Positions 1 through 64,000 of a stretch of DNA of 64,000 nucleotides are shown here, piece by piece. A program made the position numbers and the translations under genes. This stretch comes from Cytophaga aurantiaca DSM 3654. GTDB taxonomy: Bacteria; Bacteroidota; Bacteroidia; Cytophagales; Cytophagaceae. The stretch lies in the NCBI RefSeq assembly GCF_000379725.1, contig NZ_KB903620.1:112663-176662 (forward strand), read 5' to 3'. The notes below the pieces were generated by a model that saw only the letters and a program-made list of their open reading frames with translations, ran no database searches and was not told where the DNA came from. Every line of letters begins with the position of its first letter. The first letter of the stretch is position 1.

Positions 1-1
1 T

Positions 2-691
2 ATTTTTGTGAATCCCTTGCAATTCAACAACGCAGAAGATTTCAAAAAATATCCCATTCAGCAGGAAAAAGACATTCAACTGATGGAGCAAGCAGGCTGT
101 GACGTTCTGTTTATTCCTTCTGTTGAGGAATTCTATCCTTCTCCGCCTAAACTATCGATCGATATTGGTGCATTAGACCGGATCCTGGAAGGAACGCATC
201 GTCCGGGCCATTTCAGCGGTGTGGCAATTGTGGTCTCGAAATTATTCAATGTTGTTTCGCCCGATAAAGCATATTTCGGACAAAAAGATTTGCAGCAGGT
301 GGCTGTGATCAATCAATTGGTGCGTGAATTGAACTTTCCGATTGAAATAATTGCTTGTCCTATTGTAAGAGAACAGAATGGCCTGGCAATGTCTTCCCGC
401 AATATGCGTTTAAGTAATGCCGGCAAAACAGTCGCTTCAAATTTATTTGCAGCACTTTCTCTCATTAAGCAGTCAATCAGCAAAGGAGAACGATCTACAA
501 GTACCTTAGTTACCGTAGGGGGAAATTATTTAAATACATTTAAAGAAATTGAAATAGAGTATCTTGAAGTTGTAAATGGCGATACCCTTGAATCTATAAC
601 CGAGATTAAAGGGGTTTCGAAAGTTGCTGTTTGCATCGCCGCTCATATCGAAGGTGTTCGCCTTATCGATAATCTAGTTATTATTTTATAA
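2..691 (+). CDS. panC: Pantothenate synthetase, 5'-truncated by window edge
   Basis: Pantothenate synthetase joins D-pantoate and beta-alanine with ATP in coenzyme A biosynthesis, in the cytoplasm. The frame is open from the first bases: it reads IFVNPLQF, an internal conserved PanC segment, so the GTG at position 8 is not a real start and the N-terminal part (with the HxGH site) lies outside the window. Visible family motifs are EGTHRPGHFSGV (pantoate and ATP site), FGQKDLQQ and the KMSKS-like GLAMSSRN. The stop lies 23 nt before panD, whose product supplies the beta-alanine, so the two are almost certainly co-transcribed. Identity is firm. Confidence 0.95.
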   Translation: MFVNPLQFNNAEDFKKYPIQQEKDIQLMEQAGCDVLFIPSVEEFYPSPPKLSIDIGALDRILEGTHRPGHFSGVAIVVSKLFNVVSPDKAYFGQKDLQQVAVINQLVRELNFPIEIIACPIVREQNGLAMSSRNMRLSNAGKTVASNLFAALSLIKQSISKGERSTSTLVTVGGNYLNTFKEIEIEYLEVVNGDTLESITEIKGVSKVAVCIAAHIEGVRLIDNLVIIL

Positions 692-714
692 TTTTGATCG
701 ATTAAATCATTGTC

Positions 715-1062
715 ATGAATATTGAAATATTAAAATCTAAAATCCATCGCGTTAAAGTTACTCAGGCTGAATTGCATTATGTTGGAAGCATCACAATCGA
801 TGAAGCTTTAATGGAAGCCTCTAATATTATCGAAAACGAAAAAGTTCAGATCGTAAATATCAATAATGGAGAGCGCTTTGAGACATATGTTATCAAAGGT
901 CAAAAGCATAGCGGAACCATCTGTTTAAATGGGCCTGCAGCGCGTAAAGTTGCTGTCGGAGATATTGTAATTGTGATTGCTTATGCTTCAATGGATTTTG
1001 AAGAAGCAAAAAAATGGAAGCCAACGCTTATTTTCCCAGATGAAAATAATCGACTTAGTTAA
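715..1062 (+). CDS. panD: Aspartate 1-decarboxylase (pyruvoyl enzyme)
   Basis: Converts L-aspartate to beta-alanine, the substrate of the preceding panC product. The 115-aa length is typical. The self-cleavage site is visible as Gly24-Ser25 in HYVGSIT; Ser25 becomes the pyruvoyl cofactor. Lys9, Arg54 and Tyr58 fall at the positions known for the E. coli enzyme. The pro-protein is made as one chain and processed to beta and alpha subunits. It sits 23 nt behind panC and 6 nt before the next gene, so it is inside an operon. No sign of degradation. Confidence 0.97.
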
Positions 1063-1068
1063 AACATT

Positions 1069-2097
1069 ATGAACTCAATTTTAAAAAACGCCATCAAGTA
1101 CGTGCTTATGCTCGGTCTTGGTGGCTTGTTATTTTGGTACGTTTTAAAAGATCAGGATCCGAATAAAATTGCGGACGACTTCAGACATGCAAATTATTTC
1201 TGGATCGCTGTTTCGGTTTTGGTTTCTATTGTAGCCTATTGGTCAAGAGCTGTGCGCTGGAATTTACTGCTGGAGCCGCTTGATATAAAGCCTCCTGTTT
1301 ATAAAACATTTTTAGCGTTGATGTCTGGTTATTTTGCAAATCTGTTATTGCCACGGGCAGGTGAAGTTGCACGCTGTCTGATATTAAACAAAATGGAAAA
1401 AGCCCCTTTTAACAGTACTTTTGGAAGTGTTGTTGCAGAACGTGTTTTTGATCTGATCGGATTATTGATTGTGATTGGTTTGACATTCGTATTCGAATTT
1501 TCGCTTATCAGTGGTTTTTTGAGCGATATATTTATCAATAAATTCCGCAATCTTTTTTCCAGTCTGCAACACATGTATCTGGTGTTACTCATTGTTGTTG
1601 TAGTACTGATTACCCTATCCGCAGTGATCTGGATGCTGCGGAATAAGATTAAACAAAACACTTTATATCAAAATATCGCTGCCTTTATAAGCGGTGTATG
1701 GAAAGGTGTTATCGGAATAAAAGATCTGGAAAAGAAATGGCAGTTCTTATTTCATTCTATCCTTATATGGGTTTGTTATTATTTTATGACCTATACTGTA
1801 TTCTTTGCATTTGAACCTACTGCTCATTTAGGAATGGGTGCTGGTCTTGTGTTGCTGGTAGTGGGTGCATTGGGGATGTCGGCGCCTGTACAAGGAGGTA
1901 TTGGAGTATTTCACCTATTGGTTTCTTCTGCATTGGTCATCTATGGAGTTTCAGAACAAAATGGTGTATCGTACGCTTTTCTACTTCACACTTCTCAAGC
2001 AATGACCGTTGTTGTATTTGGTGGAATTAGTTTTGTAATTTCATTGTTGATTGGTAAAAATAAAGAAACAGAATACGCAGATTTAAAAGCAGAATAA
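1069..2097 (+). CDS. Lysylphosphatidylglycerol synthase TM-region / flippase-like integral membrane protein
   Basis: Polytopic inner-membrane protein of 342 aa with about eight hydrophobic segments. It resembles the UPF0104 / LPG_synthase_TM family, the flippase half of MprF without the tRNA-dependent aminoacyltransferase half. Family marks are RAVRWNLLL near residue 60, the RAGE motif at 96-99 and the [10 protein letters not shown] loop near 270. The substrate cannot be read from sequence; lipid translocation is a family-based guess. It starts 6 nt after panD and ends 4 nt before the cytidylyltransferase gene, so the spacing implies one transcript. Confidence 0.85.
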
Positions 2098-2101
2098 TAA
2101 A

Positions 2102-2587
2102 ATGGCAAACGCAGATAAAATTGTTTCGGTAAAAGATGGTGCAGCATTGATTGCAAAATGGAAGCAGGAAGGCGAAGTTGTTTTTACAAACGGCTGTTTT
2201 GATATTCTACATCTTGGGCATATCGATTATTTAGAGAAATCCAGGAATTTAGGAACGAGGCTTGTTGTCGGACTAAACACGGACGCCTCTGTAAAACGTT
2301 TAAAAGGACCAGAGCGTCCGTTGAACAATGAGACAGCACGGGCACGCATGCTTGCGGCCTTAGCCTGTACAGATGCTGTCATTTTGTTCGATGAACCTAC
2401 TCCATTGGAGTTAATTACTGCCATTTCGCCCGATGTTTTGGTAAAAGGAAGTGATTATACGGTTGATACAATTGTTGGTGCAGATTTTGTTATTGAACAT
2501 GGAGGTTCGGTAAAAACAATAGACTTAGTTGAAGGCTATTCAACAACCGGAATCATCGAAAAAATCAAAAACAGTTTAACCAAATAA
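2102..2587 (+). CDS. rfaE2: D-glycero-beta-D-manno-heptose 1-phosphate adenylyltransferase-like protein (RfaE2/HldE C-terminal type)
   Basis: Nucleotidyltransferase of the cytidylyltransferase superfamily, 161 aa. [16 protein letters not shown] carries the HxGH nucleotide-binding motif, and [11 protein letters not shown] near the C-terminus is the second nucleotide-binding signature (STT-I). The length and the LKGPERP segment match stand-alone RfaE2 enzymes, which make ADP-heptose for lipopolysaccharide core. Many Bacteroidota carry this domain apart from the kinase domain; no hldE kinase is present here. A related glycerol-3-phosphate cytidylyltransferase role is the main alternative. It is tightly spaced with both neighbours (4 nt each). 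Confidence 0.88.
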
Positions 2588-2591
2588 AATT

Positions 2592-3299
2592 ATGTTCGGT
2601 GTTATTGTTGTCATAAGTATCGCGACCATGCTGGCAAGCTGGTACGTGAGCCATAAGTTAAAAAGTAAATTTGAAGAATATTCTAAATTTACCTTGCTAT
2701 CCGGAATGTCGGGCAAAGAAGTCGCAGAACAAATGCTGCGCGACAACCGCATTTATGATGTGAAAGTAATCTCTGTTGAAGGCAGACTGACGGACCATTA
2801 CAATCCAAGCGACAAAACGGTTAACTTAAGTACGGATGTCTATAATGGCAGAAGTGCTGCATCAGCAGCAGTTGCGGCGCACGAATGTGGTCACGCCTTG
2901 CAACATGCACAGGCATACAGTATGCTTGAATTGCGCTCTACATTGGTTCCCATTCAAAACGTTAGTGCTACTATTTTGAATGTACTTATGATGGTTATGA
3001 TCTTTGGCGGTATGTTCTTTGCAGGTCCAGGAGCTCTACCGATTGTATTATTGATCATCATTGCATGCAACCTTGTCTTAACGGTGTTTGCGCTTATAAC
3101 TCTACCAGTAGAATTTGATGCCAGCAACAGAGCACTGGCATGGATGGAAAGCAGAGGCGTTACAAATGCAGCAGAACATGATATGGCAAAGGACGCATTA
3201 AAATGGGCTGCCAGAACATACGTTGTTGTTGCCATAGGCGCATTTGCTCAGTTGCTTTATTATGTAATGATGTATTTGGGTATGAGTCGCGACGACTAA
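2592..3299 (+). CDS. Membrane zinc metallopeptidase, YugP family
   Basis: A 235-aa membrane protein of the neutral zinc metallopeptidase family typified by Bacillus YugP. The catalytic HExxH motif is HECGH at residues 97-101, in AAVAAHECGHALQHA. There are hydrophobic segments at residues 2-20 and about 120-175, and another near the C-terminus. The substrate is not known for the family. It is the last gene of the panC-panD operon; a strong hairpin terminator lies 21 nt after the stop. Confidence 0.88.
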   Translation: MFGVIVVISIATMLASWYVSHKLKSKFEEYSKFTLLSGMSGKEVAEQMLRDNRIYDVKVISVEGRLTDHYNPSDKTVNLSTDVYNGRSAASAAVAAHECGHALQHAQAYSMLELRSTLVPIQNVSATILNVLMMVMIFGGMFFAGPGALPIVLLIIIACNLVLTVFALITLPVEFDASNRALAWMESRGVTNAAEHDMAKDALKWAARTYVVVAIGAFAQLLYYVMMYLGMSRDD

Positions 3300-3320
3300 A
3301 CATAGCAGAAAAATTCTTTC

Positions 3321-3358
3321 AAAACCCTTATCGTTGATCTCAATGATAAGGGTTTTTT
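3321..3358 (+). terminator. Rho-independent terminator of the panC-panD operon
   Basis: A 12-bp perfect stem, AAAACCCTTATC at 3321-3332 with its complement at 3345-3356, a 12-nt loop and a run of T. It directly follows the zinc peptidase gene. Confidence 0.85.
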
Positions 3359-3406
3359 ATTTAAAAGATTCTTTCTAACTTATTATATAACCTAAACAAC
3401 TATGCT

Positions 3407-3586
3407 ATGAAACGTATTTATGTGATTCTATTTACTGCGGCATTAAGCGCATCTATGTTTTCGTGTGAAAACAAAACTTCTTCTGAAACACCCAAAGATC
3501 GCATCGAAGAGGCTGCGGATAGTGTGAATAAAACTATTAAAGAAGAGTCCAAAAAAACCACCAAAAATGGTGATGATGCTCATTAA
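3407..3586 (+). CDS. Small putative lipoprotein, paralogue of the gene at 3711 (59 aa)
   Basis: A 59-aa ORF below usual length cut-offs. It begins MKRIYVILFTAALSAS and has a lipobox-like Cys at MFSC (residue 20), then a charged, Lys/Glu-rich region with no further hydrophobic stretch. The first nine residues equal those of the next gene, and both share a leader, a Cys and a charged helical tail, so they are recent duplicates. The function is unknown; similar entericidin-like or stress-induced mini-lipoproteins are known. It is expressed alone, between two terminators. Confidence 0.7.
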   Translation: MKRIYVILFTAALSASMFSCENKTSSETPKDRIEEAADSVNKTIKEESKKTTKNGDDAH

Positions 3587-3623
3587 GTCGTGACGACTAA
3601 TAATAGAACAATCATTTTATGAA

Positions 3624-3659
3624 GAGCCTTATCGTTATATCCAACGGTAAGGCTTTTTT
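3624..3659 (+). terminator. Rho-independent terminator after the first mini-lipoprotein
   Basis: GCCTTATCGTT at 3626-3636 pairs with AACGGTAAGGC at 3643-3653 (one G-T pair), followed by six T. Confidence 0.8.
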
Positions 3660-3710
3660 GTTTTACAAAGAAAGTTTGTATCTTATTATACAAACTAAAA
3701 CAACCACCTT

Positions 3711-3914
3711 ATGAAACGTATTTATGTAATTTTATTCGCAGCGATATTAGGCGCTGGCGTAGTCTCTTGCAAAGAAAAAACTCCTGCTGAAAAAGCAAAA
3801 GACCATTTACATGAAGCTGGCGAAGATATTAAAGATGCCACGGATGATGCAGGAGATGCAGCAAAAGACAAGTCGAAAGAAGTGAAAGAAGATGTTAAAG
3901 ACGCTACGCACTAA
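3711..3914 (+). CDS. Small putative lipoprotein with charged helical repeats (67 aa)
   Basis: A 67-aa protein with a signal sequence MKRIYVILFAAILGAG and lipobox Cys in VVSC (residue 20). The mature part is almost all Lys, Asp, Glu and Ala in short repeats (ATDDAGDAAKDKSKEVKEDVKDA), predicted to be one amphipathic, highly charged helix. It is a paralogue of the 59-aa ORF at 3407, and their upstream regions are also alike (the AAAC...TATGAAACGTATTTATGT context). The function is unknown; such proteins are often envelope-stress or desiccation-associated, but that is inference only. Confidence 0.75.
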   Translation: MKRIYVILFAAILGAGVVSCKEKTPAEKAKDHLHEAGEDIKDATDDAGDAAKDKSKEVKEDVKDATH

Positions 3915-3932
3915 TCTATCTTTCTTGTAAAT

Positions 3933-3974
3933 AAAAAACCTTACCAACCCTGATCGGGGTTGGTAAGGTTTTTT
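3933..3974. terminator. Bidirectional terminator between convergent genes
   Basis: An 18-bp perfect stem (3933-3950 with 3957-3974) and a 6-nt loop, with an A tract on one side and a T tract on the other. It can serve both the mini-lipoprotein gene and the convergent PRC-barrel gene. Confidence 0.9.
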
Positions 3975-3997
3975 ATTTTGTATAAATGCTATTTATT

Positions 3998-4423
3998 TTA
4001 GAATGAAGATCCCGCATTTGGCCCCATGAAACTGATGTCCCAGAAACCTTCTGCCTGCGCATAATTATGGCTGTTTGTTTCAGGCCAATGTGCCTTATCG
4101 AAACCAGGAGCTTTTTTCAATAGCTCTGAACCATTTTCAATAACGAAAGCCTTTTTGCTTTGCTTTATTTTCAATACTGCAAACGGCAGAGCAAATAGTC
4201 TGTCATTGAAGCCTAAGAAGCCACTGCTTTCAACAACCACATATTCAATAATTCCTCTGCGGATGTCAAGCATGACATCTTTAATAACGCCAATCTTTTC
4301 ATCCTTTTCATTTAAAACATCGTCTCCAATAATTGATGTTGCCGTTAAGAATTTTACAGGCCAGTTGGCATTTACACCGGTGTGGTTTTTGCCTGTTTTG
4401 TTGTCTTGATCGAAAGTGCTCAT
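3998..4423 (-). CDS. PRC-barrel domain protein
   Basis: A 141-aa soluble protein. Residues about 24-90 (FLTATSIIGDDVLNEKDEKIG then IEYVVVESSGFLG) match the PRC-barrel fold, a small beta-barrel found in photosynthetic reaction-centre H subunits and in RimM. The protein has no membrane segment and no other domain. Stand-alone bacterial PRC-barrel proteins are often stress-linked, but no activity can be assigned. It is convergent with the mini-lipoprotein gene and shares its terminator. Confidence 0.8.
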   Translation of the reverse strand: MSTFDQDNKTGKNHTGVNANWPVKFLTATSIIGDDVLNEKDEKIGVIKDVMLDIRRGIIEYVVVESSGFLGFNDRLFALPFAVLKIKQSKKAFVIENGSELLKKAPGFDKAHWPETNSHNYAQAEGFWDISFMGPNAGSSF

Positions 4424-4570
4424 AAAAGTATTGTTTAAAAGTGAATGATTATTTAGATAAACGGTTGTATATAATCAATATAAAGATTTAATACGTAATT
4501 TCTATGTATTCGTTCAAACAATTGATTTATTTAACCGTACATTAATATACATTTAGATTCTGAAGATGCT

Positions 4571-5710
4571 ATGAACTTTGAACTAACAGAAGAACAAAAA
4601 GCGGTACAAATTGCTGCAAGAGATTTTGCTCAAACCGAACTATTGCCAGGTGTGATTGAACGCGATGAATTACAAAAATTCCCTAAGGAACAAGTTAAAA
4701 AACTTGGAGAGTTGGGTTTGATGGGTATCATGACAGCCGAACAATATGGTGGTGCAGGTATGGACACGGTTTCATATGTTCTGGCTATGGAAGAGATTTG
4801 TAAAATAGATGCATCTACAGGCGTATGTATGTCTGTTAACAACTCACTGGTGTGTTGGGGAATTGAACATTATGGTAGCCAAGAGCAAAAGCAGAAATAT
4901 TTAAAGCCGCTTGCATCGGGCGAATTAATAGGCGCATTCTGCTTATCTGAGCCTGAAGCAGGCTCAGACGCGACCTCACAACGTACTACTGCTGTAGAGT
5001 CAGGTGATCACTATATTTTAAACGGAACAAAAAACTGGATCACAAATGGCAGTACAGCATCTATCTATTTGGTTATCGCACAAACGCACCCTGAATTAAA
5101 ACATAAGGGTATAAATGTCTTTATCGTTGAAAAAGACACCCCGGGTTTTGTGGTAGGAAAAAAAGAAAATAAAATGGGTATTCGTGCTTCCGATACCCAT
5201 TCTTTAATGTTCACAGATGTAAAGGTTCCGAAGGAAAACCGTATCGGAGAAGATGGGTTTGGGTTCAAATTTGCGATGCAAACACTAAATGGCGGCCGAA
5301 TAGGCATTGCTGCTCAGGCACTCGGGATTGCTTCAGGAGCATTGGAATTGGCTCTTAACTATTCTAAAGAGCGTAAATCTTTTGGAACAGAGATCTTTAA
5401 CCATCAGGCAATTCAGTTCAAATTGGCTGATATGGCTACAAAAATTGATGCGGCGCGCTTACTTGTACTAAAAGCAGCTTATTTAAAAGACCAGCATAAA
5501 GACTATACAGAAGCGGCTGCAATGGCCAAACTATTTGCTTCTCAAGTAGCTATGGACGTTACAATTGAAGCGGTTCAGATCCATGGAGGTTATGGCTTTG
5601 TAAAGGAATTTCACGTTGAGCGAATGATGCGCGATGCCAAAATTACGCAGATCTATGAAGGCACCTCAGAAATACAAAAAATGGTGATTGGACGCGAATT
5701 ATTCAAATAA
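4571..5710 (+). CDS. Acyl-CoA dehydrogenase (short-chain/butyryl type)
   Basis: A flavoenzyme that oxidises acyl-CoA to trans-2-enoyl-CoA in beta-oxidation or branched amino-acid breakdown, passing electrons to ETF. It has 379 aa, the usual family length. Visible motifs are CLSEPEAGSDA (FAD and substrate contact), NGTKNWITNG, and the C-terminal IYEGTSEIQKMVIGR; Glu363 in YEGT is in the catalytic-base position of short- and medium-chain enzymes. It is monocistronic, with an AT-rich upstream region; the following AraC gene has its own promoter region. Substrate chain length is inferred from family resemblance only. Confidence 0.93.
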   Translation: MNFELTEEQKAVQIAARDFAQTELLPGVIERDELQKFPKEQVKKLGELGLMGIMTAEQYGGAGMDTVSYVLAMEEICKIDASTGVCMSVNNSLVCWGIEHYGSQEQKQKYLKPLASGELIGAFCLSEPEAGSDATSQRTTAVESGDHYILNGTKNWITNGSTASIYLVIAQTHPELKHKGINVFIVEKDTPGFVVGKKENKMGIRASDTHSLMFTDVKVPKENRIGEDGFGFKFAMQTLNGGRIGIAAQALGIASGALELALNYSKERKSFGTEIFNHQAIQFKLADMATKIDAARLLVLKAAYLKDQHKDYTEAAAMAKLFASQVAMDVTIEAVQIHGGYGFVKEFHVERMMRDAKITQIYEGTSEIQKMVIGRELFK

Positions 5711-5786
5711 TAACATTAACCCATAATTTAAAAAACTCCAAAAACTTATAAAAGTTTAATTGTTAGCCATATTTTTTACATTTTTA

Positions 5787-5817
5787 TTGTGTTTACTCAA
5801 TTTTTGTATTAGTTTCG
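5787..5817 (+). promoter_or_regulatory. Candidate Bacteroidota-type promoter for the AraC-family gene
   Basis: TTG at 5787-5789 and TAGTTTCG at 5810-5817 are 20 nt apart. This is one base off the known Bacteroidota sigma-70 pattern TTG...TAnnTTTG. It lies about 65 nt before the start codon. Weak evidence. Confidence 0.3.
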
Positions 5818-5882
5818 TACAAATACAAAAGGAATTTTGTCGAATCTTTTTTCTTGTTATTATCCAAATATAGTGGACTGTC

Positions 5883-6806
5883 ATGGAAGATTATAATAAA
5901 ATTATTGAATCACTAGGTGTTCGTTACATCAAATCTAAATCCATACGCATTGTTCAATCTCTTACGGTAGATAATTATTATGACGTAAGTAATATGATCG
6001 TGCTTCTTCATAAAGGAGAGATCTCATTTGGAGAAGAGCGTACTAAAGTTAAGGAAGGCGAATTGTTATTTATACCGGGCGGAAGATCTGTTTCTATTTC
6101 TTACGGTTCAGGCAATACAATTAAATTATCAAATGAAGAGTTGCTTACGAATAGAGAGAAGTTTCTTAATTCTGTAACAGACCCAACATTGATTGGTACA
6201 GATGCAAACTCTTTCAGTTATGTTTCTTTTGAAGCAAAAGTATTTGACTCTGTTAACTTCTTTACCTCACTTGATATTCCTCCATTCATTATTACAGATA
6301 CTCCAAAACTAAGTCAATACATTCTTGACACTGTTGAGGAAGATCTTGCAGATGAAGCCGGCAAAGACCGTGTGATCAATATCAATACAGATCGTATCGT
6401 TGTTGAGATCATCCGTTTCATTCTTCGTAAAAATTTATTTGTTGAAAGACTTGCTACAAACAGCACATACTTCAAAGATCCACGCTTGTTGGATATTTTT
6501 GCTTACATCAAAACATACCTTGGTGGTGATTTGTCAAACAAAGTATTAGCAGGTGTTGCAAACGTTTCTGAAGATTATGTTGGTCAATATTTCAAAATGC
6601 TGACAGGTATTAATCCTCAGGATTACATTGAATACCAACGTATGGAAAAAGCGGTTGACTTACTTAGAACATCTAAGAAAAGTATCCGTGAAATTGGTGG
6701 TGAAGTAGGTTACAAAGACACTGCGTATTTCTGTCGTCGTTTTAAAATGATGTTTGGAATACCGGCAGGAAAAATGAGACGCAGAGAGTCTCTGATGAAT
6801 ATCTAG
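5883..6806 (+). CDS. AraC-family transcriptional regulator with cupin-like sensor domain
   Basis: A 307-aa DNA-binding regulator. The N-terminal half has a cupin-like stretch (VLLHKGEISFGEER, then EGELLFIPGG), usual for ligand sensing in this family. The C-terminal ~100 residues hold two helix-turn-helix motifs: LSNKVLAGVANVSEDYVGQYF and the AraC signature IREIGGEVGYKDTAYFCRRF. The gene is preceded by a 172-nt AT-rich region and followed by a clear terminator, so it stands alone. No target is obvious; the acyl-CoA dehydrogenase gene upstream is one candidate. Confidence 0.88.
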   Translation: MEDYNKIIESLGVRYIKSKSIRIVQSLTVDNYYDVSNMIVLLHKGEISFGEERTKVKEGELLFIPGGRSVSISYGSGNTIKLSNEELLTNREKFLNSVTDPTLIGTDANSFSYVSFEAKVFDSVNFFTSLDIPPFIITDTPKLSQYILDTVEEDLADEAGKDRVININTDRIVVEIIRFILRKNLFVERLATNSTYFKDPRLLDIFAYIKTYLGGDLSNKVLAGVANVSEDYVGQYFKMLTGINPQDYIEYQRMEKAVDLLRTSKKSIREIGGEVGYKDTAYFCRRFKMMFGIPAGKMRRRESLMNI

Positions 6807-6842
6807 AAAGTTTATGTTTAATTAAATACCGTTCAGTTTAGG

Positions 6843-6875
6843 GAAGCCGCTTAGAAATAAGTGGCTTCTTTTTTT
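6843..6875 (+). terminator. Terminator of the AraC-family gene
   Basis: GAAGCCGCTTA at 6843-6853, a GAAA tetraloop, then TAAGTGGCTTC at 6858-6868 and seven T. The T run touches the stop codon of the convergent GGGP synthase gene. Confidence 0.85.
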
Positions 6876-7632
6876 AACGGGCTTTTTCAAGATTGGAATT
6901 TGCAACCTGTTTTGAAATGGTTACCATAAGCTCAGGATCACTTTCAATACCTGTTCCTACAACAATAACGTCTGCGCCTGCTGAAAATGCTGCTGCTGCT
7001 TTCGCTACGCTATTAATGCCACCACCTACAATAAGCGGACATGCTACAGATTTTTTTACCGCTTTAATCATATTGGTATCTACCGGCTGCATTGCGCCGC
7101 TTCCACCGTCCAGATACATCAGCTTCAGACCCAACATTTCCCCAGCCATAGCTGTAGCTGCTGCAATACCTGGCTTGTCGTACGGCAACGGTGTTGTGTT
7201 GCTGATATACGAAGCAGTGGTTTGCTTACCACAATCCACCAACAGGTAACCTGTTGGAAGGACTTCCAAATTACTTTGCTTTATAAGCGGTGCGGCAACT
7301 ACATGTTGACCAATTAAAAAATCTGCGTTTCTGCCTGAAATAAGTGACAACAATAAAATTGCATCTGCTGTAGCTTCCACCTGAAGATGACCTCCTGGAA
7401 ATAAGACTACCGGAATAGAAGAGTGCTGCTTTATTGTTTTGATGATTTCCGGAATATTGTATTTGGAAAGCAAACTTCCTCCAAGAAAAAAATAATCGAC
7501 ATTGCTTTCATGAGACAGATCAATAACTCTTTTTAAGGAAGCTGCATCTAATTTGTCTGGATCTAATAATACAGCAAATGACTTAATTCCCTTAACCGAT
7601 TTTTCTACTAACTGATTGTATATTGAAAGCAT
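6874..7632 (-). CDS. Geranylgeranylglyceryl phosphate synthase family (group II, bacterial)
   Basis: A 252-aa TIM-barrel prenyltransferase. The family joins geranylgeranyl diphosphate (or another polyprenyl diphosphate) to sn-glycerol-1-phosphate, the first step of archaeal-type ether lipids. Visible signatures are LLDPDK near residue 22, FFLGGSLLS, VVLFPGG, the YLDGGSGA loop and the phosphate-binding VGGGINS and VVVGTGIE. Bacteroidota are known to carry group II enzymes of this family, though their lipid product in these cells is poorly known. It is likely co-transcribed with the holin-like gene upstream (15 nt). Confidence 0.92.
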   Translation of the reverse strand: MLSIYNQLVEKSVKGIKSFAVLLDPDKLDAASLKRVIDLSHESNVDYFFLGGSLLSKYNIPEIIKTIKQHSSIPVVLFPGGHLQVEATADAILLLSLISGRNADFLIGQHVVAAPLIKQSNLEVLPTGYLLVDCGKQTTASYISNTTPLPYDKPGIAAATAMAGEMLGLKLMYLDGGSGAMQPVDTNMIKAVKKSVACPLIVGGGINSVAKAAAAFSAGADVIVVGTGIESDPELMVTISKQVANSNLEKAR

Positions 7633-7647
7633 GTGATCAATTTATTT

Positions 7648-8010
7648 TTAGTCGTTTCTTTTTTCAAGAACACTCAACATTGTTTCGTACAACTTCTTCT
7701 GCAAATACCCTTTGCGAATTGTATAGGACATAACCCATGCGGCAATGCAAAATATTCCGCCCACGATCAAGAACCCTAAATAGCTGCTATCAAGGATCAG
7801 ATTTAAATAAAAGCTCAAACCGAAGCCCAAAAATAACAACATCATTAAACCCACGAATGAAATGATGATGATCAAAATAATACTTGCCAATACATTCGAC
7901 AGCTTTTTATAAAAATCTGTTTTTACACTTTCAATCTTAGATTGAAAAAGCGACTGAACCGTATCTACAACGACTCCAGAATTAAAAAGCTGCAATAATA
8001 ACTTTAGCAT
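7648..8010 (-). CDS. Phage-holin-superfamily-like two-helix membrane protein
   Basis: A 120-aa protein with two strong membrane segments (about residues 38-67 and 74-95) and charged ends. It looks like the putative holin-X / phage_holin_3_6 family, which is mostly chromosomal and unlinked to phage. There are no lysis genes or other phage genes nearby, so a role in cell-envelope biology is more likely. It begins upstream of GGGP synthase and is probably in its transcript. Confidence 0.65.
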   Translation of the reverse strand: MLKLLLQLFNSGVVVDTVQSLFQSKIESVKTDFYKKLSNVLASIILIIIISFVGLMMLLFLGFGLSFYLNLILDSSYLGFLIVGGIFCIAAWVMSYTIRKGYLQKKLYETMLSVLEKRND

Positions 8011-8080
8011 ATCGGATGATTTTAGATTAAGTTAAAGTTAACAAAATAGCCTAGGTTATAGCCCTGTTTGGGTATAATTT

Positions 8081-8926
8081 TTACTGTTTGGTATAAAAAT
8101 AACTAAAGTTGTCTGTCGTTTTTTCGGCCATATTGTTTGAAAACAAAAGCACATTCAATACCAAACCAAACGATGGTGTTATCGCATTTCGATTATACGG
8201 ATCAGAAGCAGGGACATATGAAAAGTTTGTATCTCTGCACGCATAGAAACCCGTATAACATGTTTTATTAAATAAAAATCCTGCATCCAGTCTCAGATTT
8301 GTATAATCTATAAATCTGTTGCTGTAAAATGCTACACCATCCTGCACATAATCAAATTGAAGATAAGGACGATAAGAAAGGAAAATGCCAATATCATGTT
8401 CCTTTACACCAATAAATCTCCCGACTCCTAAACCAAGACTTACTCTGCCTTCTGCCGGCCTCCTTGTTAGCGTAGTGCCGTTTACAGAAGTATTACTTAA
8501 TGTTCCATCAACAAAATTAAACTGCTCGTACAAAGCCTCTGTTAAAATAATTGTGGAGCCGATCTTACCTCGGTGCTGTATATAAAACCGCGTAATGTAA
8601 TTATAAATTCCGCCATTGTTTGAATTGATCCGCTCTGAAGCGCCGACATGCCATTTGTCTGAAATGCCCCAATCAAAGCCCGGCTTTATGTTCCAGCGGG
8701 TTTGTTCAATAATAGATGCATATACACCGTTTGTATTGTATAAACTTTCCAGGTATAAGGTAAGATTATGTTTATCAATAACAGCATCCACCCTGCCCGA
8801 GAGTTGAAATAAGGTTTGCTGATACTCCTTATGCACGGTATTATTGCCTTGGTTTGTACTCGACTGTGCATTTACAGTTTTATATGTGAAACACACAATC
8901 AATAAAAACAACAGGTACTTTTGCAT
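8081..8926 (-). CDS. Secreted or outer-membrane beta-barrel-like protein, function unknown
   Basis: A 281-aa protein with a signal peptide (MQKYLLFLLIVCFTYKTVNA, cleavage before Gln21). The mature part is rich in alternating aromatic/polar beta strands (LTLYLESLYN, YLQFDYVQDG, TNLRLDAGFL), typical of small outer-membrane barrels. It resembles the DUF2490 or porin-like class without a sure match. The cysteines in FNKTCYTGFYACRDT are unusual for such a protein. Isolated gene; the gap to the acyltransferase is 93 nt. Confidence 0.65.
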   Translation of the reverse strand: MQKYLLFLLIVCFTYKTVNAQSSTNQGNNTVHKEYQQTLFQLSGRVDAVIDKHNLTLYLESLYNTNGVYASIIEQTRWNIKPGFDWGISDKWHVGASERINSNNGGIYNYITRFYIQHRGKIGSTIILTEALYEQFNFVDGTLSNTSVNGTTLTRRPAEGRVSLGLGVGRFIGVKEHDIGIFLSYRPYLQFDYVQDGVAFYSNRFIDYTNLRLDAGFLFNKTCYTGFYACRDTNFSYVPASDPYNRNAITPSFGLVLNVLLFSNNMAEKTTDNFSYFYTKQ

Positions 8927-9019
8927 GTATACAAGATACGCATTGACCTACAAAAACAAAAATACCTTTTCAGCAGTGTTCAATTTAAAAAAATATTTAC
9001 TGATGCTTCTCTGTATGAA

Positions 9020-9991
9020 TCAACTCAACCGTTTTTTGATTTTTAAGATCACAGGATCAAATGTTAAAACCAATGCAACGCTGAGTAGTATTACTACGGG
9101 CATAGCTACCCAAACCAAATAATCTCCTTTACTAAGTCCGAAACAATACGTTATTATTAAACCGATCTGCCAATGCAGTAAATAAATATAATAAGACATG
9201 TCTCCAAGAATCTTGTCAGTTCTTTTAAATTTTTCTGATGCCGTAAAAAATAAAATGGCAACAAACATTGCGAATACTACCTGGAATATTAATAACCAAA
9301 TAGAGAATTGAATGGCATCAAAAAACTCGATTAAAATAAAACTGAGTATTAACGCCAGTAAAATAATTGCATTGGCTATAACATAATTATTATTCCTGTA
9401 TTTAATTTTTCTCAGTCCAAAATACAGGCATCCTCCAAGCATAAATGGCAGGCCGCTGCAAAGGATGTTGGAATAAGGGGATTGAGATTTAAACAAAGCA
9501 TAGCAACATACAACGAAAAACACACCTGTTGCTATCGCTGTTAATTTAAAAGATCTTGATGTAATGAAACCTATTAAAATATAATAGATCAATTCAATAT
9601 TTAATGCCCAGGCAGGTGGTGTTAATCTTGTAGAAATTCCCGGGCGCAATCCAAAAATAAAGATATTTTTAAACCATGTTAATATATCTGCCGGAATTTT
9701 TAACGCAACATGATATGCATTAATAAAATCTATTGGAATGAAACTTATTAATAGGATGGATAAAATTATAGAAAGCCAATACGCAGGAAATATTCTGAAC
9801 GCCCGATCCTTTAAATATTTTATTTTTCCGGTTGTATCAAATCCATATTTCTCGTTCATGATTAAGCACATTAAAAATCCGCTTAACATATAAAAGCCCC
9901 ATACCGAGAGATACGCCGGAGAACCTGGATTGTCACCTAAGTGATGCCATAAAACAATTAACGCTAAAAAAAACCTAAGCAACCCAAACAT
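9020..9991 (-). CDS. Acyltransferase family 3 membrane protein (OafA/YrhL type)
   Basis: A 323-aa integral membrane protein with about ten hydrophobic segments. The family transfers acetyl or other acyl groups to cell-surface glycans, with the catalytic His in the first helix; here ALIVLWHHLGDN fits. Other marks are VWGFYMLSGFLM, the FRIFPAYWLS motif, and ILGDMSYYIYLLHWQIG near the C-terminus. The start lies 14 nt after the phoU stop, so it may ride on the pst operon transcript; a link to phosphate limitation is inference only. The acceptor glycan is unknown. Confidence 0.88.
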   Translation of the reverse strand: MFGLLRFFLALIVLWHHLGDNPGSPAYLSVWGFYMLSGFLMCLIMNEKYGFDTTGKIKYLKDRAFRIFPAYWLSIILSILLISFIPIDFINAYHVALKIPADILTWFKNIFIFGLRPGISTRLTPPAWALNIELIYYILIGFITSRSFKLTAIATGVFFVVCCYALFKSQSPYSNILCSGLPFMLGGCLYFGLRKIKYRNNNYVIANAIILLALILSFILIEFFDAIQFSIWLLIFQVVFAMFVAILFFTASEKFKRTDKILGDMSYYIYLLHWQIGLIITYCFGLSKGDYLVWVAMPVVILLSVALVLTFDPVILKIKKRLS

Positions 9992-10005
9992 TCAGCTTGA
10001 AATAT

Positions 10006-10677
10006 TTATTCTTTATTTTTTTTATGTTTCAATACTTTCGCTTTTACATAGAAAATAATTTCTTCTGAAATGTTTGTGATGTAATCACCTACACGTTCCG
10101 TTTTGCGAATCATGGACAATAAATAAATTGCGTGCATGATCTTTTCTTTATCGTTGTTACCTTGTATGTATTCTGCCAACGCAACGTTCGCATTTGAATT
10201 AATCTCATCCAACGCTTCATCCATTGAAAACACCGTACGGGCAAGCTTTGTATTGTCTGTTTCAAACGATTCACACAACACATTCAGCATGTCTAAAATA
10301 ATTGCGTTCATCTCTTTAAAACGCATTTTTTCTACAAGCTGCGGATCAAATGGTTTTTCAGCCATTAATAAAAACTTGCATAAACCTTCTGCATTATCAC
10401 CTATACGTTCTAAATCCGAAACCATTTTCAATGATGCTACTACAAATCGTAAGTCAATAGCAACCGGGTTAAACAAGGCAAGTATATGCTCACAACGACT
10501 ATCGATCTTTAATTCAATACCGTTTACACGTTTTTCATTTTTTAAAACTTCTTTCGCCAAATCGTGGTCGAATGTATAAAATGCAGCGATGCTTTTCTCC
10601 ATCTGTTCTTTGACAAGATGGGTCATGTCGATCAGCTCACTTTTAAGTTCTCCTAATTCTGTTTCTAATAGATTCAT
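10006..10677 (-). CDS. phoU: Phosphate transport/signalling accessory protein PhoU
   Basis: A 223-aa cytoplasmic all-helical protein made of two PhoU repeats. The metal-binding helices show as LRFVVASLKMVSDLERIGDNAEG in the first repeat and MIRKTERVGDYITNISEE in the second, both with the E-R-[IV]-G-D pattern. In other bacteria PhoU couples the Pst transporter to the PhoR kinase and restrains phosphate uptake. It is the last gene of pstS-pstC-pstA-pstB-phoU. No phoR/phoB pair is within the window. Confidence 0.96.
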   Translation of the reverse strand: MNLLETELGELKSELIDMTHLVKEQMEKSIAAFYTFDHDLAKEVLKNEKRVNGIELKIDSRCEHILALFNPVAIDLRFVVASLKMVSDLERIGDNAEGLCKFLLMAEKPFDPQLVEKMRFKEMNAIILDMLNVLCESFETDNTKLARTVFSMDEALDEINSNANVALAEYIQGNNDKEKIMHAIYLLSMIRKTERVGDYITNISEEIIFYVKAKVLKHKKNKE

Positions 10678-10738
10678 ATTTTTATTGAATCAAATTGTGT
10701 AAAAATACAATACGTTTATTTTCCGGTTTCGTTATGGA

Positions 10739-11488
10739 TCAACCGAAACGGCCGGTAATATAATTTTGAGTGCGTTCCTTTTTAGGGTTCGTGAACAAGG
10801 TACGTGTATCATCGTACTCAACAAGTTCACCCATATAGAAGAAAGCAGTTTTATCACTTGTACGTGAAGCCTGCTGCATGTTGTGCGTTACGATCATGAT
10901 CGTATACGAAGCCTTCAGGTTGTAGATCAATTCTTCAATCTTAGAAGTTGAAATCGGATCCAATGCAGAAGCAGGTTCATCCATCAACAAAATAGAAGGC
11001 TCTACCGCCAATGCTCTGGCGATACACAAACGTTGTTGCTGTCCACCGGACAAAGCTAAAGCAGATTTTTTCAATTTGTCTTTTACTTCATCCCATAACG
11101 CCGCTTGCTTTAAAGACCATTCAACTTTATCGTTGATATACTCTTTATTAGAAACACCGTTCACACGCAATCCATATGCAACGTTTTCGAAAATGGATTT
11201 AGGGAACGGGTTTGGCTTTTGAAAAACCATTCCGACTGCCTTACGCAATTCGTTGATGTTAACCGATGGCGAATTAATATCCACGCCGTCAATTAAAATA
11301 TTTCCTTTAACATGACAATTGTCAATCAGGTCATTCATGCGGTTCATGCAACGTAAAAACGTAGACTTTCCACATCCTGAGGGACCAATTAATGCAGTAA
11401 CCGTATTCTTCTTAACAGTAAGAGAGACGCCCTTTAGCGTATGGTCCTGACCATAATACACGTGTACATCTTGAGCTTCAATTTTCAT
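10739..11488 (-). CDS. pstB: Phosphate ABC transporter ATP-binding protein
   Basis: A 249-aa ATPase of the high-affinity phosphate importer. Walker A is GPSGCGKST (about residues 33-41), the Q-loop is VFQKPNPFP, the signature is LSGGQQQRL, and Walker B is ILLMDEP followed by the SALD D-loop and IVTHN switch. The PNPFPKSI stretch is a PstB-specific mark. It sits between pstA and phoU in the conserved order. Confidence 0.97.
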
Positions 11489-11593
11489 CTTTCGAGGTTT
11501 TAGTTAAAAGAAATGCATCGTTTGTAATAGCAATTCATCCTCTCAACTTTTATATTCAATTTTTCTTCTGATCTGATTATTATATTAAGTGTA

Positions 11594-12490
11594 TTACCAC
11601 TTAACTTTTTTCTGCCAACGGTAACGTAAATATACTGCTGCACCATTCATCACAAATGTAATACCCAACAATACAATAATTGCCGCTGCTGCATTTACCT
11701 GGAAGTCGTGTTGAGGTTTCCCGATCCAATAGAATATTTGTATCGGCAATACGGTGAACGATTCATTTGGCAATTTTGGAACAGAGGTAATATATGTTGC
11801 AGCGCCAATTACAATCAACGGAGCTGTTTCACCGATTGCTCTCGATATAGCTAAGATCGCACCGGTTACGATACCGGGAATAGATGCCGGCAGGATCTGA
11901 TGCCAGATCGTTTGCCACTGCGATGCACCTAATGCAAACGAAGCCTCACGTAAATTGTATGGAACGGTTTTTAATGCTTCTCTGGTAGAAACAATAATAA
12001 TCGGCAGAATTAATAAAGCCAAGGTTAATGCTCCTGTAATAGCTGTATCACCTAACATCAACGTTCTTGAGAATACTTCCAAGCCTAATAACCCATATAT
12101 GATAGAAGGAATACCTGCAAGGTTTGAAATGTTTACTTCAAGAATATTAGAAAGTCTGCCCTTCTTATTATATTCTTCTAAATAAATACCTGCACCAATG
12201 CCAATAGGGAATGCAATTATTGTTGTTAATGCCATGATCCAAAGCGTACCGCCCATGGCTGCGTATATACCGGCATTTTTAGCCTTGCGGGATGAAGAGT
12301 CTAAGAAAAATTTCCAATCCAATCTTCCAAAGCCGTCAAAGAATACATCGTATAATAATACACACAATACAAGTACACCAATACCTGTAGCTGCTAATGC
12401 TATATATTTAAATGATTTGTCCTGAAATTCGTACCACTTGTTTTTGCGCACTTGTTTTTGGCGCATTCTCTTTCCTAATTTCTTGGCCAT
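11594..12490 (-). CDS. pstA: Phosphate ABC transporter permease PstA
   Basis: A 298-aa inner-membrane permease with six main membrane segments. The ABC permease coupling loop is visible as REASFALGASQWQTIWHQILP, in the binding-protein-dependent transport domain. The N-terminus is unusually basic (MAKKLGKRMRQKQVRKNK). It forms the channel together with PstC. It starts 5 nt after pstC ends, and 105 nt separate it from pstB. Confidence 0.95.
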   Translation of the reverse strand: MAKKLGKRMRQKQVRKNKWYEFQDKSFKYIALAATGIGVLVLCVLLYDVFFDGFGRLDWKFFLDSSSRKAKNAGIYAAMGGTLWIMALTTIIAFPIGIGAGIYLEEYNKKGRLSNILEVNISNLAGIPSIIYGLLGLEVFSRTLMLGDTAITGALTLALLILPIIIVSTREALKTVPYNLREASFALGASQWQTIWHQILPASIPGIVTGAILAISRAIGETAPLIVIGAATYITSVPKLPNESFTVLPIQIFYWIGKPQHDFQVNAAAAIIVLLGITFVMNGAAVYLRYRWQKKVKW

Positions 12491-12495
12491 AACAA

Positions 12496-13383
12496 TTACT
12501 TATAAACTTGTTGGTAACGCTTCTTCAACCAGAAACTGATGTTGTTCAATAATAATGTGATCACAAACAAACTCATACCTACGGCATAAATTGTTTTGTA
12601 TTCAATTGAATCGTTTGCAACATCCCCATTTACAGTTTGCACAATGTATGTAGTTGCCGTCTGTACCTGGTTAAGCGGATTGAACGTTAAGGTCGGTTTA
12701 TTTCCTGCAGCAATTGCTACGATCATCGTCTCACCTACTGCTCTTGACAATGCAAGAATGATTGATACGGCGATACCTGATAAGGCTGCCGGGATAATTA
12801 CTTTAAAAGCTGTTTGAAATTTTGTTGCACCCATAGCATACGAACCTTCACGAAGCATTCTAGGTACTGCATGCAACGCGTCTTCACTTAATGAAGAAAC
12901 CAGTGGCAAAATCATAATTCCCATGATAATACCCGGAGCCAATGCATTGAAGTTGTTTAAGCCTAAACCTGGAAAAAGTTCCTGAATCATTGGTGTTACA
13001 AATGCTAAGGCAAAATAACCATATACAATTGTAGGGATAGATGCTAAAATCTCTAAAATAGGTTTTACAATATTTCGAACACGTGGACTAGCATATTCAC
13101 TTAAGTAAACCGCAATGGTAATCCCCAGTGGCACTGCCACGCTCATGGCAATAAATGTAGTTAAGAAGGTGCCCGCCAGAAGCGGCATGATGCCAAAATG
13201 CTGTTGGTCTTTTGAAAAAGAAGGAGACCATTCTGTATCCGTTAGGAAATCCCAGATGGGTACTACTTGAAAAAATCGTGCTGTTTCAAATACTAAAACA
13301 GAAATAATGCCTACAGTTGTTAATACGGTTAACAAGCTGCAGGCAAATAAGAATGATTCTATAACTTTTTCTGAACGTTTCAT
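12496..13383 (-). CDS. pstC: Phosphate ABC transporter permease PstC
   Basis: A 295-aa partner permease. Six membrane segments, the coupling loop LREGSYAMGATKFQTAFKVIIP, and the family stretch LSRAVGETMIVAIAAGN are clear. It follows pstS by 18 nt in the standard pst order. Confidence 0.95.
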   Translation of the reverse strand: MKRSEKVIESFLFACSLLTVLTTVGIISVLVFETARFFQVVPIWDFLTDTEWSPSFSKDQQHFGIMPLLAGTFLTTFIAMSVAVPLGITIAVYLSEYASPRVRNIVKPILEILASIPTIVYGYFALAFVTPMIQELFPGLGLNNFNALAPGIIMGIMILPLVSSLSEDALHAVPRMLREGSYAMGATKFQTAFKVIIPAALSGIAVSIILALSRAVGETMIVAIAAGNKPTLTFNPLNQVQTATTYIVQTVNGDVANDSIEYKTIYAVGMSLFVITLLLNNISFWLKKRYQQVYK

Positions 13384-13401
13384 TCAAAGGGGGCAACAAT
13401 A

Positions 13402-14424
13402 TTATTGTTGTGTTGTTTTTAATATTTCTTCCAGCTTCACTCCAACAGTCGTCTTCAAAGTTAAGAAAAGAGAACCAGTTGTGCCAGCATTAAAGCGTGC
13501 TTTTACCAATTTATATGCTTCAGGAGATAATGCTACATAGCCTGTTTCAGGAACCAATGTTGGTGCATTATCAATGTAATAGTTCACAAACTGAGCTACT
13601 TCAGGTTTTGTAGACGATGTTTTATTGATATAGATCAACAATGGACGGGATAATGGCTGATATGTGCCATTAACAATTGTTTCATTTGTAGCTAAAACAG
13701 CACCCTTTCCGTTCGCGTCATTTTTATCATCGATTGCTACCAATTTCAATTTATCTTGATTTTCAAAGAAATAAGCATATCCAAAATAACCAAGTGAATA
13801 TTTGTCACCTGCAACACCACTTACCAAACCGTTATCGTCTTCACTTGCTGTATAATCTGTTCTGCAAGATCTTGCTTCGCCAACAATCGCTTCAGTGAAA
13901 TAATCAAATGTACCTGATTCAGTTCCTGCGCCGTACAAATTAATTTTTTCATGTGGCCAGCCTGCACGTACATGATCCCAGTGTGTAACTGTACCTTTCG
14001 CTGCTGGTTCCCAGATTTTCTTCAACTCTTCTACAGTCAAATAATCTACCCATGTATTTTCTTTGCTTACAACAATTGCTAAACCATCGTATGCAATAGG
14101 AATCTCAAGGTATTGGATTTTGTTAGCTGCGCAATCTTTATCTTCAGAAGCTTTGATCGGTCTTGAAGCACCTGTAACATCAATTTCGTTACGGATAAAC
14201 TTCTTAAATCCTGCGCCTGTTCCGGATGCATTTGCTGTAACTTTAATGTTTTTGTTTTCAAGTTCAAATTCTTCGGCAACCGCTTCAGAAATTGGGAAAA
14301 CAGTAGACGAGCCATCTAATTTGATTGCTGTTTCTTTTGTTTCACTTGCAGCAGTTTTTTCGCTTCCACTACCACAACTGCTTAATAAAGCAGATACGAA
14401 TACGATAAAGACAATTTTTTTCAT
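13402..14424 (-). CDS. pstS: Phosphate-binding lipoprotein PstS
   Basis: The substrate-binding component of the Pst importer, 340 aa from the chosen ATG at 14424. This start gives a good lipoprotein signal (MKKIVFIVFVSALLSSC, lipobox LSSC), while a longer reading adds 15 residues without meaning. Phosphate-binding elements include LDGSSTVFPISEA, ANASGTGAGFKKF and GAGTESGTFDYF. The short mature linker GSGSEKTAASETKE tethers it to the membrane. It is the first gene of the pst operon; upstream lie several GTAAC/GTTAC half sites that may be regulatory. Confidence 0.95.
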   Translation of the reverse strand: MKKIVFIVFVSALLSSCGSGSEKTAASETKETAIKLDGSSTVFPISEAVAEEFELENKNIKVTANASGTGAGFKKFIRNEIDVTGASRPIKASEDKDCAANKIQYLEIPIAYDGLAIVVSKENTWVDYLTVEELKKIWEPAAKGTVTHWDHVRAGWPHEKINLYGAGTESGTFDYFTEAIVGEARSCRTDYTASEDDNGLVSGVAGDKYSLGYFGYAYFFENQDKLKLVAIDDKNDANGKGAVLATNETIVNGTYQPLSRPLLIYINKTSSTKPEVAQFVNYYIDNAPTLVPETGYVALSPEAYKLVKARFNAGTTGSLFLTLKTTVGVKLEEILKTTQQ

Positions 14425-14517
14425 TGGAATATATAGTAGGTGTAAAACATGAAAGTACTTAACATGCAAAACCGAGTTGCAAGTTAAGTACTTATTTTTA
14501 TTTAACGCATTAAATAA

Positions 14518-14554
14518 TTGTAACCTTATCAGTTACTACTGTATAATTTGTAAC
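14518..14554 (-). promoter_or_regulatory. GTAAC/GTTAC half-site cluster upstream of pstS
   Basis: Three related half sites, TTGTAAC at 14518, AGTTAC at 14531 and TTGTAAC at 14548, about 95-130 nt before the pstS start. They resemble the direct repeat before the neighbouring DUF2490 gene. A phosphate-response role is inferred, not shown. Confidence 0.35.
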
Positions 14555-14591
14555 TAATTGAAGTTGAAATGTTCCCTTCAATTGTCAACCC

Positions 14592-15602
14592 TTATAATTT
14601 TTCCGGATGAGGGAATTTAGGTTCATCCTGAGGTTTTCTTCCTTTTTTCTTAAATAGCGTATGGAATTCGTCAAATATGATGTACACCGTATATGCTGTG
14701 TTTGCTTCAACATTTCTTTTTCCATAAGAAACGGTTGGTTGTGTCGGCACTTGATCAATGTTATACAAGAAATTTACCTGATATGTAATACCTGCTTCTA
14801 TACGAATCGGATATTGGGTTGGTAATTTCCAGCCGAACAATGCAACCGTTCTGTTTTGATTCAGCATTTTTTGATAATCAACGTGTTTACCCATTCCAAT
14901 GAACAATTCATTCCAAGCATTTATATACACTGTATTTTTTTGCATTTTAGGACTGTTCAATAATAATTGAGCACGTATCTGCCAACGAAGTCTGCCTTGG
15001 TGGCTGCTGCCGTTTCCGGAACCATTTGGATTTGGATAAAAACTGTAACCAGCCCCTAAATCATCCATGAATGTTGTTGATTGACTTCTGTCGCCGATCA
15101 ATCTGAATTCATATCTGTAACGGTTAGAGAATAACAAACGGCCTAATTGGCTATTAACAGTTACCTGAGGACAAATTCTGAATTCGGGAAAAACAGCTTG
15201 TCCTTGATCCTGGCCATCTACCTTATACACACTTCCTTCTTGCGGAGGAGTCCAGGTGATCCAGTATCCAAGAGGTGATAATGAGAAACGAAGTTTTTGG
15301 GGAATTACCCAATAGTGGATCCAGGGTCTTATTACTTGTTGGTATGGATCTTTGAAAATATTACCTTGATTCCCACCTTGAATATAACTGGCATCTGCCA
15401 TTCTACGGTATTGGTAATCAATCTGGTATTGCCATCTTTGTAATGAATCGATTGATCCGCTGATGTTGGCCTCAAACCAGAATGATTTTCTCTGCGTATA
15501 GGCCCTTGGGTGGTCTGCAAAGTTTTGAGAGGGAGTAGTTTGCGCAAAAGCGCATAGCATGCCAGATAGTGACAGTGCTACTGTTACAATAAGTTTTTTC
15601 AT
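14592..15602 (-). CDS. DUF2490-type outer-membrane protein
   Basis: A 336-aa protein with a clean signal peptide (MKKLIVTVALSLSGMLCAFA, cut before Gln). The mature part has strand after strand of alternating aromatic residues (WQYQIDYQYRR, LLFSNRYRYEFRL), matching the DUF2490 outer-membrane family. DUF2490 proteins have no proven function. The gene is directly upstream of, and on the same strand as, pstS, and has a Pho-box-like repeat in its promoter region. A phosphate- or polyphosphate-related porin is a reasonable but unproven idea. Confidence 0.8.
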   Translation of the reverse strand: MKKLIVTVALSLSGMLCAFAQTTPSQNFADHPRAYTQRKSFWFEANISGSIDSLQRWQYQIDYQYRRMADASYIQGGNQGNIFKDPYQQVIRPWIHYWVIPQKLRFSLSPLGYWITWTPPQEGSVYKVDGQDQGQAVFPEFRICPQVTVNSQLGRLLFSNRYRYEFRLIGDRSQSTTFMDDLGAGYSFYPNPNGSGNGSSHQGRLRWQIRAQLLLNSPKMQKNTVYINAWNELFIGMGKHVDYQKMLNQNRTVALFGWKLPTQYPIRIEAGITYQVNFLYNIDQVPTQPTVSYGKRNVEANTAYTVYIIFDEFHTLFKKKGRKPQDEPKFPHPEKL

Positions 15603-15664
15603 TTTTAATACGAGCTATTCGGATGCAAAACAACAGTTCTATTATTACCTCAGCATCACTCTAA

Positions 15665-15681
15665 TGTTACCAAATTGTTAC
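15665..15681 (-). promoter_or_regulatory. Pho-box-like direct repeat upstream of the DUF2490 gene
   Basis: TGTTAC occurs twice with exactly 11-nt spacing (15665 and 15676), about 63 nt before the start codon. PhoB-type boxes in other phyla are direct repeats with 11-nt period. The sequence match is partial. Confidence 0.4.
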
Positions 15682-15800
15682 GCAGCTTATTTTTTGTATA
15701 CATACTTTTGTAAACAATTCATATACAATTAATAAGGGCATAATTCTGACGTAATACAGTATATATACATTTGCAGCAATCAAAATATTCAACTTTTATT

Positions 15801-16043
15801 ATGTCTATTATAACTTCAACCGGCCATTTTGTCGACCTACAGCTATTTGCAAATGATATTCAACTCGTGAATATTAAAATTTATAATATTCTGGGTGAAA
15901 AAAAATTATCTCTGTGGGAGGAATTGAAAAAGGGGGCAAACAATTTAGTGATTGATGTATCAAGCCTTGCGAAAGGTACGTATCGAGTGAAGATCTCTTA
16001 TTTAAATGAAAAATTAAAAGAAGAGCGGTTTACGTTGTATTGA
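15801..16043 (+). CDS. Orphan type IX sorting-tail-like small protein
   Basis: An 80-aa protein from the ATG at 15801 (a TTG 30 nt earlier would add ten residues). Almost its whole length reads like the C-terminal sorting domain of type IX secreted proteins: VNIKIYNILGEKK, then the GANNLVIDVSSLAKGTYRVKI strand pair and a final short strand. Normally this domain ends a large secreted enzyme, but no cargo domain, signal peptide or upstream open frame precedes it here. It could be a remnant of a lost gene, or a small protein using the same fold. A hairpin-rich region follows. Confidence 0.55.
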   Translation: MSIITSTGHFVDLQLFANDIQLVNIKIYNILGEKKLSLWEELKKGANNLVIDVSSLAKGTYRVKISYLNEKLKEERFTLY

Positions 16044-16119
16044 TTATTGCAAGTGGTTGGTCGAAAAGACACAACCTTTAGATTTACTCCATAGTAAAAT
16101 TCCAAGAAATAACTTTTCT

Positions 16120-16149
16120 ATCCGTAGAGTTCCGAAGGGCTCTACGGAT
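16120..16149. repeat. Palindromic hairpin (10-bp stem)
   Basis: ATCCGTAGAG at 16120-16129 pairs with CTCTACGGAT at 16140-16149, with a loop containing CCGAAGGG. It lies between convergent genes and has no T run. Similar to other intergenic palindromes in the window. Confidence 0.6.
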
Positions 16150-16164
16150 CTATAATAATAGATG

Positions 16165-16209
16165 AGAGTCTTTGACTCGTTTCAAAATAAATAACGAGTC
16201 AAAGACTCT
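16165..16209. repeat. 17-bp perfect inverted repeat
   Basis: AGAGTCTTTGACTCGTT at 16165-16181 and its exact complement at 16193-16209, with an 11-nt AT-rich loop. It is the second hairpin in the gap between the genes ending at 16043 and 16265. It could act as a bidirectional terminator, though T runs are missing. Confidence 0.65.
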
Positions 16210-16264
16210 ATATCATTTGTTTATCCTTCAAGCGCTTCGCTACCTCTAAGAATAGAGGCTATAC

Positions 16265-16570
16265 TCACACTAGAGCATTCACTGGCTTGCTTAAAAACAG
16301 ATAATTAGACGTTGCACTATCCAGCTGTTTAATTTCTGTTATGTTAAAATACGCATATACAGGATCACGCCCCTCTCTTAAGTAAGCATATTCTTCGTGC
16401 ATTGTCATGCCTTTGATAACATCTGTAGTCTTATCAAAATCATACAAGCGAAATGATTTCAACAATATATTTCCATTGTGCAGATGTATATCCAAAGCAA
16501 TGTGATGTCTTTTGCTTTTCTGCTTTTTTAGTATCTCTACTAATTTAGATTTTATATCGAACTGCTGCAT
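16265..16570 (-). CDS. Hypothetical protein (101 aa)
   Basis: I do not recognise this protein. The start at 16570 is preferred over one 9 nt earlier that would overlap the phosphoesterase gene. It has a basic N-terminal helix (KLVEILKKQKSKRHHIAL) followed by alternating strand-like segments (DIHLHNGNILLKSFRLYDF), and no membrane segment or Cys. It begins 1 nt after the phosphoesterase stop, so the two genes are surely co-transcribed. Confidence 0.6.
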   Translation of the reverse strand: MQQFDIKSKLVEILKKQKSKRHHIALDIHLHNGNILLKSFRLYDFDKTTDVIKGMTMHEEYAYLREGRDPVYAYFNITEIKQLDSATSNYLFLSKPVNALV

Positions 16571-16571
16571 A

Positions 16572-17468
16572 TTACTCAAAGGATGGCTGTGAATTGTCTA
16601 ATGGATTTACCTTCGTAAAGGATGCGTATCTAGGCTTATATATGGTTACATCTTTTGAAAAACGTGTTATATTCTCAAATACAAACTGAGGATCATCTGC
16701 GTCTTCTGTCGCATCTTTATCTTCGTCGAATGCCTCGTTGTAATAGATCAGCTTCCAATCACCGTGTATGGTTTCTACAAGTGCCGAAAGCGTTTCCACC
16801 CAGTCGCCTGAGTTCAAATATTCAACACCGTTGTATTCTTTAATTGCCGGCTGATGTATGTGTCCGCAAATTACACCATCGCATTTACGCGAACGAGCCA
16901 GCTCTGCCAATTCCATTTCGTAATCCGAAATATAGGAAACCGCAGATTTTACTTTTTGCTTCACTACTTGTGAAAGCGAATAATATGGCAATCCTCTCTT
17001 CACGCGGTAATTGTTGTAATGCTTGTTGATCCACAACAAAAACGTGTAGCCAACATCTCCCAATTTCGCGATCCACTTAAGCTTTGTAGTGATTGCATCG
17101 AAGACGTCTCCGTGTATTACCAGATATGACTTACCTGTTGCTCCCTGGTGAATGTATTCTCTTTCAATGTGTATGTTCCCAAAACTGAAAGGAATAATGG
17201 TATCTAAGAAATCGTCGTGATTGCCGCGCAGATAATATACTTTTGTTTTATGCTGCTCTGTCATTTTTATGACTCTTCTGAAAAATCGCGTATGCGACTT
17301 TTTCCATTTACCATATTTTTGTAATTGCCAGCCGTCAATAATGTCGCCATTTAAAAGCAATGTGTCGCACGAATGATTCTTTAAAAAATTAGATACTTCT
17401 TTCGCTTTTGATCCTGAAGTTCCCAAGTGAATATCCGAAAGCACGATTGTTCTGTAATGTGTCTTCAT
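16572..17468 (-). CDS. LpxH-like metallophosphoesterase (UDP-2,3-diacylglucosamine diphosphatase family)
   Basis: A 298-aa calcineurin-type phosphoesterase. All metal-ligand motifs are present: SDIHLG (Asp12, His14), NGDIIDGW (Asp42), GNHDD (residues 82-86), VIHGD and GHIHQP. The IHGDVFDA segment and the size match the UDP-2,3-diacylglucosamine diphosphatase family, which makes lipid X during lipid A synthesis; Bacteroidota homologues of this subgroup are less well defined, so the substrate is probable only. The gene is divergent from the glycosyltransferase block, with 211 nt of AT-rich DNA between it and the 36-aa ORF. Confidence 0.85.
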   Translation of the reverse strand: MKTHYRTIVLSDIHLGTSGSKAKEVSNFLKNHSCDTLLLNGDIIDGWQLQKYGKWKKSHTRFFRRVIKMTEQHKTKVYYLRGNHDDFLDTIIPFSFGNIHIEREYIHQGATGKSYLVIHGDVFDAITTKLKWIAKLGDVGYTFLLWINKHYNNYRVKRGLPYYSLSQVVKQKVKSAVSYISDYEMELAELARSRKCDGVICGHIHQPAIKEYNGVEYLNSGDWVETLSALVETIHGDWKLIYYNEAFDEDKDATEDADDPQFVFENITRFSKDVTIYKPRYASFTKVNPLDNSQPSFE

Positions 17469-17679
17469 GTTATGAATACTTTATGGCAATATCAATTCAT
17501 TGCCTCTATTTAAACTATACAAATGAACACATTATACATAAGTTGAATATTACACATCCATTATGCTTGTGTTAACAAATCACGTATCCGTGTAACAATA
17601 ACATAACAGCGGCATAACCTCTACGAAACATCTACAGGCTACCTTTATTGTATTCAATTCAACTAAACCAAAAAAGCGT

Positions 17680-17790
17680 ATGTTGAACTCGATTTTAAAC
17701 ATCCTTAATCGCCTGCAGCAAGCGATTGAAAACTTCCTTATCGGCATCTGGGTTGAATTCTATTCACCGTTCAGATTCAGAAATTCATAA
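17680..17790 (+). CDS. Possible 36-aa leader or small protein before the glycosyltransferase gene
   Basis: An ATG-started ORF encoding 36 residues: MLNSILNILNRLQQAIENF, then LIGIWVEFYSPFRFRNS. It has an amphipathic or hydrophobic helix and an aromatic, basic end. Its stop TAA directly precedes the TTG-ATG start of the glycosyltransferase gene, with only 3 nt between stop and ATG, which suggests translational coupling. It is too short to identify by family. It could be chance, but the spacing favours expression. Confidence 0.45.
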   Translation: MLNSILNILNRLQQAIENFLIGIWVEFYSPFRFRNS

Positions 17791-17793
17791 TTG

Positions 17794-18840
17794 ATGAAAA
17801 TACTTTATGCCATCCAGGGCACTGGTAATGGCCACTTAAGCAGATCTATGGATATTGTTCCGTTGTTACAAAAACGGGGCGATGTAGATGTGCTGGTAAG
17901 TGGCGTACAAGGCGATTTAAATTTGCCTTTTCCTGTAAAATATCAATTCAAAGGACTAAGTTTTATCTTCGGAAAAAAAGGTGGTGTAGATATGTACAAC
18001 ACGTTTTTAAAACTAAAATCAAAAAGGATTTATAACGAAATAAAACAATTGCCGATCCATGAATATGATCTGGTGATTAATGATTTTGAACCCATCAGCG
18101 CCTGGGCCTGCTATGCAGTGAACAAAGAATGCATCTCTCTGAGTCACCAGTCGGCTGTGCTTTCTCCGAAGGCCCCCAAGCCATCCAGTTACGATCTGAT
18201 TGGCCATACGATCTTGCGCTATTATGCGCCAAGTACAAAACAGTATGGCTTTCATTTTGAACGTTACGATAAAAATATTTTTACTCCTGTGATCCGTCAG
18301 CAGATTCGAAATGCAAAAGTGGAGAACCTTGGTCACTACACCGTGTATCTCCCTGCTTATGACGACGAACGCATATTGAAAAATCTGCTGCGGTTTGAAG
18401 ATGTACAGTGGCAGGTATTTTCCAAGCATAATAAAACTCCGATTATTGAAAAAAATGTTCGCATTTTGCCAATTCAAAATGAACTATTCATAAAAAGCCT
18501 TGCGACTGCAGAAGGTGTAATTTGCGGTGCCGGATTTGAAACACCGGCAGAGGCTTTGTTCATGAAAAAGAAAGTATTGGTTGTGCCGATGAAAGGTCAG
18601 TATGAACAGCATTGCAATGCTGCAGCACTTGCAGAAATGGGCGTTCCGGTAATTAAAAGTTTAAAGAAGAAACACTTCCCGACAATCGAAAAATGGTTGA
18701 AAAGCGATACACGTGTGGAAGTTGATTATCCGGATATTACCGACCGGATATTAGATCATATTTTTGCTAAACACACCGCAAACAAAGAAGCTATTGATAT
18801 TGCAAAAAAATGGGAGAAAGAACTTGATTTAGATGCATGA
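17794..18840 (+). CDS. MurG-like glycosyltransferase (GT-B fold)
   Basis: A 348-aa GT-B enzyme. The N-terminal glycine-rich loop YAIQGTGNGHLSRSMDIV and the C-terminal nucleotide-sugar site (VICGAGFETPAEALFMKKKVLVVPMKGQYEQ, split over residues ~245-275) resemble the MurG / Glyco_trans_1_3 group. I chose the ATG at 17794, not the TTG just before it. The acceptor is unknown; glycolipid synthesis is a common role for this subgroup. It overlaps the beta-glucosidase gene by 4 nt (ATGA), so the two are translationally coupled. Confidence 0.85.
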   Translation: MKILYAIQGTGNGHLSRSMDIVPLLQKRGDVDVLVSGVQGDLNLPFPVKYQFKGLSFIFGKKGGVDMYNTFLKLKSKRIYNEIKQLPIHEYDLVINDFEPISAWACYAVNKECISLSHQSAVLSPKAPKPSSYDLIGHTILRYYAPSTKQYGFHFERYDKNIFTPVIRQQIRNAKVENLGHYTVYLPAYDDERILKNLLRFEDVQWQVFSKHNKTPIIEKNVRILPIQNELFIKSLATAEGVICGAGFETPAEALFMKKKVLVVPMKGQYEQHCNAAALAEMGVPVIKSLKKKHFPTIEKWLKSDTRVEVDYPDITDRILDHIFAKHTANKEAIDIAKKWEKELDLDA

Positions 18841-20225
18841 TACTTTCAGAACCACAACAATCACTTTTCAAAGGCACGTCTGTTCTTTCTGAATATAAAA
18901 AAAACCTGGATCAAACATTTGTCTGGGGTGTCTCTTCTTCGGCCTATCAAACAGAAGGCGCGTATAATGTAGATGGGAAAGGTCCATCTATCTGGGATAC
19001 GTTTACCAATGAAAATAAAAATAAAATAAAGGATAAAAAGAATGCGAACATTGCATGCGATTTTTATTCGCGTTACGAAGACGACATAAAACTAATGCAG
19101 GCATTAGGCATCAATCATTTTCGTTTTTCAATTTCATGGGCCCGCATCATACCAAATGGTGTCGGTGAAATAAATCCGGCAGGCTTAGCATTTTATGATC
19201 GTTTAATTGATACGTGCTTAAAGTATGGCATTACTCCATGGGTAACGTTGTATCATTGGGATCTGCCGCAAGCGCTAGAAAATAAAGGTGGCTGGACAAA
19301 CAGAGAAGTCGTACACTGGTTTACCGATTATGTATCTGTTTGTGTGAAACATTTTGGTGATCGCGTAAGCAACTGGATGGTGATGAATGAACCCATGGTG
19401 TTTGTTGGTGCAGGTTATTTTTTAGGTATACATGCTCCCGGGAAAAGAGGAATGAAAAACTTTCTGCCCGCTATCCATCATGCGGTGTTGAGCATGTGTG
19501 AAGGAGCGCGAACAATCAAAGCTCTCCAGCCAAACGCAGAAGTGGGTACTACATTTTCATGTTCGCATATAGAGCCTTACAGAAACATAGAAAAAGATCA
19601 TTTAGCAGCAATCAAAGTAGATGCACTGTTAAACAGAATGTTCATCGAACCCACGCTGGGCATGGGATACCCGGTAGATGTATTAACACCTTTACGTGAT
19701 ATTCATAAATACATCCTTCCGGGCGACGAGCACAAAATGCAATTTGAATTCGATTTTATAGGCGTTCAGAATTATACCCGAGAGTTTGTAAAACACTCGT
19801 GGTTTACTCCATACCTAAAAGCACGATTGATAAGCGCCCCTAGCCGCAAAGTACAGCATACATTGATGAATTGGGAAGTATATCCGGAAGCCATCTACCA
19901 CATGATCAAAAAATTCGATACCTATCCCGGAGTGAAAAAAATTCTGATTACTGAAAACGGCGCGGCGTTTGAAGACAAACATCACGAGACCATTATCTCC
20001 GATCATATGCGAACGGTTTATCTGCAGGATCACATTGAGCAGGTTTTAAAAGCACGATCAGAAGGTTCAAAAGTTGAGGGCTATTTTGTATGGACCTGGA
20101 CGGATAATTTTGAATGGGCTGAAGGCTATCACCCGCGTTTTGGCCTGATTTACACAGACTTTAATACACAAAAACGTGTTGTCAAAGAATCGGGGTTGTG
20201 GTATGGCAATTTTATCCGTGGTTAA
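18837..20225 (+). CDS. bglA: GH1 beta-glucosidase
   Basis: A 462-aa family 1 glycoside hydrolase with no signal peptide, so it works in the cytoplasm on cellobiose or short cellodextrins. The acid/base Glu185 lies in NWMVMNEP and the nucleophile Glu373 in ILITENGAA; other family marks are SAYQTEGA and YHWDLPQAL. About 27 extra residues precede the barrel, slightly longer than typical. The start overlaps the upstream glycosyltransferase stop. Aryl-phospho-beta-glucosidase activity is less likely because no PTS genes are near. Confidence 0.93.
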   Translation: MILSEPQQSLFKGTSVLSEYKKNLDQTFVWGVSSSAYQTEGAYNVDGKGPSIWDTFTNENKNKIKDKKNANIACDFYSRYEDDIKLMQALGINHFRFSISWARIIPNGVGEINPAGLAFYDRLIDTCLKYGITPWVTLYHWDLPQALENKGGWTNREVVHWFTDYVSVCVKHFGDRVSNWMVMNEPMVFVGAGYFLGIHAPGKRGMKNFLPAIHHAVLSMCEGARTIKALQPNAEVGTTFSCSHIEPYRNIEKDHLAAIKVDALLNRMFIEPTLGMGYPVDVLTPLRDIHKYILPGDEHKMQFEFDFIGVQNYTREFVKHSWFTPYLKARLISAPSRKVQHTLMNWEVYPEAIYHMIKKFDTYPGVKKILITENGAAFEDKHHETIISDHMRTVYLQDHIEQVLKARSEGSKVEGYFVWTWTDNFEWAEGYHPRFGLIYTDFNTQKRVVKESGLWYGNFIRG

Positions 20226-20373
20226 ACATCCATTCTGTATACTGAATATTATATAATTCCTTCGTATTTTTTTCTTTAAGTATAATCTGTATTACTAAAA
20301 TATAGTTTACCTTAGTATACTATAATTCAAGACAGCTGGATCATAGATTCCTTCCATTAATATTAAAATTGTT

Positions 20374-22359
20374 ATGCTACGATTAGACAATACTGCGATT
20401 CAAACCGACGTTCATAAACTCTTTTATGGCTCTTCATCCGGAAAACTCTGGGAAGGTGCGGAATGGATTGAAACAAACGGTCTTGGCGGTTGGGCAGGCA
20501 GTTCCTTAAGCGGATGCAATACACGCAGGTATCATGGCTTGCTGGTGGCAGCAACCAAGCCACCTACAGAACGAACAGTATTGGTAAATAAGCTGGATGA
20601 AATCATAGTATTGAATGATGAGTGGACACATTTGAGCACAAATAAATTTCGTGAAGCCCTGTCTCCGCAAGGATATCAGCACCTGAGCGAATTTAAAAAA
20701 GACCTTTTCCCTGAGTTTACATTTGAGGCAAACGGTGTTGTGATCAGAAAAACAATTGCAATGTTGCATGGAGAAAATACAACTGTGATTATCTACAATG
20801 TATTGCAGGCCCCGTCTTCCTTTACATTTAAATTATTGCCTTTAATCAGCAGCAGAGACTATCATTCGCTGCACAAAGCAAATGATGTATTTGATCCAAC
20901 ATGCACATTTGAAGATGGTTTGTTCACAACACAGCCCTACGCTTCTTCACCCGAAATTTTCATATCTATACCAAACGCTTCCCTTCGCAAAGATCCAAAC
21001 TGGTTCTATCAGTTCGATTATGCAGTTGATCGCTACCGCGGCTTGGAGTGTGAAGAAGATCTGTTCAATCATGGAACATTCTCGTTAACACTTAATGCCG
21101 GAGATTCTTTTGGCATTATTCTTTCAACAGCAAACCCAACGGGCAGAGATGCATTTTATTTATACGAACAGGAACGTTTGAGAAGAGTACAATTGCTTGA
21201 TGGAAAGTCTACAAATACAACCATTCAGCAATTAACGCTTTCTGCAAATCAATTTGTTGTTCAGCGTTCTGAATCTTTAAAAACAGTTATCGCCGGTTAC
21301 CACTGGTTCACAGACTGGGGAAGAGATACGATGATTGCATTGCCTGGCTTATGTTTAACAACTGGTAAGTTTGATGATGCACGACGCATTTTAAAAGCAT
21401 TTGCAGAAAGTGTACAGAATGGTATGATTCCAAACCGTTTCAAAGACGGCGACGAAGCACCGGAATACAACAATGTGGATGGTACGCTTTGGTATTTTGT
21501 AGCGGTATATAGATACCTGCAAACAACGCAAGATCGCAATTTTGTATTGAATGAAATTTTACCCGTATTAAAAGATATCGTTGATCATCATTTTAAAGGC
21601 ACCTTATACAACATTAAAGTTGATGAAGATGGCTTATTGTATGCAGGCGAAGTTGGTCAGCAACTAACGTGGATGGATGCAAAGGTTGGTGATTGGGTAG
21701 TGACTCCAAGAATGGGTAAGCCGGTTGAGATTCAGGCATTGTGGTACAACAGCTTAAAAATATTCGCGCATTTATTAGATATCAATTATCAATCGCAGGA
21801 TGCTTCTGCAATGGAAGAAGCCGCTCAAAAAGTGAAAGATACTTTTGCAACACGCTTCTGGAATCAGGATGGAAATTATTTATACGATTTGATTGATGAA
21901 AACAATCAACCGGACAATTCTATCCGTCCGAATCAGTTGTTTGCGATCAGCCTTCCGTTCCAATTGCTTGAGGGTGAAAAAGCGCAAGCCGTATTTAATT
22001 GTGTTGAAGAACATTTATATACTCCGGTTGGCCTGCGCAGTTTAAGTCCGCACGATCAGAATTATTATGGCATTTATCAGGGCGACTGGAGAAGACGTGA
22101 TGCGTCGTATCACCAAGGAACAGTCTGGAGCTGGTTATTGGGACCATATGTAGATGTTATGATGCGTGTAGGCGGAGAGCATGCGTACCGTTTAAGTCAG
22201 AAAGTAATTTATAATTTTGCATACCATTTAGAAGAAAGCTGCATCGGCAGTGTTTCTGAAATTTTTGATGGTGATGCTCCTCATCATCCGCGCGGCTGTG
22301 TAGCACAAGCCTGGGGTGTTTCGGAAGTATTAAGAGTGATTGATGAATACAATCTGTAA
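20374..22359 (+). CDS. Glycogen debranching enzyme (amylo-alpha-1,6-glucosidase type)
   Basis: A 661-aa two-domain protein: an N-terminal GDE_N beta-sandwich domain (LGGWAGSSLSGCNTRRYHGLL, residues ~30-50) and a C-terminal (alpha/alpha)6 barrel. Catalytic-region motifs are YHWFTDWGRDTMIALPGL, NVDGTLWYF and FDGDAPHHPRGC. It removes alpha-1,6 branches from glycogen. It has no secretion signal. It follows the GH1 gene after 148 nt and is closed by a terminator, so its own promoter is possible. Confidence 0.92.
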   Translation: MLRLDNTAIQTDVHKLFYGSSSGKLWEGAEWIETNGLGGWAGSSLSGCNTRRYHGLLVAATKPPTERTVLVNKLDEIIVLNDEWTHLSTNKFREALSPQGYQHLSEFKKDLFPEFTFEANGVVIRKTIAMLHGENTTVIIYNVLQAPSSFTFKLLPLISSRDYHSLHKANDVFDPTCTFEDGLFTTQPYASSPEIFISIPNASLRKDPNWFYQFDYAVDRYRGLECEEDLFNHGTFSLTLNAGDSFGIILSTANPTGRDAFYLYEQERLRRVQLLDGKSTNTTIQQLTLSANQFVVQRSESLKTVIAGYHWFTDWGRDTMIALPGLCLTTGKFDDARRILKAFAESVQNGMIPNRFKDGDEAPEYNNVDGTLWYFVAVYRYLQTTQDRNFVLNEILPVLKDIVDHHFKGTLYNIKVDEDGLLYAGEVGQQLTWMDAKVGDWVVTPRMGKPVEIQALWYNSLKIFAHLLDINYQSQDASAMEEAAQKVKDTFATRFWNQDGNYLYDLIDENNQPDNSIRPNQLFAISLPFQLLEGEKAQAVFNCVEEHLYTPVGLRSLSPHDQNYYGIYQGDWRRRDASYHQGTVWSWLLGPYVDVMMRVGGEHAYRLSQKVIYNFAYHLEESCIGSVSEIFDGDAPHHPRGCVAQAWGVSEVLRVIDEYNL

Positions 22360-22400
22360 GTATTAGGTTTTAGGTAATAGGTTTTAAGATATCGTTACAT
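22357..22400. repeat. Copy of a dispersed 3'-end repeat (AAGTA-TTAGGTTTTA type)
   Basis: The stretch beginning in the debranching-enzyme stop codon (AAGTATTAGGTTTTAGGTAA...) is about 80% like the stretch at 39036 that starts in the GlxA-type regulator stop codon. Both then read AGGTTTTAAGA or TGTTTTAAGA. It is therefore a repeat, not coincidental UTR. Confidence 0.5.
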
Positions 22401-22403
22401 ATT

Positions 22404-22437
22404 AAAAGCATCTCGCAAAACAGCGGGATGCTTTTTT
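22404..22437 (+). terminator. Terminator of the debranching enzyme gene
   Basis: AAAAGCATCTCGC at 22404-22416 pairs with GCGGGATGCTTTT at 22423-22435 (one G-T pair) and is followed by a T run. Confidence 0.85.
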
Positions 22438-22487
22438 GTTTTACAAAAAAATATTATCGGATTGAGACCAGTTAATCATGAAGGATG

Positions 22488-22517
22488 AAAAACTATTAGT
22501 TTTTATCCCTACGGGAT
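22488..22517. repeat. Two adjacent small palindromes
   Basis: AAAAACT-ATT-AGTTTTT at 22488-22504, followed by ATCCC-TAC-GGGAT at 22505-22517. The second has the same style (short GC core, AT ends) as palindromes at 41923 and 16120. The 299-nt gap 22360-22658 otherwise holds only the terminator and no credible gene. Confidence 0.45.
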
Positions 22518-22658
22518 CAAGTGCATTTATTACCTTAATTCAAATATACTTATAAGACATATCGCCTGATTCCGGAATCTTTATAAATTCAACTCAAATG
22601 AAACTACATTCCATAATAAATTAGTATTTTTAGTTAACCGTATCAAACCCCTAGCCCA

Positions 22659-23555
22659 TTGAATGCTCAAAATAACATATCAAAAAAAATACTTTTTATA
22701 GGTATTGTATTCAGCATGTTTATGTGGGGCTTAAGCTGGCCTTCCGGAAAAGTTGCGGCAGCCTATGGTGACCCGATATCAATAGTGTTGATCCGCTATG
22801 CCGTTGTATTCCTTAGTTCGCTTCCAATTGTATTTTTTATGAAAGCACCCTTAACAATGAACAAAAAGGGATTGCTTCCATTGATTGGCGCGGGATTGCT
22901 TTTGTCCATTTATACGTTTTTGTTTTTTTATGGCTTGAAGAACGGACTTGCCGGGGCAGGTGGTGTGTTGGTTACAACGATGAATCCGATCATGGCTTAT
23001 GGAATCGGTTTAGTAATCAACAGAAACAAGCCTTCAAGAAATGAAACAATCGGATTGATATTGGGTGTACTTGCAGGCGCAACGCTCTTAAAGGTATGGG
23101 GAAGCACGGATGAATTATTTTCCTCAGGAAATTTGTATTTCTTATTGGCTGCATTTGTTTGGGCAGTACTGAGCCGGATTACGTCGAAAGCTTCGACTTA
23201 CGGCTCTTCTATGACCTTTAGTTTGTGGATGTATCTTGCAACTGCTCTTATTATGCTGCCGCTGGTTGATTACAGTTCTTTAAAAGAAACACTTGTTATT
23301 GCAGATGGCTATTTCTGGTGGAACATTTTTTTCAGTGCTGTGTTTGCAACTTCACTTGCCACAACCTATTACTTTTATGCAACAACAACCTTAGGTCCTG
23401 AGAAAGCAAGCAGCTTTATTTTCTTAGTTCCTGTTTCAGCGGCTGTGTCTTCGTGGTTTTTTTTAGGTGAAGCATTACAGATACATACCATCATTGGCGG
23501 TGTATTGGGAATTGCTGCAGTGTATATGATCAATAGAAAAAAGGAAATTGTGTAA
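22659..23555 (+). CDS. EamA/DMT-family drug/metabolite transporter
   Basis: A 298-aa inner-membrane transporter with ten predicted helices in two EamA repeats (residues ~8-145 and ~155-295). Family marks are MFMWGLSWPSGKVAA, GGVLVTTMNPIMAYG and PVSAAVSSWFFLGEAL. The start is a TTG, the only choice that keeps the first helix intact. The substrate is unknown. Its stop overlaps the start of the next gene in TAATG, so both are coupled. Confidence 0.85.
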   Translation: MNAQNNISKKILFIGIVFSMFMWGLSWPSGKVAAAYGDPISIVLIRYAVVFLSSLPIVFFMKAPLTMNKKGLLPLIGAGLLLSIYTFLFFYGLKNGLAGAGGVLVTTMNPIMAYGIGLVINRNKPSRNETIGLILGVLAGATLLKVWGSTDELFSSGNLYFLLAAFVWAVLSRITSKASTYGSSMTFSLWMYLATALIMLPLVDYSSLKETLVIADGYFWWNIFFSAVFATSLATTYYFYATTTLGPEKASSFIFLVPVSAAVSSWFFLGEALQIHTIIGGVLGIAAVYMINRKKEIV

Positions 23556-24190
23556 TGAAAGCAATTGTTTTTGATGCGCTGAAAACTATTTTCATTTATA
23601 CAATCCTTTGTGTAGCTACCTTTCTTATATCTACTACCATACTGGAATATACCAGCTTCAATGAGCAAGCAGCCTTTCTTAAATACAAACAGGAATACTT
23701 ACATATCACAAGCTGGAAAATAGCTTTTTACATACATGTCTTTACAAGTATTTTTTGTCTGATCGCAGGCTTCACGCAATTTTCAAAATCGCTGCAAACA
23801 GAATATCCCGCCTTACACAGATTCATTGGGAAGGTATATGTGTTTAACATACTTGTAATCAATTTTCCTGCAGCGCTGATCATGGCCTATTATGCCAATG
23901 GTCTGCTGCCGACTAAAATTGCATTTACCATATTGGATTGCCTTTGGTTTTGGTTTACACTAAAGGCTTTTCTTGAAGTTAAAAAGAGAAATTTCAAAAG
24001 TCATGAAAATTATATGATCCGAAGTTACGCGCTTACATTTTCAGCTATCACGCTTCGTACATGGAAACTTATCTTATCAAGTACAACAGACATCGATCCG
24101 GATTCTTTATACATGATCAATGCCTGGCTTGGCTTTGTGCCCAACTTACTTGCTGCTGAATATTATATATGGATGAAAAATAAGGGATGA
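23555..24190 (+). CDS. DUF2306-type integral membrane protein
   Basis: A 211-aa protein with about six hydrophobic segments. The pattern with His in helices (YIHVFTSIFCLIAGF, LHRFIGKVYVFN, SHENYMIRSYALTFSAI) matches the DUF2306 family, whose conserved histidines suggest heme or electron transfer. The function is not known. Translationally coupled to the EamA transporter. It is convergent with the microprotein array, with no space between the stop codons. Confidence 0.75.
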   Translation: MKAIVFDALKTIFIYTILCVATFLISTTILEYTSFNEQAAFLKYKQEYLHITSWKIAFYIHVFTSIFCLIAGFTQFSKSLQTEYPALHRFIGKVYVFNILVINFPAALIMAYYANGLLPTKIAFTILDCLWFWFTLKAFLEVKKRNFKSHENYMIRSYALTFSAITLRTWKLILSSTTDIDPDSLYMINAWLGFVPNLLAAEYYIWMKNKG

Positions 24191-24391
24191 TTATGTTCTG
24201 CTAAAACTTTCGCCGATACACACCCGAAATAAAACAAATCCCATAAATAAAAAACTTACAATAAAGCATAGAATTGCTGCACTTACAGCAACTGCATCTC
24301 CCTTTCCTCTAAGTTCTTTATATACTTTCGAAGAAATAACAAACGAACTGAAAAGAACTACCAGAAATCCTATTAAAAGAACAATGAGCAT
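24191..24391 (-). CDS. Tandem-array membrane microprotein, member 5 (66 aa)
   Basis: Last member of a five-gene tandem array of small paralogous proteins. It has two hydrophobic helices, joined by the conserved ISSKVYKELRGKGDAVAV segment, and the tail GESFSRT, a variant of the FSRR end of its paralogues. There is no Cys-rich or signal-peptide feature. The most diverged copy. Its stop codon abuts the stop of the DUF2306 gene on the other strand. Confidence 0.7.
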   Translation of the reverse strand: MLIVLLIGFLVVLFSSFVISSKVYKELRGKGDAVAVSAAILCFIVSFLFMGFVLFRVCIGESFSRT

Positions 24392-24425
24392 ATAATACGT
24401 AAATTAAGTTAAGCAAAATCGAGAG

Positions 24426-24635
24426 TTATCTTCTACTGAATCCACCCGTTAATTGTGCCCATACATACAGAACACCCAGGCCTATAACAAAAAGGCTCAA
24501 AAGAAAGAATATAATAGAAAAGAATCCTGCAAATTTATTTCCATCATAACTTAATGTTCGGTACACTTTACGGGAAATATATAAAGAACTTAGTATCGTT
24601 ACTATAAGTCCTATAAATAAAAGTACTAGTTCCAT
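24426..24635 (-). CDS. Tandem-array membrane microprotein, member 4 (69 aa)
   Basis: I set the start at the ATG at 24635 (MELVLLFIGLI); the longer frame adds 21 polar residues and overlaps the previous gene. The shared core is ISRKVYRTLSYDGNKFAGFF between two membrane helices, and the end is TGGFSRR. The gap of 59 nt to member 3 and the same strand suggest one transcript. Function unknown. Confidence 0.75.
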   Translation of the reverse strand: MELVLLFIGLIVTILSSLYISRKVYRTLSYDGNKFAGFFSIIFFLLSLFVIGLGVLYVWAQLTGGFSRR

Positions 24636-24694
24636 ATCTGAAAGATTAAATCGAATCTGTTTTATTTTTAGAATACATTGACTGTCCAAAAGGA

Positions 24695-24922
24695 TCACCG
24701 CCTACTGAAATCTTCTTCGAATAAAACGAACCAGACAAAAAACACTCCAATCGTAATTACCGCAATACTTGTAATAAAACATAAAGCTGTAAATATGATA
24801 TAATATGGATTGTTGTTATTTTTAAGCGTCTTATATACTTTTCTGGAAATAAAAAAGCTACTTAAGATTATAAAAAATATAACTACCCATACTAAGACTG
24901 CTTCTATATTATTTGCATCCAT
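24695..24922 (-). CDS. Tandem-array membrane microprotein, member 3 (75 aa)
   Basis: Two-helix membrane protein with the array core ISRKVYKTLKNNNNPYYIIF and the tail FEEDFSRR. It has an acidic N-terminus (MDANNIEAV). It is most like member 2, with which it shares ALCFITSI/SIASFITSI after the core. No known family recognised. Confidence 0.75.
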   Translation of the reverse strand: MDANNIEAVLVWVVIFFIILSSFFISRKVYKTLKNNNNPYYIIFTALCFITSIAVITIGVFFVWFVLFEEDFSRR

Positions 24923-24985
24923 GTTTTTTAAAGTTTAACGATTCAAAATAAATTACCTTATACTCTACTGACCAGCCAATCAAAT

Positions 24986-25162
24986 TCAAAGAAAGAGTAT
25001 GGCAAATATTATAATCACAATGCTGGTAATAAAAGATGCGATTGAAAATATCAAGGCATACTCGTTATTTTTAGATTTTAATGCCTTATACACTTTCCAG
25101 GAAATAAAAAAAGAAATTAAGGCAATTACAAATAAGGTTAATAGTACAAGAGAAATTGACAT
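24986..25162 (-). CDS. Tandem-array membrane microprotein, member 2 (58 aa, probably truncated by frameshift)
   Basis: A 58-aa ORF, missed by usual length filters. It reads MSISLVLLTLFVIALISFF, then the array core ISWKVYKALKSKNNEYALIF, a second helix, and stops at ILFL. The other members all continue to an SRR/NRR/SRT tail. One nucleotide out of frame, the DNA just after reads FFEFDWLVSRV and stops, at 24958, much like the FEEDFSRR tail of member 3, so a recent frameshift is likely. The start is set by the ATG after a clear AT-rich leader. Confidence 0.65.
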   Translation of the reverse strand: MSISLVLLTLFVIALISFFISWKVYKALKSKNNEYALIFSIASFITSIVIIIFAILFL

Positions 25163-25205
25163 AAATTTTTACTGATTTGTATAATGAAACAAATATTAAG
25201 TAAAG

Positions 25206-25412
25206 TTACCTTCTGTTGAATCCGTCACGGAAAACAACCCAAACAATTGCCGCAGCAATGTAGATTAAAATAAATGTACCAATAAAACTACCTGCAGCAA
25301 TTATTATTGCGGCAGGATTTCCTTTTTTATCCAATACTTTATAAATCTTTAAGGCAACAAAAAATGCACCCAGCAAAGCTGTAAGTAACATTATAATTCC
25401 AGGAGTTTCCAT
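25206..25412 (-). CDS. Tandem-array membrane microprotein, member 1 (68 aa)
   Basis: First gene of the array in transcription order. It has the core FVALKIYKVLDKKGNPAAII between two helices and the tail RDGFNRR. The N-terminal helix (MLLTALLGAFF) starts almost at once after METPGI. It lies 43 nt before member 2. It has no recognised family; see the array finding. Confidence 0.75.
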   Translation of the reverse strand: METPGIIMLLTALLGAFFVALKIYKVLDKKGNPAAIIIAAGSFIGTFILIYIAAAIVWVVFRDGFNRR

Positions 25413-25508
25413 ATTTTATATAATGAAATATATAGTACTGCTAAGTTATTTTTATTTATTAAAAACAGTAAATTCAGCATTCTTTTCTTTAAACATTCAA
25501 TGAATTTT

Positions 25509-27056
25509 CTACTTTGAAAGTAATACAACAAAATATTTTTTCATTGCAGAAAATGTTTCTGCCGAAACCTTCTCATACGTTTCCGGATCTTCTTCCACAT
25601 ACTGATCGTTCCAGGAACCCATGCCGCCAAACTGATTAGCATTCTTAACTGCAAACAAGCCTAAAATAGTTTCTCTATCATAGTTCAATTTATACCATTC
25701 TTCCAGATACAGAAAATTATTTTTAAGAACTTCTAGAGAACGTTCTGAAAATCCTTTTGTTGTTAGATCTTTAGAAATAACTTCCAGATGAGCCGCATCA
25801 AAATTTCCTTCAGGAACTGTTTCAATCAAAAAATAATTTGCAAATCGAAACGCCTCTTCAAACGGAGACTGAATCTTTTTCGCAAACTGTTCTATTTCTG
25901 AAAGTGCCTGTGAAAACTCTTTCTTAACAACTTCAACATTTCCTTTTGATTCCAGCAAGGTTGTAATTGTTAAAGGCTCAAAGAAAGAAACTTCCCATGG
26001 AGTTTCATTTGATTTTAAATACCATCTGTCTTTGGAATTGCCGCGTGCAAGAGCTTTGTCATACTCTGTTTTATCAGGACCAAAAACATCTTTTAACGAT
26101 TCCGGAATTGTTGGACGTACATGATTTTCTTCTGAAAGTCTTCGTATTGCACCGCACACAACATTTACCAATCCGGTTAAACTCAGCTGCTCTGTTGTTT
26201 GTTTTTGAATGAATGCTTCAAGCTCTGTAGCTTTTGAAACAGGCACATCAGGTAATGGCCATTCCTGCATATCCGCTTCACAGGCCGACCATACAGCAGC
26301 TACGGATGGCTGCGCATGTACCAGTTGTATTAACTGCTCCGCAGAACATTCTTTTAATGCATACAGAAATGCGATCTCTCTGTTGTTGTCATCTCCAAAA
26401 AATGAAAAGTCGGACTGATAAAATAAATTTTTCAAATGTCCCGGCAATAGAAACGGTGTACCTGCAACCGTGCATTCAATCTGCATCTCTTCGGATAACT
26501 TAGTTGCCAGAAAATTAAATTCGCCTTTCCCTTCTTTACTGTTCAGATACGCACGCGCTTCGCTTTTCGCTACTGCTTTCCGACCATTCAATTCATTGGA
26601 TTCGGTTATTAGATTTGCAACCAACTCCCAATGAGCTTCGCTATTAGTTTGTACATCTACTAACTCGCCAAATAGTTCTGTTGTGATGGCATAGGAAGGT
26701 GAATAAAATGTTTTGATCACATAACAGTGTGTGGACTTTTCAGTAAGTACTTCAAAGAGATATTCCTGGGTACCTGCAAAAGCTGCTAAAATATGTTCGG
26801 GTAATTTATCTGATTCCTGTGCAACGGAACGTACAACACATTTTTTAATTTTTTCTGTCCGGAGTTGTTTAGCCCAGTCAGCAAAACAGACTTCCGTTCC
26901 ATCATCCAGTCCGGCTGCTAATGAAACAGCACCCGGCTTTTGTATTTCCTTTAATTCAAAAATAGCTCCGAAATAGTTTAGAAGCTCTTCTATATTTTCT
27001 TCCGGTGCTTCTAAAATTCCTTTTGAAAGCGTAATGATGTAATCTAATCGATTCAT
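25509..27056 (-). CDS. Hypothetical protein of 515 aa, no recognised family
   Basis: I cannot assign a function. It is a soluble, mostly helical, acidic protein with no signal peptide or membrane segment. Recognisable stretches include an N-terminal LDYIITLSKGILEAPEENIE, the central FSFFGDDNNREIAFLYALKE and a C-terminal helical part (EEAFRFANYFLIET, then FLYLEEWYKLNYDRETIL). The end has a Gly- and Trp-rich patch, FGGMGSWNDQYVEE. It lies between the microprotein array and the cbpA-cbpM pair, all on the minus strand; the gap to cbpM is 73 nt, so partial co-transcription is possible. Confidence 0.7.
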   Translation of the reverse strand: MNRLDYIITLSKGILEAPEENIEELLNYFGAIFELKEIQKPGAVSLAAGLDDGTEVCFADWAKQLRTEKIKKCVVRSVAQESDKLPEHILAAFAGTQEYLFEVLTEKSTHCYVIKTFYSPSYAITTELFGELVDVQTNSEAHWELVANLITESNELNGRKAVAKSEARAYLNSKEGKGEFNFLATKLSEEMQIECTVAGTPFLLPGHLKNLFYQSDFSFFGDDNNREIAFLYALKECSAEQLIQLVHAQPSVAAVWSACEADMQEWPLPDVPVSKATELEAFIQKQTTEQLSLTGLVNVVCGAIRRLSEENHVRPTIPESLKDVFGPDKTEYDKALARGNSKDRWYLKSNETPWEVSFFEPLTITTLLESKGNVEVVKKEFSQALSEIEQFAKKIQSPFEEAFRFANYFLIETVPEGNFDAAHLEVISKDLTTKGFSERSLEVLKNNFLYLEEWYKLNYDRETILGLFAVKNANQFGGMGSWNDQYVEEDPETYEKVSAETFSAMKKYFVVLLSK

Positions 27057-27129
27057 AGTCTATATGTACAAGAACGTATTCTTGTACGCTAACACCATCA
27101 GGAAGTTATGTTGTTGAACGATTCTTTAT

Positions 27130-27423
27130 TTAATTTTCATATATTCTTAATCGGCGCTTAGCCGCAGCCAATTCTGTCTGCAGTGCATCAAGTTTATTCA
27201 ATAAATTAAATACCACATCAATGCCTTCAATGTTTACATCCAGATCGTGGTGCAGGCGTATCATTTTTTCAATCGCCCGTATTTGATCCTGATGAACATA
27301 GGCAATTTCTTCAATGATATTAATTTCCACCAGTCCGATATCATTCAATTCATGTAAAAAAGAAACTTCTATCTGATAGCTGGTGCAGATGGTGTGTACG
27401 GGAATAAACTGTTCTACATTCAT
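27130..27423 (-). CDS. cbpM: Chaperone modulator CbpM-like protein
   Basis: A 97-aa helical protein. It has the MerR-like N-terminal helix-turn-helix look of CbpM ([22 protein letters not shown]) and a helical second half. CbpM binds the J domain of CbpA and inhibits it. The gene overlaps cbpA by 4 nt (ATGA) and lies directly behind it, the typical operon order, which supports the name. Confidence 0.85.
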
Positions 27424-28313
27424 GGGTTCCGAAGTTTAGAGAGTTCCGTAAATAATTCTTTTTCTTTTTCAGTAAGATTGGTCGGAAGTGCTATGTTGTA
27501 TGTAATGTACAGGTCACCAAACTCACCTTCCTTCTTATAAACAGGCAAACCTTTTCCTTTCAGTTTTACCTTGGTGCCATTTTGTGTTTCGGGTGCAACT
27601 TTTAATTTGGCTTTTCCATCAAATGTATCAACGATCAGGTCTCCCCCTAATATTGCTTTATACAAATCAATTTCTACCGTGTTATGCAAGTCGTTGTTGT
27701 CTATTTTAAATTTTGTGTTGTTGTGTACATTGATCTGAATTTGCAGATCACCTTTAGGTCCTCCATTCAAGCCATCTCCGCCATAACCGGGAATCTTAAT
27801 GACCTGTTCGTCTTTTATTCCTGCAGGTATGGTAATACGAATATTTTTCCCGTTAACCGTTAATTCTCTTTTATGTGTAGTGTATACCTCTTTCAGATCC
27901 AGATCCAATTCTGCAAATAAATCCGCTCCCTTAAATTTAACACCACCTCTTCCTCCACGCCCGCCGCCTGCCGCACCGCCAAACATATTTTCGAAGAAGT
28001 CTGAATAATCATTTTCAAACGAATTTCCTCCTCTTGAGCCACCTTGGTTCGGTGGTCTCTGGTAACGCTGCTGTCCGGCATTGGCATAAGCATTTCCTTG
28101 CTTCCAATTATCACCATAAGCATCGTACTTCTTGCGATTTTCAGCATTGCTTAATACTTCATTCGCTTCATTTACTTCCTTAAATTTTTGTTCAGCTGCC
28201 TTGTCATCCGGGTTTACATCCGGGTGATATTTGCGCGCCATTTTCCGGTAAGCCTTTTTAATATCCGCTTCTGTAGCACTTTTATCAATGCCAAGAATTT
28301 TATAGTAATCCAT
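27420..28313 (-). CDS. cbpA: CbpA-type DnaJ co-chaperone
   Basis: A 297-aa class B J-domain protein from the ATG at 28313; a GTG two codons earlier is less likely. J domain at residues 1-68 with the HPD motif in KYHPDVNPD; a Gly-rich linker ([13 protein letters not shown], ~110-125); and two C-terminal beta domains ([21 protein letters not shown]). There is no Cys-rich zinc-finger domain, so it is CbpA-like and not DnaJ. It stimulates DnaK ATPase. A partner inhibitor, cbpM, follows. Confidence 0.92.
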
Positions 28314-28389
28314 AATCACTTGAAAATTTAAACATCTATAATTTCAGCATTTTGTTCTATTAAATCAAGCATTAAAATATTTATGGGAT

Positions 28390-28992
28390 TTATAGAACAA
28401 TTGTTCGAAACGTAAGATTTACCCTTGGCGCACGCACTTTTGTTGTTTTAGGAAGAGAATGCAGCCAATTTGTTTGTGTGGCACCTTTCATAACCAATAA
28501 ACTACCGTTTTCGAGGGTTTGAGTGACCGTATCTTTAGAAACTTTATGTTTAAAAGAGAACTTGCGCTCTGCACCAAAACTCATAGATGCGATACACGTA
28601 TTTAAGCCCAATGCTTTTTCATCGTCGCTGTGCCAGGCCATTCCTTCTTCTCCGCTATGATATAAATTCAATAAGCAGGAATTAAATGAATCGCCTGTTA
28701 ATTTTTCCGCAAGTTGTTTTAATTCTAATAGTTCCTTTGTCCAGCTTAATGCCTGCTTTGTGGTATTTGAATATGTATATGAAAAATTTTGATCTCCATA
28801 CCAGGCAACTTTGCGTTTGGTAATGATGTGCTTGCCATAAATAATTGCTTCGTCATTTTTCCATTCAATATTTTCAAGCAATGCATTCAAATATGAAGTG
28901 GCTTGTTCATGACTCATTATTGCGCCATAGTAATTTACGATGCCGTCGAAAGGTAAAAGATTGGATTGAGGGTCTGGAGCGAAGAGATTCAT
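28390..28992 (-). CDS. AlkB-like 2-oxoglutarate/Fe(II) dioxygenase (DNA dealkylation)
   Basis: A 200-aa enzyme of the AlkB family, related to ALKBH2/3-like bacterial proteins, which repair 1-methyladenine and 3-methylcytosine by oxidative demethylation. Iron ligands are His121 and Asp123 in AWHSDDE and His178 in NWLHSLPK. The 2-oxoglutarate contact motif RVNLTFR is present at residues 190-196. The Tyr-rich YGDQNFSYTYS loop is typical. The next gene on the same strand is an Ada-like methyltransferase, which strengthens the repair role. Confidence 0.9.
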   Translation of the reverse strand: MNLFAPDPQSNLLPFDGIVNYYGAIMSHEQATSYLNALLENIEWKNDEAIIYGKHIITKRKVAWYGDQNFSYTYSNTTKQALSWTKELLELKQLAEKLTGDSFNSCLLNLYHSGEEGMAWHSDDEKALGLNTCIASMSFGAERKFSFKHKVSKDTVTQTLENGSLLVMKGATQTNWLHSLPKTTKVRAPRVNLTFRTIVL

Positions 28993-28994
28993 TT

Positions 28995-29020
28995 GTTAGT
29001 AGTCAGTGTTCAGTTGTCAG
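28995..29020. repeat. Dispersed repeat near alkB-like start, copy A
   Basis: TTAGTAGTCAGTGTTCAGTT followed by GTCAG. Its like, in inverted orientation, lies at 29161-29194. Copies flank the gap between the two repair genes. Shared style: repeats of CAGT. Confidence 0.45.
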
Positions 29021-29157
29021 AAGAAATTTGTCAGAACCACAGATTAATCTGATGAAATTGATTGAATTGATTTTGTCGTTTGTATTTTTTATTCTTTACT
29101 GATCAGATTTAAATTTCATTTTTTATCACATACATCAGGTTAATGAGTGGTTCAGAC

Positions 29158-30015
29158 TTACTGACCACTGTCCACTGACAACTGTTTACTACTCTCCCAA
29201 CCAATCATTGCAGTTTTTCTTGTTATTCCCCACATATAACCGCCTAAGTTTCCTGAAGCTTGTATCACACGATGACATGGAATTAAAAAAGCAATTGGAT
29301 TGCTTCCAATAGCAGTGCCTACAGCTCTTGATGCAGAAGGTTTTTGAATGGTTGCTGCAATATCGCCGTAGCTGGTTAATACACCCATCGGAATTTTCAA
29401 TAATGCTTCCCAAACTTTTAATTGAAACTCTGTTCCTTTCAAATGCAGTTTTACTTGTTTTAACTTTGACCAATCCATTGAAAAAATAAGCAATGCATTA
29501 CTATGTGCATCATTAATCTTTTTTAAATAAGTTGCATTCGGAAAAACAGATTTTAGTTGTGTTAATCCATCGGCTTCATTTTCAATAAACGTTAAATGAC
29601 AAATCCCATGAGGCGTAGAGGCGATGATTACTTTTCCAAAGGCTGAATCTGAAAAACTATATTCGATCGAAAGATGTGCACCGCCATTTTTATATTCACC
29701 CGGCGTCATACCTTCGATCTGAATAAACAGATCATGCAATCTGCTTGTACTTGAAAGTCCGATCTTATTGCTTACATCAAACAAGGAAGGTTCTGCTTTA
29801 TTCAACAATGCTTTCGCATGCTGAATACTGATGTATTGCAAAAATTTCTTTGGACTCACTCCTGCCCAATCTGTAAATAAGCGTTGGAAATGAGACGGAC
29901 TTAAATGTACTTTCTCTGCAATTTCGTCCAGACTTGGCTGTTCTTGATAATTTGCACGGATGTATTCTATTGCTTCAGCAATACGCTTATAATTACTTTG
30001 CTCCTTATCGTCCAT
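29158..30015 (-). CDS. Ada-like AraC-HTH / O6-methylguanine-DNA methyltransferase fusion
   Basis: A 285-aa fusion of an AraC-type helix-turn-helix domain (residues ~8-110; SLDEIAEKVHLSPSHFQRLF) and a methylguanine-DNA methyltransferase domain (~115-275). The acceptor is Cys247 in IPCHRV; the helix-turn-helix of the repair domain and the Asn hinge are at SRAVGTAIGSNP. The N-terminal Cys-based phosphotriester domain of E. coli Ada is absent, so it cannot sense phosphotriesters that way. The last 10-12 residues (SSKQLSVDSGQ) are encoded within a dispersed repeat, so the natural C-terminus may have changed. Confidence 0.9.
   Translation of the reverse strand: MDDKEQSNYKRIAEAIEYIRANYQEQPSLDEIAEKVHLSPSHFQRLFTDWAGVSPKKFLQYISIQHAKALLNKAEPSLFDVSNKIGLSSTSRLHDLFIQIEGMTPGEYKNGGAHLSIEYSFSDSAFGKVIIASTPHGICHLTFIENEADGLTQLKSVFPNATYLKKINDAHSNALLIFSMDWSKLKQVKLHLKGTEFQLKVWEALLKIPMGVLTSYGDIAATIQKPSASRAVGTAIGSNPIAFLIPCHRVIQASGNLGGYMWGITRKTAMIGWESSKQLSVDSGQ
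29161..29194. repeat. Dispersed repeat at the 3' end of the Ada-like gene, copy B
   Basis: CTGACCACTGTCCACTGACA followed by ACTGTTTACTACTC, an inverted, diverged relative of 28995-29020. It includes the Ada-like stop codon and its last codons. A repeat that supplies a coding end. Confidence 0.45.
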
Positions 30016-30098
30016 AGTGCTGATTTTTCATTACAAAAGTATTCAGTTTACAGCGATAATAAAATCCGAAACGTGCTAAGTTATCTCTAAAAAGACTG

Positions 30099-30488
30099 TT
30101 ATTCAGGAATCGCTTCTGCAAGCATCTCGTTCCCATTTTTATCATAATAGGTACAGGTCATTTTCCCCATATTGACGGTCCATGTTTCAACGCCAGCTTC
30201 CGCTGCCTGTTCACAGAACGTTAAGTAATTTGTTCCGCCTTGCTGATGGATCTTTAGATCTATTTTTAACTTTTCCTTATCTGCTTCATTTGAAATGGTA
30301 AAAGCAGGATACTTCGCATCCGATTGGATAGAATAATTATTTGCTCCCCAATATACCGTATGTCCATCGCTCACAAACTGCGTATATTGAGTAAGACCCA
30401 ATGTGATGAGTTCTTTAATGTAAGAAGGGAAATCTGCACCGCTTTTTACTTTTGCGTGTGCTGTTTTAATTTGTTCAAGTGTAAACAT
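30099..30488 (-). CDS. DUF1398 family protein
   Basis: A 129-aa soluble protein matching the DUF1398 family (E. coli YbcV type): FTLEQIKTAHAKVKSGADFP at the start, then YIKELITLGLTQYTQFVSDG and the WTVNMGKMTCTYYDKNGNEM end. The function is unknown. The gene stands alone between the Ada-like and AraC genes. Its short leader is AT-rich. No sign of an enzyme motif. Confidence 0.8.
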   Translation of the reverse strand: MFTLEQIKTAHAKVKSGADFPSYIKELITLGLTQYTQFVSDGHTVYWGANNYSIQSDAKYPAFTISNEADKEKLKIDLKIHQQGGTNYLTFCEQAAEAGVETWTVNMGKMTCTYYDKNGNEMLAEAIPE

Positions 30489-30562
30489 AGTTGTACGTGT
30501 TTAATGATTTACTGATACAAAAGTTTAAAAAAAATTAGTAGTTCAATTGTAAAAAATCGTTT

Positions 30563-31336
30563 TTATGACTTATCGGAAGAAAAATAATTTTCCGGCGTTT
30601 CTCCGGTAAACGTTTTAAATTCCTTTATAAAATGCGCCTGATCGTAAAAGCCCAATTCATAACTTAATTCTGTAAGTGAATTTGAATAGGTTCGCTGTCT
30701 AATGGCATGTTTTAACCTTACAATAGACGCAAATTTTTTAGGGCTTGTTCCTACGGCCTGCCGGAATCGTTTCTCTAACGGACTCTGACTGATATTTAAT
30801 TGCTGCATCAATTCTGTGATGCGAATGGTTCCTTTACTTTTATGAATTAAGGCCAACGCAGCTAATACCATCTTATCCTGTTCTACAGGACGAATGCGGG
30901 CAAGCAAAAAATTTTCTACAACAACAATCCGTTCTGCATCTGTACGTGCTGCGCACAATTGTTCTTCTAAAATCAACAACTCCGATTGCAACATAAAATT
31001 GTCTAAAGAAATACTCTCTTTAAAAAGTTCGTGTAAGGGTTGTTTAAAAAAATGTGCAGCGCCTGTTTCTGTAAAGAACACCAATACGGTACCTATATTT
31101 GCAGAATTTTTAAATACTTTATAGTGATCACTTAATCCGCTCACACCGGATTTTGAAAGAAGCGTTTCATCTGCATTCGTTAAATGCGACAACTTGCCTT
31201 TGTATTGAAAACCTAAAACAATAGATGTATCCGGAATTACTTTATACGTCTGTTCATATTCATTTTCAGAAACGGCAAAACTCTTAATAAAAGGTTTTAA
31301 GGATTCGGTCGGTATGTATATCGAAAATCTAGACAT
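30563..31336 (-). CDS. AraC-family transcriptional regulator
   Basis: A 257-aa regulator. The C-terminal ~100 residues hold the two helix-turn-helix units: IRITELMQQLNISQSPLEKRF and LTELSYELGFYDQAHFIKEF, with the trailing FKTFTGETPENYF of the family. The N-terminal part begins RFSIYIPTESLKPFIKSFAV, the pattern of the DUF6597-type sensing domain found in many Bacteroidota AraC proteins. Target unknown; the type III PKS operon next door, on the same strand, is one candidate. Confidence 0.87.
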   Translation of the reverse strand: MSRFSIYIPTESLKPFIKSFAVSENEYEQTYKVIPDTSIVLGFQYKGKLSHLTNADETLLSKSGVSGLSDHYKVFKNSANIGTVLVFFTETGAAHFFKQPLHELFKESISLDNFMLQSELLILEEQLCAARTDAERIVVVENFLLARIRPVEQDKMVLAALALIHKSKGTIRITELMQQLNISQSPLEKRFRQAVGTSPKKFASIVRLKHAIRQRTYSNSLTELSYELGFYDQAHFIKEFKTFTGETPENYFSSDKS

Positions 31337-31426
31337 TTATTTACTTTCAGTGATAAATGTAAAATTGCCAGTATTGTAAATGTAAAAATTTCTTATCGCA
31401 ATTTGAAATGAGGCTTTTTGATTTAT

Positions 31427-32560
31427 TTAAAATGGCTTTCCGTGAGTAAGCCCGATTATTTTTTGTGTTACCGCTGGAAATTTATCCAACGTTTTTAGAA
31501 CAAGATGTGTTGTTGTCTTTTTCCCGAACAAGCTCTGCAAATAATATCCCGTTTGAATCCGGAAATTAAACTCGTTGTTCCAGGCATCTTGATAAGCTTC
31601 TATTAAAGCTGTTTTACTTGTCTTTGTTCTAAAAAAAGAAACAAGCAGCCTCGATAAAACAAATGATGCACGGAAGCCCATACTCATGCCATTGCCACAC
31701 AAAGGTGTAATGGAACCTGCAGCATCACCTACCAAAAATATTCCGTTTGCATAGGCGCTTTTTTTATGAAACGAAATGTTACTTATTACAATGGGTTCTT
31801 TGAAAATAAATTCTGCTTCTAAAAATATGCGTTTCAAAAAAGGATTCTTATGCAAAACTGTTTCCTCTAATTGTTTTATATTATTTTCTGATTGCTTTAG
31901 TTTATCAGACGTTGACAAGTAACACATACAATATGTTTCCTTGTCAACTTTTGAAATGCCGCAGTAGCCATCTTCATAATTATGCAATTCAATTCGATTA
32001 TCCGGAAAATCTGTTTTGATGTGATATTTAACACCAATGTAATTTATATTTTTCTTCTTTGATTCAGTTGAAGACTTAGCAAATACCGGCGTGTACTTTC
32101 CATAGCTCCCGCAAACGATCTGGGCCCTGTAAAGTCCGAATGTAGTTGTGATTAAAGAGGAATGTTCGTTTTCATTTTCAACATCCAGCACTTTGCAGTT
32201 TTCTAAAATGACTACACCCTTTGCTTTTGCCAACAAACATAATTCCTGATCTAATGTATATCTGCTGATACCGAAGCCACCTAAGTCTAAAGGTGCGTTC
32301 AGCATAAATCCTTTTTCAGAAGATACTCCCAATTGCGTGATGGAAGGTAAATTCATATCGTTCAATGGCAAACCCAACGAAAGCAAAAAATTCCAGCTTT
32401 CCATAGAAATATATTCGCCACACACTTTATGAAAGGGATAGGTATTTTTTTCAAACACAATCACTTCAATGCCTGCATCTGCAAGCTGAATTGCGAGACT
32501 CAATCCTGCAACGCCGCCGCCAACAATTGCACATCGATATGAGTTGTTATTGATTTCCAT
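31427..32560 (-). CDS. FAD-dependent oxidoreductase/monooxygenase of the PKS operon
   Basis: A 377-aa flavoprotein, last gene of the type III PKS operon. I set the start at the ATG 32560, not the TTG 6 nt earlier. It has the Rossmann dinucleotide motif IVGGGVAGLSLAIQLADAG (residues ~12-30), a FEK acidic end of the second strand, and the FAD-ribityl motif FLVGDAAGSITPLCGNGM (~277-294), as in geranylgeranyl-reductase and phenol-hydroxylase-like enzymes. It may hydroxylate or reduce the polyketide product, as SrsC does in Streptomyces. It overlaps the methyltransferase by 14 nt. Confidence 0.82.
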   Translation of the reverse strand: MEINNNSYRCAIVGGGVAGLSLAIQLADAGIEVIVFEKNTYPFHKVCGEYISMESWNFLLSLGLPLNDMNLPSITQLGVSSEKGFMLNAPLDLGGFGISRYTLDQELCLLAKAKGVVILENCKVLDVENENEHSSLITTTFGLYRAQIVCGSYGKYTPVFAKSSTESKKKNINYIGVKYHIKTDFPDNRIELHNYEDGYCGISKVDKETYCMCYLSTSDKLKQSENNIKQLEETVLHKNPFLKRIFLEAEFIFKEPIVISNISFHKKSAYANGIFLVGDAAGSITPLCGNGMSMGFRASFVLSRLLVSFFRTKTSKTALIEAYQDAWNNEFNFRIQTGYYLQSLFGKKTTTHLVLKTLDKFPAVTQKIIGLTHGKPF

Positions 32561-33239
32561 AAACAATTACCTGATGGCGAAACGCCCATTTATTTTTAAG
32601 TGAAAAATGTGTAGCTCCGGCTTTATCTAAAATAGTTTCCCATTCTTTCTTTTTAAATCCCCGCGCGACAGATAACGGCGCATCGTTTTTAACCAGATAT
32701 GATTTAGAGAATAATTGCGTCAGCCATTTTATAGAATAATATGCAATCGGATTCCGTTCCAGATCATTCACAATTAAAATAGCTTTATGTGTTAATGCAA
32801 ACGATACCAATTCTACAAGTTGTTCTTCTGTTAAATGATGGCAAAATAAACTTGCATGAATAATATCTACATTACGCTCGTGCTCATATAAACATTTGTA
32901 ATCATCGCAAATGTAACGTATGGCTAATGCAGAGGTATTTGTCTTTGCATATTCAATACATACCGGTTTAATATCAATACCAACAAGCGAAAGATTTTTA
33001 TTCGCACGTTTATTCCAATTAAAAATATATTTTAAGGTATCACCGCCGCCACAACCAATATCAACCAAAGTATACGGTTTGTTGTTTTTAATAACGGTGT
33101 TTAATGCAGACAAGCTTATTTTATAGCCACCCAGCAATGTGTTAATAGTATCTAATTCTCTTAAGTTTTGAAATAGATCTGCTGCAGGAATGTTATCTCC
33201 ATCCAGCAGTTCATTTTTATCGCTTCTACAATTAAGCAT
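32547..33239 (-). CDS. SAM-dependent methyltransferase of the PKS operon
   Basis: A 230-aa class I methyltransferase. The start is the ATG at 33239, inside the end of the PKS gene (8-nt overlap). Motif I is TLVDIGCGGGDTLKYI near residue 60, followed by a conserved acidic strand end GIDIKP. It belongs to a group seen with type III PKS genes in Bacteroidota and likely O- or C-methylates a phenolic or quinone product. Translationally coupled on both sides. Confidence 0.83.
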   Translation of the reverse strand: MLNCRSDKNELLDGDNIPAADLFQNLRELDTINTLLGGYKISLSALNTVIKNNKPYTLVDIGCGGGDTLKYIFNWNKRANKNLSLVGIDIKPVCIEYAKTNTSALAIRYICDDYKCLYEHERNVDIIHASLFCHHLTEEQLVELVSFALTHKAILIVNDLERNPIAYYSIKWLTQLFSKSYLVKNDAPLSVARGFKKKEWETILDKAGATHFSLKNKWAFRHQVIVYGNQ

Positions 33240-34320
33240 ATACAAGCGATACAGTTTCAATACTTAATCCCGGACCAAATGCAGCTGTAAAAATAGATTT
33301 TCCTTTTTGAACATGTTGATTGTTATTCAATACATGCTTCAAAACAAACAAAACCGTTGGGGAAGACATATTGCCATAATTTTTTAATATCTCGTACGAC
33401 GATGAAAGCTTATTTCTGTCCAGATCTAATACCTTACAAAATTCATCGATAATTTTTTTCCCTCCCGGATGTACTGCCCAAAAATCAATCGTATCGGGGT
33501 GTACATTTACTTCACTTAACATATTTTTGATATTGCCGTTAATCAGATCGGAAACATATGTAGTTAAATTCATTTTGAATCCAGTTTCAGACAATTGCCA
33601 AGCCATATCGTTGTAGCCTTTATGAAGCAGTAACGAATGAAAATCATTTATTTTTATTAATGCATTCTGCGAAAATTCTATTGGATCAGCGGTTACAAGT
33701 ACCGCAGCACAACCATCGGCAAACAATTGATTTGAAATAATATAATCATCCGAATAATTTTTCTGAAAATGAATGGTGCATAATTCCGTACAAACGATAA
33801 GCACTTTTGCATTTCCATTGCTTTTGCAGATAGCATCAGCTTGTTTTAAGGCAAGTATTGCAGCATTACAGCCCATAAAATTTATGCTACTCCTATTTAT
33901 GGATGGAGAAAGCTGCAATTCATTTACTAATTCAATATCCAGACCGGGAGCAAATAATCCCGTGCACGTAACAGTGATTAAATGAGTGATAGTTTTTTTG
34001 ACGATTTCAAATTCAGGAATTTTATTTACTGCTTTTAAAGAAAGTTTTACAGCTTCTTCTTTAAAAATTTCCATCCGTTTTGTAAGGCCAGGCTCAGGCA
34101 TTAACGAAGAACTTTTAGCATAAAATTCAAAGTCTTTTGGCGCAAGACTATAATCCTTTAATACCGAATATCTGTTTTCTATGCCTGTTTTAGATGAGAT
34201 GATTTTAATTTTTCTTTTAATTTCATCGTCATCCGTTGAATTGGAATAGAATTCTGCAAATTCATTTTGTGAATGAAAATATTCGGGAACACTCGTTTCT
34301 ATGGCTGATATATAACTCAC
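33232..34320 (-). CDS. Type III polyketide synthase (chalcone/alkylresorcinol synthase family)
   Basis: A 362-aa homodimeric ketosynthase-like enzyme that condenses an acyl starter with malonyl-CoA units to make phloroglucinol, resorcinol or pyrone rings. The catalytic triad is visible: Cys151 in NFMGCNAAI, His284 in WAVHPGGK and Asn317 in YGNMSSPT. The start codon is GTG, 4 nt after the UbiA gene stop. The first three residues are close to the active-domain start, so no leader is missing. The presence of a UbiA prenyltransferase, methyltransferase and flavoprotein in the same operon suggests a modified, lipid-like phenol. Starter and chain length cannot be read. Confidence 0.92.
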   Translation of the reverse strand: MSYISAIETSVPEYFHSQNEFAEFYSNSTDDDEIKRKIKIISSKTGIENRYSVLKDYSLAPKDFEFYAKSSSLMPEPGLTKRMEIFKEEAVKLSLKAVNKIPEFEIVKKTITHLITVTCTGLFAPGLDIELVNELQLSPSINRSSINFMGCNAAILALKQADAICKSNGNAKVLIVCTELCTIHFQKNYSDDYIISNQLFADGCAAVLVTADPIEFSQNALIKINDFHSLLLHKGYNDMAWQLSETGFKMNLTTYVSDLINGNIKNMLSEVNVHPDTIDFWAVHPGGKKIIDEFCKVLDLDRNKLSSSYEILKNYGNMSSPTVLFVLKHVLNNNQHVQKGKSIFTAAFGPGLSIETVSLVYA

Positions 34321-34324
34321 TTAC

Positions 34325-35203
34325 TCAATTATTAATAACGTATAAAACTAAGAAACAACTATTCATACACGTTGATGCAATTATATTCATGAACATGGTA
34401 TGTTTAAAATTTGCTTCATTTTGATTTTTAACAACCTTTATAAACCAATAGAAATAATACATCACGATCGGCACAAAGAAAATCTGTATGATATAAAATT
34501 GATTTACTTGGTCATTTGCATTAAAATATAAGAAGTACAAAACATTTGTAATAGCAAACATCAACCCGGTGAATATAAATGTGCCCGCATAACCTAGTTT
34601 ATAGCTTATTGTTACAACACCATCTTTGAGGTCTTGCTGATGCTGATAAATTTGTGTCAATGGATATGCGCCTGCTATCTGAAATGAGCTCCCTAACAAT
34701 AAATACAAAACAGGACCATTTAGTTCCAATCCATGATCTGTAATCCCTGCATAACACATATAATAGGTAAATCCTCCCTGAAAAATAAATACGACAAGAA
34801 AACCAATGTATGGATATTTTTTTAATCTTATTTCTCTCGAGCTATATGCTCTTGATGCCAGTGTGTAAATGAGGATGCATATTGCAAATACAGAATTTAT
34901 AAAAATGAACCCAAGTGTAATCGCGAGTATGTCTATAACCAATGTTACATAATATAATTTTTTTGTAGGTAGCGGAGGTTTTTCCAAGCCACCGATACTT
35001 TCTTCGTCTTTGTCAATATAACTGTTGTATCCATTACTTGAAGGATATACCAGTAAATGCATGATACAAAAAGAAACGAGGGTATTGAAACTGAAGAGTT
35101 CTGCGCCTGACTGACTTAATGCCAATAAAAACAAGGGCATTAAAAAAAGAGAGAAAGGTATTCGTAATAATTTTAACGTGTTTTTGTCAATTAATGCCAT
35201 CAT
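34325..35203 (-). CDS. UbiA-family prenyltransferase of the PKS operon
   Basis: A 292-aa integral membrane prenyltransferase, taken from the ATG at 35203 (a TTG would add five residues). Two Asp-rich prenyl-diphosphate sites are present: NSYIDKDEESIGG (residues ~65-77 region) and YQHQQDLKDG (~185). About eight hydrophobic segments. The family attaches prenyl chains to aromatic or glycerol acceptors in ubiquinone, menaquinone, heme and archaeal lipid pathways. It is the first gene of the operon, so the acceptor is likely the PKS-derived phenol (inference). Confidence 0.88.
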   Translation of the reverse strand: MMALIDKNTLKLLRIPFSLFLMPLFLLALSQSGAELFSFNTLVSFCIMHLLVYPSSNGYNSYIDKDEESIGGLEKPPLPTKKLYYVTLVIDILAITLGFIFINSVFAICILIYTLASRAYSSREIRLKKYPYIGFLVVFIFQGGFTYYMCYAGITDHGLELNGPVLYLLLGSSFQIAGAYPLTQIYQHQQDLKDGVVTISYKLGYAGTFIFTGLMFAITNVLYFLYFNANDQVNQFYIIQIFFVPIVMYYFYWFIKVVKNQNEANFKHTMFMNIIASTCMNSCFLVLYVINN

Positions 35204-35331
35204 TTGTATCCGTATCAAAAACGAGTGTTTTTCAAGTATTAAGATACGTCTTTTAATACAATAGCTCTTATAAAATAACAGTGATTTTTTACAGAATTAG
35301 ACTATTTAATCGTTTTAATTCTTTTAGAATT

Positions 35332-35550
35332 TTAAGGCTCCAGCACTTCGCATACATAACCCCAATTGGAAATCCGCTCTGAAATGCTTTCAATGTGAAT
35401 ATGAGTAGTGCTTTCGATGCGAAGAATTTTATCACAATCTGTAAGATCGAAATTTATTCTGGATTCCGGCATGATCAGAGAAAGGTCGCTGATTATCTTA
35501 TCAGCGACCTCATTATCTGTAACATTCGTTTTAAAAACCTCTACGATCAT
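35332..35550 (-). CDS. Small protein with a heavy-metal-associated-like fold (72 aa)
   Basis: I choose the ATG at 35550, one nucleotide after the stop of the SRPBCC gene, so it is coupled to that gene. It reads MIVEVFKTNVTDNEVADKII, then SRINFDLTDCDKILRIEST, and a last strand WGYVCEVLEP. This beta-alpha-beta-beta-alpha-beta pattern resembles the HMA ferredoxin-like fold, but the CxxC metal site is missing. Function unknown. Confidence 0.6.
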   Translation of the reverse strand: MIVEVFKTNVTDNEVADKIISDLSLIMPESRINFDLTDCDKILRIESTTHIHIESISERISNWGYVCEVLEP

Positions 35551-35551
35551 A

Positions 35552-36076
35552 TTATTTTTTTTCAAGGGCCGCTTTCAAATTCTGTGCATTCTGATTCATG
35601 TCTTTCTTTAACATTTTTTTGATCAACGGAATCATCAGATTCATTGGGAACTCCGTACGTGTATCAAAAACCGTAAGGACTTTCGTTTGATCCGGTTTTA
35701 CCGATTCAATTTTGACATATACCTGACTTACTCCTTTGAACGGTTTTTCAAAACGCAATTCTGTATGGATCAATTCGCCTGCATCAATACGTTTAATTTC
35801 CTGTTCGCCTACTCCAACATCCTTTAGATCACTTTGCCATGCAGTAACAAACCCAACCGTACCATCCACACCTGTATGAGTCAGCTTTATATTCGGATCG
35901 GCCATCATCCATTTGTTGTAGTAGATCTGATTTTTTAACTGAACAACATAATTAAACACTTCATCTTTTGATTTATCGATAACCACTTCTGATTCGATAA
36001 AATATACTTTTGCAGAAGTCGCTGCAAAAATCAAAAGTGATATTATGAAAAGAACAATAAAGAAAATTATTAACAT
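35552..36076 (-). CDS. SRPBCC family protein with N-terminal membrane anchor
   Basis: A 174-aa protein with one N-terminal membrane helix (MLIIFFIVLFIISLLIFAAT) and a START-like/polyketide-cyclase-type fold: SEVVIDKSKDEVFNYVVQL, the GVDGTVGFVTAWQS turn and a C-terminal helix. It is a paralogue of the next gene upstream, with about the same plan. The function is unknown; such proteins bind hydrophobic ligands. Co-transcribed with the small HMA-like gene. Confidence 0.8.
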   Translation of the reverse strand: MLIIFFIVLFIISLLIFAATSAKVYFIESEVVIDKSKDEVFNYVVQLKNQIYYNKWMMADPNIKLTHTGVDGTVGFVTAWQSDLKDVGVGEQEIKRIDAGELIHTELRFEKPFKGVSQVYVKIESVKPDQTKVLTVFDTRTEFPMNLMIPLIKKMLKKDMNQNAQNLKAALEKK

Positions 36077-36106
36077 GATCTCAGTTTTAAGAATCTATAC
36101 CAAAAT

Positions 36107-36628
36107 TTATTTTTCAAGAATGGCCTTCAGATTCGCCATGTTTTTAGTTTGCGCATCGGTAATAAACATTTTACCGACAAAACACATAATGTTGAAAGGA
36201 TAACCGGTATGTCCGTAAAATTCGTTTGTTACCTGAGTTTGATTTTCATTGATCGCTTTCACAATTGTCGCCGCTTTTTGTTCATCTCCATGTCCTTTAA
36301 ACCTCAAGGCTACATCTACACGCTCGCCATCAACCTTTGTAATTTGCTGTTCTCCTTCACCCATTTGCTCACTTTTCCACTGCGCTAAAAAACCAACGGT
36401 TCCATCAATACCCGTATACGTCATAACAATATTGGTATCTTCCATTACCCAGACACTGTAGTTCTCTTGATTCTTAATCAATTTTACATATTCATATACT
36501 TCCTTCTGTGGTTTATTGATCGTTGTTGATACAGAGACAGTATAGTCTTTAGGAATAAACAATGCGATAATCAACAACAACGCAATAAACGCTGCAAGTC
36601 CGATTAAAATTTTCTTTAGAATTTTCAT
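36107..36628 (-). CDS. SRPBCC family protein with N-terminal membrane anchor, paralogue
   Basis: A 173-aa sister of the gene at 35552. It has an N-terminal helix (IGLAAFIALLLIIALFI) and the domain starts VSVSTTINKPQKEVYEYVKL. The YTGIDGTVGFLAQWKSE turn is nearly shared with its paralogue (TGVDGTVGFVTAWQSD), so the pair came from a tandem duplication. Probably in one transcript (gap 30 nt). Confidence 0.8.
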   Translation of the reverse strand: MKILKKILIGLAAFIALLLIIALFIPKDYTVSVSTTINKPQKEVYEYVKLIKNQENYSVWVMEDTNIVMTYTGIDGTVGFLAQWKSEQMGEGEQQITKVDGERVDVALRFKGHGDEQKAATIVKAINENQTQVTNEFYGHTGYPFNIMCFVGKMFITDAQTKNMANLKAILEK

Positions 36629-36689
36629 TTTTTTAAAAATGTTTAAGTTAGAATTAGTTTGTCGATTAAAATTTTTAGATTTATTACTT

Positions 36690-36722
36690 AACTCTCCAAG
36701 GGTTTAAAACCCTTGGAGAGTT
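36690..36722. repeat. Palindromic repeat AACTCTCCAAGGGTTT, copy 1
   Basis: A 16-bp perfect palindromic stem around one A: AACTCTCCAAGGGTTT at 36690-36705, and its complement at 36707-36722. A near-identical copy lies at 39558-39592. On the plus strand it is followed by five T; it sits 25 nt behind a minus-strand stop codon. Confidence 0.7.
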
Positions 36723-36746
36723 TTTGAACAACAGACATTAATAAAA

Positions 36747-37160
36747 TTAATTGTTTTCAGTATACGATTTAAAATTATTTAAAATTGCCTGCCAGCCGGC
36801 TTGCTGCATGTCTCTTGGGTTTTGTGATTCAGGCTCAAACGACTCAACAATTTTTACTGCATCACCGGATGTTGTAAAAACAATTTTTACTTTTCTTCCA
36901 TCACCTATAGTATATTCGATCAATTCATTTGATTGTACCTGATCGTATACACCACCAAAATCAAAGCTGAAACTGCCGTCCTTTGCAGCCATTGTTGTAG
37001 TGAATTTTCCACCTGCTTTTAAATCATTATCCGCTGCAGGTACATGCCAATCCGGTGAAGCCGAACACCATTGTTTAATATGGGCTGGTTCATTCCAGTA
37101 TTTCCATACTTTATCCATGGGTGCATTTACTGTAGCTTCAATTGTAATTTCATTTTTCAT
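36747..37160 (-). CDS. SRPBCC/AHSA1-type protein
   Basis: A 137-aa soluble protein of the activator-of-Hsp90-homologue (AHSA1) type. Marks are TIEATVNAPMDKVWKYWNEP at the start, IKQWCSASPDWHVP, GGKFTTTMAAKDGSFSFDFG and the C-terminal GWQAILNNFKSY. The fold has a hydrophobic pocket; ligand unknown. It is related to the 42108 gene. Neighbours on the same strand are other small conserved proteins. Confidence 0.85.
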   Translation of the reverse strand: MKNEITIEATVNAPMDKVWKYWNEPAHIKQWCSASPDWHVPAADNDLKAGGKFTTTMAAKDGSFSFDFGGVYDQVQSNELIEYTIGDGRKVKIVFTTSGDAVKIVESFEPESQNPRDMQQAGWQAILNNFKSYTENN

Positions 37161-37188
37161 GTTTGTACGTTATTTATATGTAAATGAA

Positions 37189-37599
37189 TTATTTCGTTAG
37201 TCGAACCATGCATCGCACATCGGTATCATTGAGATACCATTCAACACAATAGCCATGGGGGTCAATATTTTTATTTAAAAGGAGCGTATCAAATGCTTTT
37301 CCTATGTCAGAGATTTCTTTCTGATAATTTTCAATTACAATGCTTGTATACGTTCCTTTTTTCAAAACAAGTGTTTCTAATTTAAGTTTTATTGCTTCAC
37401 CATCTGTTAATTCTTCTGCTGCCGCTCTGTAAATTATAGTTCCGGTATTATCCGGGTTTGAAATTCCAAAATATTTTCGCTTATCCGAATACGGAATCAA
37501 TTTATGCAACTTTTGATGAGCCGCTAAAACACCATCCGGAAAAGCATTTGCAACTAGATAAAATACAACAATATCTTTTTCTAAAAAATAATTTTCCAT
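37189..37599 (-). CDS. Hypothetical protein (136 aa), effector-binding-like
   Basis: I do not recognise it with certainty. It begins NYFLEKDIVVFYLVANAFPD and has ELTDGEAIKLKLETLVLKKG, then YTSIVIENYQKEISDIGKAF. This strand-helix-strand plan with Gly-Tyr end is like AraC effector-binding/GyrI-like domains. No DNA-binding domain. It sits between two small conserved genes on the same strand. Confidence 0.55.
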   Translation of the reverse strand: MENYFLEKDIVVFYLVANAFPDGVLAAHQKLHKLIPYSDKRKYFGISNPDNTGTIIYRAAAEELTDGEAIKLKLETLVLKKGTYTSIVIENYQKEISDIGKAFDTLLLNKNIDPHGYCVEWYLNDTDVRCMVRLTK

Positions 37600-37623
37600 G
37601 ATGTATTTTTGAAATGATTTGAT

Positions 37624-37959
37624 TTAAATGCAATACGAAGTTATTGTTTTTATTTTATCATTTTCAAACAGATAAATGTCACAATAATTCACGAAAGCAT
37701 CTTTTCCTTCCGCATCAAAATAACGACATTTCCCTTCAATTACAATCTGTTCATTTGTTTCTATTATATTATTATTTGTTAATTCAGACGACTCCATTTC
37801 CGTTAACATCTTGTCGCAAAAATGGATGATATCCGCCTTACCTTTCAGAACCTGATTTCCGATGATGTTCCATTCGATGTCATCACAAAAATAGGTATAT
37901 ACAGCAGCAAAAGCGCCGTTGGAAAATTTCTGACTTACTAGTCGGTTTGTTGCTTCCAT
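37624..37959 (-). CDS. SnoaL/NTF2-like protein (111 aa)
   Basis: I choose the ATG at 37959; the longer frame would run into the start of the divergent GlxA-type gene. The product has the NTF2/SnoaL fold look: MEATNRLVSQKFSNGAFAAV, DDIEWNIIGNQVLKGKADII, and the long strands with YCDIYLFENDKIKTITSYC. These proteins are often isomerase- or binding-type with unknown ligands. The divergent promoter gap to the GlxA gene is 116 nt. Confidence 0.7.
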   Translation of the reverse strand: MEATNRLVSQKFSNGAFAAVYTYFCDDIEWNIIGNQVLKGKADIIHFCDKMLTEMESSELTNNNIIETNEQIVIEGKCRYFDAEGKDAFVNYCDIYLFENDKIKTITSYCI

Positions 37960-38075
37960 ATCTGTATCTGTCGTTTTTACAATACAAATGTAGCATGCAA
38001 TTCCATATGCCCGGTTGTGCAAAAACGACAAACTGACGGGTTGATTACGACAAATGTTTTGTTTTACTTTACAGC

Positions 38076-39041
38076 ATGAAACACGTGTCCATTTTAGTTC
38101 TTGAAACCGCTGTGCCTGCTGCCATCGTAGATCCAAGGTATATGTTTACTGCAATTAACGATTTTTTGAAGATTGCAGAATTGCAGCCAGCCTTTGATGT
38201 AAAACTCGTTGCGGTTAATAAAGACGTAAAACTTCAGAACGGTCAGATTACTATTCATGCGGATGCTTCTTTAAAAGACATTAAGAAAACGGATCTGATC
38301 ATTATACCTGCCATTGGAGGAAATATTCAGGAAGCATTAAAGCTAAATGCTGCCTATCTGCCCTGGATCACCGAGCACTATAAGAAAGGTACGGAAGTAG
38401 CCAGTCTTTGTATTGGCGCATTTGTGCTTGCTTCTACAGGTTTGTTGAAAGGCAAAACATGCTCAACACATTGGCTGTTTGCAAATGAATTCAGAACCAT
38501 GTTTCCGGATGTGATTCTTACCGATGACAAAATCATCACCGACCAGAACGGCATATACTCCAGTGGTGGCGCCACTTCCTACTGGAATTTGTTGTTGTAT
38601 CTGGTAGAAAAATACACCAATAGAGAAATGGCGATCATGGCGTCCAAATTTTTTTTACTGGAAATGGATCGCAATACGCAATCTCAGTTTGTGATGTTCA
38701 AAGGCCAGAAAGATCACGACGATCTTCCGATTGTGAAAGCGCAGGAGTTTATTGAAAAGCATTATGCAGAAAAAATTACTGTAGATGAATTGGCAGATAA
38801 ATTCGGCATCGGCCGCAGAACCTTTGAACGTAGATTTAAAAAGGCTACAACGAATACGGTGATCGAATACATTCAGCGAGTAAAAATCGAAGCTGCAAAA
38901 AAACAACTGGAATCCGGCAGAAAGACTGTGAATGAAGTGATGTATGATGTTGGCTATACCGATGTAAAAGCTTTTAGAGATGTATTTAAAAAAGTAGCGG
39001 GAATGTCGCCGGTGGATTATAGGAACAAATACAATAAGTAG
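38076..39041 (+). CDS. GlxA-type regulator (DJ-1/PfpI domain + AraC helix-turn-helix)
   Basis: A 321-aa regulator. Residues ~1-190 form the DJ-1/PfpI-like domain, with the nucleophile-elbow Cys in VASLCIGAFVLAS (about residue 113) and ATSYWNLLLYLVEKY. The C-terminal ~100 residues carry the AraC DNA-binding domain: ITVDELADKFGIGRRTFERRF and VNEVMYDVGYTDVKAFRDVF. It is transcribed away from the SnoaL-like gene, sharing a divergent promoter region. Its stop codon falls within a repeat. Confidence 0.88.
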   Translation: MKHVSILVLETAVPAAIVDPRYMFTAINDFLKIAELQPAFDVKLVAVNKDVKLQNGQITIHADASLKDIKKTDLIIIPAIGGNIQEALKLNAAYLPWITEHYKKGTEVASLCIGAFVLASTGLLKGKTCSTHWLFANEFRTMFPDVILTDDKIITDQNGIYSSGGATSYWNLLLYLVEKYTNREMAIMASKFFLLEMDRNTQSQFVMFKGQKDHDDLPIVKAQEFIEKHYAEKITVDELADKFGIGRRTFERRFKKATTNTVIEYIQRVKIEAAKKQLESGRKTVNEVMYDVGYTDVKAFRDVFKKVAGMSPVDYRNKYNK

Positions 39042-39177
39042 TAAGTTTTAAGTAATATGTTTTAAGAACTCGTACATAAATTCTATCTGTTTAGAAATAT
39101 GAATGGATAAATATTTTTAAAAATTAAAAGCGAATCTTACTCTTTGCATTCTTAGAACTTAAAACTTACTACTTATT
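39033..39177. repeat. 20-bp inverted repeat flanking the gap between two convergent genes
   Basis: AATAAGTAGTAAGTTTTAAG at 39033-39052 and its exact complement at 39158-39177. The left arm contains the GlxA-type gene stop and the right arm ends 4 nt from the csaA stop. 105 nt lie between, with no gene seen. Confidence 0.75.
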
Positions 39178-39181
39178 ACAT

Positions 39182-39529
39182 TCATCCGATTCTCAATCCA
39201 TTCTCTACACCTTTATCCATAGACAACAACGTGATTGCTTTGTTGTCTCCAATCGCTCCAAGGATCAGACATTCGCTTTGTATGTTTGCAATTTGTTTGG
39301 ATGGAAAATTTACTACGGCTACAACCTGTTTACCGATCAACTCTTCTGTAGAATATAACACCGTTATCTGCGCAGACGTTTTTTTAATTCCTAAAGAACC
39401 AAAATCAATGTGAAGTTTATAGGCAGGTTTTTTTGCTTCAGCAAATACTTCTGCCTGAATAATTGTACCGACACGAATATCAACTTTTTCAAAGTCGTGC
39501 CAGGAGAGGTTGTTCGTTGACTCGCTCAT
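39182..39529 (-). CDS. csaA: tRNA-binding domain chaperone-like protein CsaA
   Basis: A 115-aa protein with the OB-fold tRNA-binding domain of CsaA, Trbp111 and the MetRS C-terminus. Motifs are DFEKVDIRVGTIIQAE near residue 12 and the KQVVAVVNFPSKQIANIQSECLILG loop (residues ~70-95). CsaA has export chaperone-like activity in Bacillus. The gene is short and monocistronic, between the inverted repeat and the palindrome at 39558. Confidence 0.92.
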   Translation of the reverse strand: MSESTNNLSWHDFEKVDIRVGTIIQAEVFAEAKKPAYKLHIDFGSLGIKKTSAQITVLYSTEELIGKQVVAVVNFPSKQIANIQSECLILGAIGDNKAITLLSMDKGVENGLRIG

Positions 39530-39557
39530 ATTATATTATATTGATTCGTCTTAATTA

Positions 39558-39592
39558 AAGCTCTCCAAGGGTTTGAAACCCTTGGAGAGCTT
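39558..39592. repeat. Palindromic repeat AAGCTCTCCAAGGGTTT, copy 2
   Basis: 17-bp perfect arms around one G (39558-39574 and 39576-39592). The core CTCTCCAAGGGTTT is the same as in copy 1. It lies 3 nt behind the GH3 stop codon. Confidence 0.75.
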
Positions 39593-39594
39593 CG

Positions 39595-41832
39595 TTATTT
39601 CACTTCAAAAGATTGTTTGAATCCGTCTGCTGCATTTGCTGAAACCCATAGATTAAAGGTTCCGGGCTCAATGAGATAAATGCCTTCATTGTTGTAAAAG
39701 CCCAATTCTGAAACAGCTATTGCAAACCGAACTGTCTTTGTTTCTCCTGCTTTTAATTCAACCTGAGCAAATGCTTTCAACTCTCTAACCGGCCTTACCA
39801 GACTTGCCGTTACATCCTGCACATATAGCTGCACAGTTTCCGTTCCGATCCGATTTCCTGTATTCGTAACGGTTGTTGTTACAATTAAACTATCCACCTT
39901 TGTAAGTGTATTTTTTTCAATCGTAGTTTTTGCATACGTAAATCTTGTATACGACAAGCCATAACCGAATGGATATTGCGGTGTGTAACCCGCATCCAGA
40001 TAGTGTGAAGTATTTCCGAGTGAACTCTGCCACGCTTCAATCGGAATGTCTTTAATTCCCACAAACGATGTAGAATCTGCGGGACGGCCCGTATTGGTAT
40101 GATTGTAATAGATTGGAATTTGTCCTACTGTCTTTGGCCATGTCACAGGCAGTTTGCCTGAAAAGTTTTCCTTGCCACTCAATACATCAGCAAGCGCCGG
40201 ACCGGCCATGGTTCCCGGATGCCAGGCCATCACTACCGCAGATATATAAGGCAACAAATGTTCTATAACAATCGGACGGCCAGCCATGATAATTAACACA
40301 ATTGGTTTACCGGCTTTATATAATCTTTTTATTAATTCTTCCTGTGCGCCCGGCAAACGGATATCTGCTCTGGAATGTGCTTCACCGGAAAGAATGGCTT
40401 CTTCCCCTGCAAAAAATAAAACGACTTCAGATTTCTTCGCAGCCTTGTATGCTTGATCAAATATGGCCTGCGATTCATCGCGACTGTATGTTAAACCTGA
40501 AACATAGTTTATGTTTTCAGTGCCATACATGTTGCGTAAGGCAGTTAACGGTGTTTGCGAATCATTTTTATTTCCATCAAAAATCCATGTGCCTAACTGT
40601 TCTTTCGGTGCATTTGCCAGCGGACCAATAACTGCTATTTTTTTCTGAACTGTAAGAGGCAATATATTTTTTTCATTTTTCAACAAGACGAAACTTTTAA
40701 TGGCGGCAGATTTAGCAAGAGCAAGCGATGCAGGATCAAGCAGAGCAAATTTTTCTCTTCCTTCGAAATAGGGATTTTCAAAAATACCTGCACGGAATTT
40801 TATACGTAGAATGTTTTTAACCATTTCATCTAATTCCGCTATAGTAATTTTATTTTCAGCAATCAATGTTTTTAAATGATGGGCGTATGCCTGACTGGTC
40901 ATCTCCATATCCAGACCTGCAGAAGCGGCTTTCAAAGCAGCATCTTTTTCATCCGTGCAATATCCATGTGGAATCATTTCGGTTACCGAATTCCAGTCGC
41001 TTACAACAAAACCTCTAAATTTCCATTCGGTACGCAATACATCTTTTAATAAAAACGTATTGCCTGAAGCAGGTATACCGTTCAGATCATTAAAGGAAGT
41101 CATGAATGTTGCAGCGCCTGCATCTACAGAAGATTTAAATGGTTTGAGATATATGTTGCGCAAGGTGTTCTGTGAAATGCTTACCGTATTGTAATCACGG
41201 CCACCTTCAGCTGCTCCGTATGCTGCAAAGTGTTTGGCACAAGCAAGAATACGGCCGGGCTCAGCCAGATTGTTTCCCTGAAAACCGTTGATGTATGCTT
41301 TGGCAAAAATAGATGCTAAGTACGGATCTTCACCCGGGGACTCTGCAATCCTCCCCCAGCGCGGGTCCCGGCAGATATCTACCATGGGAGCGAACGTCCA
41401 GTTGATGCATCTCGAATACGATTCATTTGCAGCAATCTCAGAAGTCTTTTCGATCAGCGTTGTATCCCAGCTTGCAGCTAAGCCCAACGGGATCGGAAAA
41501 ATAGTTTTGTACCCATGAATCACATCACGCCCAAACAACAGCGGAATGTGATTCGGACTTTCTTCTACCGCGATTTTTTGTATCTGTAACACAAGTGCTG
41601 TATCGGTGAGGTTTAAGATTGCACCAACCAATCCTTTGCGCACCTGATCTTTTAATTCATCCGACAAGCCTTTGCTTCTGCTTGAAGTTCCTTTCAGACA
41701 CAGCTGTCCGACCTTTTCATCCAGACTCATTTTCTGCACCAACGCATTGACTTTATGTTCGATGCTGTCTGTTTGCGCAAAACCTGCAAGAGAAAGAAAA
41801 AATGCGATTGTGAAAAAATACAGTTGCTTCAT
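39595..41832 (-). CDS. bglX: Secreted GH3 beta-glucosidase
   Basis: A 745-aa family 3 hydrolase with a signal peptide (MKQLYFFTIAFFLSLAGFAQ). Domain order is a TIM barrel (~25-370), an alpha/beta sandwich (~385-590) and a fibronectin-like C-terminal domain (~650-745). The nucleophile Asp279 is in GFVVSDWNS; the substrate-binding KHF and GRDVIHGYKT motifs are present; the second domain shows GEAHSRADIRLPG. It likely splits cellobiose or longer beta-glucans in the periplasm. There is no sorting tail. The gene has its own AT-rich leader. Confidence 0.92.
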   Translation of the reverse strand: MKQLYFFTIAFFLSLAGFAQTDSIEHKVNALVQKMSLDEKVGQLCLKGTSSRSKGLSDELKDQVRKGLVGAILNLTDTALVLQIQKIAVEESPNHIPLLFGRDVIHGYKTIFPIPLGLAASWDTTLIEKTSEIAANESYSRCINWTFAPMVDICRDPRWGRIAESPGEDPYLASIFAKAYINGFQGNNLAEPGRILACAKHFAAYGAAEGGRDYNTVSISQNTLRNIYLKPFKSSVDAGAATFMTSFNDLNGIPASGNTFLLKDVLRTEWKFRGFVVSDWNSVTEMIPHGYCTDEKDAALKAASAGLDMEMTSQAYAHHLKTLIAENKITIAELDEMVKNILRIKFRAGIFENPYFEGREKFALLDPASLALAKSAAIKSFVLLKNEKNILPLTVQKKIAVIGPLANAPKEQLGTWIFDGNKNDSQTPLTALRNMYGTENINYVSGLTYSRDESQAIFDQAYKAAKKSEVVLFFAGEEAILSGEAHSRADIRLPGAQEELIKRLYKAGKPIVLIIMAGRPIVIEHLLPYISAVVMAWHPGTMAGPALADVLSGKENFSGKLPVTWPKTVGQIPIYYNHTNTGRPADSTSFVGIKDIPIEAWQSSLGNTSHYLDAGYTPQYPFGYGLSYTRFTYAKTTIEKNTLTKVDSLIVTTTVTNTGNRIGTETVQLYVQDVTASLVRPVRELKAFAQVELKAGETKTVRFAIAVSELGFYNNEGIYLIEPGTFNLWVSANAADGFKQSFEVK

Positions 41833-41922
41833 GAATTTAATTTTAGATCTACGCTGATAAGTATTATTATTTTTCTAGTTCCATTTATTACAATCAGATC
41901 CATTGAAAATTATTTCTGATTA

Positions 41923-41939
41923 CGACCCCAGCGGGGTCG
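41923..41939. repeat. Small palindrome CGACCCC-AGC-GGGGTCG
   Basis: A 7-bp perfect stem with a three-base loop in the gap before the GH3 gene. Its GC core differs from the AT-rich setting. Similar in style to 22505 and 16120. Confidence 0.55.
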
Positions 41940-41974
41940 CATATTTATAGCAAACATATAACATAATAGTTTTT

Positions 41975-42030
41975 TACGCACAATACCGAAGGTATTATTT
42001 GTCTAATAAAATACCTTCGTATTGTGCGTA
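41975..42030. repeat. Long inverted repeat with TACGCACAATACC arms
   Basis: Arms at 41975-41996 and 42010-42030 are complementary over 21 bp with a single-base bulge; the loop is 13 nt. It lies in the 275-nt gap between the GH3 gene and the SRPBCC gene, which contains repeats only and no gene I can support. Confidence 0.65.
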
Positions 42031-42073
42031 TGTTGTTTGAATCTAATATACTATAAATATATCACCCCGAGTG

Positions 42074-42111
42074 AAGTCATGACTTAGTATCAGCTGTAAT
42101 CTGCAGATTAC
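42074..42111. repeat. Two perfect palindromes at the SRPBCC gene 3' end
   Basis: AAGTCATGACTT at 42074-42085 and GTAATCTGCAGATTAC at 42096-42111. The second covers the stop codon and last codon of the SRPBCC gene. No T run. Confidence 0.6.
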
Positions 42112-42563
42112 TTGCCTTCGACCAACGCTTTGATCTGAACCAGAATCGGATTCCAGCCTTCTCCTTTGTTGGATACATCCTGATAACGTTTCTCTCCATC
42201 TGCAACACTTTCAAAACCATCCTGACGTACGGTTAAGATGATATCGTCTCCTTGCTGCTCTAACTTATATGTAACGTTCAAATAATTTGTGGGAATGTCG
42301 GGGTAAGAGGCGAACGGATCAATCACAGTATAAACAAGCTTGTTCGGTGGCTCAATGGCTAAAATTTTTCCTTTCACAAAAACAACTTCTTTGCCGTCGT
42401 GTTGACCGCGCCATAATAAGTCACTTCCAACTTTCCAATCGGAAACGGTTTCACAACCGAACATGTATACTTTCGTTTTTGCCGGATTCACCAATGCATC
42501 CCACACATCTGCAGGTGATGCGTGGATAGAAATTTTATTGGTGACGTTTTTTTGTGGTTGCAT
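42108..42563 (-). CDS. SRPBCC/AHSA1-type protein
   Basis: A 151-aa protein of the same AHSA1 class as the 36747 gene: VTNKISIHASPADVWDALVN near the start, MFGCETVSDWKVGSDLLWRG and the GWNPILVQIKALVEG end. The Trp-containing pocket strands are kept. Ligand or role unknown. It stands alone, downstream of a divergent small gene at 42696. Confidence 0.85.
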   Translation of the reverse strand: MQPQKNVTNKISIHASPADVWDALVNPAKTKVYMFGCETVSDWKVGSDLLWRGQHDGKEVVFVKGKILAIEPPNKLVYTVIDPFASYPDIPTNYLNVTYKLEQQGDDIILTVRQDGFESVADGEKRYQDVSNKGEGWNPILVQIKALVEGK

Positions 42564-42695
42564 GGGCGTACTATTTATAAAATAGTTTTTAATTTAGACG
42601 GAACTTAATTTACACTCTTTTAAAGAACCGTACAAGAAAATAGAATAATAGATCTTATTATTGAAATGTTATTGAATATTAAATATTTTTATCGA

Positions 42696-43187
42696 ATGAA
42701 ACACACGCTCTCATTCTTCTGCTGTTTCTTCTTTTTTGCACATATGTGTTCTGCACAGCAAACAAGGGATACATCTGTAGCAAATAATCTTTTGTATTTT
42801 TCTTTACTGAAACAAAGTGTGCTTTCTATTAACTACGAACGCCCCTTTCGACTAAATCCAAACATGACGATCAATCCGCATGTGGGTACAGGATACATTC
42901 CAGGTGAAACTGAAAAAAATGTTCCTTCAGACTTAACATTATATCATGGCGGATATCTTCTCTTCGGAATAAAAAATTTCTATATAGAATCCGGTGTTGA
43001 TTTTGTCGTGCACGATTACGGAAAGCAATTCTATTACAACATCAACGGCAACTTTGGACTACGCTATCAACCCAAGCACAAAGATCACATGATGTTCTCT
43101 TTGACCTACAATCCGATCTTCTATAGATCTGAAAAAGGGAATGATTTTGATGCGCCGTATGGATTTTCGGTGGGGCTGGCGTTTTAG
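42696..43187 (+). CDS. Secreted hypothetical protein (163 aa)
   Basis: I choose the ATG at 42696, since MKHTLSFFCCFFFFAHMCSA is a good signal peptide; an earlier ATG adds ten residues. The mature part has strand-type repeats such as YFSLLKQSVLSINYERPF, then LNPNMTINPHVGTGYIPG and FYIESGVDFVVHDYGKQ; the last strand GFSVGLAF fits a beta-barrel end. It looks like a small outer-membrane barrel, function unknown. Confidence 0.65.
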   Translation: MKHTLSFFCCFFFFAHMCSAQQTRDTSVANNLLYFSLLKQSVLSINYERPFRLNPNMTINPHVGTGYIPGETEKNVPSDLTLYHGGYLLFGIKNFYIESGVDFVVHDYGKQFYYNINGNFGLRYQPKHKDHMMFSLTYNPIFYRSEKGNDFDAPYGFSVGLAF

Positions 43188-43247
43188 GCTATCTGAAATC
43201 ATTTAGTAGAAAGTTTTTATAGGGTCAAAAAAATTTCCACATCCATA

Positions 43248-43328
43248 CTTGCGCAAGTGCAATTATAAAATTTCTTGTTTGCACTTAATCGCTTAAGTGC
43301 AAGTATATGTATTAGTAATTGCACTTAA
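43248..43328. promoter_or_regulatory. Cluster of TTGCACTTAA half sites before fic
   Basis: A 10-bp inverted pair TTGCACTTAA (43279-43288) and TTAAGTGCAA (43293-43302) with 4-nt spacer, a third site at 43319-43328, and the related ACTTGCGCAAGT at 43248-43259. Together they look like an operator array for a regulator that acts on the fic gene. Confidence 0.5.
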
Positions 43329-43412
43329 AACCGTTTTTTTACACAATTTATTCCAGCGGGTATCCTTCTAAAAGACAAGAAAAGTTGAGTTAATTACTCT
43401 AATTTTCGTACA

Positions 43413-43440
43413 TTTGATAGTATCATATGATACTATCAAA
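43413..43440 (+). promoter_or_regulatory. 28-bp perfect palindrome directly before fic
   Basis: Arms TTTGATAGTATCAT and its complement meet with no spacer. It ends 8 nt before the GTG start of fic. Likely an operator for auto-regulation, perhaps by the Fic protein's own wing-helix domain. Confidence 0.6.
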
Positions 43441-43448
43441 TATCGCTT

Positions 43449-44426
43449 GTGAAACCGCCATACAACATTACGCCTCAGATTTTACAGCTTGTAGCATCTA
43501 TTTTTGAGAAAATAGGCGAAGTGAATGCAGCGCATTTAACAAAACTCCCACCCGAACTACGCAAAAAAAATCGCATTAAAACGATTCAGTCTTCTCTGGA
43601 AATTGAAGGCAATACATTAACGATTGAGCAGATCACTGCTCTGCTTGAAAACAAAAGAGTTGTTGGACCACAGAAAGATATTTTAGAAGTAAAAAATGCA
43701 ATTACAGTATATGATAAGCTGCATTCATTTAATGCATACTCGTTAAAATCTTTTTGCGATGCGCATAAAATTTTAATGACTGGTCTTATAGCAGACGCAG
43801 GTAAATTGCGAACAAAGAATGTAGGCATTGTAACCGGTTCGGTTGTGAAGCATATTGCGCCTTCAGGAAACATGGTAAAATCCTTGATGAATGATTTGTT
43901 TACATATCTGAAAAAAGACTCTGATTTGCTACTAATCAAAAGCTGTGTCTTTCATTATGAACTGGAATTCATTCACCCCTTCCTTGATGGCAACGGACGT
44001 ATGGGACGCTTGTGGCAGACGGTTATTTTAAAAGACAGTTATCCCATGTTTGAATATCTGCCGATTGAAACAATCATTAAAGAAAAGCAAAAGGAGTATT
44101 ATAATGCTTTATCTAAGTCTGATAAACTGGGTAACTCAACGCCCTTTGTTGCATACATGCTTGGTGTGATTAATGAAGCGCTGGAAGTGTTGTTGCAATC
44201 ACAGAACATCGCATTGACTGCTCTTGACCGCATGGAGATCATGCGGGACTTTATAGACACTACATCTTTTACCCGCCAGGACTATCTACGCAGATTCAAA
44301 GAGATCTCTCCAGCCACCGCCAGTCGTGATTTGAAGGCTGCCGTTGACGAAGGGTTATTAAAGAAGTCGGGTGATAAGAGAATGAGTAGGTATGTGTTTG
44401 GGGTGGGAAGAGATAGATCTGAATAA
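43449..44426 (+). CDS. Fic family protein with C-terminal helix-turn-helix
   Basis: A 325-aa protein with GTG start. The Fic core motif HPFLDGNGRMGR is complete at residues 176-187, so AMP transfer (AMPylation) to a target hydroxyl is likely. The inhibitory motif S-x-x-x-E-G is present at residues 49-54 (SLEIEG in QSSLEIEGN), so it is a class II self-inhibited enzyme. The last ~75 residues (FTRQDYLRRF, then SPATASRDLKAAVDEGLL) read as a winged-helix domain, consistent with DNA binding. A perfect palindrome precedes it. It lies at the border of the defence island. Confidence 0.9.
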   Translation: MKPPYNITPQILQLVASIFEKIGEVNAAHLTKLPPELRKKNRIKTIQSSLEIEGNTLTIEQITALLENKRVVGPQKDILEVKNAITVYDKLHSFNAYSLKSFCDAHKILMTGLIADAGKLRTKNVGIVTGSVVKHIAPSGNMVKSLMNDLFTYLKKDSDLLLIKSCVFHYELEFIHPFLDGNGRMGRLWQTVILKDSYPMFEYLPIETIIKEKQKEYYNALSKSDKLGNSTPFVAYMLGVINEALEVLLQSQNIALTALDRMEIMRDFIDTTSFTRQDYLRRFKEISPATASRDLKAAVDEGLLKKSGDKRMSRYVFGVGRDRSE

Positions 44427-44429
44427 TAT

Positions 44430-45479
44430 TTATTTTGAAAGGATTGCCCTTATCTCTTCTTTCATTAAAGAATCATGGTTTTCATGATTGCTTAAAAAAG
44501 TATCATTGCATAAATCAAGTAACAAGCCATTCTCAAGAACAAATGTTTTAGTTTCAGTCTTCCCATTGCCGGATGCAAAATACAAAAACAGTATTTTTTG
44601 CTCACCTATAGTAAGGTTATACTTTAAGTAATCTATAAACGTATCATCTTTATTAAGCCCATTGTCCTTTAGTAAATTGATTATATGTTCGAATCCTTTG
44701 ATATAACCATCAATAAATGTTTGATTTTTTGATGCGATTGAATGATAACGCCTTTTAAAAAAGTCTAGCTTGGTTTTATTTGAGGTATAGAAAAAATAAT
44801 ATCGACCAATACTATTTAAAATACTTTCCAATACTTGTTCTTTATTAATAGGAATATAATCCTCAATAGCTTTTACTCTATTTTGATAAGTATTAGCTTC
44901 AATAACTTTTTCAATAAGAGGTTGGAAATCTATGTACGCATCAAATACAGCATTAAAATTATATTGAAATATCTTATCTATAATATCATATTCTATAATA
45001 TTTTCATTTGAAGAAAGTATTTCTTTTCCAGTTTCTTTAAAATTTTCATTATCATTTTTTAAGATGGAATCTAATGCAGCCGTGCCTGTTATGTCCGGAC
45101 TTGCACCTCTAATTCCGTAATTCATTTTTGATAGATTAAAAATTCGCTGTTGTTGATTATCCATCAACTTGAAAAACATTTGCTGTTTTAATAAATCATT
45201 CTGCTCTTTCTTATTTTGGCTGATTTGCTCTAACTGCTGTTGATTTGCTTGATACTGAATATAAAAGGCAAGGAATGTTACCGCAACACCAACTGCAGCT
45301 ATTAGTGGATTCACTATACCACCAAATGCATCGCCTACTTCATTGTAGCCATTAATTTTTAAAGGGATGATATCGCTAAAAATAAGCATAGGGAACGAAA
45401 TTGCAATGATAACTAAGAAAATAGCAACTCCCCTAAAAAAGGCAAGTAAAAAATCGGTTTTCTTTTTTTCGGTTTTCAT
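44430..45479 (-). CDS. Putative phage abortive-infection protein, AbiC-like
   Basis: A 349-aa protein of the putAbiC type. It has two N-terminal membrane helices (residues ~12-38 and ~52-75), a coiled-coil stretch (QANQQQLEQISQNKKEQ, ~78-95) and a large helical cytoplasmic domain with the FFKLMDNQQQRIF mark. AbiC in Lactococcus causes abortive infection, though the activity is not proven for this family in Bacteroidota. It lies 26 nt behind the restriction gene on the same strand, so it belongs to the restriction-modification operon. It is convergent with fic, 3 nt apart. Confidence 0.7.
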   Translation of the reverse strand: MKTEKKKTDFLLAFFRGVAIFLVIIAISFPMLIFSDIIPLKINGYNEVGDAFGGIVNPLIAAVGVAVTFLAFYIQYQANQQQLEQISQNKKEQNDLLKQQMFFKLMDNQQQRIFNLSKMNYGIRGASPDITGTAALDSILKNDNENFKETGKEILSSNENIIEYDIIDKIFQYNFNAVFDAYIDFQPLIEKVIEANTYQNRVKAIEDYIPINKEQVLESILNSIGRYYFFYTSNKTKLDFFKRRYHSIASKNQTFIDGYIKGFEHIINLLKDNGLNKDDTFIDYLKYNLTIGEQKILFLYFASGNGKTETKTFVLENGLLLDLCNDTFLSNHENHDSLMKEEIRAILSK

Positions 45480-45505
45480 ACAATGAATAGAAACTAATCT
45501 TATAC

Positions 45506-48121
45506 TTATATTTCCTTAATCATATTTAAGAAATTATCTAACTTATATGCGCCATCTACATTACGTTTTTCATAAACCATAAAATAACGATAATTATTCC
45601 CAGCTTTATTTACCCAAAGACTACCTAATCTAATTTTTTGTTCAGCATCTAAATGATCACCTTTCGTTTCTAATAAAATCGTTTTTCCACTTTTTGCTTG
45701 AATAATAAAATCAGGATAATGGTTTACAAAACCATTTATGCGAAATCCTTTACGTTCAATATTTCTTGTCCAAAAAGCAATATTAGGCATGTTAGCGATT
45801 TCATTAATAACACGCTCTTCAAAGCCATTCATACTACCTTCTTTCTCATAAAGAGACTTTGTAATATCTTTGGATGTTTCTCCAGGTGAAATACTTTGCG
45901 GCAATGTGAATGAAGATTTAACGAATACTTTATCTGTATCTAAAAACTCTTTGAATTGCTTTTCGGCATGAATTTCAGACAACGCAGTTATTTTTGCTTT
46001 GATTTTATCTTTATAAGTATATTCATTATTTGCTAAATCAGTATACTGCTCATCTTTAAAGTCCTCTAAAATTCGATTGATGTATTTTTCAATTTCTTTA
46101 TCCGGAATTGGAAACATATTCCCAATTAAATCCATCAATCGTTTTGTCAAATTTCGTATTCTACTCTCCTTTCTTGATGGATCTAGAATATAAGTCATTA
46201 TACTTTCTTTTACATCACCGTCTAGCTTTATAAACGTAGGTGTATGGCCTTGTTTAGTTTCATCTAGATCTACCTTATAAAGTTCAGATGTAATGCTATC
46301 AAATGCAATATTTGTGTCTGCTTTGCCCAATGCAAAACCTTCTAACAAATTTTCTTTTTCGAGCGGAACATCTTCTTCTTTTTTTCCAAATAAATCATTT
46401 GCCGGAATCTTTAAGTAAAATTGAGGCAATTGCAAATTTGAAGCTGATTCTTGAAAAATAGTTTTGATACTGTGTGTCTTCACAAGTTGTTTGAGTGCAT
46501 GAGGTAGAATATCTGAATTACTTGATTCCATTTCCAAAACTACTTTTTCAAATGCAGCATTTTGTTCTATTGCCGTTTGTTCAATTTCTAAGATTGAATT
46601 GTTAGCAATTGTTTCTTCAGAAGGAATGCTTATTCTGCTTATATCAATATCTGAAACAATATCTTCCAAATCATTATCTAGAGTTTTAAAAACTGTGAGC
46701 TGTTCTAATGGATCGTGCTTTTTTAAACCATCTTCGTTTGTTATATCTGCAACTTTATAATCGTTGTCACTAAAGCCAGCTTTGTTTAAGCCTTTTACAA
46801 TATTGTCTAATGTGTCAAGAAATTTTGATGAAGCTGTTAATACATAACTCAAATTGAGTAATGGAAAATTGTGCTTCATTACATAAGGCTGACGCAATAC
46901 TCTACCTAAAATCTGTTCTACATCTACAGCTGAACTTTTATCAGCCAATGACGCGAGTATATATGCGAAGGGGCAATCCCAGCCTTCTTTTAAGGCATTG
47001 ATAGTGATAATATAACGTACTTCACACTCTTTACTTAATAAGTCGATTCCTTTTAGTTCATTGATATTAGCTGTTTTTATTTTTATCTGTTCAGCAGGAA
47101 TTTTCAACTCAATTAATTTTTCTTTCAACTTCTGAACATTGGATTTTTCTTCTTCTTCATTTGAAAAATCTTTTCCATTCTTGGGTTGTGCCTGAAACAA
47201 TACAATCGGACGAATGTATTTACCACCTTGCTTTTCCTCTTCTATAGCTTGTAATTCCAAACGTTTTTGCAATTGCAAAGAAGAATTAATTACCTCTGTT
47301 TTATCCTGATGATTGTAAACAATGACCGGTAGTTTCACCATACTCTCTTTTTTCAATTCAAGTGCATCAATGAAACTGATAATGTTACTGTTTTTCCTTG
47401 GTGTTGCTGTTAAATCAAGAATGAAGCATGGATTAATTTCTTTAAGCATATCAACGCTTAAATCACTCTCTGCATTGTGGCTTTCATCTACTATTACTAA
47501 AGGGTTCAAATAACTTATAACTCCACCTAAAGTAATTTCTTTATCTCTACCCAATAAATTTTCAAATGATTGTAAATTTCCATTTTCCTGAAATACTTTC
47601 CGGTCTTCCTTATTTTTAGCTCGCAAACTATCGAAAGTAAATACCATTATCGTCAGCTGCTCTTTAACTGACGTAGCATTAAATCCATTGCCTTGCAACA
47701 ATGCTGATTTATCTAGAACCTCTACCTTATTACCGAAATGCGCATTAATTTTTTGACGATAGGGATGGGAAGGATCTTTGAGATTTTTTATTGTTTGATC
47801 TAAAATAGTAATAGAAGGCACAAGCCAAACAACTGCTTTAGGCTTATCATAATTAAAACCATCGAAAATAGTTTTGATTGCATTACAGGCTATGAATGTT
47901 TTACCGCCAGCCGTAGGCACTTTGATACAAATGTGCGGAACACGCGGAACATTATTTTTATAGGGTTCAATTGCATTACCTAAAGATGGGAACAATGGAG
48001 TCTTAGGGTGCTGCGACCAAAAATTATAAAAGGCATCACGCACATCTTTTGTTTCCTGAATGTTTTCTAAAAACAATGAAAGGTCATTGATTACCTGTTG
48101 TTGGTATGGCTTAAGTTCCAT
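45506..48121 (-). CDS. res: Type III restriction enzyme Res subunit
   Basis: An 871-aa DEAD/DEAH-type helicase-nuclease. Walker A is PTAGGKTF near residue 75, the DEAH-type box is VIVDESHNAES, motif III/VI-like stretches include ALKEGWDCPFA and EQILGRVLRQPY, and the C-terminal nuclease site is YPDFIIQAKSGKTILLETKGDH, of the PD-(D/E)xK type. With Mod it cleaves unmethylated DNA after ATP-driven sliding. It overlaps mod by 1 nt in TAATG. No disruption. Confidence 0.93.
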   Translation of the reverse strand: MELKPYQQQVINDLSLFLENIQETKDVRDAFYNFWSQHPKTPLFPSLGNAIEPYKNNVPRVPHICIKVPTAGGKTFIACNAIKTIFDGFNYDKPKAVVWLVPSITILDQTIKNLKDPSHPYRQKINAHFGNKVEVLDKSALLQGNGFNATSVKEQLTIMVFTFDSLRAKNKEDRKVFQENGNLQSFENLLGRDKEITLGGVISYLNPLVIVDESHNAESDLSVDMLKEINPCFILDLTATPRKNSNIISFIDALELKKESMVKLPVIVYNHQDKTEVINSSLQLQKRLELQAIEEEKQGGKYIRPIVLFQAQPKNGKDFSNEEEEKSNVQKLKEKLIELKIPAEQIKIKTANINELKGIDLLSKECEVRYIITINALKEGWDCPFAYILASLADKSSAVDVEQILGRVLRQPYVMKHNFPLLNLSYVLTASSKFLDTLDNIVKGLNKAGFSDNDYKVADITNEDGLKKHDPLEQLTVFKTLDNDLEDIVSDIDISRISIPSEETIANNSILEIEQTAIEQNAAFEKVVLEMESSNSDILPHALKQLVKTHSIKTIFQESASNLQLPQFYLKIPANDLFGKKEEDVPLEKENLLEGFALGKADTNIAFDSITSELYKVDLDETKQGHTPTFIKLDGDVKESIMTYILDPSRKESRIRNLTKRLMDLIGNMFPIPDKEIEKYINRILEDFKDEQYTDLANNEYTYKDKIKAKITALSEIHAEKQFKEFLDTDKVFVKSSFTLPQSISPGETSKDITKSLYEKEGSMNGFEERVINEIANMPNIAFWTRNIERKGFRINGFVNHYPDFIIQAKSGKTILLETKGDHLDAEQKIRLGSLWVNKAGNNYRYFMVYEKRNVDGAYKLDNFLNMIKEI

Positions 48122-49701
48122 TAAAATCGTGTTATGTCTCTTGGTATTTTTTTAAAGATGATATGATATTTCGTCATCAAGTTTTTTGTGAGCAAACAAT
48201 TGTCGGCATAAATAACATACTGCTCTGCTTTTGTTTTCATACTTGATAAGAATGTATGATCAAGTGTTGTAATTTCTTCTGGCTTGTAATAGAAGTAATA
48301 AGAAGTTTCGTTATACTTGCCTAAAAAGGACTCATTATCATTGTGCGCAGATTCAATAAGTGGCTGCGTTGTTTCAGTATAGAAAATATAGTTGCGTATT
48401 TTGTCCACACCAACTTCTTCATTCAATATTCCATTTTCTATGAATAGAGAAGGGCCTAATTCATAGAAATCGAAACTGCCACCGGTTCCTTCATTGCCTG
48501 CATATCCATTAATAACTCTTTTTACTCTTTCTGCTGTAATGGTTTCAGCATATTCTTCCATCTCAACAAGAATAAATTTTCGGTTGCCCCCATCTCTTTT
48601 ATTGAGATTTAAAACAGCATGTGCAGTTGTTCCACTGCCTGAAAAACTATCAAGAATAATATCGCCTGAATTTGTAGAAATTTGTAAAATCCGTTCAATT
48701 AATTGATAAGGTTTAGGACTGTCAAAAACATTTCCTTCAATAATTTTATTTAATTCTTTTTTGCCTTCCTGATTATGTGATACCTCATCATATTTCCATA
48801 TCGTCTGTGGTACTACGCCATCATTAACTTCAAATAAATATCTTTTAAGTTGGGGTTTACCATTTCCATCTTTTCCAAAGTAAAATCTATTTTCAGAAAG
48901 CATCTGTATTGACTTCTCTTCACTAAATCTGTAGCAATTTCCCTTAGGAGGAAAATACTCTTTACCATTATTAGGGTTTTTTATACCAAATACACCAGTT
49001 TCAGAAAATGATTTAACTAAAACATTGTCAGGCCTCCAAAGGCCTCTTCCATCATTGTCGTTATATTTGTAGAATTTATTTTGTTTATCAGTTCTTGGTG
49101 ATAGATTACGTTGCCATTGATTTTTAGATTTTGAATAGACAATTATAAAATCATGTGAAGCAGAAAAATACTTAGCATCATTTCTTGGAGAATAATTTTT
49201 TTCCCAAATTATATTTGAAATAAAATTTCCACTACCAAAAATTTCATCGCATATCAACTTTAGATTTCCTTGCTCATTATCATCAATAGAAATAAAAATT
49301 GCTCCATCATCTGCTAAAAGTTTATGTAGTAACTTTAATCTAGGATACATCATACACAACCATTTGTCATGACGTGTTAAATCTTCTGCTTCTTTACCAA
49401 CAACCTTACCTAACCACTTTTTTATTTTAGGATCATTAACACTATCGTTGTATACCCAATTTTCATTTCCTGTATTGTATGGAGGATCTATATAGATACA
49501 TTTTATGCTCCCTTCGTATTCGGGCAATAAAGCTTTCAGCGCATCCAGGTTATCGCCATGAATGATTTTATTTCCGCTCTTTGTTTCTTCTGCTGATTGC
49601 TTGGCATCCTTAAATCCATATGAATGTTCCAAAACTTTATATGGCACATCCATGTGATGATTAATTACCTTTTCTTTCCCTATCCAGTGTAATGTTGGCA
49701 T
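48121..49701 (-). CDS. mod: Type III DNA methyltransferase Mod subunit
   Basis: A 526-aa beta-class N6-adenine methyltransferase. The catalytic motif DPPYNTGN starts at Asp72 and the SAM motif FSGSGTTAHAVL lies downstream, the order of beta-class enzymes. The middle region (~residues 180-320) is the target-recognition domain, which has no obvious repeat tract, so no sign of phase variation. It sets both modification and Res targeting. The recognition site cannot be read. Confidence 0.93.
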   Translation of the reverse strand: MPTLHWIGKEKVINHHMDVPYKVLEHSYGFKDAKQSAEETKSGNKIIHGDNLDALKALLPEYEGSIKCIYIDPPYNTGNENWVYNDSVNDPKIKKWLGKVVGKEAEDLTRHDKWLCMMYPRLKLLHKLLADDGAIFISIDDNEQGNLKLICDEIFGSGNFISNIIWEKNYSPRNDAKYFSASHDFIIVYSKSKNQWQRNLSPRTDKQNKFYKYNDNDGRGLWRPDNVLVKSFSETGVFGIKNPNNGKEYFPPKGNCYRFSEEKSIQMLSENRFYFGKDGNGKPQLKRYLFEVNDGVVPQTIWKYDEVSHNQEGKKELNKIIEGNVFDSPKPYQLIERILQISTNSGDIILDSFSGSGTTAHAVLNLNKRDGGNRKFILVEMEEYAETITAERVKRVINGYAGNEGTGGSFDFYELGPSLFIENGILNEEVGVDKIRNYIFYTETTQPLIESAHNDNESFLGKYNETSYYFYYKPEEITTLDHTFLSSMKTKAEQYVIYADNCLLTKNLMTKYHIIFKKIPRDITRF

Positions 49702-49816
49702 TTGTTATTTAAAGCACATATATGAAATTGATTCAGACCTTCTGCATCTAAAATCACTTTGTACTACACAAAATATCTTAAAAGATGCTTTTAAGGCTTT
49801 ATAAATATACTATAAA

Positions 49817-49830
49817 GATACTAAAGTATC
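49817..49830 (+). promoter_or_regulatory. Palindrome GATACT-AA-AGTATC before the XRE gene
   Basis: A perfect 14-nt palindrome about 65 nt before the XRE start and about 115 nt before mod. It shares the word AGTATCATAT with the fic palindrome. Candidate operator for both genes in the divergent gap. Confidence 0.5.
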
Positions 49831-49895
49831 ATATAATGACACTTTTATACCATTAAATGAAACATTTGAAAATTGGAGTTGAATAAATTCGTTCT

Positions 49896-50261
49896 GTGAA
49901 AAGTTCAATAGGACAAAAAATCAGAAGAATAAGAGCAAGCCTAGACCTTACTCAAGATAATCTTGCTTATGAGCTAGGCATTACAAAAAGTGCTTATTCT
50001 AAGATTGAAAGAGGTGAAACCAATGTGTCAATTAATCGACTAGCAGAAATTGCTAAAATATTAGAAGTTGATATTGTTGATTTTTTCAAAGATCCCGAAA
50101 ACACAGCTGGAGATCCAAAAGACGAATATGGATTTGCCACTAAAAAAGATATTGAAGAAATGGCAAAAATGATACAATCACTAGCCAAAGAAATTAGTAC
50201 GCTTAAAGCAGTACTTCCTGCAAAAAAATCCAACACTACAAAAGTGAAGAGTAAAAAGTAA
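49896..50261 (+). CDS. XRE-family regulator, probable controller of the restriction-modification operon
   Basis: A 121-aa protein with GTG start. Residues ~5-65 form the HTH_3 domain: IGQKIRRIRASLDLTQDNLA, then GITKSAYSKIERGETNVSIN, close to restriction-modification C proteins. After the linker (KDPENTAG) comes a lysine-rich helical tail of ~55 residues, ending KSNTTKVKSKK. It is divergent from mod, where controllers usually lie. The tail is longer than in common C proteins. Confidence 0.85.
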   Translation: MKSSIGQKIRRIRASLDLTQDNLAYELGITKSAYSKIERGETNVSINRLAEIAKILEVDIVDFFKDPENTAGDPKDEYGFATKKDIEEMAKMIQSLAKEISTLKAVLPAKKSNTTKVKSKK

Positions 50262-50289
50262 TTATTGAATTATTACTTTTATTTCCTAG

Positions 50290-50646
50290 CTACACACAAT
50301 CGATTTCATTTTCATGATTAACTGCATAAGCAATTGCCTTTTTTATAAAATCATTTAATGAAATGCTTTTTTGACTTGCAATGATTGAAGCCTTACGATG
50401 CAGATCACTTGTGATACGAATATTGAAACTACCTTTAAAAGTCTTCTCCGGTTGCTTCCCGAGTTCTTCACAGGTAGTTAAATAATCATCTACACTTTCT
50501 TCAAAAGAAGCTTTTAATTTTTTTACAGTTGTTCCTTCAAAAGTCACCAAATCATTAATGCCATGAATTTTTCCGTAAAAAATTTCATCTTCATTACTGT
50601 ATGAAACAGTCCCTATATAATCTTTATATGTTAAAACATTTTCCAT
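50290..50646 (-). CDS. hicB: HicB-type antitoxin
   Basis: A 118-aa antitoxin. The N-terminal part is the degenerate RNase-H-like HicB fold (YIGTVSYSNEDEIFYGKIHG and ESVDDYLTTCEELGK), and the C-terminal part is a ribbon-helix-helix (FNIRITSDLHRKASIIAS, SLNDFIKKAI). It binds HicA and its own promoter. It follows hicA by 11 nt. Confidence 0.9.
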   Translation of the reverse strand: MENVLTYKDYIGTVSYSNEDEIFYGKIHGINDLVTFEGTTVKKLKASFEESVDDYLTTCEELGKQPEKTFKGSFNIRITSDLHRKASIIASQKSISLNDFIKKAIAYAVNHENEIDCV

Positions 50647-50657
50647 TGCTATTTACT

Positions 50658-50900
50658 TTAAATTCCTAAATGATCTATTATTTGCTTGATCACATACGCT
50701 TTAAGAATATCTGAAGGATGTGGTTTATGCAAGCTGATTATTTGGTTTTGAGCATTGCAAAACTTTCTTCTTGAACCTCCTGTTTTTCCTTTCTTTAATT
50801 CCTCGTATCCATAATATGCCAGTACTTTTACAAGTTCATCCCAGGTGAAATCTGTTGGATCGGATTTCAACCGGGCAATAAGTTTTTCTATTTTGCTCAC
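50658..50900 (-). CDS. hicA: HicA-type mRNA interferase toxin
   Basis: An 80-aa toxin with the double-stranded RNA-binding-like fold. Marks are FTWDELVKVLAYYGYEE, GKTGGSRRKFCN and the catalytic-His segment IISLHKPHPSDILK. Gene order toxin first, antitoxin second, is the common hicAB order. It has an inverted repeat just upstream. Confidence 0.9.
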   Translation of the reverse strand: MSKIEKLIARLKSDPTDFTWDELVKVLAYYGYEELKKGKTGGSRRKFCNAQNQIISLHKPHPSDILKAYVIKQIIDHLGI

Positions 50901-50927
50901 TTAGCTGGTTGTTAAAAAATAAACGTG

Positions 50928-50948
50928 TGCAACTGAATTATAGTTGCA
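50928..50948 (-). promoter_or_regulatory. Inverted repeat upstream of hicA
   Basis: TGCAACT at 50928-50934 and AGTTGCA at 50942-50948 with a 7-nt spacer, 28 nt before the hicA start. Position fits a HicB operator. Confidence 0.4.
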
Positions 50949-51058
50949 ATATATTTGGTTTAAATAAAAAAATCAAGGAATTTCTGCGAAATGCCGAAAT
51001 TCATTTGACTATTAACTACATAGATTTCATTTCTTATTCTCGAATAAAAGCCAAAATT

Positions 51059-52102
51059 TTACTTATAACTAAAAAACTCACTCTCCCCCCTATAAAACAC
51101 ACCGCTATTCGTTGTTACAAAATATTTGTGATCAAAATAGGTAACAGAATTTATCACAGATGTTTCTAAGCCATCATTAATAAGTTCGACATAATCTATT
51201 CCATTATTTTTTATTTGAATATGGAAGAGTTGTCCATTATAGCTGCCTATAATTTTACCATTTGTTTGGTACGGTTTTATAACTGATCGTTCAAATGAAC
51301 TGTTAAATTTAGGTGTCCAAGTTTCTCCTTTGTCGGGAGAAAAATAAATGTAATTGTCAGACACTGCATACACACTATCTCCTTTAGAAAAAAACTGCCT
51401 AGGGAATGATGTGAATGTATACTTCTGCGAATAAGATCCATCAGACAAAATTTTATATATGCCATTCGCATACGAAATTAAAAAACAATCATCATACCCA
51501 AACATGATTGGTCTTGAAGTAATGTAAGGAGAAGGGATATCTATTTTTTTTGTAAAAAAAGTGTCAATTTCCATTCCAGAAAAACTCTCCTTAACAGAAA
51601 CGAATAACATCCGTGTTTTGAGATCTTTCTTTTGATAAAACGTTAATAAATCATCGTTTTCATTTATAGCACCGGATGCCATTGGGCTATTCGTATATTT
51701 ATAATGATTTAATCCTCCAAAAGCAGTATCGGTATATTTGGGCAATAAAAAGTAATCTAACGAATGATATATTAAGTTGTTTAAACAAATCATACCCTCA
51801 TCAGTAACGCCCATTGCATAGTTTTCCCCTATAGGATATTGTCTGTCTGGATACAGATCAGACTGCACGCCAGAGAATAAATTATTACTTGTTTCTCCTA
51901 TCCCTATTTGACTGTAATCTTTACCCATAATAAACAGGTAGTCGCCAGAAACAGCTGAGTTTGTAGTGATCTTTTCATCAAAATCATATCCGCCAACTTT
52001 TTTCCAGGCGTGTTGTTTTTCTACTTCAATGATTTTTTCTTTTTTACATGAAAAAAATCCGATGGATAAAAATGCTGTCAATAAAAATAATCTACTATTC
52101 AT
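51059..52102 (-). CDS. Lipoprotein with beta-propeller-like repeats
   Basis: A 347-aa putative lipoprotein (MNSRLFLLTAFLSIGFFSCKK, lipobox Cys at residue 19). The mature part has an Asp-box YFSPDKGETWTP (about residue 255), as in sialidase/photosystem-assembly-like propellers, and other weak repeats. No catalytic residues can be assigned. It is the first gene beyond the defence island, and has its own leader. The AT-rich coding region resembles the island. Confidence 0.65.
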   Translation of the reverse strand: MNSRLFLLTAFLSIGFFSCKKEKIIEVEKQHAWKKVGGYDFDEKITTNSAVSGDYLFIMGKDYSQIGIGETSNNLFSGVQSDLYPDRQYPIGENYAMGVTDEGMICLNNLIYHSLDYFLLPKYTDTAFGGLNHYKYTNSPMASGAINENDDLLTFYQKKDLKTRMLFVSVKESFSGMEIDTFFTKKIDIPSPYITSRPIMFGYDDCFLISYANGIYKILSDGSYSQKYTFTSFPRQFFSKGDSVYAVSDNYIYFSPDKGETWTPKFNSSFERSVIKPYQTNGKIIGSYNGQLFHIQIKNNGIDYVELINDGLETSVINSVTYFDHKYFVTTNSGVFYRGESEFFSYK

Positions 52103-52284
52103 AAGCTAATCGATAAGTTTCAAAAATGAATCTAATAAATTATTTTATTAGTTGTTTCAATTGAACGAATAAAATCCGTTTTTATCATCCTCACAAATCT
52201 GCCGCCATTAAAGGCGTACAGAAAACATTCTATTGTCTGTATATTTTTATTTTTTAAATTGAATAAATCCTACTCCAGACTGAC

Positions 52285-52318
52285 AAAAAAAATGCCCCGA
52301 ATTTCTTCGGGGCATTTT
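52285..52318 (-). terminator. Terminator of the gltB-gltD operon
   Basis: AAAATGCCCCGAA at 52289-52301 pairs with its complement at 52306-52318, a 13-bp stem with a 4-nt loop, and an eight-T run on the minus strand. It lies 26 nt behind the gltD stop. Confidence 0.88.
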
Positions 52319-52344
52319 CAGTATATACAATTTTAACTTTTTGC

Positions 52345-53847
52345 TTACGCATAAACCGTATCCAGCATGCCGTGGTCTTTCGCTTCAAGGCTTGTAGCAC
52401 CCATTAAGAAAAGATCTACGTTGCGTGCAGCTTCACGACCTTCAGAGATTGCCCAAACTACCAATGACTGGCCTCTGCGCATATCACCTGCTGTGAATAC
52501 TTTATCTACGTTTGTTTGATACTTGCCATTTGCTTTGATGTTGCCGCGCTCGTCGTATTCTACACCCAATTCATTCAGCATGCCTGCATGTTGTGGATGT
52601 AAGAAGCCCATCGCTAACAATGTCAACTCACATGGAATCACACGTTCCGTACCCGGTAATTCCTGGTACTTCGGAAGCTTGCTGTCCGGTGCAGTTACCC
52701 AGCCCATCTCAGCAATTTTTAAACCTGTTAAGTTTCCTTCTGCATCACCGATGAATTCTTTTGTAGTAATAGACCACAAACGATCGCAGCCTTCTTCATG
52801 CGAAGTAGACGTACGCAAGATCATCGGCCAGTTTGGCCAAGGTGTTGTTTCGTTTTTATCACTTGGTGGTTTTGGCATCAATTCAAATTGCAATACACTT
52901 TTCGCACCGTGACGGTTTGAAGTACCTACGCAATCCGAACCTGTATCACCACCACCGATTACTACTACATTTTTAGCAGTAGCTAATAAGTCGCCGTTTT
53001 TATACGCTTCACCTGTATGATCAATTTCAGTTTTGATGTTGGCGTTGCGTTTGTTTTGCTGACTCAAAAATTCCATCGCGAAATGTACACCCTTGAATTG
53101 TCTTCCCGGGATCGGCAAGTCACGACCAACTGTTGAACCACCGCTTAATACAACTGCATCAAAATCTTTAACGATATCTTTTGCTTTGATATTAACGCCA
53201 ACGTTCGCATTTGTTTTGAAGATAATTCCTTCTTCTTCCATCAATTTAATACGACGGTCGATTACCCATTTCTCCAATTTGAAATCCGGAATACCGTAAC
53301 GCAATAAACCACCTACCTGATCAGCACGTTCGAATACCGTTACTGTGTGACCGGCGCTGTTCAATTGAGCAGCAGCAGCCAAACCAGCAGGACCAGAACC
53401 TACAACCGCAACTGTTTTACCAGTACGTTTCTTCGGAGGGTTTGCTTTTAAGATACCTTTTTCAAATGCAGTTTCAACAATGCTCTTCTCGATGTTCTCG
53501 ATCGTTACAGGCGGTTTGTTGATTCCAAGTACACAAGATGCTTCACATGGTGCAGGACAAATTCTTCCTGTAAACTCAGGGAAATTGTTTGTAGAGAATA
53601 AGATCTCTGCAGCTTCTTCCCAATCGTTTCTGTATACCGCATCGTTGAATTCAGGTATGATGTTACCCAGCGGACAACCGCTGTGACAGAACGGTACACC
53701 GCAGTTCATGCAGCGTGCAGCCTGATTTTTTATTTGCGTTGCAGAGAAATCTAAATAGAGTTCTTTGTAGTCTGTAAGACGTGCTTTTGGATCTCTTTTT
53801 CCTGGCAATTCTCTAGCGAATTCCATGAACCCGGTTGGTTTACCCAT
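52345..53847 (-). CDS. gltD: Glutamate synthase small subunit
   Basis: A 500-aa NADPH-dependent flavoprotein subunit of glutamate synthase. The N-terminal cluster-binding region has [20 protein letters not shown] and [12 protein letters not shown] for two 4Fe-4S clusters. FAD and NADPH motifs are [15 protein letters not shown] and [15 protein letters not shown]. It passes electrons to GltB. The start overlaps the end of gltB by 8 nt. Confidence 0.96.
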
Positions 53848-56800
53848 TGATTACGGCCTCCTTATTTCCTTGACTTTTTCTTTTTAACAAAACTGCTTTG
53901 TAATCTGAAGGCATTACTTTAACGAAATCCTTCACTGCATTATCCCAATTGCTAAGGATAGACTGCGCTACATCGCTACCTGTATATTTCAAATGGTTTT
54001 CGATCATTGTTTTCAACGCCTGGTTGTCTTCTGCATCCAGCACATCAAACTCGATCATCTCCATGTTGCAACGTGCCGGGAATGTTCTTGCTTTGTCATA
54101 CACATAAGCAACACCACCACTCATACCTGCTGCGAAGTTACGGCCTGTTTCTCCTAAGATCACAGCCATACCACCTGTCATGTATTCACAACCGTGATCA
54201 CCGACACCTTCAACAACTGCTTTCGCTCCTGAGTTACGTACACAGAAACGTTCACCAGCTTGTCCGCGGATGTATGACTCACCATTTGTAGCGCCATAGA
54301 ATGCTACGTTACCAACGATGATGTTTTCACTTGGTTTGAACTTTGCTTGTTTCGAAGGATACAAGATCAAACGACCACCGGATAAACCTTTACCCCAATA
54401 ATCATTCGCTTCACCTTCTAATTCAAACTGTATACCTGGTGCTAAGAAACCACCAAAACTTTGTCCTGCAGAACCATTGAATTTATATTGAATCGTTGCA
54501 TCCGGTAAGCCTTGTCCTTTGTGTCTTGTAGACACTTCATAAGACAACATCGTACCCGCAGAACGATCAATGTTTTCAATTTTATATTCGCCTTTAACAG
54601 GAGTTTTATTTTCTAAAGCAGCTTTTGCATCGCGTACAAGCGTGATATCAAGGATGGCATCCATGCCGTGATCCTGTTCTTCCGTTTTGTATAATCCAAC
54701 TTCCGGACCAGCTTCTTCTTTGTATAAGATTTTGCTTAAGTCAAGATCTTTGAATTTCCAGTGATTGATGTCCGTACGTTTTTCTAAGTTCTGAACCTGA
54801 CCAACCATTTCGTCAACTGTTTTGTAACCAAGCTCAGCCATGATCTCTCTCATTTCTTCTGCAAGGAACGTAAACATGTTCACTACGTGTTCAGGCTCAC
54901 CGCTGAATAATGCACGAAGCTCTTTATTCTGTGTAGCAACACCTACCGGGCATGTATTCAAGTGACACTTACGCATCATGATACAACCTACAGAAACAAG
55001 CGCTGCAGTTGCAACACCAAATTCTTCAGCACCTAATAAAGCTGCTACTACTAAATCTTTACCGGTACGGATCTGTCCATCGGACTGAACCGTGATACGA
55101 CTTCTTAATTTATTTTTAACCAATGTCTGATGCGCTTCAGCTAAACCAAGTTCCCAAGGTAAACCTGCGTGACGAATAGAACTGATCGGAGAAGCTCCTG
55201 TTCCACCATCGTAACCAGCGATCAATACTAAATCCGCGTGTGCTTTACTAACACCTGCTGCAATTGTACCAACACCTGCTTCAGACACTAACTTAACACT
55301 TACACGTGCTTTCGGATTTGAGTTTTTCAAATCGAAAATCAATTGTGCTAAATCTTCAATCGAATAAATATCGTGATGCGGAGGAGGAGAAATCAAACCT
55401 ACACCCGGCGTAGAGTGACGTACACGACCGATCCAGTCATCCACTTTGTGGCCTGGTAACTGTCCACCTTCACCTGGCTTTGCGCCTTGTGCCATTTTGA
55501 TCTGCAACTCATCGGCATTTGCCAAGTAGTAACTTGTAACACCAAAACGACCTGAAGCTACCTGCTTAATTGCAGAACGCTCCCAATCGCCGTTTGGCTT
55601 GCGATCAAAACGAATTTCATCTTCACCACCTTCACCTGAATTTGATTTACCACCGATGCGGTTCATCGCAATTGCAAGTGTAGAGTGCGCTTCGTGAGAA
55701 ATAGAACCGAATGACATTGCACCTGTAGCAAAACGTTTGTAGATGTTTGCTGCCGGCTCTACTTCATCGATCGATATAGATTCTCTTGTTTGTTTAAATT
55801 TCAATAAACCACGTAATGTGATTGCTTTCACACTCTGATCATCGATCAGGTTTGAATATTTCTTGAATACCTGATAATCCCCTTTGCGACACGCTTGTTG
55901 TAACAAGTGGATCGTTTGCGGATTGAACAAGTGGAATTCACCACGACGTTTCCATTGGTAGATACCACCCACTTCCAATTTCGGACGCGGTACAGGTACT
56001 TTCGGATATGCTTGTGCGTGTTTGATCAACGCTTCTTTTGCGATGCCATCTAAGGATAAACCACCGATTCTTGAAACGGTATTTGTAAAGTATTTCTCAA
56101 TAACTTCTGTGCTGATACCCAATGCTTCGAAGATCTGAGCGCCTTGGTAAGACTGAAGTGTAGAGATTCCCATTTTAGAGAATACTTTCAACAACCCATT
56201 GTCAACAGCTTTGATGTAATTGTAGATCAACTTCTCTTCAGCCAACTCCGTTTGAAGTTCGCCGCTGCGTTTCATTCCAATTACAGTTTCAAATGCTAAG
56301 TACGGGTTAATTGCAGAAGCACCGTAACCGATCAATGTTGCAAAGTGATGTACTTCCCATGCATCTCCGCACTCTACCACGATACCAACTTTACCACGCT
56401 GACCTTCACGAATTAAGTGATGGTGTACAGCAGCAGTTGCTAATAACGAAGGAATTGGTGTGTGACCGCTATCAACTTTACGATCCGTTAATAATATAAT
56501 AGAGTAGCCATCATTCACAGCATCTGAAGCATACTTACAGATGCGAGTCAATGCTTTTTCTAAGCTGCCCGGCATTTCGTCTGCTTTGAAAGTTATTTCC
56601 AACGCTTTTGTCTGGAAATGTTTATCATCGATCTGACGAAGTTTTTCTAAATCGTTGTTTGTTAAAACCGGCTGGTGTAACTCAACCATACGACAGTGGT
56701 ATGGAGATTCATCCAATAAGTTTAACGAACCACCTACATACGATACAAGCGACATAACCATACGCTCACGGATCGGATCAATTGGCGGGTTTGTTACCTG

Positions 56801-58378
56801 CGCAAACAATTGTTTGAAGTAGGCAGACAAGTGCATCGCCTGATCAGACAAGATTGCAAGCGGAGCATCTATACCCATTGAACCAAGCGGCTCGTAGGCT
56901 GTTGTTGCAATTTCACCGATGATCACACGTAAATCTTCAGACGAATAACCAAACACTTGTTGTTTTTTCAACAAGGCTGCAGCATCCGGCTGATTGTATA
57001 TGATTTGTGGTTCAGGCTGCTCACTTAATTTGATTTTGTTTTTTAACCACTCACCGTAAGGTTTGCGTGTACAAATATCATTTTTAAGTTCTTCATCACT
57101 GATGATACGTCCTTGCTCTAAATCAGCAACGAACATTTTACCAGGCTGTAAACGACCTTTTGTAACTACTTTAGAAGGATCTACATCGATAACACCAACT
57201 TCAGATGCCATGATCACCGTATCATCATCTAATAAGCACCAACGTGAAGGGCGAAGACCGTTACGATCCAATGTAGCACCTACAATTTTACCATTCGTGA
57301 ATGAGATCGAAGCCGGACCATCCCAAGGCTCCATCATTGCAGCGTGGTATTCGTAGAACGCATGTTTTACTTCAGACATAGACTCGTTGCCGTCCCATGC
57401 TTCAGGTACAAGCATCATCATTACGTGTGGTAAATAACGACCGCTTAATACAAGTAATTCAATTACGTTATCTAAGTGTGCTGAATCTGAGTTGCCCGGA
57501 TCACAGATCGGCAACAGCATTTCAATTTCTTCTTTTGTAAATACAGTAGAAGTTAATAATGCTTCCTGTGCACGAATCCAGTTTACGTTACCTTTTACCG
57601 TGTTGATCTCACCATTGTGTGCGATGTAACGGAAAGGCTGCGCCAACTTAAATGACGGGAATGTATTGGTAGAGAAACGTGAGTGAACAACTGCTAATGC
57701 TGAAACCATTTCAGGTCTTTGCAGATCCAGGTAAAACTGTTTTACCTGAGCAGTCATCAACTGACCTTTATATATGATTGTTCTGGAAGAGAATGAAGCG
57801 AAATAAAAACGCTGATTCACTACCTCGTTATTTAATGTTTCTTTAACAATACGTGTAGCATAGTTACGAAGCACATATAACTTTCTTTCGAATGTTTCTA
57901 CATCTTTAACACTATCCGGACGCTTAACAAAGAATTGCTCAACGGAAGGTTCAACAGCAATTGCGCTGTCGCCCATCATTGAACCGTCTGTAGGAACAAG
58001 TCTATAGCCTAAAACCGCTAAGCCAAGCTTTTCTGCCTGACGGCTCAAGATCTTCTTGCACTCTTCCTTCAGCTTCTCATCCTTGGGTAAGAATAACATA
58101 CCGACACCATACTCGCCAAAGGCTGGCAACTTAATGCCACTCTTGACACATTCATCCACGAAAAATTCGTGGGGAACCTGAAGAAGGATACCAGCACCAT
58201 CGCCGGTATTAGTCTCGCAACCGCAAGCACCACGGTGTTCCATACGCTCAAGCATATGTAGGGCATTTGCAACTGTTTCATGAGATTTTCTGCCTTTCAG
58301 GTTGGCTACGAAACCAATTCCGCATGAATCATGCTCGAAACTAGAATCGTACAGGCCGGTTTGATTGTTCTCTCTCAT
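53840..58378 (-). CDS. gltB: Glutamate synthase large subunit
   Basis: A 1512-aa enzyme that makes two glutamates from glutamine and 2-oxoglutarate. Cys19 in [13 protein letters not shown] is the amidotransferase nucleophile after removal of the short propeptide. The FMN-binding synthase domain includes [13 protein letters not shown] and [15 protein letters not shown]; the 3Fe-4S ligands are in [15 protein letters not shown]. The C-terminal GXGXG repeat domain ([21 protein letters not shown]) is complete. It leads the operon. Confidence 0.97.
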
Positions 58379-58787
58379 CTACGCTATTGTTATATTATTA
58401 TTAGAACAGATACTATGTTGTTATTGCTTTAAAGACCCTAAACAAATTTTTTTGAAATTCTGTTCTTCCAACATTTGTATTGACTTATCGCCTTTTTACA
58501 AAATCTTCAGTTTTTATTCAGAATCGGGGTTTTTCTAAAACTTCAACCTAATTATTCTTGGAATAGTACCAGAATACATTGTTTTAGTAGGTTTAAAGCG
58601 GAAATCGACTTGTAATTTACATATTATTTGCGAAAAAATAAACTTATGAAACCTAAAATAGTTTGAAAATCGGCTCCATGTAATGTTCTTTTTAATTTCA
58701 GTAATTTTTTTGACTGAAAAACGGCTTTTTAATGCGTTTTCCACTCATTACCTGTTAAATTTAGATTCAATCTAAATTTTATCAGAG
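58379..58787. other. 409-nt divergent promoter gap between gltB and the CHAT-TPR gene
   Basis: AT-rich DNA that must hold promoters of both genes. I found no clear TAnnTTTG box. A 69-codon minus-strand open frame inside has no family resemblance and is not called. The only marked structure is the inverted repeat at 58757. Confidence 0.5.
58757..58779 (+). promoter_or_regulatory. Inverted repeat just before the CHAT-TPR start codon
   Basis: AAATTTAGATT and its exact complement around one C (58757-58779), ending 8 nt before the ATG. It may be an operator or a translation-control hairpin. Same spacing as the fic palindrome. Confidence 0.5.
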
Positions 58788-61601
58788 ATGAACAGGCATT
58801 TTCTACTTTTCTGCTTCCTACTTCCAATTTTAGGATTTTCTCAAATTCCGAAAATTCCGGGATCTATTGGCGGTGTTTCTACATCCAAGATTCTTAATAA
58901 AACAAAAGACTTACTGATTACGCAATTAGATAAAAGTAAAGCCGAATACGACACAACCAGTTTTAATTATGCTATTTCATTAAGCGACAATGCTGGATTA
59001 TATGAAAACGAAGAAAAGTGGCTGCGCAATCAAAAATTATTTTCAGATGTATTGAAGAAAACAGACGGTACAAGTTCAACACCGCTTCAGCAGGCCGAAC
59101 AGGAAAATGAAGTTGGGGAAATGATGTATGCCTCAAATAAATATACCTCTGCCGAAAACGCTTTCCGTGCTTCGAAATTAAAATTCGAAGCGAATGCACT
59201 AACCAGTGAAACAAGTTACAGCAAAGTAATCTCAAACCTTGGCTTGCTCTATCACACAACCGGTCGCTATATAAAAGCAGAAGAATTAGAAAAGCAGGCA
59301 ATCGCACTGCGCAAAGAACAAGCAGGCGAAGGAAGCATAGCTTATGCTGCATCCATCAACAACCTTGGTGTGCTTTATAAAGATATGGGCCGATATACAG
59401 AAGCTGAATCTTTTTTAAATCAAGCCATAAAATTAAATAGTGTAAGCCCGGGCAAACAATCTGCAGCCTATGCCATTACCTTAAACAATCAGGCTATGCT
59501 CTACGAAGAGATGGGACGTTTTCAGCAAGCCGATCAACTTCTTTCTGAAGCGATCAAAATTGCTTCGGAAGTAATGACGGAGAAATCTACGAACTATCAA
59601 CGCTTACTGATTAATCAGGCCCTGCTTTATGAAGGCATGGGACAATACACCAAAGCCGACGAGATTTATAAAAAAGCCATTAGCATCAAAGAAAAGAAGT
59701 TAGGAACGAGCCATCCGGACTATGCCCATTTATTGAATCTTCAGGCAGAGCTGTACATGTTAATGAAGAAGACTACGGAAGTAGAAGCGCTGCTAAAAAA
59801 ATCATCGGACATTTATTTAAAAAAATTCGGAGCGAATCACCCTTCCTATGCAGGAGTGCTGCACAATCTTGGAAATTATTACCGCATTCAAAATCAACAA
59901 ACACCTGCATATACAAATTTAAATAAAGCCTTAACCATTCGTGTTCTTGCTCTGGGCGACAAACATCCGGATGCGCTTCAAACAAAAGAGTCTATTGCTT
60001 TGTTGGATTGGCAAGCAAAAAACTACACAGCTGCTGCGTCGGGCTTTCAGACAGTATTGGATCAGGATATGATCCTGATCAACGAATATTTTTCTGCATT
60101 AAGCGAAGCAGAGAAAGCACGTTTTTGGGATAAGATCCATCCGCACTTTGATCATTACGCATCCTTTGTTGCAGATGCTTATCAATCTATTCCTGAATTA
60201 ACGGGACAATTATATACATACCAGTTGTCAACGAAGGCGCTGTTGTTAAATGCAAGTACGAAAATTCGTCAGCAGATTCTTTCCAGCAGTGATGCCTCTT
60301 TAATACAGGAATATCAGGAGTGGCTGGATTCGAAAGAATATCTTTCACGTCTGTATGGAATGTCAAAATCTGATCTGGCAGAACAAAAGATTAATCTGGA
60401 TTCGATTGAAAATTCAACAAATACAAAAGAGAAAAACCTATCAGCAAAGTCAAGTATCTTCCGATCAGGTTATACAACGAAGACCATCACATGGAAAGAT
60501 GTACAAGCTGTTTTAAGTACAGAAGATGCAGTCGTGGAATTGATTCACATTACAAAATTTAATAAAGAAGTTACGGATACCATTTATTATGGTGCACTTG
60601 TATTGACCAAAGAATCTATCACACCGCAATTTGTCGTTTTAAAAAACGGTAATCAGTTAGAGAAACGCTACCTCGCTTATTATCGAAATTCAATAAAAAG
60701 TAAAACTGCAGATGAATATTCCTATGCTCAATACTGGCAGGAAATTGATAAATCTTTAGGTGCTAAAAAATCCATCTATGTTTCTATGGATGGGATCTAC
60801 AGCCAGATCAATATCAGTACACTGCGCATGAGTGATGGAAGTTATTTATTTGATAAGAAGAATTTTTTATTGGTGTCAAATTCAAAAGACATTATAAAAT
60901 TAAAGTCTGAAACACCAAGTCAGGCTGCTCTGACAGCAACGTTAATAGGGAATCCTTTATTTGGAACATCCGGAAGTGTGGCACCTCTGCCGGGAACAAA
61001 ACTTGAACTCGAAACAATAAAAACAGCCTTAACGGTAAAAGGATATAAAGTAACGAGTTTTGTACAGGCTGAAGCCAGCGAACAAAACATACGGAAAGTT
61101 TCCAATCCTAAAATTCTTCATATCGCTACGCATGGTTTTTTCATAGCAGAAGCAGGGGGCGAAGAAAAAACAATGGGCATTGAAACCGAACGTTCTGCAC
61201 TCAATCCGATGCTGCGTTCAGGTTTGTTAATGTCGAATGCAGAAGCTGCAATGGATGGAACATCTGAATTTGGAATTCTTACCGCCTATGAAGTAATGAA
61301 CCTGAATTTAGACAAGACTGAAATTGCAATTATAAGTGCCTGCGAAACAGGTTTGGGAGACGTTAAGAACGGTGAAGGTGTTTACGGTCTGCAGCGCGCA
61401 TTCCTTGTTGCAGGCGCAGATGCACTGATAATGAGTTTATGGAAAGTGAATGATGAAGCAACTCAAAAATTAATGACAAGCTTCTACAAGAATTATTTAT
61501 TGTTAAACAATAAACAAAAAGCATTCAAGGCAGCGCAGGCCGAACTTAAAGCGTTATACAAGGATCCGTATTATTGGGGTGCTTTTGTATTGATACAATA
61601 A
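58788..61601 (+). CDS. Secreted TPR-CHAT domain protein
   Basis: A 937-aa protein with a signal peptide (MNRHFLLFCFLLPILGFSQ). Residues ~100-420 are about seven tetratricopeptide repeats of the kinesin-light-chain type (SYSKVISNLGLLYHTTGRY, IAYAASINNLGVLYKDMGRY). The C-terminal ~280 residues form a CHAT protease-like domain with the putative dyad His782 (HIATHGFF) and Cys852 (ISACETGLG). CHAT proteases such as TPR-CHAT of type III-E CRISPR cleave proteins, but no CRISPR is near here. A periplasmic or surface role is inferred. The long linker ~430-640 is helical. Confidence 0.88.
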   Translation: MNRHFLLFCFLLPILGFSQIPKIPGSIGGVSTSKILNKTKDLLITQLDKSKAEYDTTSFNYAISLSDNAGLYENEEKWLRNQKLFSDVLKKTDGTSSTPLQQAEQENEVGEMMYASNKYTSAENAFRASKLKFEANALTSETSYSKVISNLGLLYHTTGRYIKAEELEKQAIALRKEQAGEGSIAYAASINNLGVLYKDMGRYTEAESFLNQAIKLNSVSPGKQSAAYAITLNNQAMLYEEMGRFQQADQLLSEAIKIASEVMTEKSTNYQRLLINQALLYEGMGQYTKADEIYKKAISIKEKKLGTSHPDYAHLLNLQAELYMLMKKTTEVEALLKKSSDIYLKKFGANHPSYAGVLHNLGNYYRIQNQQTPAYTNLNKALTIRVLALGDKHPDALQTKESIALLDWQAKNYTAAASGFQTVLDQDMILINEYFSALSEAEKARFWDKIHPHFDHYASFVADAYQSIPELTGQLYTYQLSTKALLLNASTKIRQQILSSSDASLIQEYQEWLDSKEYLSRLYGMSKSDLAEQKINLDSIENSTNTKEKNLSAKSSIFRSGYTTKTITWKDVQAVLSTEDAVVELIHITKFNKEVTDTIYYGALVLTKESITPQFVVLKNGNQLEKRYLAYYRNSIKSKTADEYSYAQYWQEIDKSLGAKKSIYVSMDGIYSQINISTLRMSDGSYLFDKKNFLLVSNSKDIIKLKSETPSQAALTATLIGNPLFGTSGSVAPLPGTKLELETIKTALTVKGYKVTSFVQAEASEQNIRKVSNPKILHIATHGFFIAEAGGEEKTMGIETERSALNPMLRSGLLMSNAEAAMDGTSEFGILTAYEVMNLNLDKTEIAIISACETGLGDVKNGEGVYGLQRAFLVAGADALIMSLWKVNDEATQKLMTSFYKNYLLLNNKQKAFKAAQAELKALYKDPYYWGAFVLIQ

Positions 61602-61605
61602 AAAA

Positions 61606-61644
61606 GCGCCCTTCTCCTGAAGGAGAAGGGCTGGGGATGAGGTC
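61606..61644. repeat. Widely spread CCCTTCTCCT palindrome with GGGGATGAGG tail
   Basis: GCCCTTCTCCT at 61608-61618, GA, then its complement at 61621-61631, followed by TGGGGATGAGGTC. This style (palindrome plus a tail) is typical of repetitive elements in many Gram-negative genomes. It lies 5 nt after the CHAT gene stop. Confidence 0.65.
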
Positions 61645-61702
61645 TTAGGATGAACTGAATCTATCAGTGCATTTAATTTATTTCTTAATATATATATCAT
61701 GT

Positions 61703-62599
61703 TCAAAAGAAAACATCCTGTCCTTCTTCCAGCTCTTTATTGATGGTCTTAAGAACAACATCAATTTCTTTTGCTTCGTAATCAATCTTATCAAACAAAA
61801 AAAGATAATCTGTTTCTCCATCCAGTTTAGCCAATTGCAAGAGACCCAAAATTCTTGCTAACGGTCCTCTCACGTGATGTGCGTTGGTGTATGCATACTT
61901 AATCAGATATTCGTTTTTCTGTTTTACGTTATTGGTTCGTTGCTCAACAATACTTTCAAGATTTTGATTGATTTCATTTAATTCATTTCTGCTTTCAACC
62001 AATTCATTATTCTGGTGCACCATCAGAACAGTCTGTTCCAATAATTTGATATTTTTTTCTTTTAGTTCTAATGTAATCGAATCATACTTATTTTTTAATG
62101 TACCTGCCGAACAGGTTATGATCAAGTATACCATAAAGTATGCTGTGAAATTTATGATAACCTGGTTTACATTATCATATTTATAAAATGAAATATTCGA
62201 AATATGATATATGGATACAATAAACATGCCTGTATAAATAAAAGCATGTATCCAATTTTTAATTGCGCTCTTTAATAAAATTGAAATTGAAAAGCCAACT
62301 ACCACTAATGCAATCATAGCTGTAGTAATACTTTGAGAATACGCAATGCTAATACCCAGCAATGCTAATGCTGAAAATGAAAGGGGGATAATAAGTGCTA
62401 AAAAATAATAGCCCCATTTGTGTAAAACCATTCCAATGGCAATACTTGTTAAAATACCTATGTCTACTAAACCTCCAAAACCTAAAAAATCATCTGAACT
62501 CATAAACAATAAGTCTACAGCTACAATAAGTAAAACTCCCACAAAAGAAATTCTGAGAATTGTTTTTAAGAAAAAATCTTCGATGCGCTTTTCAGTCAT
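61703..62599 (-). CDS. Membrane histidine kinase-like protein without ATPase domain
   Basis: A 298-aa protein with about six membrane helices (residues ~13-165), a coiled coil (~170-225) and a dimerisation/phosphoacceptor domain: AYTNAHHVRGPLARILGLLQL, where His241 fits the H-x-x-R-x-P pattern. The reading stops after the helical hairpin, with no N/G1/G2 boxes, so there is no HATPase domain. It cannot autophosphorylate by itself and may be a phosphotransfer, decoy or scaffold protein. The downstream bases up to 61600 have no frame that restores the missing part. Confidence 0.8.
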   Translation of the reverse strand: MTEKRIEDFFLKTILRISFVGVLLIVAVDLLFMSSDDFLGFGGLVDIGILTSIAIGMVLHKWGYYFLALIIPLSFSALALLGISIAYSQSITTAMIALVVVGFSISILLKSAIKNWIHAFIYTGMFIVSIYHISNISFYKYDNVNQVIINFTAYFMVYLIITCSAGTLKNKYDSITLELKEKNIKLLEQTVLMVHQNNELVESRNELNEINQNLESIVEQRTNNVKQKNEYLIKYAYTNAHHVRGPLARILGLLQLAKLDGETDYLFLFDKIDYEAKEIDVVLKTINKELEEGQDVFF

Positions 62600-62733
62600 A
62601 ACTATTATCTAATGCAATACAATTTACGAAGAATCAAATAAATACCGTTCATAATCAAATCATAAAAATTTGGTTAAAAATTAGTAATATTATAGAAGGG
62701 AACATCCATGCAAATATATCTACCTTTGAATCT

Positions 62734-64000
62734 ATGCAAGCGTTAAAATCTCAAGAAGATAATATATTTGTTCTCACACTTTCAGTACTTTTTATTGTAT
62801 TTAATCAAAATTTGGGACTAATGCCGCTTTTAGCAGATGAGCCAACAAGAGCGTTGGTTTCTCTGGAAATGCTGCTGCGAAACAATTATATTTTTCCGAC
62901 TCTTGGCAATGAAGCCTACCTGAATAAACCTCCGCTCTTCAATTGGATCCTGGCAGGTGCTATGTATCTGATCAAAGACTATAAAGAATGGCATCTGCGA
63001 CTCATCTCTATAATCCCTCTCTTTATAATTGCCATTACCCATTACGTAATCATCTCAAAAGAAATAAATAAAAAAGTTGCTTTATGGAGTAGCCTTGCAT
63101 TTTTAACCTGCGGCAGAATCTTATTTTACGATTCGATGATGGCTTACATTGATCCGTTGTTCTCGTTATTTATTGTGCTGAATACCTATTGGATGTTCAT
63201 TCAATCAAGGAAACCTTTATCGTTATACTTTTTTATTGTATCATATTTGCTTTGTCTCTTGGCATTCTTTTTAAAAGGATTGCCCGCATTAAGCTTTCAG
63301 GGGTGTACCCTGCTTGCAGTATGCCTTTATCGAAATAAAATTAAATCGCTACTATCTCTTAATCATTTGACAGGCATTGCAGTCTTCTTTTTATTTACAG
63401 CAATTTATTATTACGAATATGGCACTTATGCTAACACATCAACCCTCTTCACCAATATTGTAAGTCAGTCTTCTCAGCGCACACCGCTTGCTACAGAGAT
63501 ATCTGATTCATTGATTCATTTAGTGCAGTTTCCGGTTCAATTCATTTTAGATTTTGCACCTCTGAGCTTTTTAATAGTATTTGTCTTCAGAAAAAATACT
63601 TGGAGCATTTTAAAAGAAAATGAATTTGTTTTGCTGAGTCTTGTGTTCATTGTCTCAAATATCTGGCTCTACTGGATCTCATCCGAAACACGTGCACGCT
63701 ATTTATTCATGTTTCTTCCTATGTTTTTTACGATAGCATTTTATATGTATGAAAAATACCGTTCAACTCTTTCTGAAAAAATAATAAAAGCAATTGCATT
63801 GCTTATTGGTATCCTACTTGTTGTAATGTTAATCGCGTTAAATTTTATAGAACGTTTTTCTTTTATCGAACACAAAGAATTTATAACCGTAGGACTGATT
63901 ACTCTCATTGGTATTTATCTTTTCTTTAACTACCGCTATTCATTCCCCGGAATTTTATCAATTGTGATTGCATTGATACTTGTCCGAATCACATTTAATT
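62734..64000 (+). CDS. ArnT-like glycosyltransferase (PMT_2 family), 3'-truncated by window edge
   Basis: An open frame of over 420 codons from the ATG at 62734 running off the window. It is a polytopic glycosyltransferase: the ADEPTRALVSLEML motif holds the catalytic Asp-Glu and Arg of the ArnT/PMT class, and YLNKPPLFNWI is the second periplasmic-loop mark. About ten helices are visible. The family uses polyprenyl-phosphate sugars to glycosylate lipid A or proteins. The C-terminal domain lies beyond the window. It is divergent from the kinase-like gene. Confidence 0.85.
   Translation, partial: MQALKSQEDNIFVLTLSVLFIVFNQNLGLMPLLADEPTRALVSLEMLLRNNYIFPTLGNEAYLNKPPLFNWILAGAMYLIKDYKEWHLRLISIIPLFIIAITHYVIISKEINKKVALWSSLAFLTCGRILFYDSMMAYIDPLFSLFIVLNTYWMFIQSRKPLSLYFFIVSYLLCLLAFFLKGLPALSFQGCTLLAVCLYRNKIKSLLSLNHLTGIAVFFLFTAIYYYEYGTYANTSTLFTNIVSQSSQRTPLATEISDSLIHLVQFPVQFILDFAPLSFLIVFVFRKNTWSILKENEFVLLSLVFIVSNIWLYWISSETRARYLFMFLPMFFTIAFYMYEKYRSTLSEKIIKAIALLIGILLVVMLIALNFIERFSFIEHKEFITVGLITLIGIYLFFNYRYSFPGILSIVIALILVRITFN

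Follow-up and report, generated by a model that had tools for sequence, protein, structure and literature searches.

Five small genes on the minus strand of a 64,000-nucleotide stretch of the Cytophaga aurantiaca DSM 3654 genome (the window) form a head-to-tail array, which is placed between a gene for a 515-residue protein on the same strand and a convergent DUF2306 gene (Table 1). They are transcribed in the order g5, g4, g3, g2 and g1, with spacers of 34–63 nt. The initial annotation had reported five genes of these lengths in a row on one strand, and all five open reading frames (ORFs) are indeed there on the minus strand. When each of the five proteins was used as a phmmer query against the 559 six-frame ORFs of the window, the other four were the top non-self matches (E 1.6e-13 to 6.3e-5), while the best unrelated match had E 0.035. 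The array consists of five genuine, related genes and is more than a set of chance ORFs. For g2, a GTG-started alternative frame of 90 residues is also open.

Table 1. Genes and junction of the microprotein array and its flanks (window positions)
Feature	Position	Strand	Basis or remark
g5, two-helix microprotein of 68 aa, tail GFNRR, first gene of the array	25206..25412	-	ORF list, phmmer
g4, two-helix microprotein of 58 aa without an in-frame tail	24986..25162	-	ORF reading
g3, two-helix microprotein of 75 aa, tail DFSRR	24695..24922	-	ORF list, phmmer
g2, two-helix microprotein of 69 aa, tail GFSRR	24426..24635	-	ORF list, AlphaFold model
g1, two-helix microprotein of 66 aa, tail SFSRT, stop codon abutting the DUF2306 stop	24191..24391	-	
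DUF2306 membrane protein of 211 aa, convergent partner gene	23555..24190	+	Pfam PF10067 (E 5.5e-38), tree
Stop-to-stop junction TGA|TTA of g1 and DUF2306, zero gap	24188..24193	.	
515-aa protein with no family match, upstream of the array	25509..27056	-	Present without the array in G001

Shared core, basic tail and the g4 frame

The initial annotation had described a core of the form [IA]S[RW]KVYK[TAV]L and a short tail ending with SRR, NRR or SRT in all five proteins. The core is present throughout, but in the strict form only in g3 and g4 (two of five). A relaxed pattern, [VI][SA]x[KN][VIA]Y[KRA]xL, which we composed after inspecting the five sequences, matches all five genes and nothing else in any of the six window frames; it was also absent from 30 Markov-simulated windows. 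Four of the five copies have an in-frame basic tail, one ending with SRT and one with NRR, whereas that of g4 is frame-shifted. In g4 the frame closes with CTT TGA directly behind helix 2; just downstream, the +1 frame encodes a tail-like stretch whose last residues are SRV.

The release factor 2 gene prfB usually carries a +1 frameshift site, and CTT TGA is the slippery pair of prfB. A programmed +1 frameshift could thus give g4 a full-length tail, and an end of the type [SN]Rx appears within 15 codons in 779 of 200,000 random stretches of the window. However, in three genomes of the genus (loci L060, L061 and L062), prfB has no +1 frameshift site and RGYLGYD is read in frame. It thus gives no example of the mechanism at work in these genomes, and a single-base change or an assembly error is simpler. 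For this reason we read g4 as damaged or misassembled and regard a programmed shift as highly improbable. The one g4 sequence at hand is probably a decayed copy or the product of an assembly error.

A perfect TTGACA-18-TATAAT pattern is found on the plus strand at 25156–25185, at the start of g4 and antisense into g5. It is the single match in the window at up to one mismatch, where the mean expected by chance is 1.26, and is not significant as a count. TTGACA/TATAAT is not the usual promoter type in Bacteroidota, and the Bacteroidota-type promoter pattern does not occur in the array.

Relatives, selection and predicted structure

We found two further copies (h1 and h2) in a second genome of the genus, G002, with a profile of the five window genes (E 6.2e-22 and 2.2e-18). 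They are flanked by the same two genes as the window array. The first copy begins 6 nt past the 515-residue gene, where the window has a spacer of 96 nt. In a third genome of the genus, G001, neither DUF2306 nor microprotein genes are found at the site; an EamA gene and the 515-residue gene adjoin there, with 104 nt between them, and the DUF2306 gene of this genome is located elsewhere and belongs to another DUF2306 group in the tree. The 515-residue protein itself is present in seven of 291 genomes of the order, all within the window's own family. A stretch FGGMGSWND is invariant in all six aligned members, none of which has a Pfam match at E 0.01, and a fold search with a model of the protein (pTM 0.44) returned no significant match (best 0.71).

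The seven units of the genus bear out the proposal of a tandem duplication with divergent helices around a conserved core. The core and the tail have a mean pairwise column identity of 0.50 and 0.51, respectively, compared with 0.32 and 0.29 for the helices. In all 21 pairs, pN is lower than pS and the second codon position is the least changed, the latter contrast reaching p < 0.05 in six of the 21 pairs taken singly. A codon model (IQ-TREE, fixed tree, kappa 2) evaluated on a grid of fixed omega values gave lnL -1485.6 at omega 0.05 and -1528.1 at omega 1, a difference of about 42 log units; since synonymous sites are near saturation, this speaks for omega below 1 and the value itself is unreliable. 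These sequence comparisons indicate that the units are under purifying selection overall. A tree of the seven units does not resolve their branching. The closest microprotein pair between the window and G002, g2 and h1, has 54% identity, compared with about 81–82% for DUF2306 and 68% for the 515-residue protein, so the microproteins diverge faster than the genes beside them. AlphaFold predicts a two-helix hairpin for g2 (residues 2–30 and 36–63, mean pLDDT 87.6, seven-row alignment). In fold searches, this model had no match below E 1 (best 3.4 in PDB and 1.2 in BFVD).

A profile of the seven units matched six genomes, the window's own included, among 395 genomes of the class at E up to 0.001. 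In G129 and G916 the matches lie inside frames of 351 and 359 residues and were set aside. Small-frame matches were new in G1007 (three units, best E 1.4e-8), G904 (E 2.4e-6) and G935 (E 5.6e-5), which belong to other families of the class. G1007 has one gene of 71 residues and one of 138 residues, in which two units are fused in one frame. Profile homology between the window array and units of other genomes was found in both directions: a profile built from the five outsider units only ranked the five window genes first (E 1.6e-11 to 9.3e-7), the next-best of the 559 ORFs having E 0.22. The initial annotation had looked to homologous arrays elsewhere as the check on its reading, and such arrays exist, with two copies in G002 and three units in G1007, where two are fused. 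The fused frame is located at 2842–3258 of locus L115 (minus strand) and its first unit lacks the tail. Directly upstream of the array lies a gene for an LRR protein (L115 3393–5081, minus strand) with Hint and PT-HINT matches below cut-off.

A further copy, in G008, is very divergent and ends with FKR. A 12-unit profile made without G008 detected it at E 4.3e-4 (325 convergent ORFs searched), whereas the seven-unit profile gave no better than E 2.8 and another profile search missed it. Its hhalign probability against the array profile is 2.2%, and as a query against 19 genomes of the family it found no convincing relative, the window array included. Copy number thus ranges from one (G904, G935 and G008) through two (G002) and three units (G1007) to five in the window. 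In the wide profile searches, including that of the 395 class genomes, at most 15 candidates per genome were scored, so divergent copies are overlooked, as the case of G008 shows, and absence is weakly tested.

When samples of relatives and of the family, order and phylum were searched by profile, full-length matches came solely from the window's genome and G002, and scans with single proteins found no relative in genome contigs (g3 and h2) or viral contigs (g2). The remaining profile matches were set aside: they lie in long frames, contain stop codons or cover a short frame partially and with a weak score (E 0.03 or worse, as in G015, G016, G026, G037 and G050). Six loci behind such matches, read by eye, look like larger membrane proteins, which we take to be CcsA-like (twice), CydB-like, SPFH-like, oxidase-subunit-III-like and one without a name.

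The view that the array fits no recognised family agrees with the libraries searched, in which no Pfam or NCBIfam model scored above its cut-off. The best Pfam match was UPF0542, for one member of seven (E 0.0011, 19.1 bits against a cut-off of 27), and none of the five window copies passed in NCBIfam. For the five outsider units, there was no Pfam match at E 0.01 and there were two NCBIfam matches, both below cut-off. The best match in a PDB sequence search was sc-CC-7-LI (E 0.003), with no stretch passing on its own, and Rfam gave nothing above the gathering score. We found no account of the five-gene array in the portions of the literature accessible to our search.

Convergence with one group of DUF2306 genes

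In all three of the distant genomes, G1007, G904 and G935, the microprotein gene is convergent with a DUF2306 gene and abuts or overlaps it. A search for DUF2306 that was independent of the microproteins located 78 places in 57 of 194 genomes of the order. We examined 74 DUF2306 loci, comprising 71 of these 78 (seven were not fetched) and the three class loci. A convergent, abutting or overlapping microprotein relative is found at six of the 74, namely, in G000 (the window), G002, G935, G904, G1007 and, in divergent form, G008, and all six DUF2306 genes belong to one group. The remaining 68 loci yielded no partner; one of them (L122) has just 20 bases downstream of DUF2306 and cannot be judged.

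The six paired DUF2306 proteins are those most similar to the window's (100, about 81, 69, 60, 60 and 50% identity), the next having 48%. In a DUF2306 tree made with a quick method, they form one side of a branch with an SH-aLRT support of 100, and the presence of a partner requires one change on this tree, compared with a mean of 5.8 in shuffles (none of 500 as low). The group boundary was set around the partner-bearing loci, three of which were found via the microprotein. Two results are free of that choice: the three class finds all have a DUF2306 gene, and among the 71 order loci alone a partner is present at the three most similar DUF2306 genes (G000, G002 and G008) and at no other. The gene link between microprotein and DUF2306 is, from these comparisons of gene order and sequence, well supported.

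The convergent stop codons have zero gap in G000, G904 and G935, while the genes overlap by 45 nt in G002, 42 nt in G1007 and 36 nt in G008. The surroundings of the paired loci differ, with five contexts, and DUF2306 is the only neighbour common to all six. Three residues mark the paired DUF2306 group (window numbering): N103 and D128, found in none of the 68 others, and F104, found in one. They fit a functional coupling, yet they also follow from common descent alone. Across the 74 loci, H61 is conserved in 73, and H88, H150 and R168 in all. An hhalign comparison of the array profile with the window DUF2306 gave no support (probability 0.2%).

Proposed role and known systems

The five genes may be tandem copies of an accessory inner-membrane hairpin that acts with the adjacent DUF2306 branch, a proposal to which we give about an even chance. 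Each copy would comprise helix 1, a cationic turn [IS]x-K-x-Y-x-x-L, helix 2 and, in most cases, a short outer tail ending with [GS]R(R). All 12 units have a loop charge of +2 to +5, which in each of them exceeds the summed charges of the ends, so the positive-inside rule probably places the turn in the cytoplasm and the two ends outside. The helices, by eye, are almost free of charged residues (one exception is an arginine towards the end of helix 2 in g1); this speaks against their forming a transport path by themselves. On the partner side, the three near-invariant histidines and the arginine suggest a cofactor or metal site in DUF2306. The hairpins would pack on one DUF2306 branch as accessory or regulatory subunits, similar to small subunits of the CydX type, and might stabilise this protein or tune its activity. 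Tandem copies could supply interchangeable or side-by-side protomers; the two units joined in one frame in G1007 agree with the latter arrangement, and the tandem copies together with the fusion suggest that several hairpins can be used together. A multi-subunit membrane complex, as proposed in the initial annotation, gains some support from the DUF2306 pairing and the fused unit, although the complex itself is a matter of inference. The microprotein does not appear to be a general DUF2306 subunit, given that 68 of the 74 loci yielded none. As the genes are convergent, they cannot form an operon with DUF2306, and the 6-nt spacing in G002 suggests cotranscription with the 515-residue gene instead.

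Alternatively, DUF2306 and the microprotein might travel or be kept together as a linked cassette, for instance through shared termination or antisense control, while the two proteins act separately. The abutting stops and the overlaps of 36–45 nt would fit such a linkage, as would the occurrence of the pair in five different contexts and its absence as a unit from the corresponding place in G001, but the group-specific DUF2306 residues and the group-wide pairing fit a functional coupling (both are also explicable by common descent). We consider this possible, if rather unlikely.

The spacing that suggests cotranscription also raises the idea that the microproteins anchor the upstream 515-residue protein in the membrane, or are its partners, and function with it as an operon. 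The genes are on the same strand, separated by 6 nt from the first copy in G002 and by 96 nt in the window. We think it improbable, because G001 keeps the 515-residue gene without the array, no array relative is seen downstream of this gene in G004, G006 and G015, and other genes lie upstream of the relatives in G1007, G904, G935 and G008.

The initial annotation had also suggested rapidly diversifying toxin or immunity components, to which holin-like proteins may be added. Small size, two helices, tandem arrangement, a copy number of one to five, a damaged copy (g4) and the LRR gene with Hint-like matches upstream of the array in G1007 would all suit such proteins. However, no Hint-like gene was observed at the remaining loci, the units appear to be under purifying selection overall, and the sole constant neighbour is DUF2306. 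Models for immunity, phage and defence proteins give weak matches at most: the Gip immunity model scored 13.3 bits against a cut-off of 45, and the best matches were E 0.023 in PADLOC and E 0.014 in PHROG, each for one member of seven, which assigns the units to no bacteriocin-immunity, anti-phage defence or phage family. No relative of g2 was found by tblastn in phage records, nor of h2 in plasmid records. There is little chance that the suggestion is right.

Returning to accessory hairpins of DUF2306, we can extend the proposal in a speculative and, in our judgement, unlikely form: an undescribed family of two-helix subunits would mark a distinct DUF2306 branch as a multi-subunit membrane enzyme, and multiplication and fusion of the subunits would vary the composition of the complex from host to host. 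Such a system could be likened to a small-scale version of the subunit diversification in rotor rings or antennae. DUF2306 is a common family that is almost uncharacterised, and a dedicated partner, if true, would offer a handle on the role of this branch. The finding also illustrates that a small-protein family missing from the searched annotation libraries is recoverable through a fixed gene neighbourhood.

Several known systems can be compared with the array. The ldr and ibs loci are tandem arrays of small membrane toxins, which are shorter, have a single helix and are paired with antisense RNAs. The array shares with them the tandem paralogues of small membrane proteins, but its products are two-helix proteins and DUF2306 is its constant neighbour. 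Small subunits of membrane oxidoreductases of the CydX/CcoQ type have one helix and are encoded in the operon of their enzyme. Like them, the products of the array are membrane proteins of very small size, and in our proposal they would be attached to a larger one in which histidines are conserved; unlike them, these proteins have two helices and are encoded convergently to their partner and in tandem, and searches of Pfam and NCBIfam showed no sequence relation between the two. On the side of the partner, PraC is a fungal DUF2306 protein that is needed for an epoxidation and has been called the first functionally characterised member (PMC12895699). It differs from our system in being fungal and in that the accessible part of its description names no microprotein partner (PMC12895699), and it resembles our system in that the gene convergent with the array belongs to the same family, PF10067 (E 5.5e-38).
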